The position numbers were made by a program, and so were the translations under genes. Positions 1 through 44,267 of a stretch of DNA of 44,267 nucleotides are shown piece after piece (positions within the stretch are counted from its first letter, which is position 1; the number at the start of each line of letters is the position of its first letter). The DNA lies in the IMG/VR virus record IMGVR_UViG_3300027899_000024, positions 1 to 44,267 of that record; one strand, written 5' to 3'. The notes below the pieces were generated by a model. It made no database searches. It saw only the letters and a program-made list of their open reading frames with translations, and was not told the DNA's origin. Origin of the DNA: a virus.

Positions 1-1
1 G

Positions 2-49
2 TTCTCTTGGAAAAAACGTGAAACCCCTGAATGGATACAATATGCTTAG
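2..49 (+). CDS. 3' end of an upstream gene (partial)
   Basis: An open frame enters from the left edge and gives 15 residues before a TAG stop (ending WIQYA). The last codons overlap the ATG of the next tiny frame, as in the tightly packed genes further on. Too little is visible to name a family. The frame could be open by chance. Confidence 0.3.
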   Translation, partial: FSWKKRETPEWIQYA

Positions 50-113
50 TGGATTATATTTTTTAGCTTGGCTTTTTATTATAATTGGTTTTATTCTAGT
101 CTATATTCTGTGA
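42..113 (+). CDS. possible 23-residue membrane peptide
   Basis: A 23-codon frame starts at an ATG that overlaps the end of the upstream frame and is almost wholly hydrophobic (residues 3-22, rich in L, I, F). It would form a single transmembrane helix. There is no clear Shine-Dalgarno sequence, so translation would depend on coupling to the upstream gene. No family is recognised. The overlap style matches its neighbours, but a frame this short can arise by chance. Confidence 0.35.
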   Translation: MLSGLYFLAWLFIIIGFILVYIL

Positions 114-119
114 TAAATA
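112..119 (+). promoter_or_regulatory. possible late promoter (GATAAATA)
   Basis: GATAAATA differs at one base from the T4 late box TATAAATA. It lies 21 bases before the FmdB-like gene at 141, with an ACGAGG ribosome site between. Weaker evidence than the exact boxes elsewhere in the window. Confidence 0.3.
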
Positions 120-140
120 GAAAATAACACGAGGAATATT

Positions 141-383
141 ATGCCACTTTTTGAATTTAGAAACAAAGAAACCGGTGAAGTAATTGAAAAATTCATGGGG
201 ATTTCTGCACGCGAAGAATGGCTTGCTGAAAATCCTAACATGGAAACTGTAATTTCTGGTTCGTCTTTTATAGATCCTGTTAGATTAGGTGTACGTAGAC
301 CCGATCAGGGATTTAAAGAAGTATTACAGCGTATTCATGAAAAAACTGCAGGTAGTACTCTTAATAAAACAACAAACATTTGA
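141..383 (+). CDS. FmdB-like small phage protein
   Basis: This 80-residue protein has the layout of a small protein common in T4-like phages of aquatic bacteria, often annotated as FmdB-like. It starts MPLFEF, has a T-G-E-V-I-E-K-F segment near residues 11-18, and a conserved central stretch around residues 46-55 (DPVRLGVRRP). The zinc-ribbon cysteines of true FmdB proteins are absent, so zinc binding is not expected. ACGAGG precedes the ATG. It is followed nine bases later by phoH, suggesting one operon. The family assignment rests on remembered similarity; its role is unknown. Confidence 0.65.
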   Translation: MPLFEFRNKETGEVIEKFMGISAREEWLAENPNMETVISGSSFIDPVRLGVRRPDQGFKEVLQRIHEKTAGSTLNKTTNI

Positions 384-392
384 GGATATTTA

Positions 393-1154
393 ATGGCCCG
401 TAGAGCTCGAACGCAATTAGCGGTAGTAGATGAAATAGTAGAAATTAAACCTAAACAGGGAAATCATTTAACACTCAGACTAGATGATCTAAGAGCATTT
501 GATCCACTGACCGATAATCAAAAGAAGTTCTTTGATGCATACAAAATTGGTGATTATTTCATAGCATTACATGGAGTAGCAGGTACAGGTAAAACATTCT
601 GTGCTCTTTACAAAGCAATAGAAGAAGTATTAGATCGAACAAATCCATTCAATAAGATTATTATTGTTAGATCCGCAGTACAATCCAGAGAGATCGGGCA
701 CCTCCCAGGTGACGTGAATGACAAGATGGATATATACAAACAACCATATTTGCAGATATGTGAGACACTATTTGCACGTAAGGATGCTTGGAGCAGGTTA
801 GAAGAGCAAGGCAAGATTGAATTCATATCAACCTCGTTTATTAGAGGTATGAGTTTTGATGATGCAATCATTATTGTTGATGAGATGCAGAATATGAACT
901 ATGAAGAGATCGATACAGTTATGACTCGAGTTGGGTATCGTTCTAAAATTATTTGGTGTGGTGATTATCGTCAGACTGACTTACGTAAACATGGTGACAA
1001 AACTGGTATACTTAAGTTCTTCGATATCGCGCAACATATGGAAGCCTTTACAAGAATTGAATTTACGGTAGACGATATCGTACGATCTTCTTTAGTTAAG
1101 GATTATATCATGGCCAAATTAAAATACGAAGATATAAACGAAAAAGGAAACTAG
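393..1154 (+). CDS. phoH: PhoH-like ATPase
   Basis: This 253-residue P-loop protein belongs to the PhoH family, which is widespread in T4-like phages of aquatic hosts. A Walker A motif GVAGTGKT is at residues 61-68 and a Walker B motif IVDEMQN at residues 161-167. The segment IVRSAVQSREIGHLPGD (about 91-107) is the typical PhoH sensor region. The family is predicted to hydrolyse ATP and act on RNA; its use to phages is unsettled, and the link to phosphate starvation is not proven. GAGG lies just before the ATG. It sits between the FmdB-like gene and the endolysin gene, which starts one base after its stop. Confidence 0.93.
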   Translation: MARRARTQLAVVDEIVEIKPKQGNHLTLRLDDLRAFDPLTDNQKKFFDAYKIGDYFIALHGVAGTGKTFCALYKAIEEVLDRTNPFNKIIIVRSAVQSREIGHLPGDVNDKMDIYKQPYLQICETLFARKDAWSRLEEQGKIEFISTSFIRGMSFDDAIIIVDEMQNMNYEEIDTVMTRVGYRSKIIWCGDYRQTDLRKHGDKTGILKFFDIAQHMEAFTRIEFTVDDIVRSSLVKDYIMAKLKYEDINEKGN

Positions 1155-1155
1155 T

Positions 1156-1794
1156 ATGGCTTTAGCTTTTAAATTTACAGCAGAAACATTTAAAGAATTA
1201 TTCCCAAAGAATAAAGAACCTCAGGTATGGGCAGCTGCGATCAATGAGATCTTACCTGACTATGATATTAATACACCTAAACGTGTTGCTGCATTCTTGG
1301 CTCAATGTGGTCATGAGTCTGCTGGGTTTACTACTCTTACAGAGAACCTAAACTATGGTGCCGCGGGTTTACGTGGTATTTTTGGTAAGTACTTCAAGGA
1401 TGATGCAACAGCCAAGGCGTTTGAGCGCAAACCTGAAAAGATTGCCAATAAGGTTTATGCTAGTCGGATGGGTAATGGTGATGAGGCATCTGGTGAAGGT
1501 TGGAAATATCGTGGCCGTGGCCCAATCCAATTAACTGGTAAGGATAACTACACTAAATTTGCTAATGATATGTTTGAAGATCCTGAAACTGTAATGGATA
1601 ATCCTGATGTAGTAGCTCTTGATAAAGAGACTGCTTTGACATCTGCAGTTTGGTTCTGGAATAAAAACAAATTGAACGCACTTGCAGATGTAGGTGACAT
1701 TAAGACCATGACTAAAAAGATTAATGGTGGTTATATTGGTCTAGAAGATCGTATTAAACATTACAATCATGCTCTTCATGTATTAGGCGCTTAA
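1156..1794 (+). CDS. Endolysin, glycoside hydrolase family 19
   Basis: This 212-residue protein is a chitinase-like GH19 lysozyme, predicted to cut the glycan strands of peptidoglycan and release progeny. The catalytic glutamate lies in the GHES motif (E54); a second acidic residue is E63 in LTENLNY. The substrate-cleft motif GRGPIQLTG is at 120-128. There is no signal peptide or extra cell-wall binding domain, so export would need a holin, which is not obvious nearby. The start follows AAAGGAAACT. Its stop overlaps the next ATG (TAATG). A second GH19 domain occurs in gp5. Confidence 0.92.
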   Translation: MALAFKFTAETFKELFPKNKEPQVWAAAINEILPDYDINTPKRVAAFLAQCGHESAGFTTLTENLNYGAAGLRGIFGKYFKDDATAKAFERKPEKIANKVYASRMGNGDEASGEGWKYRGRGPIQLTGKDNYTKFANDMFEDPETVMDNPDVVALDKETALTSAVWFWNKNKLNALADVGDIKTMTKKINGGYIGLEDRIKHYNHALHVLGA

Positions 1795-2318
1795 TGCGAG
1801 GGGCCATATTGTGTAATGGCCCCAGCCGAAAATTATATAATCCTGGTGGGTATGAATATGTGATTGGTTGTAATGTTCCTTGGACCAATGTAGATGCTAC
1901 GGTAATAATAGATATTGATATGGTTAAGCATTTAGCAAACAACCCAGAATTAATTAAATATAAGATTTACTTTGGAAGAGATGCTTGGAGATATACTGAT
2001 GGAATTAACAAGCGTAAGCATTTCTTAAATTACTTACATGAGATAGTAGATCCAAAACCACCGTTTTATTCTTGTGGCCATATGGCTCTTCAGATATTAC
2101 TTAATGAAGGTTATAGTGAAATAGATATATATGGATGTGATTCTAGGTTTACTAAAACACTAGAAAGTTACACTCACCAATATACTGATAGTTCTAATAA
2201 TGATTTAGAAAAGTGTATTAATGCATGGAATGTTAGATGGGATAATATGATTAAAAATAATCCCAATGCTAATATTAATTTTATTAGGGATACAAGTGAA
2301 GACATTCATACAGCATGA
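1794..2318 (+). CDS. Rossmann-like protein, MptE/DUF115-like
   Basis: This 174-residue protein begins with a beta strand and the turn CNGPS (residues 7-11), like the GNGPS turn of MptE-like (DUF115) proteins. A later strand-turn segment (IYGCDS, about residues 132-137) fits a Rossmann-type fold. Known relatives include pterin pyrophosphokinases and accessory proteins for surface sugar transfer; I cannot assign a substrate. It is translationally coupled to the endolysin through TAATG and overlaps the exonuclease gene at its end. Fold assignment is tentative. Confidence 0.5.
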   Translation: MRGAILCNGPSRKLYNPGGYEYVIGCNVPWTNVDATVIIDIDMVKHLANNPELIKYKIYFGRDAWRYTDGINKRKHFLNYLHEIVDPKPPFYSCGHMALQILLNEGYSEIDIYGCDSRFTKTLESYTHQYTDSSNNDLEKCINAWNVRWDNMIKNNPNANINFIRDTSEDIHTA

Positions 2319-2943
2319 GTTAAGAAAGTTAAGTAGAGTTGAGATTGATGGAGTTAGGTATTATGATACAGGTGATGCCAAGTATCCGTCAGTCACAACC
2401 GTAACAGGAATATTAAGTAACGCATCAATACAGGAATGGCGTAAACGGGTAGGTGAAGAGGAAGCAAACCGAATTTCATCTCGAGCTTCTAAACGTGGTA
2501 CTCAGATCCATTCCTTATGCGAAGACTATCTAAAGACAGATAGTGCAAATCCTAATCCTTTTGATCAGGAAATGTTTAATTCATTAGTGCCACATCTAGA
2601 TAATATAGACGTTATCCACGCCTTAGAGTCACCATTATTCTCGCATAAATTAAAAGTAGCAGGTACAGTTGATTGTATTGCCGAATATGAGGGAGTCTTA
2701 TCTGTAATTGACTTTAAGACTTCAGGTCGAGTGAAAGAAAAGAAAGACATTCCTGGTTACTTTATCCAGACTGCGGCTTATGCTTATATGTTTTGGGAGC
2801 AAACGGGAATAGCACCAGATCAATTGGTTATTATTATGGGAGTTGATAATGAGAAAGCCATAGTATTTAAAGAACCAGTTAAGAAATGGTTACCAGAGTT
2901 TATACAAGTAAGAGAAGACTTTAGCAAATTAAAGGGATATTAG
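2296..2943 (+). CDS. PD-(D/E)XK exonuclease, MGME1-like
   Basis: This is the RecB/Cas4-type nuclease common in aquatic T4-like phages, related to the mitochondrial exonuclease MGME1. The N-terminal YPSVTTV segment, the central RGTQIHSLCEDYL region, and the nuclease core GTVDC, IDFKT and QTAAY provide the acidic, lysine and Q-x-x-x-Y residues of the family. It probably processes DNA ends during replication or recombination. I prefer the GTG at 2296 because AGGGA lies six bases upstream and the product then starts like relatives. An in-frame ATG at 2266 would add ten hydrophobic residues and lacks a ribosome site. It overlaps the upstream gene by 23 bases. Confidence 0.85.
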   Translation: MKTFIQHELRKLSRVEIDGVRYYDTGDAKYPSVTTVTGILSNASIQEWRKRVGEEEANRISSRASKRGTQIHSLCEDYLKTDSANPNPFDQEMFNSLVPHLDNIDVIHALESPLFSHKLKVAGTVDCIAEYEGVLSVIDFKTSGRVKEKKDIPGYFIQTAAYAYMFWEQTGIAPDQLVIIMGVDNEKAIVFKEPVKKWLPEFIQVREDFSKLKGY

Positions 2944-2972
2944 TGTACTTTAATTCGCACATGTGTTATAAT
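2944..2972 (+). promoter_or_regulatory. early-type promoter P1 (before groES)
   Basis: TGTACT, a 17-base spacer beginning TTAATT, then TATAAT. It lies in the 55-base gap before groES. It is one of seven copies of the same module; the -35 part resembles the GTTTAC(A/T)T box of T4 early promoters. Confidence 0.85.
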
Positions 2973-2998
2973 TATCTATTAAATGAAAGTGAGACGAA

Positions 2999-3265
2999 AT
3001 GGCAAAGTTAACCCCGATTAAAGATCGAGTAGCAGCAGTGCGAATCAAGAGTGAATTAAAAACTGATTCAGGAATCGTGCTTGAAGGAACTCGAAGTAAC
3101 GAAGTCGATAAAGCAAAAATTATCGCTATTGGTCCTTTAGTAGATCTAGTTGAAGTTGGTCAAACGATTTTAATCGATTGGTCAAAGGTTCAAGTAACTA
3201 CTATTGAGGGCGCACCCGTATACCTATTGTCACAAAATGACATTCATGGTATACTTGAAACCTAA
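2999..3265 (+). CDS. groES: GroES-like co-chaperonin
   Basis: This 88-residue protein matches the GroES/Cpn10 family, with the start KLTPIKDRV, a mobile-loop region KTDSGIVL (about residues 21-28) and the C-terminal strand YLLSQNDIHGIL. GroES-type proteins cap GroEL; T4 uses its own co-chaperonin gp31 to fold the major capsid protein, and this one probably serves the same purpose. It is close to the usual length (about 95). It is transcribed from promoter P1 and followed by a small secreted peptide gene and a terminator, forming a short unit. Confidence 0.9.
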   Translation: MAKLTPIKDRVAAVRIKSELKTDSGIVLEGTRSNEVDKAKIIAIGPLVDLVEVGQTILIDWSKVQVTTIEGAPVYLLSQNDIHGILET

Positions 3266-3275
3266 GGAGAGCAAC

Positions 3276-3449
3276 ATGACAAGAAGCATTTTATTAGCAG
3301 TATTATTTGCTTTCTCTTTTTCTACTGTAACTATTGCAGCACCAGCCAAAGCTAAAAAGGCCAAAGCCGCTGTAGTTAAGAAAGAAGAAAAGAAAGAAGC
3401 ACCGGTTACTTACAAGAAACCAACCCGTAAGAAAGTAGTTAAGAAATAA
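3276..3449 (+). CDS. small secreted lysine-rich peptide
   Basis: This 57-residue protein starts at the ATG preceded by AAGGAGA; an upstream in-frame ATG at 3204 would run through groES and is unlikely. Residues 1-21 form a signal peptide with cleavage likely after the alanines (TIAAPA). The mature part is very basic, built of K, A, V and E, ending in a run of lysines and KKVVKK. A polycationic exported peptide could bind the cell envelope or nucleic acid; no family is recognised. It ends 15 bases before a terminator. Confidence 0.75.
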   Translation: MTRSILLAVLFAFSFSTVTIAAPAKAKKAKAAVVKKEEKKEAPVTYKKPTRKKVVKK

Positions 3450-3463
3450 ATAATAGTAACACG

Positions 3464-3502
3464 GCCCCTCTAGCATTTTATTATGCTCTGAGGGGTTCTT
3501 TT
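3464..3502 (+). terminator. Rho-independent terminator
   Basis: An outer stem CCCCTC (3465-3470) / GAGGGG (3490-3495) encloses an inner AGCAT / ATGCT stem and is followed by TTCTTTT. It closes the groES unit. Confidence 0.85.
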
Positions 3503-3566
3503 CAGCACCACCTCTTATTTGTTATTGGTAGTATTTGGTTAGCAGTAAATAAAAAAGGAGAAACAC

Positions 3567-4154
3567 ATGCGATCACTCTTCATTGGGTTAAGCACTGCCG
3601 CACTCTTGATTATTATTAGTATCGTTACAGAAATCAAGCAAGAAAGACCGATAGAAATTTCTTACAGTAGGATGATCCCTACCGCAAGAACTCAAATTGA
3701 TTGCCTTGCAGAAAACATATATTATGAAGCCGGAAATCAAGGACATGATGGACAACTAGCAGTAGCTCTAGTTACTATGAATAGAGTTAAACATAAGTTC
3801 TCTAATTCTATTTGTTCAGTAGTAAAGCAGAGGACCAATAAGGTTTGTCAGTTCTCTTGGAAATGTGAAAAGCATGGCAGACCAGATCCCGGTCTTTATA
3901 GAGAAGTACGTGATGTTGCCTTGTATACATATCTTAATTATGGTATGATCAATGACATTACAAAAGGTGCAACATATTATCATGCAGACCATGTTAACCC
4001 AGAATGGCATAACCTTAAAAAAACAACCAAAATAGGTCAACATATTTTTTATAAACCAAAGAGAGAACAACGATATGATGCAAAAACTAAACTTGATGCT
4101 GGGTGGTGGAAATCCAAAACAAAGTTCATTCTTACTGCTGATGGACGAGATTAA
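3567..4154 (+). CDS. Cell wall hydrolase, SleB family
   Basis: This 195-residue protein has an N-terminal membrane anchor or signal (about residues 3-21) and a SleB/Hydrolase_2 domain. The family signature CLAENIYYEA (46-55) carries the predicted catalytic glutamate E49, followed by AVALVTMNRV and CQFSW. SleB enzymes are lytic transglycosylase-like hydrolases of peptidoglycan. The anchor would place it at the inner membrane or periplasm, suitable for lysis. AAAGGAGA precedes the ATG. Its last 80 bases overlap the longest form of the clpP gene. Confidence 0.88.
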   Translation: MRSLFIGLSTAALLIIISIVTEIKQERPIEISYSRMIPTARTQIDCLAENIYYEAGNQGHDGQLAVALVTMNRVKHKFSNSICSVVKQRTNKVCQFSWKCEKHGRPDPGLYREVRDVALYTYLNYGMINDITKGATYYHADHVNPEWHNLKKTTKIGQHIFYKPKREQRYDAKTKLDAGWWKSKTKFILTADGRD

Positions 4155-4635
4155 TTTCAGTTCATGTAAAGATACAATTGAATGGATTATAGAAGCAAAC
4201 TTTGCGGAAGAAAAACCTGAAGCACTTAATCTTATTGTGTGTTCTCCAGGTGGTAATTTAAGTGCAGCATTTGCATTGATTGATGTAATGCGAGGATCAG
4301 CAATCCCAGTCCACACGATTGGTATCGGCGAGATTGCTTCTGCTGGATTATTGATCTTTCTAGCAGGTAAGAAAGGTAAACGAATTCTAACACCTAACAC
4401 ATCAGTACTATCTCATCAGTATTCATGGGGAAGTATGGGTAAAGAACATGAGTTATTTGCAACAGTTAAAGAGTTCGATTTGACTACCAAGAAAATGATG
4501 GCGCATTACAAAAAGTTTACATCATTAAATGAAGTAGAGATCAGGGAACTGTTACTACCACCACATGATGTATGGTTAAGTTCTAAGGATGCTCTTAAAT
4601 ATGGTATCTGTGATGTGGTAAAAGATTTAAATTAA
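4075..4635 (+). CDS. clpP: ClpP-like serine protease
   Basis: This 186-residue protein has the ClpP/crotonase fold motifs: SPGGNLSAA (57-65, oxyanion loop), catalytic serine S89 in EIASAGL and histidine H114 in LSHQYSW. Phage ClpP proteins are found in aquatic T4-like phages; the capsid maturation protease of T4 (gp21) is a different family, so this more likely acts on host or scaffold proteins. Starts at 4075 or 4078 overlap sleB by about 80 bases. An internal ATG at 4141 would cut into the first beta strand, so the longer form is preferred. Confidence 0.85.
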   Translation: MMQKLNLMLGGGNPKQSSFLLLMDEINFSSCKDTIEWIIEANFAEEKPEALNLIVCSPGGNLSAAFALIDVMRGSAIPVHTIGIGEIASAGLLIFLAGKKGKRILTPNTSVLSHQYSWGSMGKEHELFATVKEFDLTTKKMMAHYKKFTSLNEVEIRELLLPPHDVWLSSKDALKYGICDVVKDLN

Positions 4636-4638
4636 CTG

Positions 4639-4667
4639 TGTACATTAATTCTTAATTATGATATAAT
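4639..4667 (+). promoter_or_regulatory. early-type promoter P2
   Basis: TGTACA, a 17-base spacer starting TTAATT, TATAAT. It lies just after clpP and drives the unit containing two small genes, tRNA-Arg and further small genes. Confidence 0.87.
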
Positions 4668-4704
4668 GATTCTATTAAATGATTAATTGAGAAGGAAATA
4701 CATA

Positions 4705-4908
4705 ATGAAATTAGAAATCGGTAGTAAAATTAGTTGGAAATGTGCTTTAGGTGACCTTAAAGGTGTAGTTTCTGCAATCGTTTTAGACCTAAACGCTGCA
4801 AACCAAACTGTGCCATGGATTGTTATTGGTTTAGAAGGAACTAAATCTAAAATTCGTTTGTGTGGTACTGATAGTAACTTGAAAATGATGAAAGTTCAGG
4901 TGGCTTAA
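4705..4908 (+). CDS. small protein of unknown function
   Basis: The 67-residue product starts at the ATG preceded by GAGAAGGAAA; the in-frame TTG at 4687 lies upstream of that ribosome site and is rejected. It is a compact, beta-rich protein with charged ends (GSKISWK, ...KSKIRLCG). I do not recognise the family. It is first in the unit driven by promoter P2, and its stop overlaps the next start (TAATG). Confidence 0.7.
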   Translation: MKLEIGSKISWKCALGDLKGVVSAIVLDLNAANQTVPWIVIGLEGTKSKIRLCGTDSNLKMMKVQVA

Positions 4909-5108
4909 TGGATAAACGAATTGATGAAATCGAACTAGACGATTACGAGTATTTCGTTTGGTTAAAGAAAGGCTACCGTCTTGAGGGAGATTTTTCTCAG
5001 GATGGTAGAGCTTGTCAACACTGCTTTGGTGCAGTAGATAAAGCTGAAATACGGTACACAATGAAAGAATATGTAGTCCCATGTAGTTGTGATACATGTA
5101 CTAATTAG
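4908..5108 (+). CDS. small Cys-rich protein, possible zinc binding
   Basis: This 66-residue acidic protein has CQHC at residues 36-39 and CSCDTC close to the C-terminus, a spacing that could bind zinc. No known family is recognised. It is coupled to the previous gene by TAATG. The final G of its TAG stop is also the first base of the tRNA-Arg gene. Confidence 0.7.
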   Translation: MDKRIDEIELDDYEYFVWLKKGYRLEGDFSQDGRACQHCFGAVDKAEIRYTMKEYVVPCSCDTCTN

Positions 5109-5182
5109 CGCTTATGGTGAAACGGATATCACATGGGATTTCTACTCCCCTATTCTAGGTTCGATTCCTGGTGGGCGCACCA
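5108..5182 (+). tRNA. tRNA-Arg (anticodon UCU)
   Basis: A 75-base cloverleaf with the CCA encoded. The acceptor stem GCGCTTA pairs with TGGGCGC (two G-T pairs), the D stem is GTGA/TCAC, the anticodon loop TTTCTAC gives UCU, and the T arm is CTAGG-TTCGATT-CCTGG. The top pair of the anticodon stem is a T-C mismatch. It reads AGA (and AGG), the main arginine codon of the late genes here, so it probably supports late translation. Confidence 0.93.
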
Positions 5183-5203
5183 ATTTTTATGAAGGAGTAT
5201 ACT

Positions 5204-5416
5204 ATGAAACATGAATTATTATCAGCAATCGTTGGTGGTGTAGCAGTTATCATTTCTGCAATTGTAAGTTATAACATCATCGAAGAAAAACGCATTGTAG
5301 CATTATCATCAAGCATTGAAACAGCCACAGCCCGTGGCATCGACCCAGTAGCAGTACGTTGTGCTTATGCTACTACCAATGATACTATTTGTATCGTCTA
5401 CGCAAGTAAAAAATAG
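5204..5416 (+). CDS. small membrane-anchored protein
   Basis: The 70-residue product starts at the ATG after GAAGGAG. Residues 4-25 form one transmembrane helix; the rest is a short soluble tail with two cysteines (VRCAYA and DTICIVY) that could form a disulphide if exported. No family is recognised. It directly follows tRNA-Arg in the P2 unit. Confidence 0.7.
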   Translation: MKHELLSAIVGGVAVIISAIVSYNIIEEKRIVALSSSIETATARGIDPVAVRCAYATTNDTICIVYASKK

Positions 5417-5424
5417 GAGTTATT

Positions 5425-5559
5425 ATGGATACAATTGAAATTAAAAAGGCAGAAAACGGTTTTGTTGTCGTAGTGCAGGAAGATGACATAAAGGAATATG
5501 TCTTTGTGCGTGAACAGCATCTCATTAAATTCATTAAAGAATACTTCAAAAGTGAATAA
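5425..5559 (+). CDS. 44-residue phage protein
   Basis: ATG after AGGAG; the product is MDTIEIKKAENGFVV and onward, ending in FIKEYFKSE. A short strand-rich N-terminus is followed by an amphipathic helix (about residues 28-43). Similar tiny proteins with an E-Y-V-F then L-x-x-F-I-K-E-x-F pattern occur in aquatic T4-like phages, function unknown. It ends five bases before promoter P3. Confidence 0.7.
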   Translation: MDTIEIKKAENGFVVVVQEDDIKEYVFVREQHLIKFIKEYFKSE

Positions 5560-5564
5560 AACTG

Positions 5565-5593
5565 TGTACATTAATTCGTTTTTATTGTATAAT
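5565..5593 (+). promoter_or_regulatory. early-type promoter P3
   Basis: TGTACA, 17-base spacer starting TTAATT, TATAAT. Its leader, down to the start codon at 5624, is almost identical to that of promoter P5. Confidence 0.88.
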
Positions 5594-5623
5594 AGTATCA
5601 TAAATTGATAAAGGAGTTAAATT

Positions 5624-5779
5624 ATGAGTGCAATGAAAGAATTATACATGGAAATAAACGAATTATTGGATACAACAAGTTTGCTTTGTGATGATATTGC
5701 AGCAGCGGCAAACTGCCCAGTTTCAATGGTACATGAAATCGTTGAAGAAAGATTTAACATTAGTTTTGGTTTAGTTTAA
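5624..5779 (+). CDS. 51-residue phage protein
   Basis: ATG preceded by AAAGGAG. The product is helical and acidic, with a CPVSMVHEIVEERF segment (about residues 32-45) that looks like a small helix-turn-helix, common in tiny phage proteins of unknown role. First gene of the P3 unit. Confidence 0.65.
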   Translation: MSAMKELYMEINELLDTTSLLCDDIAAAANCPVSMVHEIVEERFNISFGLV

Positions 5780-5794
5780 TTGAGGAGTTATATT

Positions 5795-5995
5795 ATGAAT
5801 TTTGCAATATCTGATTATCAAGCTTCAAACAAAGCACGAAATCAAATAGTAAAATCTCTTTCTGAATTAGATAATTTAGAGTTAGCAATTCTTGTTCGAG
5901 AAATAATTTTCACGGATGAGAAGTTAGCAGAAAAGTTATCTAATTACATATCAAACGAATTGCAAGATGAGGACTTACGTGGGGTAACAGAATGA
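5795..5995 (+). CDS. small helical protein
   Basis: The 66-residue protein starts at the ATG after GAGGAG; a TTG at 5780 lies before this site and is rejected. It is predicted all-helical with heptad-like leucines and is acidic at the end. No family recognised. Its stop overlaps the next start (ATGA). Confidence 0.68.
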   Translation: MNFAISDYQASNKARNQIVKSLSELDNLELAILVREIIFTDEKLAEKLSNYISNELQDEDLRGVTE

Positions 5996-6342
5996 TTATC
6001 CATCCTCACATCCCCAAACGCAAAGCTAAAAAACCAAATGCCCAGCAACGGGCACTTCAAGCCAATTGGCAAGAAATCCTAAGGAAGTATGATGTTAAAC
6101 CGTCTAAACCCAGTACTAAAACAACTATTAGTAGACCTGACGTTTCTCGGCCTATTCGGGCTGGTTCTAGCACTAGTCATATTCCTAGCCTGGATAGTGG
6201 CCTTGGGATGACACCTAAAAAGTCTTCAGCAGAATACACTGGTGATGCAATGATTGGCATATCAGTACTACATAAATCAAACGGTGTACCTGTATTCCGT
6301 CAAGAAGATGTATTAGATATTAGCAAAATGAGGAGAGGGTAA
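5992..6342 (+). CDS. conserved phage protein of unknown function
   Basis: This 116-residue protein has a basic, proline-rich and probably disordered N-terminal two thirds, and a compact C-terminal signature YTGDAMIGISVLHKSN... ending in SKMRRG. That C-terminal segment (Y-T-G, then M-H/L-H-K-S-N, then M-R-R) recurs in many myophages and podophages; its role is unknown. It is linked to its neighbours by ATGA upstream and TAATG downstream overlaps. Confidence 0.75.
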   Translation: MIIHPHIPKRKAKKPNAQQRALQANWQEILRKYDVKPSKPSTKTTISRPDVSRPIRAGSSTSHIPSLDSGLGMTPKKSSAEYTGDAMIGISVLHKSNGVPVFRQEDVLDISKMRRG

Positions 6343-6455
6343 TGGTAACTTATATCAAACGTTTTTTTAGTATACTATTTGGTGGCGAAATACATCAATC
6401 AAAGTGTAACAACAATTGTAATCAAGGCCGCTCATGTGATTGCAAATATAAATAA
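6342..6455 (+). CDS. 37-residue CNQGR cysteine peptide
   Basis: The product ends with the motif CNNNCNQGRSCDCKYK. The C-x3-C-N-Q-G-R-x-C-x-C pattern is seen in tiny proteins of many unrelated phages, and four cysteines could bind one metal ion. The N-terminal part is a short hydrophobic stretch (YIKRFFSILFGG). The start overlaps the previous stop (TAATG). Function unknown. Confidence 0.75.
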   Translation: MVTYIKRFFSILFGGEIHQSKCNNNCNQGRSCDCKYK

Positions 6456-6508
6456 TAGACTGCCAAGACAAAATCAAAGCAGTCCTCTTAACAAAATTAG
6501 GATCAATC

Positions 6509-6649
6509 ATGTCACAATTACTAGTAGAAGTACCTGATCAAAAGAAAGAAGAAGTAAAAATACTTGTTGAAGTCGATGAAGTTCCCTGTGAAGACAACGA
6601 CAAAGCATGCACCCGCCGTTGGTTAGAGTCCCAAGCTGACTGTGTTTAA
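6509..6649 (+). CDS. 46-residue acidic protein
   Basis: ATG preceded by TTAGGATC. The product is acidic with three cysteines towards the end (VPCEDND, ACTRRW, DCV). No family recognised. The last bases overlap the GTG start of the next gene by eight bases. Confidence 0.6.
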   Translation: MSQLLVEVPDQKKEEVKILVEVDEVPCEDNDKACTRRWLESQADCV

Positions 6650-6875
6650 AAAGTTTGACTACAAATGGATATCCACCGCCTTGTTTATATTTGGTGGTAC
6701 CAGTTGTGCGTTAAAAACCCCCTGGATTGCATACGCATTTCCTGCATTTGTAGTAGCGCATTGCATTCTTATCTATTACTTTATATCGCATCATAAAAGT
6801 ACACCGCTTTTATTTCAAAACGTTTATTTTTTAATAATAAACATTATAGCAACTTATTTGTGGAATTTTAAATAA
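6642..6875 (+). CDS. three-helix membrane protein
   Basis: A GTG start gives a 77-residue protein with about three transmembrane segments (residues 9-25, 27-49, 58-75). The closing pattern Q-N-x-Y-F then N-x5-Y-L-W resembles small transport-type membrane proteins such as PnuC or SWEET repeats, but the match is too weak to name. It overlaps the previous gene. It ends five bases before promoter P4. Confidence 0.6.
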   Translation: MFKKFDYKWISTALFIFGGTSCALKTPWIAYAFPAFVVAHCILIYYFISHHKSTPLLFQNVYFLIINIIATYLWNFK

Positions 6876-6880
6876 ATCAG

Positions 6881-6909
6881 TGTACATTAATTAGCATTCG
6901 TTATATAAT
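6881..6909 (+). promoter_or_regulatory. early-type promoter P4
   Basis: TGTACA, 17-base spacer starting TTAATT, TATAAT. It precedes the membrane peptide and metallophosphoesterase genes. Confidence 0.87.
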
Positions 6910-6932
6910 ATTATTTTAAGTGAGGAGATCGT

Positions 6933-7085
6933 ATGGCATCATTTGTTTATTGTTTAGGCCTTTTATTGTGTTGTTGTTCTGGATTTATTGATCGTAATCC
7001 ATCAGTGTGGAGATTCATTGGAGTAACACTGTTCTTTGGTGCTGGTGTTGGTTTAATGTTATTTTCTAATGAATTTGTTGCATGA
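6933..7085 (+). CDS. 50-residue membrane peptide
   Basis: ATG after GAGGAG. Two hydrophobic segments (residues 3-17, with CCC at 13-15, and 28-44) flank a short polar loop. The cysteine cluster could be lipidated or metal-binding, but no lipobox is clear. The stop overlaps the next start (ATGA). Confidence 0.68.
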   Translation: MASFVYCLGLLLCCCSGFIDRNPSVWRFIGVTLFFGAGVGLMLFSNEFVA

Positions 7086-7831
7086 AGATTAGGCTATTAA
7101 GTGACCTTCATCTAGAAGGTTATCCATATTACTATGAATACGCTGGTGAGGATGTTGTAGTCCTTGCCGGTGATATTCATACTCAGGGTAGACATGAATT
7201 TATTTTAGATCAAATCCCTACCGCAGTACAGATCCTATTTGTTCCAGGTAACCATGAATACTATGGTGCCGTATTTGAAACTGCCAATGAGTATTTCAAA
7301 GAATTAGAAAACAAATACAGCAACTTTAAATTCCTAAACAACGAAAGCATTACTATTCGTGATGTAGACTTCTTTGGTGGTACTATGTTTACTGATTGGG
7401 AATTAGACAATGATTCTTGGACTGCCAAACAAAGAGCCAAAGATGGTATTGCCGACTTTGAATGGATCAGTAAAATTGGTAGAGATGGTATAGAACGTAG
7501 ATGGTGTACCGACGACCATTTACAGCAACATCTAGGCTTTAGAGATAATTTAGTACAATGGTTGGATAAACCATCAGAAAAACGGGTAGTCATATCTCAT
7601 TTTGTTCCCCACCCAAATGGTTCTGATCCAAAGTTTAAAGGGTCGTCATTGAATCCATACTTCTTATGTGATATGACCAAGCATATGGAAAATATCAACC
7701 TATGGTTATATGGTCATACTCACTCTAGCAAAGATATGATGGAAGGTAACTGCCGTTTGGTTTGTAACCCACGTGGTTATGGTGCAGAGAATAAAGATGG
7801 TTGGATTAAAGATTTAGTGGTGGAGATCTAA
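7082..7831 (+). CDS. Calcineurin-like metallophosphoesterase
   Basis: This 249-residue protein carries all metal-site motifs of the family: DLH (8-10), GD (30-31), GNHE (56-59), SHF about residue 172, and GHTH (211-214). It should hydrolyse phosphoester bonds using two metal ions; the substrate (nucleic acid, cyclic nucleotide or protein phosphate) cannot be told from sequence. Several phage relatives act on host phosphoproteins or nucleotides. It is coupled to the neighbours by ATGA and TAATG overlaps in the P4 unit. Confidence 0.92.
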   Translation: MKIRLLSDLHLEGYPYYYEYAGEDVVVLAGDIHTQGRHEFILDQIPTAVQILFVPGNHEYYGAVFETANEYFKELENKYSNFKFLNNESITIRDVDFFGGTMFTDWELDNDSWTAKQRAKDGIADFEWISKIGRDGIERRWCTDDHLQQHLGFRDNLVQWLDKPSEKRVVISHFVPHPNGSDPKFKGSSLNPYFLCDMTKHMENINLWLYGHTHSSKDMMEGNCRLVCNPRGYGAENKDGWIKDLVVEI

Positions 7832-8007
7832 TGATACCAAACATAGCAGATGACAGAGATGAAATCTATTATGCCTGGCGTAAATCCTGGGCATGGGGGA
7901 TTCCATCTAAACAGGGAGAAGAACTCTTCAATGCTCATGGTAGAGGGTTTCAAGAGGGATGGCGGGCCGCTGAAGAGTGGTTGAAAAAGGATAAAAATAA
8001 TGAATGA
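7831..8007 (+). CDS. 58-residue phage protein
   Basis: Starts by TAATG overlap with the phosphoesterase gene. The core AHGRGFQEGWRAAEEWL (about residues 35-51) is a helix with F/W pairs, a pattern common to small phage proteins (G-F-x-x-G-W-x-A). Function unknown. Confidence 0.7.
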   Translation: MIPNIADDRDEIYYAWRKSWAWGIPSKQGEELFNAHGRGFQEGWRAAEEWLKKDKNNE

Positions 8008-8194
8008 GAATATAAGAAAGTTGGCATTAGAGGCGGGTGGTAGTCATTATCCATCGGTGAATACTAAACAACTAGAATATTTTGCTAAGTTGATTGTTAA
8101 AGAGTGTGCTGAAGTTGCTAGTTGCAATGGGCATGTTTCTGGTTTTACTCTTGGTGATTTAATTAAAGACCATTTTGGAATTAATAATGACTGA
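8000..8194 (+). CDS. conserved small phage protein
   Basis: The 64-residue product has the pattern LALEAG, then LEYFAKLIVKECAEVA, then IKDHFGI, which recurs in many phages of Gram-negative bacteria. The role is unknown. It overlaps the previous gene by eight bases and the next by eight bases. Confidence 0.78.
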   Translation: MNENIRKLALEAGGSHYPSVNTKQLEYFAKLIVKECAEVASCNGHVSGFTLGDLIKDHFGINND

Positions 8195-8321
8195 AGAAGA
8201 GGTAGAAAGCATGTATCTTCAGATGGAAGAGCACTTTGGGGTCCTCCCTAGTGTTGAACATGAGCCAAAAAGGTTTGCCTGGTACGTAAAATTATTTAAA
8301 TATTTGCAAAATAAATCATAA
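8187..8321 (+). CDS. 44-residue acidic phage protein
   Basis: The ATG lies inside the end of the previous gene. The product is acidic at the start and ends in an aromatic helix (FAWYVKLFKYL). Function unknown. It ends five bases before promoter P5. Confidence 0.65.
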   Translation: MTEEEVESMYLQMEEHFGVLPSVEHEPKRFAWYVKLFKYLQNKS

Positions 8322-8326
8322 ATGTG

Positions 8327-8355
8327 TGTACATTAATTCGATTATTTGATATAAT
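8327..8355 (+). promoter_or_regulatory. early-type promoter P5
   Basis: TGTACA, 17-base spacer starting TTAATT, TATAAT. The leader after it repeats that of P3 nearly base for base. Confidence 0.88.
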
Positions 8356-8385
8356 AGTATCATAAATTGATTAAGGAGTTAAATT

Positions 8386-8763
8386 ATGAGTTATACATTT
8401 GATGCTAATATGGTTTCAGATCTTTTTAAAGATGCTAACGGGTTCCGCCCTTCAGGTATGTTCTATACCACATGGAATTCAGGTGACGATGATCAGAAAC
8501 AAGTAATCTGGGATAACCTCATTCTTCAACTCGAAGAAAAATACAACGAAGACAAACGCATTGAGGCAATAGAAACTGAAAAGTTTGAGGCTCAAATTAA
8601 ATTGGCAATGGACTTAGGTGCCGATTCACGTGAAAGTGCTTTACGTTGGATTGTACAACAGTTAGATCTTAGTGACTCAGACAAACTATATGGCGGTGAC
8701 TACATCTGTTACACTTTAAATCTCCCATATAGTTACGCTAATGAATTTAACGGTGTACTTTAA
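8386..8763 (+). CDS. conserved phage protein of unknown function
   Basis: This 125-residue protein begins MSYTFDANMVSDLFKDA and is acidic, with aromatic-rich ends. The layout (FRP, then W near residue 30, then an acidic helix, then RWI and a Y-rich end) is found in various phages. No catalytic motif is seen. AAGGAG precedes the ATG. Its last four codons contain the -35 box of promoter P6. Confidence 0.72.
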   Translation: MSYTFDANMVSDLFKDANGFRPSGMFYTTWNSGDDDQKQVIWDNLILQLEEKYNEDKRIEAIETEKFEAQIKLAMDLGADSRESALRWIVQQLDLSDSDKLYGGDYICYTLNLPYSYANEFNGVL

Positions 8764-8782
8764 TTCTTATTTAGTGTATAAT
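8754..8782 (+). promoter_or_regulatory. early-type promoter P6
   Basis: TGTACT, 17-base spacer starting TTAATT, TATAAT. The -35 box lies inside the end of the upstream coding region, and TTAATT spans its TAA stop. It is the last promoter of this family before gp33, gp59 and gp32. Confidence 0.87.
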
Positions 8783-8819
8783 ATCTTTATATTAAATTAA
8801 TTGAGAAGGAAATTATATC

Positions 8820-8915
8820 ATGGATAACGCTCTAATCTTACTAATCGGTTTTACTGCAGTACTTTTTATAATGGTTGTAGCTGAAGCTGTAGCTAAGAAA
8901 TTCGGTTGGGAATAA
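8820..8915 (+). CDS. 31-residue membrane peptide
   Basis: ATG after GAGAAGGAAA. Almost all of residues 3-25 are hydrophobic, followed by KKFGWE. A single-pass membrane peptide of unknown role. The next ATG lies two bases after its stop. Confidence 0.65.
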   Translation: MDNALILLIGFTAVLFIMVVAEAVAKKFGWE

Positions 8916-8917
8916 TT

Positions 8918-9127
8918 ATGAAAAAATTAAATCAACGCCATGGCGGTCCTTGGGATCGTGGAGGTTGCGACTCTTATTATAGTCGTGGTAGAAATCCACA
9001 TTATTATGTAGGTGATACTGGTTCATCTGACATGGTAATGGAAGCAGATATGACTCCTGAACAGATTGAAGAGTACAACTCAGGTTATGATTACAATGAA
9101 GAATTTGGTGGCAAAAAGGATTATTAA
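8918..9127 (+). CDS. conserved HGGPWDRG phage protein
   Basis: The 69-residue product starts MKKLNQRHGGPWDRGGCDSY, followed by YYSRGRNPHYY and later DMTPEQIEEYNSGY. The HGGPWDRG start and the M-T-P-E-x-I-x-x-Y-x-x-G-Y end are a widely shared pattern among phages of many hosts. Function unknown. The upstream in-frame start at 8906 lies inside the previous gene and is rejected. Confidence 0.8.
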   Translation: MKKLNQRHGGPWDRGGCDSYYSRGRNPHYYVGDTGSSDMVMEADMTPEQIEEYNSGYDYNEEFGGKKDY

Positions 9128-9400
9128 ATGAAAATAGTTATCAATAATTGTTATGGTGGATTTGCTTTAAGTGAAGTTGCCGAAACTAGATATAAAAATG
9201 AATCTGGAATGGATGTTCCATATTGGGATATCTCACGCGATGATCCTATTCTTGTCAGCATCGTTGAGGAACTCGGTGAAGACTCTTGGGGTGCATGTGC
9301 CGAATTAATGGTAATTGAAATCCCAGATGAAGTTAAATGGCAAATTGCTGAGTACGATGGCTCAGAATGGGTAGCTGAACAACACAGGACGTGGCCATAA
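9128..9400 (+). CDS. small acidic phage protein
   Basis: The 90-residue product begins MKIVINNCYGGFALS; this start and the following RDDPILVSIVEELGEDSWG are shared by small proteins in many phages. The C-terminal half (VIEIPDEVKWQIAEYDGSEWVAE) is a beta-hairpin type seen in the same proteins. Role unknown. It begins directly after the previous stop and shares its own stop with the next start. Confidence 0.78.
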   Translation: MKIVINNCYGGFALSEVAETRYKNESGMDVPYWDISRDDPILVSIVEELGEDSWGACAELMVIEIPDEVKWQIAEYDGSEWVAEQHRTWP

Positions 9401-9636
9401 TGAATACCACCGACATCGCACGTATGGATCGACCAACCCTGCATACTACTCATTCTACTTTAATTATAGATAGGATGCATATGGATAAATGGTTCTCTGA
9501 TTTCCTTAATGAGAATATATTAGACCATGATGTATTAGAAGATCCTAATTGGGTTATTTACAAGAATAGACTATCAGAGTATCGTGTGTTAAATCACATG
9601 ATTAAGTGTGCTGAATACCAAATGGGTAAAAAATAA
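9400..9636 (+). CDS. 78-residue phage protein
   Basis: Start at ATG 9400, overlapping the previous stop (TAATG); a GTG at 9391 is less likely. The product is helical with charged residues and a central DKWFSDFLNENILDHD stretch. No family recognised. The next gene, gp33, starts with the same overlap. Confidence 0.65.
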   Translation: MNTTDIARMDRPTLHTTHSTLIIDRMHMDKWFSDFLNENILDHDVLEDPNWVIYKNRLSEYRVLNHMIKCAEYQMGKK

Positions 9637-9866
9637 TGACGCAACAAAAACTATTTAAATCAGCAAATGAATTCTCTCTTCATATAGAAGACCTTGTAAA
9701 GGAGCACCGTATTTCGCATATGGATGCTGTATTAAAATATTGTACTGATAACATGTTAGAACCTGAAGAGATTGCATCAAAGGTAAATAAATCTCTAAAA
9801 GAAAAGATTGCTCTTAATATGCAAGAACTTAATTTCTTACCAAAACAAGCAAGTTTAGACTTATGA
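9636..9866 (+). CDS. gp33: gp33, late-transcription coactivator
   Basis: This 76-residue protein matches the small gp33-like proteins of T4-like phages: a helical EFSLHIEDLV start, MDAVLKYC (about residues 30-37), EPEEIA, LKEKI and a closing LNFLP. In T4, gp33 binds the RNA polymerase flap and links the sigma-like gp55 and the sliding clamp, allowing late transcription. It lies just before gp59 and gp32, a common order. gp55 is not in this window. It ends by ATGA overlap with gp59. Confidence 0.78.
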   Translation: MTQQKLFKSANEFSLHIEDLVKEHRISHMDAVLKYCTDNMLEPEEIASKVNKSLKEKIALNMQELNFLPKQASLDL

Positions 9867-10495
9867 TTGACGGGTACCGCGCTTATAGATTCTATCTAGC
9901 AACTAAGTTACATTTCACCACAGACAAATATGATGTATTTGTTTCAAAGGGTGCAGTAACTTGTTCTAGGGATAGCTTTGAGAAGCGTAATGATCGATTT
10001 ATGTTTCATAAATTAGGTCAGCGCTTTAAGACAGAGCGAGAGTATATTCAATTCATTGCATCTAATTTCATATATGGTAATCCTAATGTGATTTACTCTG
10101 GGTCAGAAGCAGATGAAAACTATACAGAATGGCAACGTCGTTTACAATCTGCTACAAAGCTATTCTCTGATGATTGTCATACTCTAATTAATACTGATAA
10201 GAACATTGACGAAATAATAAATTGTACAAATAATCAATTACCATATATAATATCATTATACCTTGCAAAAAGGATTAATATAGAATCAATAAGAATTCTT
10301 GATGATACTATGCATTTTATTGATACATGGCAGGGTAATATACAGACTCTATTTGGAGATCATATAAGAATTATTAGGAAGGCAAAAGGTTTTATTAAAT
10401 ATGATAAAACCAAAACACTACCAATAGTAAACAACTTATTAGAACAGACGTGGAACTATAAAGATGAGCAACACATACAAGAAGCAATCGCATAA
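9863..10495 (+). CDS. gp59: gp59, helicase loader
   Basis: This 210-residue protein resembles gp59 of T4-like phages: the N-terminal helical domain with YRAYRFYLATKLHFT (about residues 5-19), the KYDVFVSKG turn and the FIASNFIYGN region. gp59 binds forked DNA and gp32 and loads the gp41 helicase. Adjacency to gp33 and gp32 supports this. The C-terminal third is less conserved. T4 gp59 is 217 residues, so the size fits. Confidence 0.82.
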   Translation: MIDGYRAYRFYLATKLHFTTDKYDVFVSKGAVTCSRDSFEKRNDRFMFHKLGQRFKTEREYIQFIASNFIYGNPNVIYSGSEADENYTEWQRRLQSATKLFSDDCHTLINTDKNIDEIINCTNNQLPYIISLYLAKRINIESIRILDDTMHFIDTWQGNIQTLFGDHIRIIRKAKGFIKYDKTKTLPIVNNLLEQTWNYKDEQHIQEAIA

Positions 10496-10652
10496 ATTTG
10501 ACGATGAACCATATTCAGGTAGGAGTGGTAAACATTCCAACCACAAGAACAATCATAAGTTCAATGGAATTCCAATCGTAAATGAATCGGAAATTGAAGA
10601 TGATTTACTCGATGACGTAGAATCGAGTATAAATAAAGTATCAATAGAATGA
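10464..10652 (+). CDS. basic-acidic small protein before gp32
   Basis: The 62-residue product has a basic H/K/N-rich first half (SHKFDDEPYSGRSGKHSNHK) and an acidic tail (EDDLLDDVES), so is probably disordered. It overlaps gp59 by 32 bases. T4-like phages of aquatic hosts often have a similar short basic protein here; role unknown. The frame contains a TATAAATA at 10628-10635. Confidence 0.6.
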   Translation: MSNTYKKQSHKFDDEPYSGRSGKHSNHKNNHKFNGIPIVNESEIEDDLLDDVESSINKVSIE

Positions 10653-10738
10653 TTCTTAAGTTACTTAAAGATCATTTTATAGATACATACTACGCAAATA
10701 TACAACGCTTATACAAAGGAAAATACGATGGACATTAA
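10649..10738 (+). CDS. 29-residue peptide overlapping gp32 start
   Basis: A frame starting at ATGA overlap gives a 29-residue basic peptide (MILKLLKDHFIDTYYANIQR and nine more) that runs 11 bases into gp32. It may be real or may act only to couple gp32 translation. No ribosome site separate from the upstream gene is seen. Confidence 0.45.
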   Translation: MILKLLKDHFIDTYYANIQRLYKGKYDGH

Positions 10739-11648
10739 AGCACTTCGCGCTATGCGCAACAACGACTTCTCTAAAATTGCTGGTGAATTTGAAAAGACAG
10801 TCAATCCCCCTTCAGCACAATCCTATGAAGACACCCGCATGTGGAAACCAGAACGTGACAAGGCAGGTAATGCAACTGCAACAATCCGTTTCTTACCACG
10901 TACAGAAGGTGATGAGCTTCCATGGGTTAAAATCTTCTCACATGGTTTCCAAGGCCCAACCGGCAAATGGTACATTGAGAACTCATTAACAACTATCAAT
11001 GAAGCAGATCCAGTTGGTGAATTGAATAGTAAGTTATGGGCAACTTCAACTGACGACAACTCTCCAGGCCGTAAACAAGCACGGGCTCAGAAACGTCGTT
11101 TAAACTACATCTCTAATGTTTTAATTATTGATGATCCTAAACACCCAGAAAACAATGGTCAAGTAAAACTATTTAAGTATGGTAAGAAAATCTTTGACAA
11201 GATCATGGACAAAGCACGTCCTACTTTTGAAGATGAAACTCCAGTGAATGTGTTTGACTTTTGGGAAGGTGCTAACTTCAAGCTTCGTATGAAGACTGTA
11301 GATGGTTATCCTAACTATGATACATCTGCATTTGGTGAGATTCAAGCTTTATCTGATGATGAAGATAAAATCCTTAAAGTTGCTAATAGTCAATATAAAC
11401 TTTCAGAGTTCTTAGATGCTAAGAATTTCAAAAGCTATGCTGATCTAAAAACTAAGTTGGAAACTGTATTGAGTTCTGAGTATGTAGGTATGTCAGCAGC
11501 AGAGATCTCTGAACAAGAAGATCGTCCAGTTGCACCAGCACCACAACCAGTTGCAAAAGCAGCTCCTGCTCCAGCAGCTAAGGCCGCGGTAGTTGATGAT
11601 GAGGATGATGTAATGTCTTACTTCCAATCAATCGCTGATGCTGATTAA
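10728..11648 (+). CDS. gp32: gp32, single-stranded DNA-binding protein
   Basis: This 306-residue protein aligns in layout with T4 gp32: a basic N-terminus (LRAMRNN), the OB-fold core with WYIENSLTT (about residues 83-91) and VKLFKYGKKIFDKI, and a flexible tail (A/P-rich from about 265, then DDEDDVMSYF). gp32 coats ssDNA and organises replication, recombination and repair. No cysteine is present, so the zinc site of T4 gp32 is absent. AAAGGAAAA precedes the ATG. A strong terminator follows. Confidence 0.92.
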   Translation: MDIKALRAMRNNDFSKIAGEFEKTVNPPSAQSYEDTRMWKPERDKAGNATATIRFLPRTEGDELPWVKIFSHGFQGPTGKWYIENSLTTINEADPVGELNSKLWATSTDDNSPGRKQARAQKRRLNYISNVLIIDDPKHPENNGQVKLFKYGKKIFDKIMDKARPTFEDETPVNVFDFWEGANFKLRMKTVDGYPNYDTSAFGEIQALSDDEDKILKVANSQYKLSEFLDAKNFKSYADLKTKLETVLSSEYVGMSAAEISEQEDRPVAPAPQPVAKAAPAPAAKAAVVDDEDDVMSYFQSIADAD

Positions 11649-11663
11649 TTAGAACTAAATGAG

Positions 11664-11688
11664 AAAGGGAGCGTAAGCTCCCTTTTTT
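11664..11688. terminator. bidirectional terminator between gp32 and tape measure
   Basis: AAAGGGAGC-GTAA-GCTCCCTTT hairpin followed by TTT on the + strand; it lies between convergent genes and overlaps the stop of the - strand gene. Very likely active after gp32; the - strand run (TTTCTC) is weaker. Confidence 0.9.
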
Positions 11689-13972
11689 ATGCCACGTATC
11701 TGGACTTAAGATAACTATTTACTGTGTTATCTTGGTTTCGTACGGGTGTTTTGAATGTTGCATTTTGTGTAGAATTATTTACTTGTGTAGGTGCACTAAT
11801 AACAGTTGATTGTTTCTGTGCTGTCATTGGTTGTTTATTAGCAGCATCAACTTTTGCAGATTCTCCATATACTTTATTACCTGCTGTTGGAGTTACTGCT
11901 TTTACTTTTACAGATTGCTCTTTAACCATATCCTCTTTAACACGTTCCGCAGCAGATGTATAATTTTCAGGAGAACCTGGAAAGTTAGCTTCTTCCTCTG
12001 CTAGATATTTCTTAAAGTTAGGATGAGACTTAATTTGATCAGTAGTTACACCCTTAAGAGTACCGGTAACTGTTTCAGAAGTTATAGTACCAGGCCCAGC
12101 AATCTTAGTCATAGGAGCTTTTGCCCCTTTTGGTGCACCTTTAGTTTTAATTGAATCCTTACCTACTTCAATTGCTGCACCACTAGTACCAATAGTTTGC
12201 ATCGCTTTACCAATACGTTCTAACCCATCAGCAGCCTTTTGTAATCCATCTCCTAGTTTAGCAATTTTTTCTAGTTTATCGATTGGACTATCTTTGCCTA
12301 TTGATAATAAACCTGATACTAAATTACCTAATCCCCCTACTACACTACCGGCTCCAAATGCTGCCATTGCTGCACTAACTGCTAATATTCCTGCCGCAGT
12401 ACTCATTAAATCTGCACCAGATATTGCACCAATTCTTTCCATTCCAGCAGCAAATGTATCCATGGATTCAGCAACATTTTCAAATGCTTTACTAGCCACC
12501 CATAATGCAGCACCTAATGCTAATAATGTTGCTGCACCCGCTAATGCACTTAGGCTTAATGCACCTATTGCCACAACAGCAGCAGTTAAGGCTCCTATTG
12601 CTAGGATACCTTTACCCATAGTTTCCCAATCAATCTCAGCAAAGTTTTTAAATGCCATACTAGTGATTAATAAAGCTCCGCCTAATGCTAATAGTGTTCC
12701 TGCTGCACTAACATCTTTAATTAATTTAGTTGCTAATGCTAATCCACCTAAAACTAACCCACCTTTTAGGATACTTTCCCAAGCAATATTTCCAAAGCTC
12801 TTTAATGCAATACTTGTAATTAATAGTGCAGCACCTAATGCTAATAGTGTTTTAGATGCATCACCATCTTTTATGAATTTGGTTGCAACAACTAATGCAG
12901 TAATTGCACCAATACCCATCATAAAGTCAGAGAATTTAACCGTTGCAAAGTTTTGAAATGCTTTACTTATAATCCATACTGAAGCTGCTAAAGCTAGTAA
13001 TCCTTTTGCTGCTCCACCTAATGCTCCACCAATTCCAGATAAACCTTTGCCAAGACCACTTAGCATACCACCTTTAGGTGGTTCATTCGGTGGTGGCGGT
13101 GGTGCATTTGCTGCTCTAGTATTTTCTTCAATTTTAGTAAGAATATTTGTTTGCTCTTCATTTGCTTGAGCCATTTCAATTTCTGATTCTGACATGTCAT
13201 TTTCGTCAGTTTTTGTTCTAGTAGAAGGATCAGACTTCTGCCATCTTTTAGCCAATTCTTCTTTGGCTTTCATTTCAGGCGATAGACCAATTTGTCTTTC
13301 TGATATATTTAGATCTTTATATTCTTTTAGTTTAGCATCATTTTTATTTGTATCACGTACTAATTGTTGTTGCTCACCACGTTGGCGCTCGAATATTTTT
13401 CTAGCACCTTCTTTACCATGTAAATTTACTGTTGGGTCGCCTGCTGCAATTCTAGCTTTAGCATACTTTTGTCTATCTTCTTCTGCATCATAGTGCTCAG
13501 ACAATATACCACCGCCACCACGTTTGGCAATACCAGTTTTATCAAGAAACCCACGTTTAGTAAAGAAGTCTGCTACACTATCTTTCATTCCAGTAACACG
13601 TTGACCTATAGTTTTAAATTCTCTACGATCCCCAGTTTTACCTAATACTGCATTTGCATCATTTTGTTTCTTAAGAAAGCCATTACTTTTCTTAATTTCT
13701 GCTAACATTTTAATAATATTAGCATTAGCTCCATCGCCAGTTTTATTTAATAAACCCTTTTTTAATTCTTCAGCTGAAAGACTTTCATCTTTCTCAGATC
13801 TTATAGATTCAGCTGCTTGTATTATTTGTAATTTCTCATCTAACTTAGCAAGCTTTTCTTGGGCAAGGATGGACTTTAATTGCGCTTCTACATCCGCATT
13901 CATTTTTAAATTTGACTTTTTTTGACCTTCTAATAGATCACCTATGGTCATTGCATCCTTGTTTTTTGCCAT
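11687..13972 (-). CDS. tape-measure protein (gp29 position)
   Basis: The 761-residue protein is the largest in the - strand block and lies straight after the tail-assembly chaperone genes gp26 and gp51, the usual position of a tape measure. Residues about 1-290 are charged, coiled-coil type (K/E/A rich); about 300-560 hold hydrophobic segments with four related repeats of about 51 residues (each starting LLAL[A/G]); the C-terminal 200 are polar. Tape-measure proteins set tail length and are ejected into the cell envelope. It starts by TAATG overlap with gp51. Homology to T4 gp29 itself is inferred, not seen. Confidence 0.75.
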   Translation of the reverse strand: MAKNKDAMTIGDLLEGQKKSNLKMNADVEAQLKSILAQEKLAKLDEKLQIIQAAESIRSEKDESLSAEELKKGLLNKTGDGANANIIKMLAEIKKSNGFLKKQNDANAVLGKTGDRREFKTIGQRVTGMKDSVADFFTKRGFLDKTGIAKRGGGGILSEHYDAEEDRQKYAKARIAAGDPTVNLHGKEGARKIFERQRGEQQQLVRDTNKNDAKLKEYKDLNISERQIGLSPEMKAKEELAKRWQKSDPSTRTKTDENDMSESEIEMAQANEEQTNILTKIEENTRAANAPPPPPNEPPKGGMLSGLGKGLSGIGGALGGAAKGLLALAASVWIISKAFQNFATVKFSDFMMGIGAITALVVATKFIKDGDASKTLLALGAALLITSIALKSFGNIAWESILKGGLVLGGLALATKLIKDVSAAGTLLALGGALLITSMAFKNFAEIDWETMGKGILAIGALTAAVVAIGALSLSALAGAATLLALGAALWVASKAFENVAESMDTFAAGMERIGAISGADLMSTAAGILAVSAAMAAFGAGSVVGGLGNLVSGLLSIGKDSPIDKLEKIAKLGDGLQKAADGLERIGKAMQTIGTSGAAIEVGKDSIKTKGAPKGAKAPMTKIAGPGTITSETVTGTLKGVTTDQIKSHPNFKKYLAEEEANFPGSPENYTSAAERVKEDMVKEQSVKVKAVTPTAGNKVYGESAKVDAANKQPMTAQKQSTVISAPTQVNNSTQNATFKTPVRNQDNTVNSYLKSRYVA
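12440..13000 (-). repeat. four hydrophobic repeats in the tape-measure gene
   Basis: Segments beginning LLALAASVW, LLALGAALL, LLALGGALL and LLALGAALW are spaced about 153, 153 and 168 bases. Each unit holds a hydrophobic helix followed by K/N-F-[A/G] and a second hydrophobic helix. They probably arose by internal duplication. Confidence 0.8.
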
Positions 13973-14154
13973 TACTGTTTACTCTCTATTCGTTGTTTTT
14001 CTTCTTCTAAATACTGTATCAACATAGCGATATAAATGTCTCTCTCAAATGGTATCATATTTTCTAAATCACTTAAAGAATATTTATGATACTGCATCAA
14101 TGCAAAGTTCATTTTATAAAAATTATATAATGACTCATGCGAGAGACATACTAA
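13972..14154 (-). CDS. gp51: gp51-like tail-assembly chaperone, likely frameshift product
   Basis: In the -1 frame after the end of gp26, 60 codons follow (LVCLSHESLYNFYKMNFALM and onward) with a conserved PFERDIYIAML core. This resembles the gp51 or chaperone C-terminal domain of T4-like phages. The frame has no ATG before 14112 and no ribosome site there; an ATG-started version would have 46 residues and lose the first helix. A run of eight Ts at the end of gp26 (14153-14160 on the + strand) offers a slippery TTTTTTT. Independent translation from 14112 remains possible. Confidence 0.75.
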   Translation of the reverse strand, partial: LVCLSHESLYNFYKMNFALMQYHKYSLSDLENMIPFERDIYIAMLIQYLEEEKQRIESKQ

Positions 14155-14864
14155 AAAAAACTATTTAAACCCTCAAGAACTTTATGGTGTGCAGCATTAC
14201 ATACTGGACAAACATAATCTATTTCGTGTGATAACTTAGGCATTGTCTCAAAGAATTTTTGTACATTTAAAAATTGATCTGATGTTAAGTTATTAAGGAA
14301 TTCCATTAATTCCGGTTTAGTTTGTTCTTTAGCATGAAACACTTCATCTGTTGTATAAATGTAATCAATACATTCAACTACAATATTAAATACTTGTTCG
14401 ATATCAGTACTATCTACGTTTTCTAATTTCTTTACGATATCCATTGTTGGGTATTTCATTGCAATACCAACATCATCATATAATTTAATCTTAATTACAT
14501 GTTCTGGGTTTTTACTAACAGCAAGTTTAGTTAAATCAACTGATACTTTTGCTATTGCCTTTTCATCTGTACATGTATCGCATCGTAATAATAACTCTAT
14601 TACTTCTCCCACAGATTTAGCTCTAATTTGAGTAAAAATATACTCTAAATCAAATGTAGCTAATCCTTCTACATTAATATCATCTTTAATACATGATTTA
14701 ATCACGTCTTTTAATGAGTTAACCATTACAGTTGCATCTTCAGATTGCTGAGCAATCAAAAGAGCTTTTTCTTCTTTAATTAAGAATGGTCTATACTTAA
14801 TCTGTTTTCCAGATGAAGGTACCTCTAAATTATAGGTTGGTGTACTATTAATTGGTAATGCCAT
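14151..14864 (-). CDS. gp26: gp26, baseplate hub / tail chaperone
   Basis: The 237-residue protein has the gp26 layout: N-terminal MALPINSTPTYNLEVPSSGK, then YRPFLIKEEKALL, FDLEYIF (about 71-77) and KSVGEVIEL. Two cysteine pairs, C95/C98 (CDTC) and C219/C222 (CPVC), could bind zinc. T4 gp26 is involved in hub assembly. It lies upstream of the tape-measure gene. It ends in TTT TTT TAG, a slippery end that lets some ribosomes continue into gp51. An AGGAG within the end of gp16 is its ribosome site. Confidence 0.85.
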   Translation of the reverse strand: MALPINSTPTYNLEVPSSGKQIKYRPFLIKEEKALLIAQQSEDATVMVNSLKDVIKSCIKDDINVEGLATFDLEYIFTQIRAKSVGEVIELLLRCDTCTDEKAIAKVSVDLTKLAVSKNPEHVIKIKLYDDVGIAMKYPTMDIVKKLENVDSTDIEQVFNIVVECIDYIYTTDEVFHAKEQTKPELMEFLNNLTSDQFLNVQKFFETMPKLSHEIDYVCPVCNAAHHKVLEGLNSFF

Positions 14865-14865
14865 G

Positions 14866-15306
14866 TTACTCTCCTGTATTCAATTTTTTTATCATTTTAT
14901 TAAGTTCAGCGGTACTGCCAACAAATATACTGTTGTTTGTTACTGTTTTTGTTTCAATGCCCTGGCCTCTTGCTTCCTTAGGTGCATCTAGTTTTTGTTT
15001 TCTTTCGTGTAATCTTAATAGTTGCTCATTAATATCTGCAAGTTGGTTCATTAGATTACCTACAACTTCAAAAGCCCTAGGATGCTCTGAAGATTTTGCA
15101 ATCTCTAAAGCATGTCCTAGAGCGTCCTGTCCTTGTTGAAGTAGTCCATATAGATTAGCTCGAGTACGATCGTAATCATTCTCAATCTTTTCAGTCTGAC
15201 TATTAGCTTCTGGTATTACTACTTCACCAGTACTCATTATTACTTCACCTTGTATTACAGGTTCCATATCGAAAACCTGTGACAAATTATTATCGATTTT
15301 GCTCAT
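14866..15306 (-). CDS. gp16: gp16, small terminase subunit
   Basis: This 146-residue protein has the gp16 signature: a helical pair with RANLYGLLQQGQDAL (about residues 49-63), HPRAFEVVGNLMNQLADIN (about 74-92) and the closing FVGSTAELNKMI motif. The small terminase forms rings that recognise concatemer DNA and stimulate the large subunit gp17. Its start overlaps the previous stop by one base. Unusually, no gp17 follows: it sits inside the tail block. Confidence 0.88.
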   Translation of the reverse strand: MSKIDNNLSQVFDMEPVIQGEVIMSTGEVVIPEANSQTEKIENDYDRTRANLYGLLQQGQDALGHALEIAKSSEHPRAFEVVGNLMNQLADINEQLLRLHERKQKLDAPKEARGQGIETKTVTNNSIFVGSTAELNKMIKKLNTGE

Positions 15307-15836
15307 TAGAAATTAGGTTTTTTCCTTGTAGGTTTACCTTCAATTGTATTTATTACTTCAGACGGTGTATCAGCAGGCAAATCGTCTACACTTGGAGGAG
15401 TAGGTGCTGCTGGTTCATACTCATATTGAGTTGGTTCTGATCTTGGTCTAAGCGGCATTGGTTGCATTGGTGGCAACGGAGCCGCATCAGTCTTTTTTGA
15501 TGATGAATATGCATTAGCACCAAAGAAGGCTGCAACTAAAGCTGAAATAGCAACAAAGTAAGTAGGAGCAATATTACCAATAATTGTTGCTGCATCATCT
15601 ACATCTAAGAATGAAGCAATAACAATAGTTGCTGGATATAACAACATACCCCATAAAGCAAACCATGTCATCTTGCGCATAGCATCTCGTTGAGCATCTG
15701 CATCTTCAAGTTCTCTGCGTTTGAATTCCAAATACATTTTTAGCTCTTCACTACTTACATAACCATCGCCATTTGTATCTGCTTCTTGTAGATGTTGATA
15801 AGCACTATCACTTACACCTTTTTTATTTTGTTGCAT
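15306..15836 (-). CDS. membrane protein with an EF-hand
   Basis: The start at 15836 follows AAGGGAATAAA; an open frame further upstream runs through the tube gene and is not used. The 176-residue product has a canonical calcium-binding loop DTNGDGYVSSEE at residues 20-31, a charged helix, two transmembrane segments (about 57-76 and 84-108), then a proline-rich, acidic cytoplasmic or periplasmic tail. The two-helix plan is like some phage holins or internal virion proteins, but no family is proved. It lies between the tube-like gene and gp16. Confidence 0.75.
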   Translation of the reverse strand: MQQNKKGVSDSAYQHLQEADTNGDGYVSSEELKMYLEFKRRELEDADAQRDAMRKMTWFALWGMLLYPATIVIASFLDVDDAATIIGNIAPTYFVAISALVAAFFGANAYSSSKKTDAAPLPPMQPMPLRPRSEPTQYEYEPAAPTPPSVDDLPADTPSEVINTIEGKPTRKKPNF

Positions 15837-15855
15837 TTTATTCCCTTTGTTATTA

Positions 15856-16533
15856 TTAGAATTTAGGATATAATCTAGAATTGTCAACGCCAAAGTTGGG
15901 GAAGTTTTGTTGGTCGTCATAAGCACCATACCCAGGTTGAGCACCAGGTGAACCCAATACTTCTTTACCATTCACTATTAAACCATTATCTCCCGCTATA
16001 GCGGATCCAGATGTCCAATATCTATAATTAATTGATACTTGGATCTTCATTATATCTTTTGCACTATAATCCATTTGAATGGAACTTATAGATTTAGGAT
16101 AACATTCAAATAGTTTAACTCTATATTGTTCTTCGTCATTCTGATCTAATACAAACACCTCAATGTCAGTAATATATTCTTTATAATAATTAAATTGACG
16201 AGTAGTAGGATCCTGAATAGAATTAATCCATTTATCAAATAGCGATTTAGAATCCATAGTTCTATCAACATAGAAAGTCATATTGATGTTATCAAATGTT
16301 CTTTCATATGGCATCTCTCTTAATTCACCATATGTTCTTGCTGGTTGTGTAGAGATACTCATACCTGGTAGAGTTACACTATCACAATGCATTAATACTT
16401 TCTCTAGATCTCCAGTGAAGGCATCCTTTGTCTCTCGAAGAGTGTTAGGCAAGGAAAACATAACCCTAAATCGGTTTGTATGTATCATCCCCTGAGTTTT
16501 TACTGAGGCGATAAATTCGTTTAAAGTACTCAT
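15856..16533 (-). CDS. tail-tube family protein (gp54/gp19-like)
   Basis: The 225-residue protein belongs to the T4 gp19/gp54 tube fold family: NRFRVMFSLP (about 21-30), a SVTLPGMSIST turn, MTFYVDRTMDSKSLFDKW and the closing ISINYRYW-type strand. gp19 forms the tail tube; gp54 starts it on the baseplate. Its length, the divergent neighbour gp48 (tube cap) and the tail block suggest the gp54-like role, but gp19 cannot be excluded. It overlaps the previous gene by ATGA. Confidence 0.75.
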   Translation of the reverse strand: MSTLNEFIASVKTQGMIHTNRFRVMFSLPNTLRETKDAFTGDLEKVLMHCDSVTLPGMSISTQPARTYGELREMPYERTFDNINMTFYVDRTMDSKSLFDKWINSIQDPTTRQFNYYKEYITDIEVFVLDQNDEEQYRVKLFECYPKSISSIQMDYSAKDIMKIQVSINYRYWTSGSAIAGDNGLIVNGKEVLGSPGAQPGYGAYDDQQNFPNFGVDNSRLYPKF

Positions 16534-17123
16534 CCGTTAATTACCTTTTTGGAATCTTGCCATACTTGATATTTACTTGCACCTACAAAAGTTTCTACTG
16601 GAAGCATCATGGCAGTTGCCCAGTCTGGTGCATTGATTTTTTTAAATGGAGAACGAACATGCTCACCTAAATACTGCTTAATACACGGTTGAGCTGCTGC
16701 GTATTTTGAAACACCATCAATTAATGCCCATGAATACTTCAATCTAGTATTATCATCCATATTAGAATTAGTTCTAAAGTAGGATAGTTTGTCTAACAAC
16801 TGAACCCGCATTTGGTATGGTAGATAATGTAGATTTAGTCCAATGAATCCACCTGGAGTTTTCTTATATGGGAATACAAGCGGGAATCTATCATAATATG
16901 GTAATGTATCTTTATGTTTAGCATCGTAGAAAAACATATATAGATTACCAGGAATAATGTTGGTGGATATGTCTTCACCCTTCATTAATTTCTTGGGAGT
17001 AATACCTTGCTTACTAATCAATAATACTTGTTGCTGAAACCATGCTTGTGACTTACGCGCCGCTGTCTTCAGATTATACTGATTGCGTTGAAAGACATCT
17101 AATAATGTTTCTGGTTTTGCCAT
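16530..17123 (-). CDS. T4-like structural protein, possibly DNA end protector gp2
   Basis: This 197-residue protein has conserved blocks LYMFFYDAKHKDTLPYYDRFPL (from about residue 60; typical of a T4-superfamily protein) and GLNLHYLP (about 94-101), plus a C-terminal HVRSPF and KKVING. Similar proteins in T4-like phages are sometimes labelled as the DNA end protector gp2, and it follows gp4 here as gp2 neighbours gp4 in T4. I cannot confirm that label. It starts 68 bases after the predicted start of a TATAAATA-driven transcript. Confidence 0.55.
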   Translation of the reverse strand: MAKPETLLDVFQRNQYNLKTAARKSQAWFQQQVLLISKQGITPKKLMKGEDISTNIIPGNLYMFFYDAKHKDTLPYYDRFPLVFPYKKTPGGFIGLNLHYLPYQMRVQLLDKLSYFRTNSNMDDNTRLKYSWALIDGVSKYAAAQPCIKQYLGEHVRSPFKKINAPDWATAMMLPVETFVGASKYQVWQDSKKVING

Positions 17124-17131
17124 AAATAAAT

Positions 17132-17160
17132 TGTACTTTAATTCTTTTTAGTGTTATTAT
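17132..17160 (+). promoter_or_regulatory. early-type promoter P7, antisense to gp4
   Basis: TGTACT, 17-base spacer starting TTAATT, TATTAT. Same module as P1-P6 with one -10 change. On the + strand it points across the gp4 gene, which is on the - strand, then towards gp48. Confidence 0.7.
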
Positions 17161-17196
17161 ATCTATACAGAGGTGGTCAAGTAATACTTATTGATA

Positions 17197-17204
17197 TATT
17201 TATA
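17197..17204 (-). promoter_or_regulatory. late promoter TATAAATA
   Basis: Exact TATAAATA on the - strand, overlapping the gp4 stop. It would start RNA near 17191 with a leader of about 68 bases to the gene at 17123. Confidence 0.75.
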
Positions 17205-17637
17205 TCCCTAATTCTCTTTCCGTTATAATAGTAAATATCCATCCTCTATCTTTACAGTACTCTTCTGCATACTTCCATTTCGATTGATTCTTAATGAATG
17301 CCATTGATTCAGTAATGTATCTTCTTGTTTGTTTACCTGGATACTTGGGTGGCACCGTTTGCCCAGCGGGTTTAACTTCTACTAAATGAGTCTTAATAGA
17401 ACCATCCTTTGATTTGATCTGAATCCTAAAGTCAACGAAGTACCGGTGTGGTCTATTATCAGTACCACAGATATATGGAATAATAGTCTCTTCAGATGAG
17501 TACTTTAAAACATTGGGGGAATTGTCGCACCACCGCATGAACTTAAGTTCCCATGACGATCTATAAATGATGTTAGTTGGATCCCCAGCATACTTTTCTG
17601 GATTAACTGGTTTAAATTTTCCCTGATGGTACTTCAT
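17200..17637 (-). CDS. gp4: gp4, head completion protein
   Basis: This 145-residue protein matches T4 gp4 (150 residues): IYRSSWELKFMRWCD (24-38), RYFVDF, HLVEVKP, TRRYITE and the end of CKDRGWIF. gp4 completes packaged heads so tails can join. Residues E30, D69, E87 and K89 are arranged as in the PD-(D/E)XK nuclease core (E, D, E-x-K), as in TnsA-type nucleases, so it may trim DNA. It is the first gene of the leftward late block. Confidence 0.9.
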   Translation of the reverse strand: MKYHQGKFKPVNPEKYAGDPTNIIYRSSWELKFMRWCDNSPNVLKYSSEETIIPYICGTDNRPHRYFVDFRIQIKSKDGSIKTHLVEVKPAGQTVPPKYPGKQTRRYITESMAFIKNQSKWKYAEEYCKDRGWIFTIITERELGI

Positions 17638-17644
17638 AATCTAT

Positions 17645-17652
17645 TATAAATA
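17645..17652 (+). promoter_or_regulatory. late promoter TATAAATA before gp48
   Basis: Exact TATAAATA 39 bases before gp48; RNA would start near 17658. AAAGG follows as the ribosome site. It faces the - strand box at 17675-17682. Confidence 0.8.
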
Positions 17653-17674
17653 TCTTATAACTCTAATGTAATTC

Positions 17675-17682
17675 TATTTATA
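17675..17682 (-). promoter_or_regulatory. late promoter TATAAATA before gp4
   Basis: Exact TATAAATA on the - strand. RNA would start near 17669 with a leader of about 32 bases to gp4. Confidence 0.8.
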
Positions 17683-17691
17683 AAGGCTATT

Positions 17692-18864
17692 ATGGCTGAA
17701 GATAACATCGCTCCATCGTTTATGAAAGGCAAAACCGAAGCCGATTCAAGTACCGGTAATAGGCTCTATGACACTAAACAAATTAGAGGAACTAGAACTT
17801 CCTTTAATGAAAGCAATGATTATAGGGTAGAGAATTTAATGTACCCGTCAGATCTATTGAGCACGGCTGCCAGTAGCACATCTGAAAAATATAAGAATAC
17901 TGCAAACAATGAATATGGAAGTAATTACGTTATATTCTATATTAATGTCAATGAGAGTTCTAAACTATTAAAAAATCAAGATTCTTGGTATGGTAATAAG
18001 ACAGTTGGTGATTATACCCCAGCACAATCAGAAAGAATTGTTGGTAAAAAGATTTCAACTGAATTAGCAGGTACTGCTGCTGGAATTGAAGGTGCTATTG
18101 CTGGTGGTGGTCTTACTGGTAATTTTAAGGGTGCAGGTACTGGTGGTGCAATAGGATTTATTGGTACTGAGGTTATTGGTACGCAGACTGCAAGCTTTAC
18201 TAAACAAATGAAACGCCTTCAAACTGCAATTGCTTTACATACACCAAATACTTTAACTGCTAGATATGGTACAAATTGGGAAGAAACAAATACTAATTTA
18301 TTTCAATTAGCAATGAGAGGCGGAGAATCTCTTGGAAAAGCAATGGTTGAAGGATATGATAAACAAAATGTTAGTGATGAAACAAAAGAGAATTTAAAAT
18401 CAATGGGTGCAGCAATTGCATTAAATACTGTTCCAGGTAAAGACGCTATTTCCGCTATTACTGGACTTGCCATAAACCCTAAAAAAGAACAATTGTTTAG
18501 AGGTGTAGATTTTAGAACATGGAATTTTAATTATCAATTCTTTCCTAAGTCAAAAGAAGAATTAATCAATGTTCAAAATATCATATACCTATTTAAATTA
18601 CATATGCATCCTGAATATAAAGATGCTAATAATTTCTTGTATCTATATCCTTCTGAATTTGATATCATTCATTACAATGGAGTTGATGAGAACTTTAACC
18701 TACCTAGACATACATCATGTGTATTGACTGAGTTAGTAGTTAACTATGCTCCTCAATCTCAATTCACCTCATTTGCTGAAGGGGCACCTACACAAATTGA
18801 TATATCATTATCATTCAAAGAACTTGTACAGATGTCCAAAGAACGTATAATGGAAGGATTCTAA
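17692..18864 (+). CDS. gp48: gp48, baseplate tail-tube cap
   Basis: This 390-residue protein matches gp48: LMYPSDLLS (about residues 49-57), NYVIFYINV, then a Gly/Ala-rich insert (about 120-165), and the C-terminal block with FRGVDFRTWNFNYQFFPKS, MHPEYKDANNFLYLYPSEFDI, HTSCVLTEL and SLSFKELVQM. T4 gp48 caps the baseplate hub and starts the tube with gp54. It is the first gene of the + strand late block. Confidence 0.9.
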   Translation: MAEDNIAPSFMKGKTEADSSTGNRLYDTKQIRGTRTSFNESNDYRVENLMYPSDLLSTAASSTSEKYKNTANNEYGSNYVIFYINVNESSKLLKNQDSWYGNKTVGDYTPAQSERIVGKKISTELAGTAAGIEGAIAGGGLTGNFKGAGTGGAIGFIGTEVIGTQTASFTKQMKRLQTAIALHTPNTLTARYGTNWEETNTNLFQLAMRGGESLGKAMVEGYDKQNVSDETKENLKSMGAAIALNTVPGKDAISAITGLAINPKKEQLFRGVDFRTWNFNYQFFPKSKEELINVQNIIYLFKLHMHPEYKDANNFLYLYPSEFDIIHYNGVDENFNLPRHTSCVLTELVVNYAPQSQFTSFAEGAPTQIDISLSFKELVQMSKERIMEGF

Positions 18865-19355
18865 TGTATTTTAAAAATTTCGACAAGATATATTATGACT
18901 TTGAAATTGCGGGTAAACATCAATTACACATTGTTACTGATATCACAAAGAATCTAAGATTTAAAAAAGAGATTCTGGCTAACATTACAGTATACGATGA
19001 GTATGATATTAGAGATGGCGAAACTCCAGAAATCATTGCAGAGAAAATCTATGGTAATGCAAGATATCATTGGATTATTATGCTTGTAAATGAGCGCTAT
19101 GATTACCTAAATGACTTTCCATTGTCTACATATAATTTAGAACAACACATCACCCAAAAATATGGTGTTGGTAATGAATATGACACCCATCATTATGTAG
19201 ATCTAAAGGGATTTATTGTTGATGAGGATAATGCAGAAGCCACTTCTGTTTCCAATTATCAATATGAAGATGACTTGAATGAAACTAAACGAAGAATTAA
19301 AATTGTATCTCCATCATTGATTAATACTATATTAAAGAACTTTAATTCTCTATGA
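18864..19355 (+). CDS. gp53: gp53, baseplate wedge
   Basis: The 163-residue protein fits gp53 (T4: 196 residues): ETPEIIAEKIYGNARYHWII (about 50-69) and MLVNERYDYLNDFPLS are the LysM-like core of the family. gp53 locks adjacent wedges together. It overlaps gp48 by one base and the next gene by four bases. Confidence 0.88.
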   Translation: MYFKNFDKIYYDFEIAGKHQLHIVTDITKNLRFKKEILANITVYDEYDIRDGETPEIIAEKIYGNARYHWIIMLVNERYDYLNDFPLSTYNLEQHITQKYGVGNEYDTHHYVDLKGFIVDEDNAEATSVSNYQYEDDLNETKRRIKIVSPSLINTILKNFNSL

Positions 19356-20638
19356 GTGATAGCGATAAGATAAGATTTGCTGGTGATATAAGCATTGAGA
19401 ATGTAAGCATTGTTACGTCCAAAGGAATGACACAAAATATAACTAATCAATTGTTATCAATTGAATTGTTTGAAGATCTATTCTCTCCATTTATGACTGG
19501 ATTGATTACAGTTAAGGATTCATTTGACTTTGTAAACTTGATGCCATTCATTGGTGAAGAGTTTATCAATATGAAGATCTATACTCCTTCATTAGAAGAA
19601 AAAGATTACATTAATCAACAGTTTTATATCTATAAAATCTCAGACAGATTAATAACAGGTGACAGAACTGTAGTTTATCAATTGCATATTATTGCCCGGG
19701 AAGCGGTAATTGATGTAAACAAGAATGTAAGTAAAAACTATTCAGGAATAATTTCAGATATTGTAAAAGAGATTTGTACAAATAAAGAAGATGGACTTGA
19801 AAGTACAAAACCTATTAATGTAGAACCTACGGCCAACAAAACTAAATTTATATCTAACTTTTGGTCACCAATTAAAAGTATTAATTATGCAGTGGGTAAT
19901 GCTACAACTTCTGCAGGTGCTAGCAACTATCTATTCTTTGAAAATAGAAATGGATTGAATTTTGTATCATTAGATTCTTTATATAATCAAGAACCTAAAA
20001 TGGAATTTGTTTATGATAATTATGCTAGAGATGTTTTATCTGATGGCAGATCTATAATTAATTTAAATGAAGACTACAAAAGAATTACTGAATTAGAAAT
20101 ACCATTGGTGTATGATTACATTGATAGAATCCGCTCAGGGATGTTTGCATCTAAGATTATTACTCATGATCCAGTAACAAAGAAATATTATTCTAAAAAC
20201 TTCAATATGCTTGATGACTTTTTAAATAATTCTCATTTGAATGAGTTTTCCGCAGCAACAACTAGCAATATTAATTCACCCAATTCTTTGATTATTAATT
20301 ACCCCAAAAATTATGGAGTATTTAATCAATACACCGACGTGTCTAATGCTAAGACTATTCAAAAGCGCATCTCACAATTGATGCAAGCCCAAACTACCAA
20401 ACTAAATATTACGGTTTTAGGTAGAACTGATTATACAGTTGGAATGAAAGTAAAAGTTAAACTAAATAAAATACAACCTATTGGCAAAGGGGAATTAGAA
20501 GAAGATATTTTGGATACTGTGTTATCTGGTTTCTATATTATATCTGCTATAAATCATTCTATCAATAGAGATAAACATGAGTGTGCGATGGAATTAATTA
20601 AAGATTCATATATTATGAATTTGAATGAGGGTCAATAA
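19352..20638 (+). CDS. gp27: gp27-like baseplate hub protein
   Basis: This 428-residue protein follows gp53 and precedes gp5. The strand-rich N-terminal third (IENVSIVTSKGM, LFEDLFSPFMTGLITVKDS) and the C-terminal section (TKLNITVLGRTDYTVGMKVKV, then HSINRDKHECAMELIKDSY) match the gp27 / tail-hub gpD-type fold. gp27 trimers form the collar holding the gp5 spike. The adjacency to gp5, coupled by TAATG, supports it. T4 gp27 is 391 residues. Confidence 0.8.
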   Translation: MSDSDKIRFAGDISIENVSIVTSKGMTQNITNQLLSIELFEDLFSPFMTGLITVKDSFDFVNLMPFIGEEFINMKIYTPSLEEKDYINQQFYIYKISDRLITGDRTVVYQLHIIAREAVIDVNKNVSKNYSGIISDIVKEICTNKEDGLESTKPINVEPTANKTKFISNFWSPIKSINYAVGNATTSAGASNYLFFENRNGLNFVSLDSLYNQEPKMEFVYDNYARDVLSDGRSIINLNEDYKRITELEIPLVYDYIDRIRSGMFASKIITHDPVTKKYYSKNFNMLDDFLNNSHLNEFSAATTSNINSPNSLIINYPKNYGVFNQYTDVSNAKTIQKRISQLMQAQTTKLNITVLGRTDYTVGMKVKVKLNKIQPIGKGELEEDILDTVLSGFYIISAINHSINRDKHECAMELIKDSYIMNLNEGQ

Positions 20639-23355
20639 TGCAATTATATCAAGCGGTTTGTGAAAATAGACAGGACCCGTTAAAACTGGGTAGATGCCAA
20701 GTTCGTGTAATGGGTTTACATACTCATGATAAGTCAAAATTAAAAACTGAAGATTTGCCTTGGGCTTATCCAATGCAACCTATTACTTCTGCCGCTATAT
20801 CTGGAATTGGCCATGCACCAGTTGGTATTGTTGAAGGCACCTGGGTTATTGTCATGTTTAGAGACGATGACGAGCAATACCCAGTTATTCTTGGTACTGT
20901 TGGTGGTATACCTCAAAAATTTGGTGCAGTTGATGAGGATCCAAGTGGTATCTTATTAAAAGATTCATCTGGAAATTTAACTACTACTGAACCAACTGAT
21001 GTTGTTACCTCTGATACCGGTGAGCAAGTTCAAACTACTACACCAATTAGCACGACTCCTTCTGCAGTAACAACCACTGATATTCCTACTACCCCACCAC
21101 CTGGTACCTTAAATGCCGCTTTAGCTTCTGTTGGAATTAAAGCTCTTCTTGCTGCATGTGACAAATATGGTTTAACTACAAGAGAACAAAAATGTTCAGT
21201 TCTTGCAATTGCCGGGGGCGAGTCAGGTTGGATCCCACAGAAAGAAGGATATAGTTATTCAGCGGAAGCATTGCAATCTACTTTTGCTTCTACCTTTAAA
21301 GGTAAACCAGATTTAGCAGCACAGTATGCAAGATGGAAAGGATCTAGAGAAGAATTCTTTAACTTTGTATATGCGCCAGAAAATAATGGTAAGCAATTAG
21401 GTAATACACAAACTGGCGATGGCGGCAAGTATTATGGTAGAGGATTTATTCAGATTACTGGTAGAAGTAATTATACCACTTATGGTTCAAAAGCTGGAAT
21501 AGATCTATTAAGCAATCCTGAGGCGTTAAACACAGATCTTAGTGCTTCTGCTGCTGTTGCATGCGTATATATTTTAGACAGATTAAGACCAAAGAATACC
21601 TCTCCTACAGCTAACCCTGATTATTTCTATGCTGTTAAAAAAGGAATTGGAAATGATACTGGTAATGGTGCACAAAAGCGTTTAGCATATTACGAATACT
21701 TTTATGGTAGCAAAGTTCCATCTTCACTCACTGAAGAAAAATCGGCGTCACCTACTACAAGTACTCCATCAGAAGCACAAACATATAATTCAGGTGCACC
21801 TTCTTCTAGTAGTGCAGGACCTGTAGGATTTAGAGATCCAAATAACAAGTATCCATTACAGAATTTTATAAATGAACCAGACACTAACAGATTAGCCCGA
21901 GGAATCAGTAAAGGCACAGTAGTTCCCATTAAGGAATCAAATAGAGTCTCAGGTATTCCAAAGGCTTTAGATCAAGGTACATTTGATGAACCATCATCAT
22001 CATTCTCTGCTAAGTACCCATTCAATCATGTGTATGAAACAGAGTCAGGCCATGTACAAGAATTCGATGATACTCCAGGTCATGAAAGAATTCATACTTA
22101 CCATCGAAAAGGTACATTTACTGAAGTAGATCCAAATGGCACAGAAGTGCATCATATTGTAGGTGATTCTTATACTATTATTGATAGAAACGGTTGTATT
22201 TTCATTACCGGCGAGGCAAATCTAACAGTTAATGGTAACATTAATATATTATGCCAATCATCAGCAAACCTTGAAGTTACTGGTGATTTAACTGCTAAAG
22301 TTGGTGGAGATTACACTCTTGGTGTTGCCGGGAATTATACTGTAGCAGTTGGTGGCACGTACCAAGTTCAATCTGTAGGAAATATGACTCATCAAACTAA
22401 TGCATCAAAACATGATGTATCTATTGGTACAATGAATCAATATTCTTATGGTTCAATGAATATCAAGTCCAGTGGGAATTTAAACATGGATGCATCAGTT
22501 ATTCATGAAAATAGTGGTACATCAATTGCAGCCACTTCCATTAATCTTACTCCTCCCGCTAAAGGTGTACCATTAAATCAAGTATTAGAATTCTTAGTAG
22601 CACCAGTTGCGGCAGGCGAAGAAGTATTTACGTTTGAATCTGATGAGGAATGGAATACACCTGCAGGAATTGCAGCAAAAGCAGAATTAGATAAAAAATA
22701 TGGGGAGCAAACCTCAGCAAATAACCCAGCGCAAGACGAGGCTGCTCCTGTTGGCGGTACTAATGTTGCTACTGTTGCTAGTTGTAGTATTATTTCGGCA
22801 ACACAAACATTCACCAATGACTTTAGATTATCACCTAACTTTACACTTGGCATGTTGATTGATGGTGGAGTTAATGGTCATAATAAACTTAAAGATCAGA
22901 ATGGTTTAACTAAACAACAGATCGTATGTAATCTATCTCAACTATGCATTAATATGCTAGAACCTTCACTTGTATTATTACCAGGCGGTGCTGCTGGATA
23001 TGGTAAACAATGGAAGATTAATTCTGGATATAGAAGTTCAAGCAATTCTACTTCTACATCAGATCACCCATACGGTAGAGCAGTTGATATTACAATATTG
23101 CCATATGATTCATCTAAGAAACAACGTAACTTTGATATGATTCAGAAACTAGAACAAGTTCTACCTTATGACCAAATGATTATAGAATACAGATCTGATG
23201 GTTCTAATTGGATTCATATGAGTTTTAGAGGAATCAATAAGGGAGATACTACTGGTCCTGGCGCAACCAATAGAAAAATGGCTTTCACTATGTTGAATGA
23301 TAAAACATATAAGAGAGATTCTTCTGGAAATCCATCCGGTTTTGTATTAATATAA
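20638..23355 (+). CDS. gp5: gp5, tail spike with GH19 and M15 lytic domains
   Basis: This 905-residue protein has four regions. Residues about 1-95 are the gp5 OB-fold. About 165-355 form a GH19 lysozyme domain with GGESGW (catalytic E195) and GRGFIQITG. About 455-640 form the triple beta-helix with repeated octad-like strands (for example DYTLGVAGNYTVAVGG). About 745-895 form an M15 peptidase domain with SDHPYGRAVD (H810, D817) and WIHMS (H860). T4 gp5 has one T4-type lysozyme domain (a different family) and is 575 residues. It would puncture and digest the envelope during entry. Confidence 0.92.
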   Translation: MQLYQAVCENRQDPLKLGRCQVRVMGLHTHDKSKLKTEDLPWAYPMQPITSAAISGIGHAPVGIVEGTWVIVMFRDDDEQYPVILGTVGGIPQKFGAVDEDPSGILLKDSSGNLTTTEPTDVVTSDTGEQVQTTTPISTTPSAVTTTDIPTTPPPGTLNAALASVGIKALLAACDKYGLTTREQKCSVLAIAGGESGWIPQKEGYSYSAEALQSTFASTFKGKPDLAAQYARWKGSREEFFNFVYAPENNGKQLGNTQTGDGGKYYGRGFIQITGRSNYTTYGSKAGIDLLSNPEALNTDLSASAAVACVYILDRLRPKNTSPTANPDYFYAVKKGIGNDTGNGAQKRLAYYEYFYGSKVPSSLTEEKSASPTTSTPSEAQTYNSGAPSSSSAGPVGFRDPNNKYPLQNFINEPDTNRLARGISKGTVVPIKESNRVSGIPKALDQGTFDEPSSSFSAKYPFNHVYETESGHVQEFDDTPGHERIHTYHRKGTFTEVDPNGTEVHHIVGDSYTIIDRNGCIFITGEANLTVNGNINILCQSSANLEVTGDLTAKVGGDYTLGVAGNYTVAVGGTYQVQSVGNMTHQTNASKHDVSIGTMNQYSYGSMNIKSSGNLNMDASVIHENSGTSIAATSINLTPPAKGVPLNQVLEFLVAPVAAGEEVFTFESDEEWNTPAGIAAKAELDKKYGEQTSANNPAQDEAAPVGGTNVATVASCSIISATQTFTNDFRLSPNFTLGMLIDGGVNGHNKLKDQNGLTKQQIVCNLSQLCINMLEPSLVLLPGGAAGYGKQWKINSGYRSSSNSTSTSDHPYGRAVDITILPYDSSKKQRNFDMIQKLEQVLPYDQMIIEYRSDGSNWIHMSFRGINKGDTTGPGATNRKMAFTMLNDKTYKRDSSGNPSGFVLI

Positions 23356-23362
23356 GGCAATT

Positions 23363-23899
23363 ATGGCAATAACATTCTCACCTTCTAATTTAGAATTAAT
23401 GGAATTCACTGGTACTGCTGGTACTACGGTTACTATGACCTATGATGCAGGAGCTCCTGGTGCAACGGGTAGTCCAACCCCTTCTCCAGCAATCTCATCA
23501 GTGACTGTTACATCTGGAAATGCCCCATCAGATTTAGTGATTACATATACCGATAGTTCTTTTACTTTTTCTAGTGCATTTAATAATATGTTTTCTAAGA
23601 CAATTAAGTATTTAATACAAGATGCTGATGCCACTAAACATTACTATGCCGTTAATTCATTCTCTAGTCTTCCTTCTACTTTTACTGGTGTATATCAATA
23701 TGTACCACCTCCAACAATTACTATGGATATAGACTTTGAAGTTGTTGTTACTGGTTTATTAGGTGCAGATGAAACTGAAACATGGACATTAGTATTAAGA
23801 TATGATTCCGCTTCAGCAAACGCAGCGTTGACTGCTGCAATTGCAGATGGAGAAATTTCTAAAAACGCAGTAATAAACTATCCTGAATTGAGTCTATAA
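23363..23899 (+). CDS. virion protein of unknown function
   Basis: The 178-residue protein is beta-rich and acidic, with Gly/Ser/Thr-rich loops and a PGATGSPTPSP stretch (about residues 31-41), and ends ELSL. Between gp5 and the PAAR tip it is probably a baseplate component or adaptor. Small beta proteins are found here in aquatic T4-like phages. No domain recognised. The next ATG overlaps its stop. Confidence 0.65.
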   Translation: MAITFSPSNLELMEFTGTAGTTVTMTYDAGAPGATGSPTPSPAISSVTVTSGNAPSDLVITYTDSSFTFSSAFNNMFSKTIKYLIQDADATKHYYAVNSFSSLPSTFTGVYQYVPPPTITMDIDFEVVVTGLLGADETETWTLVLRYDSASANAALTAAIADGEISKNAVINYPELSL

Positions 23900-24180
23900 T
23901 GGCAGCTTCCTGTAGATTGGGAGATAGTAGTGCTGGTCATTGTTATGAACCACGGCCAAATGACCAAGGTTCTCCTAATGTATTCATAAATGGTAAAGCA
24001 TCACATAGAGTTGGAGATCATTGGCCAACCCATTCATGTGGTCCTTCATCGCATGATAGTATAACTGCAAAAGGTTCTCCTAATGTATTTGTAAATGGTA
24101 AAGCAAAGGCCCGGGTTGGTGATGCATTAGATTGTGGCGATATAATTGCTCAAGGTTCTCCTAATGTTATTACTAATTAG
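23899..24180 (+). CDS. PAAR-repeat spike-tip protein
   Basis: The 93-residue protein contains PAAR-type turns repeated three times (GSPNVFINGK, GSPNVFVNGK, GSPNVITN, with HRVGD and ARVGD) and cysteines/histidines able to bind a metal (CYEP, HSCGPSSHD, DCGD). PAAR proteins form the sharp metal-bound tip of contractile spikes; T4 gp5.4 is the counterpart. It directly follows the gp5 region. Confidence 0.9.
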   Translation: MAASCRLGDSSAGHCYEPRPNDQGSPNVFINGKASHRVGDHWPTHSCGPSSHDSITAKGSPNVFVNGKAKARVGDALDCGDIIAQGSPNVITN

Positions 24181-24182
24181 AG

Positions 24183-24190
24183 TATAAATA
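24183..24190 (+). promoter_or_regulatory. TATAAATA box before gp25
   Basis: Exact TATAAATA only six bases before the gp25 start codon. A transcript from it would begin about at the ATG, giving a leaderless message; it may be a chance match since no ribosome site follows. Confidence 0.5.
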
Positions 24191-24195
24191 ATAAT

Positions 24196-24588
24196 ATGGC
24201 AAGAAATACACGCACCTTCTCAGACATCGACCTTAACTTCACTGCTCATCCAGTGACTGGGGATGTTACACGTAAGTATGATGAGGAAGCGATTAAGCAA
24301 GCAGTTAAAAGTTTAGTAATGACTCAAAATTATGAGAGACCATTCCATTCAGAGATTGGTTCTCAAATTAGAGGATTGCTATTTGAACCAGCAACTCCTA
24401 TGCTTACTGCATTACTTAAGAGAGCAATTACAGATACCATTATTAATTTTGAACCTCGCGTTAGATTAATAGATGTATTAGTTAGACTCTCACAGGATAC
24501 AAACGAAGTATACGTATCAGTAGAATTTTCTATTGTTAACACGGTACGCCCAATACTTATCAATATGACTCTTACGAGAACACGCTAA
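24196..24588 (+). CDS. gp25: gp25, baseplate wedge
   Basis: The 130-residue protein fits the gp25/GPW family (T4: 132): ANTRTFSDIDLNF-type start, DEEAIKQAVKSLVMT, RPFHSEIGSQIRGLLFEP and FEPRVRLIDV, including the EPR motif. gp25 starts sheath assembly on the baseplate. It is 4 bases upstream-coupled to gp6 (overlap of one base). Confidence 0.93.
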   Translation: MARNTRTFSDIDLNFTAHPVTGDVTRKYDEEAIKQAVKSLVMTQNYERPFHSEIGSQIRGLLFEPATPMLTALLKRAITDTIINFEPRVRLIDVLVRLSQDTNEVYVSVEFSIVNTVRPILINMTLTRTR

Positions 24589-26429
24589 TGGCTATTAATA
24601 AAAGAATACCAACCACCGATTTAGATTTTGATGAAATCAAATCAAATCTAAAAACCTTCTTGCAAGGTCAATCTGAATTTGCAGACTATGATTTTGATGG
24701 TTCAGCATTATCAGTAATATTAGATGTGTTGGCTTATAACACTCATTACAATGCATTATATAAAAATCTAGCAGTAAACGAATCGTTCCTTGACTCAGCA
24801 AGTAAGAGATCAAGTGTAGTTTCTCGGGCAAAAGAAATTGGTTATATTCCAAGATCAGCAAAAAGTGCTGAGGCCGTTATTGATGTAGTTGTTTCAAATA
24901 CAACTACTACTCCTACTTCTTTAATTATTCCTGCGTACAGTCCATTTAATACTGCAGTTGATGGTGTTACATATACATTCTATACATTAGAAGATATTAT
25001 TACAATTAAAGATTCACTTACACCAACATATACATTCTCTAATGTAACTATTAAAGAAGGTACACCACTAACATTTAAATATGTTGTGTCTGAAGGCCAA
25101 AAATATATTATCCCAAATAATAATGTAGATCTAGCTACCTTACAAGTTAGAGTACAAGATAATACAACTGGTGTTTATACTACATTTTATAACCAAGAAA
25201 ATATCATTAACCTAACTGGTACTGATGCCGTATATTTCGTAAAAGAAATAGATGGCGAGTTCTATGAGTTACAATTTGGTAATAACATTATCGGTAAGGG
25301 ATTAGTAAATGGTAATATTGTCAATCTTAGTTACATTGTTTGTAATAAAGATTTACCAAATGGTGCTAAAACATTTTCATATCAAGGGTCAACTCTTTTA
25401 GGTGGAATAGTTTCTACTGTAACTACAATTGCTGCATATAATGGATCTGATATTGAAGGGATTGAAAGTATCAGATTTAATGCACCTAGAACCTACTCAA
25501 CACAAAACAGAGCAGTGACTGTTGATGATTATAAATCTATCATTTATGCAAACTACCCTACTGCAGAATCCATTAACGTATGGGGTGGTGAAGACAATGA
25601 TCCACCTGTTTATGGTAAGGTATATATTTGTATCAAACCAGTAAATGCAGCAATACTAACTCAATCAGAAAAAGAGTATGTTAAGAGAGAAATTCTTAAA
25701 AAGAAAAACATAGTAAGTATTACACCAGAGTTGCTTGATGCATCTTATATTAATTTAGAGTTAAACGTTACTGCTTACTACAATCCGCGATTGACTGTAC
25801 GTTCTGCTGAACAATTAAAAACTCTAGTGTATTCTACTATTACAAATTACAATGATACCTATCTAAATAAGTTTGATGGTATTTTTAGATATTCAAAATT
25901 ATCAAGTTTAATTGATTCAACTGAAGATTCTATTGTTAGTAATATTATGACTATTAAATCTCATAGAGAGGTTGAAGTAAAATATAATTTGGCTACTGAG
26001 TATTTAGTCAATACTGCTAACCCGATTTACCACTCAGGTGTACCAGAAAATTCAGTTCTTTCTACTGGATTCTATATTCCCAATAATGAGAATATAATGT
26101 ATCTTGAGGATCTTCCAACTCCTGACGCTAGGACTGGTGTATTTAGAATGTTTTACTATGTTGGTACAAATAAAACATATGTTAGAAACTTAGGAACTAT
26201 TGATTATGATAAGGGTATTCTTTTCATACCGGAACTAACTATTGTGGGTTTAGAAAGTGCCGTATTTGAGTTTATTATTAAAGGTCAATCTAATGATGTA
26301 GTATCAATTAGAAACCAATTGGTATTAATACCAGAAGAAAATATTACTGTGAATATGATATTAGATAAAGTTGCGGCTGGTGATGCTGCTGGTAATACTA
26401 ACTACATATTTACTTCAAGTAGAAATTAA
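24588..26429 (+). CDS. gp6: gp6, baseplate wedge
   Basis: The 613-residue protein matches gp6 (T4: 660). The N-terminal block with DFDEIKSNLKTFLQGQ, YDFDGSALSVILDVLAYNTHYNA and KNLAVNESFLDSA, and the RAVTVDDYKSII / VWGGEDNDPP region (about 300-330) are typical of gp6/gpJ proteins. gp6 dimers form the inner ring of the baseplate. It starts right after gp25 and ends by ATGA-type overlap with the next gene. Confidence 0.93.
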   Translation: MAINKRIPTTDLDFDEIKSNLKTFLQGQSEFADYDFDGSALSVILDVLAYNTHYNALYKNLAVNESFLDSASKRSSVVSRAKEIGYIPRSAKSAEAVIDVVVSNTTTTPTSLIIPAYSPFNTAVDGVTYTFYTLEDIITIKDSLTPTYTFSNVTIKEGTPLTFKYVVSEGQKYIIPNNNVDLATLQVRVQDNTTGVYTTFYNQENIINLTGTDAVYFVKEIDGEFYELQFGNNIIGKGLVNGNIVNLSYIVCNKDLPNGAKTFSYQGSTLLGGIVSTVTTIAAYNGSDIEGIESIRFNAPRTYSTQNRAVTVDDYKSIIYANYPTAESINVWGGEDNDPPVYGKVYICIKPVNAAILTQSEKEYVKREILKKKNIVSITPELLDASYINLELNVTAYYNPRLTVRSAEQLKTLVYSTITNYNDTYLNKFDGIFRYSKLSSLIDSTEDSIVSNIMTIKSHREVEVKYNLATEYLVNTANPIYHSGVPENSVLSTGFYIPNNENIMYLEDLPTPDARTGVFRMFYYVGTNKTYVRNLGTIDYDKGILFIPELTIVGLESAVFEFIIKGQSNDVVSIRNQLVLIPEENITVNMILDKVAAGDAAGNTNYIFTSSRN

Positions 26430-27901
26430 TGAGTGATGTAAAATTACAGACCGCAGTAACAAAGCAACTTCCTGAATTTATTCGGGAAGACTATGCTACG
26501 TTTACTGCTTTTATAAAAGCGTATTACGAATATTTAGAATCAGTAGATGCAAGAGATATTGAAGACCTTAGAAATATTGATAAGACTGTTTATGAATATC
26601 TAATCTATATTAATAATGAAATTGGTTTCTTGAATGCACCAGATTTAACTATTGTAAATATTGATCCTAGATTATTCTTAAGAAAAACTAAACAAGCCTT
26701 TATCGCTAAGGGTACAGAAGACTCATATAAGTTTCTATTTAGATTATTCTTCAATAAGGCAGTAGATGTTAGATATCCATGGGATGAGGTATTAAAACCA
26801 TCAGATGGCAAATGGAGGCAAGATACTTCATTATTTGTCCAAGTTAACACTGGAGATGTGTTAACTATTGTAGGTGATAGAGTTACTATTATTGGAGTAA
26901 ATACAAACCTTAAAGTTTATATAGATAGAGTGGTTCATATTAGAGATGGAATATATGAATTATTCATCGATAAGAGTTACTATGGCCAAATATTATTAGG
27001 TGATACCGTTAATTTTGAAGGATTCTCTGGTACAATTATTACTACTACGGTAAAATATAAGATTGAATTTGCTGGATCGGGTTATAATATTGGTGATATT
27101 ATTACTACTGATATTACAATAGTAGGATCTACTACTCCAGTTAAACAAATATTAAAAGTTACAAAAGTAAATTCTGCTGGTGGTATACTTGCTGTTAATA
27201 CTGTAAAATTTGGATGCGGCTATACCTCAGATTTTAATATTACTGCATTAAAAACTACAACACCAACCATTAATTCTAGAATAACAATAAGTCAAAATAG
27301 TGTTAATAAATATTCAGCCAAAGACACTTCTAAATTAGATGTATATAATGAAACTGGTATAATTATTAATAATAATGTATGGGAAGGCGATTATACTAAT
27401 CCATTTTATGCCGGTACAGTATTAAATGGTTTCAATAATGAAACATCTAACTTAATTGATATGTCTACTGTTGCTATCATTAAGTGTATTATAGGCCCTG
27501 TAGCAAAATATCAAGGATATTATATTGGTGTTGATGGATTCTTGGATGATATAATTAAAATTCAAGATAGTAAATTCTATCAAAAATATTCATATGTTTT
27601 ACTAGCTGATGAAAGATTAGTAGAACATATGAATATTTTTGATAGAATTTACCATCCAGCAGGACTAGCATTATTTTCTGAATATCAATTACAAAATACA
27701 TATACGCCAGATATAGGAGCATCATTATCTTTAGATGAATATATATCTAAAGCAACGTTTACTACTAAATACAAAACACCTATAACAGAATATATTATTC
27801 CTAAAGGTTTAGGTGGAACAATTACGAAGAACCCATATGCTTTACAAGATTACTCTGATGTAACATATAACCCAACAACATATTCAACATTCACAGGATA
27901 G
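26429..27901 (+). CDS. baseplate-associated structural protein
   Basis: The 490-residue protein has the layout of a virion protein found in aquatic T4-like phages next to gp6: LPEFIREDYATFTAFIKAYY (15-34), a helical second block with LRKTKQAFIAKGTEDSYKFL, then a long beta-rich region and a C-terminal block with a WEGDYTNPF and FDRIYHPAGL. T4 has gp7 at this place, but gp7 is twice as long, so equivalence is not clear. Confidence 0.75.
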   Translation: MSDVKLQTAVTKQLPEFIREDYATFTAFIKAYYEYLESVDARDIEDLRNIDKTVYEYLIYINNEIGFLNAPDLTIVNIDPRLFLRKTKQAFIAKGTEDSYKFLFRLFFNKAVDVRYPWDEVLKPSDGKWRQDTSLFVQVNTGDVLTIVGDRVTIIGVNTNLKVYIDRVVHIRDGIYELFIDKSYYGQILLGDTVNFEGFSGTIITTTVKYKIEFAGSGYNIGDIITTDITIVGSTTPVKQILKVTKVNSAGGILAVNTVKFGCGYTSDFNITALKTTTPTINSRITISQNSVNKYSAKDTSKLDVYNETGIIINNNVWEGDYTNPFYAGTVLNGFNNETSNLIDMSTVAIIKCIIGPVAKYQGYYIGVDGFLDDIIKIQDSKFYQKYSYVLLADERLVEHMNIFDRIYHPAGLALFSEYQLQNTYTPDIGASLSLDEYISKATFTTKYKTPITEYIIPKGLGGTITKNPYALQDYSDVTYNPTTYSTFTG

Positions 27902-27905
27902 AAAA

Positions 27906-28349
27906 ATGAATTTAAATTCAGATATAAAAATTACGGGTAAATTAACGATTAAGAAATTTAATTCTAATAATGAATTAGTTCAAGAAGTTGAAGTACCTAA
28001 TCTTATTGTTACCGCCGGCAAAAATTATATTGCGAATAGGCTTACATCATCTAGTCCTGTTATTATGTCGCATATGGCAATTGGTAGTAATAGTACTGCA
28101 CCCAATCTAACACAAACAACATTGCTTAGTGAATTAGGCAGAAGTGCTTTAACTTCTAGCACTCTTACTGGCGCTAATATTTTATATCTTGGAGTATTTG
28201 GGCCAGGAGTAGGCACAGGTTCTATTGTTGAAGCAGCCGTGTTTAATGGTTCTAGCACTGGTACCATGTTGTGCCGTACAACTTTTCCAGTTGTAGAGAA
28301 ATCTATAACTGATTCCATTGCTATTTCATGGACAGTTTCAGTAGGATAA
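27906..28349 (+). CDS. tail fibre/baseplate adaptor-like protein
   Basis: This 147-residue protein has the pattern LIVTAGKNYIANRL (about residues 29-42), MAIGSNSTAP, TTLLSELGR, and FNGSSTGTMLCRTTF, which recurs in small phage proteins of tail tips. The family seems to form a beta-sandwich. It lies between the wedge protein and gp8; its position suggests it decorates the baseplate. AAAA precedes the ATG with a weak ribosome site. Confidence 0.72.
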   Translation: MNLNSDIKITGKLTIKKFNSNNELVQEVEVPNLIVTAGKNYIANRLTSSSPVIMSHMAIGSNSTAPNLTQTTLLSELGRSALTSSTLTGANILYLGVFGPGVGTGSIVEAAVFNGSSTGTMLCRTTFPVVEKSITDSIAISWTVSVG

Positions 28350-28352
28350 TAT

Positions 28353-30659
28353 ATGACAATTAGCTACTCGCTATTTAAATCTAAGTTTAAAAAATCTATT
28401 GCAGAGTCTATCTACAATGAGGTTATATCTGGGGTTTCTTTATACCATCACTTTCTAGGTAAAGAAAATACATGGACAGATTTTCTAAGTCCATTTATTC
28501 CATCTAGTTCAACTGATGTACCCGGTCCACCTCAAGATAATTTTAGATATGACTTGCATGTTAGACGGGATATTCTAACAACAAAGAAGATTAAAGCGAG
28601 TGATGTAGCATATGTTGCACCTAGATACGATTGGACATCTAATGTAGTATTTGATATGTATGACGATAATATTGGTCCTATTTCGGAATCTGGTACCACT
28701 GCTCCAGCATATTCAGGCGCAATCCGACTAGAAGATGCTAGGTTTTACGTACTAACAGACGACCTGAATGTTTACAAATGTATCTCAAACAACTATAATT
28801 CAATCTCTACAGTTCAACCTACTGGTACTAGTACAGATGTTATTAATACTGCGGATGGCTACATCTGGAAGTTCATGTACACTATTCCATTATCATTAAA
28901 GAATAGATTCTTGTCATCTGATTATATTCCAGTAACTACTGCTCTAAAATCTCAATATTATTCAGGTGGAGAAATTACAAACATTGTAATTAATAATGGC
29001 GGTGCTAATTATTTGTATGAATTTACTGCAGCAGGCAATATTTCATCAAGTACATCTAGTCTTACTGTGTCTGGTACTGGCACATTCTTTACAGATCAAA
29101 TTGGTCCAGATTATCTTATTAAAAAAATAGATGGTACTTTAATTGGTATAGTTGATACTGTAGTTTCTGATACACAAATAACATTAAAGACTAATGCATT
29201 AGTCAATACAACTAACGTTGGTTTTAAAACTCGCGCCCCTCAAATTGCTTACGCCGCATTATCTGGTGATGGATATTTAGAAAATAATCCATATATAGTT
29301 ACTGGTATCTTTATTACTGAGGCTGGTGATGGATATACAAGTGCACCTAATATTACTTTTTCTGGTCCTACTGTTATAACCGGTGATGAAGAAACTGCAA
29401 CAGGTACAGTTACAGTAGATGGTGGAGCAGTAGATACGACATTATTAGTAATAGCTGGATATGGTTATGCAGAAGCACCATTAATTACAGTAGATCCTCC
29501 AATTGCTGGAGCATTAGATTGGGTTCAAAATACAGCATTTGCATTAAATGATATTGTTGTTTATAATGGAATTTATTACACGGTAACTACTGGTGGTACT
29601 ACAGCATTAATTGCTCCTACACATACTAGTGGTACACAAGCAAATGGTACTGCCCAATTTGCATATTCAGCTAAAATAGCAGTATTAGATCCAATAATGG
29701 TAAAAACTAATGCGCAAATAGAATTAATTATTACTGATGGTGAGATAACTGGGGTATCTATTATAGAAGGTGGTATTGGATACACATATGCAAATATTGA
29801 AATATTTGATACTAATCACCCAGAATTAACCAAATTAGATGGCACAAACCCAGATAATGCATTTTTATCAGTAAACTTAGATATTGGTAATATCAATACT
29901 TTACAGGCTAATGTAGAATTATTAGCTGTTGCTGGTACAATAGAATGTATTAAAGTAGTAGATGGTGGCACTGGATATTCAAATGCATCAGTTGAAATTA
30001 TTGGTGATGGAACTGGAGCAACTGCTACAGCAAATATGAGTGCAGGTAAAATTATATCATACACAATGAATACTGTTGGTTCTGGTTATACTTGGACAAA
30101 CGTAGTTATCACTGGTAATGGTACAGGTGCTACTGCTCGAGCAATTATGTCTCCTCTAAAAGGGCATGGTAAAGATGCGGTTGATGAGTTGAATGCTAAT
30201 TCTATTATGTTCTATAGTACAATTGCTAGAGATACAAACCAAGGATTAATTATTACTAATGATTATCGTAAAGTAGGATTACTTAAAAATATCAAACAAT
30301 TTGGTCTAACAAATCGCTTTAATGATGATGTAGGATCTGGTTGTGTATTGATTACTGGTATATTTGATAAAGCTAAATTATTATATGATATGCTATTAGT
30401 TAACTCAGTTGATCAATATAAAAATTATCGCATTGTAGAATTTACTGATACTCAAATACTTGTATCAGTGTTCAATAATTTCAGTATAAATATATCTGAT
30501 ATATTGCTTACGCCTGAAGGTGATCAGATAAATGTAACGGATGTGAGTGAAAGAACAATAGATCAATTTTCTGGTGAATTATTATTCTTGTCTGTTAGAG
30601 AACCTTTTGCCCCTTCAGACGAACAAATCATTACAGTAAGAACAGTTGTTACTATCTAA
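28353..30659 (+). CDS. gp8: gp8, baseplate wedge (expanded)
   Basis: The 768-residue protein starts with the gp8 layout: YHHFLGKENTW (about 30-40), a PGPPQDNFRYDLHVRRDI stretch, YDWTSNVVFDMYDD, and DGYIWKFMYTIPL, and ends with EPFAPSDEQ. T4 gp8 is 334 residues. The central part (about 210-590) is added beta repeats of the form G-x-G-Y-x-x-A-P-x-I, and a WVQNTAFALNDIVVY module resembling a chitin-binding (CBM5/12) domain. gp8 joins the outer wedge. Confidence 0.87.
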   Translation: MTISYSLFKSKFKKSIAESIYNEVISGVSLYHHFLGKENTWTDFLSPFIPSSSTDVPGPPQDNFRYDLHVRRDILTTKKIKASDVAYVAPRYDWTSNVVFDMYDDNIGPISESGTTAPAYSGAIRLEDARFYVLTDDLNVYKCISNNYNSISTVQPTGTSTDVINTADGYIWKFMYTIPLSLKNRFLSSDYIPVTTALKSQYYSGGEITNIVINNGGANYLYEFTAAGNISSSTSSLTVSGTGTFFTDQIGPDYLIKKIDGTLIGIVDTVVSDTQITLKTNALVNTTNVGFKTRAPQIAYAALSGDGYLENNPYIVTGIFITEAGDGYTSAPNITFSGPTVITGDEETATGTVTVDGGAVDTTLLVIAGYGYAEAPLITVDPPIAGALDWVQNTAFALNDIVVYNGIYYTVTTGGTTALIAPTHTSGTQANGTAQFAYSAKIAVLDPIMVKTNAQIELIITDGEITGVSIIEGGIGYTYANIEIFDTNHPELTKLDGTNPDNAFLSVNLDIGNINTLQANVELLAVAGTIECIKVVDGGTGYSNASVEIIGDGTGATATANMSAGKIISYTMNTVGSGYTWTNVVITGNGTGATARAIMSPLKGHGKDAVDELNANSIMFYSTIARDTNQGLIITNDYRKVGLLKNIKQFGLTNRFNDDVGSGCVLITGIFDKAKLLYDMLLVNSVDQYKNYRIVEFTDTQILVSVFNNFSINISDILLTPEGDQINVTDVSERTIDQFSGELLFLSVREPFAPSDEQIITVRTVVTI

Positions 30660-30679
30660 TTAAGTGGAAGAAAACTAAA

Positions 30680-33600
30680 ATGGCATTAAATTTTAACGCA
30701 GCACCATACTACGATAACTTCGATGAGACAAAAGAATTCTATAAAATTCTTTTTAGACCAGGTTATGCAGTACAAACGCGTGAATTAAATCAATTACAAA
30801 GTATCATTCAAAAACAAATTGAAGTTACTGGTAAATGGTTATTTAAAGATGGAGCCATGATACTTGGCGGTACTACAAGTATTGATACTAAAGCCCAATA
30901 TGTTATTTTCCCATTAGGAACAAATGTTAGTCTAATGAATGGTTTAGTACTAACTGGTGCTGATTCAGGTGTAACTGCTCAAGTTATCCATACTGAAGCA
31001 GCAATAGATGCAGATCTTCCTACAATCTTTGTAAAGTATACAAATAGTGGTACTGATACTGAAACTAAAACTTTTGCAAATGGCGAAATCTTATTAGATG
31101 CTGATGATAATGAAGTAGGCACAACAAATGCAACTAGTGCTACTGGCACCGGTTCTATTGCATCCGTTGAATCTGGATTTTTCTTTATTAAGAACTCATT
31201 TGTATATGTGCCTTCTCAAACAATACCTCTTGACAAATATTCAAATACACCAACATATAAAGTTGGTTTAGATGCAATTGAATCATTTATATCTTCAGAT
31301 GAAGATGAAAGTCTATTAGATAATGCACAAGGCTCATTTAACTATGCAGCTCCTGGTGCTGATCGCTATGCAATCAGTTTAAATCTAGTTAAGAAAAATC
31401 CTGATGACACATCAAATGAAGAAAACTTCATTCAATTAAAAATTGTAAGAGATGGTATCATCATTCGTTCTATCGAGAACACTGCCAATTCTATCTTAGA
31501 AAAAACTTTAGCAAGAAGAACATTTGACGAATCTGGTGACTACACAGTTAAACCATTCTTAATTGATGTTCGTGAATACCGCAATAACTTTCGTGGTAAT
31601 TGGACATCACTAGGATTTTATTTAGCAGGCGACGTAGTAGTTAGTGGTGGCAATTTCTATCGTTGCCGCGAAGATGGCCAGGCCAATACTACACCGCCAA
31701 CTGTTACCGTAGGTTCTCATCCTATATTTCAAACTGGTGTTATTTGGACATTTGAAAGTAACCCATTCTACAATCGTGGTATTACCGATGTAGCAGCAGG
31801 TGAATCCCTAGTAACACAACGTGCCAATGCAGATAAACTTGCAATTGGTCTAGAGCCAGGAAAAGCATACGTTGGTGGTTATGAGATTGATAAACAGGCA
31901 ACTGAGTTTATTCCTCTTCAGAAATCTAGAGATTATTTACAACAATCAAATATTAAAATACCTGCAACAGTAGGCAATTATATTATCGTAAATAACTTAA
32001 ACTCTTTACCTAATATAGATACATTCCCAATAGTTACATTGTACAATCAATTGACTGCATCTGTTGGTGTTTCTGCAGGTACTGCGGTTGGTACTGCAAG
32101 AATTAGATTGGTTGAATTTAATAATGATACCATTCCAGGTACATCTGCAACTAAATACAAAGTATCGTTATTTAATATTACAATGAATACTGGATATAAC
32201 TTTAACCGCGATGTTAAACAATTATTCATATCTGGTGGATCTGCTGCTACTAGTTTTTCTGCAGATGTATTTTCAGTTCTTACAAATCTAACTGGTTCAA
32301 TTTCTGTATCAACTACAGCAGTTACTGGTACTGGAACATTATTTGAAACAGAATTAAAAGTTGGCGATTACATTAGTGTCACCATTGGTGGTATTGAATA
32401 TAGACAAAGAGTAACTGTAATTACATCAAATACATCTTTGACATTGGGTACAACCTTTGGTGCAACTGTAACTGGAGAAAAATTCTATAGGGTTCAAACT
32501 AATTTAATACAACCTGAATTTGAGTCTCTATTATTTCCTGCTACTAAGGCATATGTTAAAACGGTAAGAGATGCCGAGGGCGATAACAATACATCTTATA
32601 CTGTTACTAAACGTTTTCCTAAACAAAGTACAGTTCTTGGATCTGTTGGTACTATCACTATTACTGTGTCCGGTACAGATACCTTTGCATCTTCAGATGA
32701 TGCCGATAACTATTTAGTATTAGATACTACAACAGGTGCAATTGTTGTACCTACTTCTATTGTTGGCGGTACTACTCAAACTGTAAATATTACTGTAGCA
32801 TCATCTTCAATTACAAACTATATTGTATTTGCTGCTGTTAATCGCACCGGTGCTTCTACTGAAAAAACTAAAACACTAGCAACTACTAATATTACTATTA
32901 ATACAAAATCCTCAGCTACAGCACCTATCATTAAATTAGGCAAAGCAGATGGTTTAAGATTGTTACAAGTATTAATGGATACTGGTACATGGATATCACC
33001 ATCTGGTACAGTCACTACAGATATTACAAGTAGATATTACTTTGATAATGGTCAAAAATTATCCCATTATGATTTATGTAGTATAGTTCTTGCTCCGGGT
33101 GAGACTCCTCCTACTGCTCCTATTACAGTACACTTTGAGTACTTTACACATTCTGGATCTGGTGATCACTTTACAGTTGATAGTTATACTTCTAGTATTT
33201 CTTATGACGAGATTCCATTTTTCCAAGATATTCCATTAGCTTGGGTTTATGACTTTAGACCAAGAATTAATGACGCTGGAACAACTTTTGATTCTGTTGT
33301 ATTAATGCCTAAACGTGGCATTGATATTGAATCTGATTTTCAACATTATCTTGCACGTAGAGATAAAGTGGTATTGAACCAAGTTGGTTCATTCTTTATT
33401 GCTAGTGGTACTCCAGCAGTTATTCCTGCTGAAGCAACAAGTACATCAGTTGGAATGGTTCTATACAAATTAAATCTATCACCATATAACTATACAACAA
33501 GTTCAGTTGAAATTGAATCAGTTGACAATAAACGTTATACTATGCGTGATATTGGTAAACTAGAAAAACGTATTGATAATATTGAATACTATACTGCTCT

Positions 33601-36600
33601 ATCATTATTAGAACAAGATGCACAATCATTAGAAATTCAAGATGAAAGTGGTCTAAATAGATTCAAAAATGGATTTATTGTAGATAATTTTACTGGTACT
33701 AATATTGGTGATAGCAATTCACCGGATTATCAATGCGCAATCGATATGGAAAATGGACATATGCGTCCTAAATTCTATATGGATAATGTAAATCTAATTG
33801 AACAAAATACAGATAATACTCAAAGGGCTTCTGATGGGTACCAGGTTACTGGAGATCTAGTTACATTACCATATTCTGAAGTTGAGTTAGTTAAACAATT
33901 AGATGCTTCTAGAACAGAAAACATTAACCCATTTGCAATCTTTACCTTTATTGGTCAGGCACAGTTAACTCCTGCATCTGATGAGTGGTTTGAAACTAAT
34001 AGATTGCCTGATATTCATATAAATTCTGAAGGAAACTTTAATTCAGTATATAATGCATTAGAAGCAACTGGGGCTCTTTCTGGAATATGGAATGCATGGC
34101 AAACACAATGGACAGGTCGCCCTCAAACGGCTAGTCGAACTTTTACTAACAAAGAAACTTCTAGAGAAAATTTAAATAGCCGCTTTGGCAACGTAGATGG
34201 TAGGGGTGGTGATTCTTTACGTACTGTTGTACAAGAAACCTCTACAACACAAATTGGATTATCTAGAACTGGAGTTAGATCAATAATTACTCCAAAAATT
34301 GATACTACAACTACTGGTGATGTAGTTCTATCTAGAGCAGTTATTCCATATATTAGAGCAAGAGGTCTATTATTTGTTGTAAAAGGATTAAAACCTAATA
34401 CAACATTTACTCCATTCTTTGATTCAGTAAACGTTGGATCATTTATTGTACCAGGTTCTCAAATAGTTGTGAGTAGGAATACAGTATTTGATTCTACTGC
34501 CATGGCGGGTGGCGATTCAAATGAGGCAGGCCGTTTAATTTCTAACATTGCAAGTTCATCATTAGATCGTGGAGATTTAGTGTATGTCAGCAAGCGTGGG
34601 ATAACAGATTATAGTAAAGGAGCTTCTCCGGCAACTGCTGTATTGACAATGGTAACCAATCCGCTAAACGGCACAACAACAACACTACATATTGTAAACG
34701 TTAAAGGCACATTCCAAGCTGGAGATATTGTTAAAGGATCTATTAGCGAGGCAACTGCAACAATTCAAACCTCCGGTATTACTATTAAAACTTCTGGTCA
34801 ACCATTAGTATCTAACTCTGCTGGTGAAGTGTCAGGTATATTTAATATTCCTAATACTAACGCAAATAGATTTAGAACAGGTACTCGTGAATTTAAACTA
34901 TCAGATGACTCATTAGATAGCATCATTAATAGAACTTCATTCGCTAGAAAACAATATGTTGCTGAAGGAGTATTGACTACTACTCAAGCTACTATTACTT
35001 CAACTAGAAATGCTGATGTAAGAACTGAGGCAATAAATCAAAATCAAACTGTGGTTCAAACTTCTGAGCGTGTTGTTTCAGATACGGGTTGGTACGATCC
35101 ATTAGCACAAACGTTCCTTGTGGATTCTGTTGGTGGAGCATTTGTTACATCAGTAGATATTTTCTTTGCATCTAAAGATGAGAATATTCCTGTTAGAATT
35201 CAAATACGCGAAGTAGTAAATGGATACCCAGGTAAAAATATTTTACCATTCTCTGAAACGGTACTTAATCCGAATCAAGTAAATATATCAACTACTACAG
35301 TAGTTACTGGCCAAGGTGAAGTATTACCTGCTCCTATTGCTACTAACTTTAAATTCCCATCTCCGGTGTATCTAAATGATAAAACGGAATATTGTGTAGT
35401 GTTGGTTTCTGATTCTAATAAGTATAGAGTTTGGATATCACAGTTAGGTGATATATCAGTAATGTCTACCATTGCAGATAAAATTATATCAGAACAACCT
35501 TACATGGGTGTATTATTTAAATCACAAAACGGTTCAACTTGGACGGAAGATCAGAATCAAGATCTTATGTTCCAAATTAATAAAGCACAATTTACACCCA
35601 ACACACCTGGCGAAGTTAATTTTATTAATGGAAAAATACCTGGATTAGAATTACCAAACAATCCATTCTATATGGTTGCAGGAACAGATTTGGTTAGAGT
35701 AAGTCATCCTAATCATGGTATGTTTACCGGTGCTGTGGTTGTCTTAGATACGGGTTTAACTTCTGGTGAAATTGCAGGCGTAGCATATACTGCACTTGAA
35801 GGCCAATTCACTATAGTTAGTGCAGATATTGATTCATATGTAATTGACATTGGTACTAATGCGTCATTTACTGGAAATTTTGGTGGTGCCTTGGTATATG
35901 CAACAAAAAATATCCAATACAATACTGTACAGCCTATTGTAGGCCAATACTTATTCCCAAATACAGATCTTACACATTATATTAGAACTACTAGTGGAAA
36001 ATCTGTTGATGGTACTGAGACACCATATCTAATTGCATCTGAATTTAGTGCGGTAGCTATTAATCAAAATAATTCATTAGTAGACTTACAAATGATTACT
36101 ACTCCAGAAGTAGAATCAGCTAGTATGACTGGTAATAAATCAGTTATATTACGTTCTAGATTAATTACTCAAAACGAAAACGTTTCTCCGGCAATTGATA
36201 CGTCTAGACTATCTTTGATTACCGTACAAGATAGAATTAATAGTCCATTAGAATCTACCACAAATAATGTTTCATTAGATACTAGAAACGTTCTTAGTGC
36301 TAATACAACTATTGCAGTAACTGAAACTAATAAATTTAGTACTTCAGATACCGCCGCCAAGGCAGCACTGTTAACTGTAATGGTTGGTAAGTACATTACT
36401 ACTTCTGGGTTTGTTGCATCAGCCAATAATGGTAAATTCTTAGTAACTGAGGTTGCACCTGATGGTTCATACGTAAAAGTTAGAGGTACTTTAACTAATG
36501 TTTCTGCATCACCAGCAATTACAATCAATTCATTAGAAAGATTTGTTGATGAGATTGCTCCATTAGGCGGTTCAGCACTAACTAAATACATTACTAAAAA

Positions 36601-36913
36601 AATCAATTTAGAAAATTCTTCTACATTCTTAAAAGTAAGATTTGGTGCTGATGTAGAACAAGCAGCAAACATTAATCTATATTACAAAATAGAATTGAAA
36701 ACTTCATCAATAGATTTTAATACATTACCATATACTCTAGCTACACCATCTAGGGCACCCGTAATATCTGATGATGGAGCTTTCTATGATGTTGAATACG
36801 ATATAAGCGATTTGCCTGAATTTACGGCAGTTCAAATTAAATTAGTATCTACTTCAACTAGAGGAGCTGATATTGTTAGAGTAAGGGATTTAGTAATTGT
36901 AGGATGCGCATAA
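30680..36913 (+). CDS. 2077-residue DUF4815-type baseplate/fibre protein
   Basis: The largest protein of the window begins with the DUF4815 signature (FNAAPYYDNFDETKEFYKIL, RPGYAVQTRELNQLQSI), followed by LAIGLEPGKAYVGGYEIDKQ (about 390) and RYTMRDIGKLEKRIDNIEYY (about 953). It includes a W..Y..GD.V...G..Y.C module near residues 304-335 and long beta-rich segments. Proteins of this type lie after gp8 in aquatic T4-like phages and are likely the outer baseplate and fibre-attachment network. Exact role unknown. The ribosome site is GGAAG. Confidence 0.8.
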   Translation: MALNFNAAPYYDNFDETKEFYKILFRPGYAVQTRELNQLQSIIQKQIEVTGKWLFKDGAMILGGTTSIDTKAQYVIFPLGTNVSLMNGLVLTGADSGVTAQVIHTEAAIDADLPTIFVKYTNSGTDTETKTFANGEILLDADDNEVGTTNATSATGTGSIASVESGFFFIKNSFVYVPSQTIPLDKYSNTPTYKVGLDAIESFISSDEDESLLDNAQGSFNYAAPGADRYAISLNLVKKNPDDTSNEENFIQLKIVRDGIIIRSIENTANSILEKTLARRTFDESGDYTVKPFLIDVREYRNNFRGNWTSLGFYLAGDVVVSGGNFYRCREDGQANTTPPTVTVGSHPIFQTGVIWTFESNPFYNRGITDVAAGESLVTQRANADKLAIGLEPGKAYVGGYEIDKQATEFIPLQKSRDYLQQSNIKIPATVGNYIIVNNLNSLPNIDTFPIVTLYNQLTASVGVSAGTAVGTARIRLVEFNNDTIPGTSATKYKVSLFNITMNTGYNFNRDVKQLFISGGSAATSFSADVFSVLTNLTGSISVSTTAVTGTGTLFETELKVGDYISVTIGGIEYRQRVTVITSNTSLTLGTTFGATVTGEKFYRVQTNLIQPEFESLLFPATKAYVKTVRDAEGDNNTSYTVTKRFPKQSTVLGSVGTITITVSGTDTFASSDDADNYLVLDTTTGAIVVPTSIVGGTTQTVNITVASSSITNYIVFAAVNRTGASTEKTKTLATTNITINTKSSATAPIIKLGKADGLRLLQVLMDTGTWISPSGTVTTDITSRYYFDNGQKLSHYDLCSIVLAPGETPPTAPITVHFEYFTHSGSGDHFTVDSYTSSISYDEIPFFQDIPLAWVYDFRPRINDAGTTFDSVVLMPKRGIDIESDFQHYLARRDKVVLNQVGSFFIASGTPAVIPAEATSTSVGMVLYKLNLSPYNYTTSSVEIESVDNKRYTMRDIGKLEKRIDNIEYYTALSLLEQDAQSLEIQDESGLNRFKNGFIVDNFTGTNIGDSNSPDYQCAIDMENGHMRPKFYMDNVNLIEQNTDNTQRASDGYQVTGDLVTLPYSEVELVKQLDASRTENINPFAIFTFIGQAQLTPASDEWFETNRLPDIHINSEGNFNSVYNALEATGALSGIWNAWQTQWTGRPQTASRTFTNKETSRENLNSRFGNVDGRGGDSLRTVVQETSTTQIGLSRTGVRSIITPKIDTTTTGDVVLSRAVIPYIRARGLLFVVKGLKPNTTFTPFFDSVNVGSFIVPGSQIVVSRNTVFDSTAMAGGDSNEAGRLISNIASSSLDRGDLVYVSKRGITDYSKGASPATAVLTMVTNPLNGTTTTLHIVNVKGTFQAGDIVKGSISEATATIQTSGITIKTSGQPLVSNSAGEVSGIFNIPNTNANRFRTGTREFKLSDDSLDSIINRTSFARKQYVAEGVLTTTQATITSTRNADVRTEAINQNQTVVQTSERVVSDTGWYDPLAQTFLVDSVGGAFVTSVDIFFASKDENIPVRIQIREVVNGYPGKNILPFSETVLNPNQVNISTTTVVTGQGEVLPAPIATNFKFPSPVYLNDKTEYCVVLVSDSNKYRVWISQLGDISVMSTIADKIISEQPYMGVLFKSQNGSTWTEDQNQDLMFQINKAQFTPNTPGEVNFINGKIPGLELPNNPFYMVAGTDLVRVSHPNHGMFTGAVVVLDTGLTSGEIAGVAYTALEGQFTIVSADIDSYVIDIGTNASFTGNFGGALVYATKNIQYNTVQPIVGQYLFPNTDLTHYIRTTSGKSVDGTETPYLIASEFSAVAINQNNSLVDLQMITTPEVESASMTGNKSVILRSRLITQNENVSPAIDTSRLSLITVQDRINSPLESTTNNVSLDTRNVLSANTTIAVTETNKFSTSDTAAKAALLTVMVGKYITTSGFVASANNGKFLVTEVAPDGSYVKVRGTLTNVSASPAITINSLERFVDEIAPLGGSALTKYITKKINLENSSTFLKVRFGADVEQAANINLYYKIELKTSSIDFNTLPYTLATPSRAPVISDDGAFYDVEYDISDLPEFTAVQIKLVSTSTRGADIVRVRDLVIVGCA

Positions 36914-36914
36914 T

Positions 36915-37118
36915 ATGTTAAAGGTTCAAGGACATTCAGATCTTTATAGAGATGAAAATACTGGAGCAATCATTAATAAGAGTTCTGAGTATGATAAATA
37001 TATTCAGAAGCGCAATTTAAGAAAATCTCAAATGCAAGAAATTGATGACTTAAAGTCAGACATTTCAGAAATGAAACTTATGATGAATGCAATATTGGAA
37101 AAATTAAATGCAAAATAA
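36915..37118 (+). CDS. small virion-associated protein
   Basis: The 67-residue product starts MLKVQGHSDLYRDENTGAI and ends in a coiled-coil helix (residues about 37-65). The MLKV-x-GH-x-x-LYRD start is common to short proteins of aquatic T4-like phages at this position. It begins one base after the previous stop. Role unknown. Confidence 0.8.
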   Translation: MLKVQGHSDLYRDENTGAIINKSSEYDKYIQKRNLRKSQMQEIDDLKSDISEMKLMMNAILEKLNAK

Positions 37119-37136
37119 CATTAGACTGGAATTCAG

Positions 37137-38708
37137 ATGCCCGCAACATTAATCTATAGAGTAAAGACCATAACCGGTGCAAGTGGCGCAACCGGTGCAA
37201 CTGGTGCTCCAACTAAGGGTGCTCCTCTAACTAATTTAGAAATTGATAATAATTTCTTTAATTTAACTACTGAAGTAGATACTAAATTAGGTGCAACTGG
37301 TTATAATGCTGCTGATGTTCTTACAAAAATTAAAACAGTAGATGGTGCAGGATCTGGTTTAGACGCAGATTTATTAGATGGTATTGGGCCATCCACCGGT
37401 TGGACAGGTGCATCTGGTGCTACTGGTTTTACTCCATCAAATATTGTTGCTAGAGATGCTCTTGGTAACTTTACTGCTGGGACAATTACAGCAAACTTAG
37501 TTGGTACTGTAACTGGATCTGTTTCTGGTAATGCTGGTACTGTAACTAATGGTGTTGTAACTTCAGGTTCATATTCTAATCCTACATGGATTACTGCTCT
37601 TGCTGGGTCTAAAGTAACTTCAATTCCTAACACGTCATTAACTAATAGTACAATTACTATTAATGGTAATGGTGTTGCATTAGGCGGTTCAGTTAGTATA
37701 CTAGGAACTGCTGGTACATGGACTGCACTACAAACATTTAGAGATACTACATTTCAATTAATTGATGATGCCGATAATTCAAAAAAATTAAGTTTTCAAG
37801 TATCTAATATTGGTACTGGGTTAACGAGAACTCTTACTGCACCTAATGAAGATGGTATTATTTCTACTCAAGCATATACAGATGCGTTACCTACTCGTGC
37901 TAACACCTATACTGCACTACAAACATTTAGAGATACTACACTTAGTATAGTAGATGAGGGTGATGCAACTAAAAAGTTAGCTTTTCAATTAAGTGGTATA
38001 ACAACTGGTAATACTAGAACTTTGACTGTGCCGGATGCATCTGGTACTATTGCATTACTTGCTTCTCCTGCATTGACCGGTACTCCTACCGCTCCTACTG
38101 CTACCGCAGGAACTAATACAACACAATTAGCAACTACTGAATTTACAAAAACTGCTATTGATAATGCCTTACCAACCGTGTATGTTGATGGCATGATAGT
38201 TCAAACAGTAAATAATAGAGTAGATACTAAACAAACAGTAGCTTTTACTACTGCCGGTACTCTTGGTTCATTTATTACGTCATTAGATACAATAATTACA
38301 CCAAAATACTCTACTAGTAAAATATTAGTTCAAATGAATTTAACATATGAAGTTCATTGGGATAGTGTGTTTATTTTATATAGAAATGGTGTACAAGTTG
38401 GTAGAAATACTCTACCTACCCTGGGTGCTACTGGCGCCGCAAATCAAGTCCCTGCTGGTAGTGGCATTGGTTATTTTTCAGGCACATGGTTACCAGGGCA
38501 TGATGGAGATAATAATTCAACACCATGGACAAAGCACTTTATGTTTTTAGATTCCCCTGGTACTACTGCAGCTACTACGTATAGACTAATGATTCAATCT
38601 GCTGGTGTAGGCGCCACCACGTTTTATTTAAATAGATCAGTTGCTTCGGCTGGTACTAATATTTATGAAACGGCAGGTAGTACAGTTCTTTTACAGGAAA
38701 TTAAATAA
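37137..38708 (+). CDS. tail fibre protein 1
   Basis: The 523-residue protein has a GASGATGATGAP start (about 13-24), an anchoring segment (LTNLEIDNNFFNL), a repeated fibre module (TFRDTT...[28 protein letters not shown]), and a typical phage fibre repeat SPALTGTPTAPTATAG (about 310-325). The C-terminal 170 residues are a beta-rich head, likely for receptor contact. It shares modules with the fibre at 39039. It starts after GGAATTCAG and ends in TAATG overlap with the next gene. Confidence 0.85.
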   Translation: MPATLIYRVKTITGASGATGATGAPTKGAPLTNLEIDNNFFNLTTEVDTKLGATGYNAADVLTKIKTVDGAGSGLDADLLDGIGPSTGWTGASGATGFTPSNIVARDALGNFTAGTITANLVGTVTGSVSGNAGTVTNGVVTSGSYSNPTWITALAGSKVTSIPNTSLTNSTITINGNGVALGGSVSILGTAGTWTALQTFRDTTFQLIDDADNSKKLSFQVSNIGTGLTRTLTAPNEDGIISTQAYTDALPTRANTYTALQTFRDTTLSIVDEGDATKKLAFQLSGITTGNTRTLTVPDASGTIALLASPALTGTPTAPTATAGTNTTQLATTEFTKTAIDNALPTVYVDGMIVQTVNNRVDTKQTVAFTTAGTLGSFITSLDTIITPKYSTSKILVQMNLTYEVHWDSVFILYRNGVQVGRNTLPTLGATGAANQVPAGSGIGYFSGTWLPGHDGDNNSTPWTKHFMFLDSPGTTAATTYRLMIQSAGVGATTFYLNRSVASAGTNIYETAGSTVLLQEIK

Positions 38709-39025
38709 TGACATATAAATATACAAAACGCTTTGACATCACTCATGCTCTTCAATCATTAAAACCAGGTTCAGCATGGTCTATTATTGGCGATAATTAT
38801 GAAGATTTAATTTGGAATGGTGAGGCAAATGAAAAGCCATCTGAAGAAGAACTTAATGATGAGATTGCCAGATTGCAGGCAGAATATGATGAAGATGAAT
38901 ACAAAAGATTAAGATCAAAAGCGTATCCTCCTATAGAAGAACAATTAGATTTGATATATCATGAAGGAATTGATTCTTGGCAAGCTTTGATTAAATCTAT
39001 AAAAGACGCACATCCAAAAGAATAA
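38708..39025 (+). CDS. tail fibre assembly chaperone-like protein
   Basis: This 105-residue acidic protein has YTKRFDITHALQSL, a WSIIGDNYEDLIW core and a C-terminal helix pair with RSKAYPPIEEQLDLIYHEG (about 73-91). The YPP-x-E-E-Q-L-D-x-I-Y-H pattern is a recurring element of phage tail-fibre chaperones and related tail proteins. It lies between two fibre genes, which suits that role. Confidence 0.75.
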   Translation: MTYKYTKRFDITHALQSLKPGSAWSIIGDNYEDLIWNGEANEKPSEEELNDEIARLQAEYDEDEYKRLRSKAYPPIEEQLDLIYHEGIDSWQALIKSIKDAHPKE

Positions 39026-39038
39026 TTAGGAACATCAA

Positions 39039-42023
39039 ATGGCAGTTATAACACTAAGAGACACCGTAGGACGTCCACTAACTATTGAGGAAGTGGATGA
39101 TAACTTTAACAACATTAACATTGAGTTAGGTGGTAAATTAGCGTCAACAAGTTATACTGCTGCGGATATTCTTACTAAAATAAAAACAGTTGATGGTTCA
39201 GGTACTGGACTAGATGCTGACCTTTTAGATGGGTTAAACTCGTCAACTACTAATACTATAAACACAATTGTTGCTAGGAATTCAACTGGCGGCTTTTCAG
39301 CAGGAGCAATTACTGCAACGGGATTTAGTGGACCATTAACTGGCGATGTAACAGGTGCTCTTACAGGAAATGTTACAGGGAATGTTACTGGTAATGTTAT
39401 TGGCGATGTAACAGGCAATGTTACTGGCTTCTTAACTGGTAGCATTTCAGGTAATGCTGGTACTGTAACTAATGGTGTTGTAACTTCAGGATCATATGCT
39501 AATCCTACGTGGATTACGTCTCTATCTGCTGCAAAATTAACAACTGGTACTATTCCTTCTGCTACACTTGGTAACTCATCTGTTTTTATTGGTACTACAG
39601 CTGTTGCTTTAAATAGAACCACTGGTGCATTAAGTTTAACTGGAGTAAGTATTGATGGTAATGCTGCTACTGCAACTAAACTTGCTGCAACAAAAACAAT
39701 TGCTGGTGTAGCATTTGATGGTTCTGCTAATATAGCAATTCCTGCTTCAAATCTTTCTGATGTTACAATATCATCACCAGCCCATAATCAATTATTGGTA
39801 TATATTGTTGGTGCATCAGGTGCAACAGGATCAGGTACTGCACCTGGTAAATGGACTAATACTTCTGGTATTACTGGACCAATTGGTGCAACCGGTGCTC
39901 AAGGAGTTCAAGGTGCCTCAGGATCTACTGGATTAACCGGTGCTACCGGAATCCAAGGTGTTCAAGGCGCTTCAGGTTCAACTGGTTTAACAGGAGCAAC
40001 AGGTGTATTTGGAGCATCTGGTATTAGAGGTGCTTCTGGAGTACAAGGTGCATCAGGTTCAACTGGTGCTACTGGTTTCCAAGGTGCTTCTGGAGTTCAA
40101 GGCGCTTCAGGTTCTACTGGTGCTACGGGTTTCCAAGGCGCTAGTGGTTCAACAGGTTTAACCGGTTCTACTGGTGCTACGGGTTTCCAAGGTGCTTCAG
40201 GTTCAACAGGTTTAACCGGTTCTACTGGTGCTACAGGTTTCCAAGGTGCTTCAGGCTCTACGGGGTTAACTGGAGCCACTGGTATTAATGGTGCATCTGG
40301 TTCTACTGGTCTTACTGGTGCTACTGGGGTTCAAGGCGCTTCCGGTTCTACCGGACTCACGGGCGCTACTGGTTTAACTGGTGCTACTGGCGCACAAGGA
40401 GTTCAAGGCGCTTCCGGTTCTACTGGTCTTACTGGTGCTACTGGTGTATTTGGCGCATCTGGAATTAGAGGTGCTTCTGGTGTTCAAGGTGCTTCAGGAG
40501 CAACTGGTACTGCGGGAATAAATGGAGCAACTGGTACTGCGGGAATAAATGGAGCAACTGGTGTAGGTACTCAAGGAGTTCAAGGCGCTTCTGGCGCTAC
40601 TGGTACTCAAGGTGCATCTGGTATTGGAATTAGCACAACAAATTATTCTGATGCCACATTTAGTATATTTGATAACGTAGACAATACTAAAATATTAGCA
40701 TTCCAATCTTCTAATATTGCGCCAAATACAACTAGAACATTAACTGCCCCTGATGAGTCAGGCACAATTGCAACTAGATCTTATGCAGATACAGCAATAA
40801 CTACTGCAACTACCAATATGGTTGTAACATCTGGTTCTTATGCTAATCCTGCATGGATTACTTCTCTTGCTGGTTCTAAAGTAACAAGTATACCTAACTC
40901 ATCATTAACTAATAGTTCTATCACAATTAATGGTGTTGCAATTTCATTAGGTGGATCAGTAACTACTCCAACTTTAGCTGGTGATAATACTTGGTCAGGT
41001 TTACAAGCATTCTATGATAATAAATTAGAGTTTGTTGATAATTCTGATCCTACTAAAAAATTAAACTTACAAATCTCTAACATTGGTACTGGTCTTACTA
41101 GAACTCTTACAGCTCCTAATGAAGATGGTGTTATTGCTACTAGAGGTTGGACTGGTGCTACTGGTTTCTTTACTTCATTAGCAGATATTAATGTAACAAC
41201 TCCAACTCATAATCAATTATTGGTATATGTTGTTGGTGCATCTGGTGCTACAGGATCAGGTACTGCGTTTGGTAGATGGACTAATACTTCTGGTATTACT
41301 GGACCAACGGGTGCAACTGGTATTGGTGGTGCTTCAGGATTTGTAGGTAGCAATGGTGCTTCAGGTATTCAAGGTGCATCAGGTTTAACAGGTGCTACTG
41401 GTGTTGGTGGTGCTACTGGTGTTGGTACCAATGGTACAAATGGTACAAATGGTGCCACTGGAGTCCAAGGTGCTACTGGTGTTGGTACAAATGGTGCCAC
41501 TGGAGTCCAAGGTGCTACTGGTATTCAAGGTGCTTCTGGTGTTGGTACAAATGGTGCCACTGGCGTAGCAGGTGCTTCAGGAGTAGGTGGAACATCTACA
41601 ATAACTGCTACCACAACAGATGCATCGTTTTACCCAATGTTATCTGATGTTTCTTCTGGTACTCCTGCTGGAACTTATGCAACTGGAGCAGCATTATACT
41701 TTAATCCATCTACCGGTACTCTTAATTCTACAAATTATAATTCATTGTCTGATATGAATTATAAAGATAATATTAGTACTATTGTTAGTGCAACCAATGT
41801 AATTAATTCACTTAATGGTGTTTCTTTTACTTGGAAAAACAATGGGTTTAAGTCATATGGTATAATTGCTCAAGAACTTGAAAAGATATTACCTGAATTA
41901 GTAGAAGGTGAAGAGCCTAAAACAGTTAACTATTCTGGTATAATTCCATTTTTAATTAATGCGGTTAAAGAATTAGATACTAGATTGAAGGCAATTGAAG
42001 CCGAATCTAGTATAAATAAATAA
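39039..42023 (+). CDS. collagen-like tail fibre 2 with S74 chaperone domain
   Basis: The 994-residue protein has an N-terminal anchor ([13 protein letters not shown]), a beta-rich region, two collagen-like G-x-y blocks (about 280-530 and 750-850), and internally duplicated linker segments. The C-terminus is an S74 intramolecular chaperone: SDMNYKDNI gives the Ser904/Lys909 dyad, followed by [16 protein letters not shown] and [18 protein letters not shown]74 domains trimerise the fibre and cut themselves off. It ends before a TATAAATA box at 42011-42018. Confidence 0.9.
39875..40640 (+). repeat. collagen-like G-x-y coding repeats
   Basis: G-x-y triplets with A, S, T, L, V, I and Q at x and y and no proline, coded by GGTGCTTCAGGTTCTACTGG-type units. 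From about 40128 a 54-base unit recurs three times (40130, 40184, 40238). A second block lies at about 41295-41590. Confidence 0.9.
42011..42018 (+). promoter_or_regulatory. late promoter TATAAATA before propeller gene
   Basis: Exact TATAAATA overlapping the last codons and stop of fibre 2. RNA would start near 42024 with a leader of about 73 bases. Confidence 0.75.
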
Positions 42024-42050
42024 AAGCCGAGTTCTTAGAACGATGATGGC

Positions 42051-42104
42051 CAATCCCACCCGATTGACATTAATCCGCCTATAATAAAGGAATAAGATGT
42101 CAAT
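42051..42104 (+). promoter_or_regulatory. possible start-codon hairpin
   Basis: ATTGACAT (42063-42070) is the exact reverse complement of ATGTCAAT (42097-42104), which contains the start codon; the AAAGGAAT ribosome site is in the 26-base loop. A competing CAATC (42051-42055) / GATTG (42062-42066) stem shares ATTG. Stability is only moderate. Confidence 0.35.
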
Positions 42105-44267
42105 TAAAGTCATTGGTACAACCGTAATAGATGATAGTCGCAATTTAACTAATGTGGCTAGCATTACCTATCCAGATGCAACAGTCCAAACCACTGCTGG
42201 AGCTGTTGGAGTATCTCCAGTAGTTACCCTACGTTCAGGTGGATCACTCGTACAAACAATAAATAACCCAAATGCTTATTCCACATCTGCTAGTGATCAA
42301 TTTGGTTATTCTGTTGCTATATCCGGTAACTATGCCATTGTTGGTGCTTATAATGAAGATGATGTTGGTGGTGCTACTTCTGGTAAGGCCTACATTTTTA
42401 ATGTAACTACTGGTGTATTACTATTTACATTAAACAACCCTAATGCATATGGAACATCTGCTGGTGATTTTTTTGGTTCTGTTGTTGCTATAGATGGTAA
42501 CTATGCTATAGTTGGTGCTTCGGGTGAAGATGATACCGGTGGTACCGCCGGTCTTAGTTCTGGCAAAGCCTACATCTTTAATGTCACTACTGGTGCTTTA
42601 CTACACACACTAAATAACCCTAATGCTTTTTCTACATTTCAGAACGATTTTTTTGGTTCTGCTGTTGCCATATCTGGTAACTACGCTATTGTTGGCGCAT
42701 CTAGTGAAGATGATGCTGGCGGTGCTGATTCAGGTAAAGCTTATATCTTTAATGTAACTACTGGCGCTTTACTGTTTACATTAGATAACCCTAATGCTTA
42801 TTCAACTTCTGTTAATGATGCGTTTGGTCAGTCTGTTGGTATATCTGGCAACTATGCTATAGTTAGTGCAGTCTTTGAAAGTGATGCAGGTGGTGGTAGT
42901 TCTGGTAAGGCTTACATTTATGATGTAACTACTGGCGCTTTACTGTTTACGTTAAATGACCCAAATGCTTATTCAACGTCTTTTGGTGATCAATTTGGTT
43001 ATTCGGTTGCCGTATCCGGTAACTACGCTATTGTTGGCGCATCTAGTGAAGATGATGCTGGTGGTTCTGGTTCTGGTAAAGCTTATATCTATGATGTCAC
43101 TACTGGTTCTTTACTGTTTACATTAGATAACCCTAATGCTTATTCAACCTCTGCTAGTGATGAGTTTGGCCGGAGTGTTGCAATAGACGGCAACTATGCT
43201 ATAGTTGGTGCTAATGCTGAAGATGATGCTGGTGGTACTACTTCTGGTAAAGCCTACATCTTTAATGTTACTACCGGTGCTTTACTATACACTTTAAATA
43301 ACCCTACTGCTTATTCTACATCTGCTAGTGATAATTTTGGTTATTCTGTTGCTATAGATGGTAACTATGCCATAGTTGGTGCTTATTTTGAAGCCGATTT
43401 GGGTGGTGCTACTTCTGGTAAAGCATACATATTTGCAATAAGAGATATATTTGGTCTAGATAATATTAATCAAATCACATTGGCCAATGGATTAACTCTT
43501 GGATCAGATAGTAAATTGCTATCAACTTCAATTGCTGGTGGTCAACTTACCAATACATTAAACAACCCTAATGCTTATTCCACATCTGCTAATGATTTCT
43601 TTGGTAATTCAGTTGCTATATCCGGCAACTATGCTATAGTTGGTGCTTGGGGTGAAGCTGATACTGGTGGTAATCAGTCTGGTAAGGCATACATCTATAA
43701 TGCCACTACGGGTGCTTTATTGTTTACATTAAATAACCCCAATGCTTATTCCACATCTGCTGTTGATGCGTTTGGATATTCTGTTGCGATATCAGGTAAC
43801 TACGCCATAGTTGGTGCTTATGTTGAAGATGATGCTAGTGGTAGTCAGTCTGGTAAGGCATATATCTTTAATGTTACTAATGGTCAATTACTATTTACTT
43901 TAAATAACCCGAATGCTTATATTAGCCTTTCTACTAGTGATTCCTTTGGTTGGTCTGTTGCAATATCCGGTAACTACGCCATAGTTGGTGCTTATGCAGA
44001 ATCTGATACAGGTGGTGTTTCTTCTGGTAAGGCGTATATCTATAACGTTACGACTGGTGCTTTATTGTTTACATTAAATAACCCTAATGTTTACTCTACA
44101 TCTGCTAATGATAATTTTGGTCAGTTGGTTGCTATATCTGGTAACTATGCCATTGTTGGTGCTAATCAGGAAGATGCTGCTACTGGTGCTGAGGCGGGTA
44201 AAGCTTACATCTACAATGTAACAACTGGTGCTTTACTATATACATTAAATGCTCCTGCAGGTAATCT
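42097..44267 (+). CDS. beta-propeller adhesin-like fibre protein (partial)
   Basis: The frame runs open to the window edge, giving 723 codons. A start segment MSIKVIGTTVIDDSRNLTN is typical of phage fibre anchors. Then tandem units of about 57 residues, each with FG-x-S-V-A-I-x-GNYAIVGA, GKAYIFNVTTG and LLFTLNNPNAYST, form FG-GAP-like blades: seven units, a linker (about 43430-43545), then at least four full units and the start of a fifth. Such propellers bind surface sugars or proteins; receptor binding is likely. AAAGGA precedes the ATG. The end lies outside the window. Confidence 0.87.
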   Translation, partial: MSIKVIGTTVIDDSRNLTNVASITYPDATVQTTAGAVGVSPVVTLRSGGSLVQTINNPNAYSTSASDQFGYSVAISGNYAIVGAYNEDDVGGATSGKAYIFNVTTGVLLFTLNNPNAYGTSAGDFFGSVVAIDGNYAIVGASGEDDTGGTAGLSSGKAYIFNVTTGALLHTLNNPNAFSTFQNDFFGSAVAISGNYAIVGASSEDDAGGADSGKAYIFNVTTGALLFTLDNPNAYSTSVNDAFGQSVGISGNYAIVSAVFESDAGGGSSGKAYIYDVTTGALLFTLNDPNAYSTSFGDQFGYSVAVSGNYAIVGASSEDDAGGSGSGKAYIYDVTTGSLLFTLDNPNAYSTSASDEFGRSVAIDGNYAIVGANAEDDAGGTTSGKAYIFNVTTGALLYTLNNPTAYSTSASDNFGYSVAIDGNYAIVGAYFEADLGGATSGKAYIFAIRDIFGLDNINQITLANGLTLGSDSKLLSTSIAGGQLTNTLNNPNAYSTSANDFFGNSVAISGNYAIVGAWGEADTGGNQSGKAYIYNATTGALLFTLNNPNAYSTSAVDAFGYSVAISGNYAIVGAYVEDDASGSQSGKAYIFNVTNGQLLFTLNNPNAYISLSTSDSFGWSVAISGNYAIVGAYAESDTGGVSSGKAYIYNVTTGALLFTLNNPNVYSTSANDNFGQLVAISGNYAIVGANQEDAATGAEAGKAYIYNVTTGALLYTLNAPAGN
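42246..44267 (+). repeat. tandem 171-base repeats of the propeller gene
   Basis: The repeat unit is about 171 bases with small length changes (one unit is 180 bases). It is repeated in two arrays, seven before and at least four after a non-repeat linker. The near-equal nucleotide sequence suggests recent duplication or recombination between units. Confidence 0.92.

Follow-up and report, generated by a model that had tools for sequence, protein, structure and literature searches.

The end of gene 26 in the window, by which we mean the whole 44,267-nucleotide viral record IMGVR_UViG_3300027899_000024 of a marine-type T4-like phage, very probably carries a programmed -1 ribosomal frameshift from which two tail assembly chaperones would be made, gp26 and a longer gp26-gp51 fusion. 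This reading had been proposed in a preliminary description made from the sequence alone, and it gains support from a slip site present in 53 of 56 clusters of relatives, from NNT TTT codons at the site in 52 of 52 scored clusters, and from a -1 frame that evolves as protein. Most ribosomes on gene 26 would stop at its TAG and release gp26, the short chaperone. In a minority, the SD-like GAGGG 9 nt before the heptamer and the arrival of the stop codon in the A site would cause a pause, and these ribosomes would slip one base back on T TTT TTT and read 60 more codons, giving a fusion (...NSFF-LVCLSHESL...) whose junction peptide spans NSFFLVCLSHESLYNFYK. The resulting long chaperone, gp26-gp51, would correspond to that of lambda G/GT: the short form would coat the tape-measure protein encoded next door, while the few long forms would recruit tail-tube subunits through the gp51 domain. 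The sequence itself shows the site and how well it is kept, a -1 frame that codes for protein, an SD-like signal, the order of the genes and a separate long-form gene in T4; slipping, its rate and the chaperone role are inferred.

The gene 26 junction

On the minus strand, gene 26 ends GAG GGT TTA AAT AGT TTT TTT TAG. The eight Ts that the preliminary description had noticed here, in AGT TTT TTT TAG, occupy 14160-14153 and include a heptamer of the X XXY YYZ type, T TTT TTT, correctly phased ahead of the zero-frame stop (Table 1). The -1 frame is then open for exactly 60 codons (14154-13975), up to a TAA at 13974-13972. Its gp51-like character, also described earlier, is borne out by profile comparison: when the two Phe codons are included, its translation hits the gp51 family PHROG 634 ("baseplate hub assembly catalyst") with E=2e-26. 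The zero-frame product gp26 is a curated profile match to PF12322, "T4_baseplate" (E=2.7e-62; 210.7 bits, cut-off 24.5), and also matches PHROG 150, "baseplate hub" (E=1.2e-67). The end of the 282-position PHROG 150 profile (positions 231-276) matches the gp51 domain, which suggests that this family contains fused gp26-gp51 members. The gp51 stop and the tape measure ATG share bases (TAATG), and the gp26/gp51 pair lies directly upstream of the tape measure gene, as expected of G/GT-type chaperones.

Table 1. Features of the gene 26 junction and its surroundings (positions in the window).
Feature	Position	Strand	Details
Gene 26, zero frame: gp26, putative short tail assembly chaperone	14864-14151	-	237 aa; PF12322, PHROG 150
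SD-like GAGGG, probable stimulator	14174-14170	-	9 nt upstream of heptamer
Slippery heptamer T TTT TTT	14160-14154	-	inside 8-T run 14160-14153
Zero-frame stop TAG	14153-14151	-	directly after heptamer
gp51 domain, -1 frame: C-terminal part of predicted long chaperone	14154-13972	-	60 codons + TAA; PHROG 634
Internal ATG, sole standard start in -1 frame, judged a non-start	14112-14110	-	no SD
Tape measure gene	13972-11687	-	761 aa; PHROG 4372, E=2.4e-14

The site is unique within the window. A search of both strands found a run of at least eight Ts at the gp26 end only, and among the 34 window genes checked this is also the only place with an in-frame T TTT TTN: the 20 other Phe-Phe pairs of those genes form none.

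Conservation of the slip site

Relatives were collected from IMG/VR with gp26 alone (80) and with the gp51 domain (72), with no selection for a T run. Together with the window and twelve phage records they make up 165 loci, which fall into 56 clusters sharing <70% gp26 amino acid identity. The comparison of T runs that the preliminary description had called for turned out in favor of a maintained site: an in-frame T TTT TTN near the gene 26 end, with a gp51-like -1 ORF after it, is kept in 53 of the 56 clusters (52 scored automatically and one, L097, by inspection). The zero-frame stop lies 0-3 codons past the heptamer in all relatives with the slip site. All 52 automatically scored clusters have NNT TTT codons at the site, a constancy that, under each gene's own codon use, corresponds to log10 P = -25.6 if clusters are independent, and this value is overstated because the clusters share ancestry. 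The second position of the Phe pair is TTT in 31 of these clusters, TTC in 16, TTA in four and TTG in one; a varying last heptamer base is what a ribosomal slip site allows.

Isolates with the slip site span Kyanoviridae, Straboviridae (Emmerichvirinae and Schizotequatrovirus), Pootjesviridae and Menderavirus. When ten further isolate genomes were read directly, T TTT TTN was present in seven (Aeromonas AS-zj, Melnitz-2, S-CRM01, a Schizotequatrovirus, S-MbCM6, S-SKS1 and S-RIM8) and not in the other three (two Ackermannviridae and Pseudomonas Cygsa01).

The composition of the site bears on two other explanations of the frame break. RNA polymerase could slip on the T8 run, so that a mixed mRNA would yield the fusion; at least seven Ts are indeed present in the window and in about 60% of clusters. 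About 40% of clusters, however, have T TTT TTC/A/G, with six Ts, in which the ribosomal heptamer is kept and the run is short for transcriptional slippage, a process that needs about 9 or more Ts in E. coli. Heptamer phase and an SD-like element are furthermore requirements of the ribosome, and we consider polymerase slippage very improbable. Alternatively, the T run could be a sequencing error in a gene that is truly one continuous fusion, like T4 gene 51. Assemblies often contain homopolymer errors, and a fused form does exist in T4, yet independent contigs and isolate genomes show the frame break again at about 100 unique junctions, many of which read TTTTTTC with a stop 0-3 codons on. These independent relatives refute a sequencing error, whose probability we regard as negligible.

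The three clusters that do not share the frameshift site are T4 and a Klebsiella phage, with a separate gp51 gene, and Vibrio D494, with TAATG instead. T TTT TTN is missing from Vibrio D494, Erwinia Bue1, Pseudomonas Cygsa01 and Vibrio GR28A (L092, L170, L171 and L172, respectively), which have just TTTC or TTTTC ahead of the gp26 stop, with TAATG in three of the four. This suggests that a coupled restart or a single-codon slip may replace the tandem slip in these phages. In some distant relatives the gp26 stop shares bases with an ATG (TAATG/TGATG), and a coupled restart is possible there.

L097 was considered as a further exception and rejected, as its junction is intact. In this locus the gp26 frame breaks upstream of the junction, probably through an assembly or sequencing error, and the gp51 domain is identical to that of HTVC008M.

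The -1 frame as protein

In 38 distinct relatives, the part of the -1 frame from the gp26 stop to the first ATG varies by 0.26, 0.20 and 0.49 at codon positions 1, 2 and 3, respectively, and several residues encoded upstream of the ATG are 97-100% conserved. That ATG, at 14112 and 14 codons in, is the sole ATG/GTG/TTG of the -1 frame, with no standard start codon upstream of it. It is not preceded by an SD: its duplex energy is +1.8, whereas the window's gene starts have a mean of -3.7, and across relatives the SD energy at this position averages +0.2 kcal/mol. The corresponding residue, Met15, is kept in 32 of the 38 relatives and missing in six. The -1 frame therefore combines protein-level selection with no initiation signal of its own. 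The preliminary description had stated that gp51 has no ATG and no ribosome site, which is correct for its beginning but not for the frame as a whole, since the ATG at 14112 is present. It had also named a normal gp51 ATG with a ribosome site in relatives as the observation that would speak against a frameshift; a start codon or ribosome site at the gp51 start was found in none of the window's close relatives.

These data weigh on the possibility that gp51 is a separate small protein, started at the internal ATG or by restart after gp26 termination, with no frameshift involved. In public records gp51 usually appears as a distinct gene whose ATG is internal or overlapping, and Vibrio, Rhizobium and Stenotrophomonas phages do have TAATG or TGATG at the junction. 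In the window's group, by contrast, the junction has no ATG, the internal one lacks an SD and is dispensed with by some relatives, and the residues upstream of it, up to 100% conserved, show codon-like variation. The internal ATG also sits inside a predicted helix: the model of the gp51 domain (pLDDT 88) consists of four helices, and the ATG falls within helix 11-24. A separate start would, in addition, leave the fixed T TTT TTN codons unexplained. A gp51 start at the internal ATG was rejected on the start-codon and conservation evidence; with no usable start, no SD and conserved upstream residues, gp51 cannot plausibly start alone here, and we judge a separate gp51 to be improbable.

Signals around the slip site

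Upstream of the frameshift site, predicted pairing with the anti-SD averages -6.8 kcal/mol, compared with -5.3 kcal/mol in synonymous shuffles, and it goes beyond the shuffles in 39 of 52 clusters (combined z -7.7). The usual spacing between the SD-like element and the heptamer is 7-9 nt among relatives. GAG makes up 30 of the 47 Glu codons adjoining the site, versus 291 of 1096 elsewhere in the same gp26 genes (Fisher p=3e-7). These comparisons indicate that the SD-like GAGGG is selected beyond the amino acids that it encodes, and it is a probable stimulator of slipping.

Downstream of the site, neither RNAalifold nor a column-pair scan found a conserved hairpin or pseudoknot in 38 relatives. 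Single-sequence folding of the 60-90 nt downstream gave z values averaging -1.4 to -1.8 in 51 relatives, while the window's own 90 nt fold unremarkably (z +0.4). A conserved downstream stimulatory structure was rejected, as no helix is common to the 38 relatives. With an SD-like signal present and no common downstream structure, the anatomy of the site is that of an upstream SD, a U-run and an immediate stop: a compact SD-plus-U-run shift signal.

A near-perfect long stem of about a dozen base pairs, AATCTCAGTCA...TGACTGAGATT, was seen in one subclade only (L072 and L077-L080). It pairs bases about 3-15 and 78-90 nt past the gp26 stop and may be a clade-specific stimulator.

Probable chaperone role of gp26 and gp51

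In T4, the product of gene 51 is a long form, built of the short form and one more C-terminal domain. T4 gp51 has 249 aa and is encoded on the opposite strand in T4; its residues 1-201 match the gp26 family (PF12322, E=7.7e-55), while its C-terminus is the gp51 domain (PHROG 634, E=8.2e-24; hhalign with the gp51-domain profile, E=3.6e-6). Since T4 gp51 carries both domains, its architecture equals that of the fusion predicted for the window. The claim of a gp26-like domain in T4 gp51 draws on family-level profile matches; pairwise hhalign of the gp26 profile with T4 gp51 aligned only a short stretch around a Cys motif, in a register that does not look homologous.

The AlphaFold model of gp26 (pLDDT 88.8) was compared with 350,542 PDB chains using Foldseek. 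The matches with the highest probability among those listed were both chains of the HK97 tail assembly chaperone 2OB9 (0.82 and 0.72); the better of the two has a TM of 0.53 to the target and, despite its probability of 0.82, a weak Foldseek E of 0.87. A fold search with the 62-aa gp51 domain returned no match, nor did a PDB sequence search with the gp26 profile. Given the adjoining tape measure gene, the possible likeness of the gp26 model to 2OB9 and the fused T4 gp51, the best reading of the pair is a G/GT-type tail chaperone, with gp26 as the putative short form and gp26-gp51 as the rarer long form. The analogy to G/GT drawn in the preliminary description is strengthened by the same three observations.

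Comparison with known systems

Short and long chaperone forms are a tail-building device of most long-tailed phages. The lambda G/GT frameshift was reportedly worked out by Levin in 1993 and by Xu, Hendrix and Duda in 2004. As in the window, it gives a short chaperone and a rarer -1 long form, with the tape measure gene directly downstream (PMC5009743). Unlike lambda G/GT, the window has T TTT TTT preceded by an SD-like element and followed at once by the stop, and its putative chaperone has no Pfam family match to lambda-type chaperones.

Atkins et al. (2016; PMC5009743) call G-T frameshifting widely conserved, "except T4". Short and long forms of T4-like tail chaperones were treated by Vladimirov, Gautam and Davidson (Virology 2022, 566:9-15), whose study, as represented in PMC10274946 and PMC12846349, reported poly-T shift sites in these chaperones; its title stresses non-frameshifting phages. 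According to a paper that cites it, some phages carry a short gene and a fused long gene. That arrangement matches T4 in our comparison, whereas the window has a slip site. As far as these citing papers convey, T4-like chaperones and poly-T sites are already in the literature, and the principle of the window's frameshift is established. In the literature searched, which covered Vladimirov et al. 2022 through its citations, we found no description of the SD-like stimulator, of the breadth of the slip site outside T4's own genus, or of gp51 being annotated as a free-standing gene or not at all.

The tail assembly chaperone frameshift of Vandenendeviridae and Andersonviridae uses a GTTTTT motif (PMC12846349). 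As in the window, a poly-T -1 site ends the short chaperone gene and the tape measure gene comes next, and the tail of the long form was annotated as a hypothetical gene, similar to the case described here. These are different phage families, however, and the likeness is one of gene layout and motif.

The upstream signal of the window has a counterpart in a bacterial gene. In E. coli dnaX, slipping by -1 on A AAA AAG is stimulated by an internal SD, placed about 10 nt before the slip heptamer, together with a strong downstream hairpin. The spacing between SD and heptamer is close in the two cases (about 10 versus 9 nt), but the window has T TTT TTT and no conserved hairpin.

Proposed modes of long-form expression, and annotation

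A broader pattern is somewhat favored by these comparisons. In marine T4-like phages and several other lineages, a frameshift with a dnaX-like SD would be the usual way to express the T4-type tail chaperone; T4 would be the exception, with its long form as a separate gene, and an Ackermannviridae-type arrangement would represent a third mode, either restart at a TAATG or a weaker slip on a single codon. The three routes, frameshift, a long gene of its own and perhaps restart, offer a natural comparison of ways to set the short-to-long ratio.

"gp51, baseplate hub assembly catalyst" is, in these phages, most likely the rarer C-terminal part of a two-form chaperone and not a separate protein. 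About 600 records contain the gp51 domain. In the public phage records sampled, the two sides of the junction are listed as separate genes or gp51 carries no annotation; S-WAM1, S-MbCM6 and AS-zj are examples of gp51 being free-standing or unannotated.

Other genes of the window

An A AAA AAA heptamer lies in frame in the small terminase subunit gene (14866-15306, minus strand), seven codons from the end of that gene and just upstream of gene 26. The 221-aa ORF at 15306-15971 (minus strand), flanked by the small terminase and tail tube genes, has apparent membrane segments and, with a score slightly under the cut-off, a weak EF-hand-like match (PF13202, E=2.3e-5). As listed, this ORF shares 116 nt with the tail tube gene at its start, and translation probably begins further in. 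The 905-aa baseplate hub/tail lysozyme (20638-23355, plus strand) has both endolysin and chitinase-like family matches at residues about 160-385 and seems to carry more than one wall-cutting domain.
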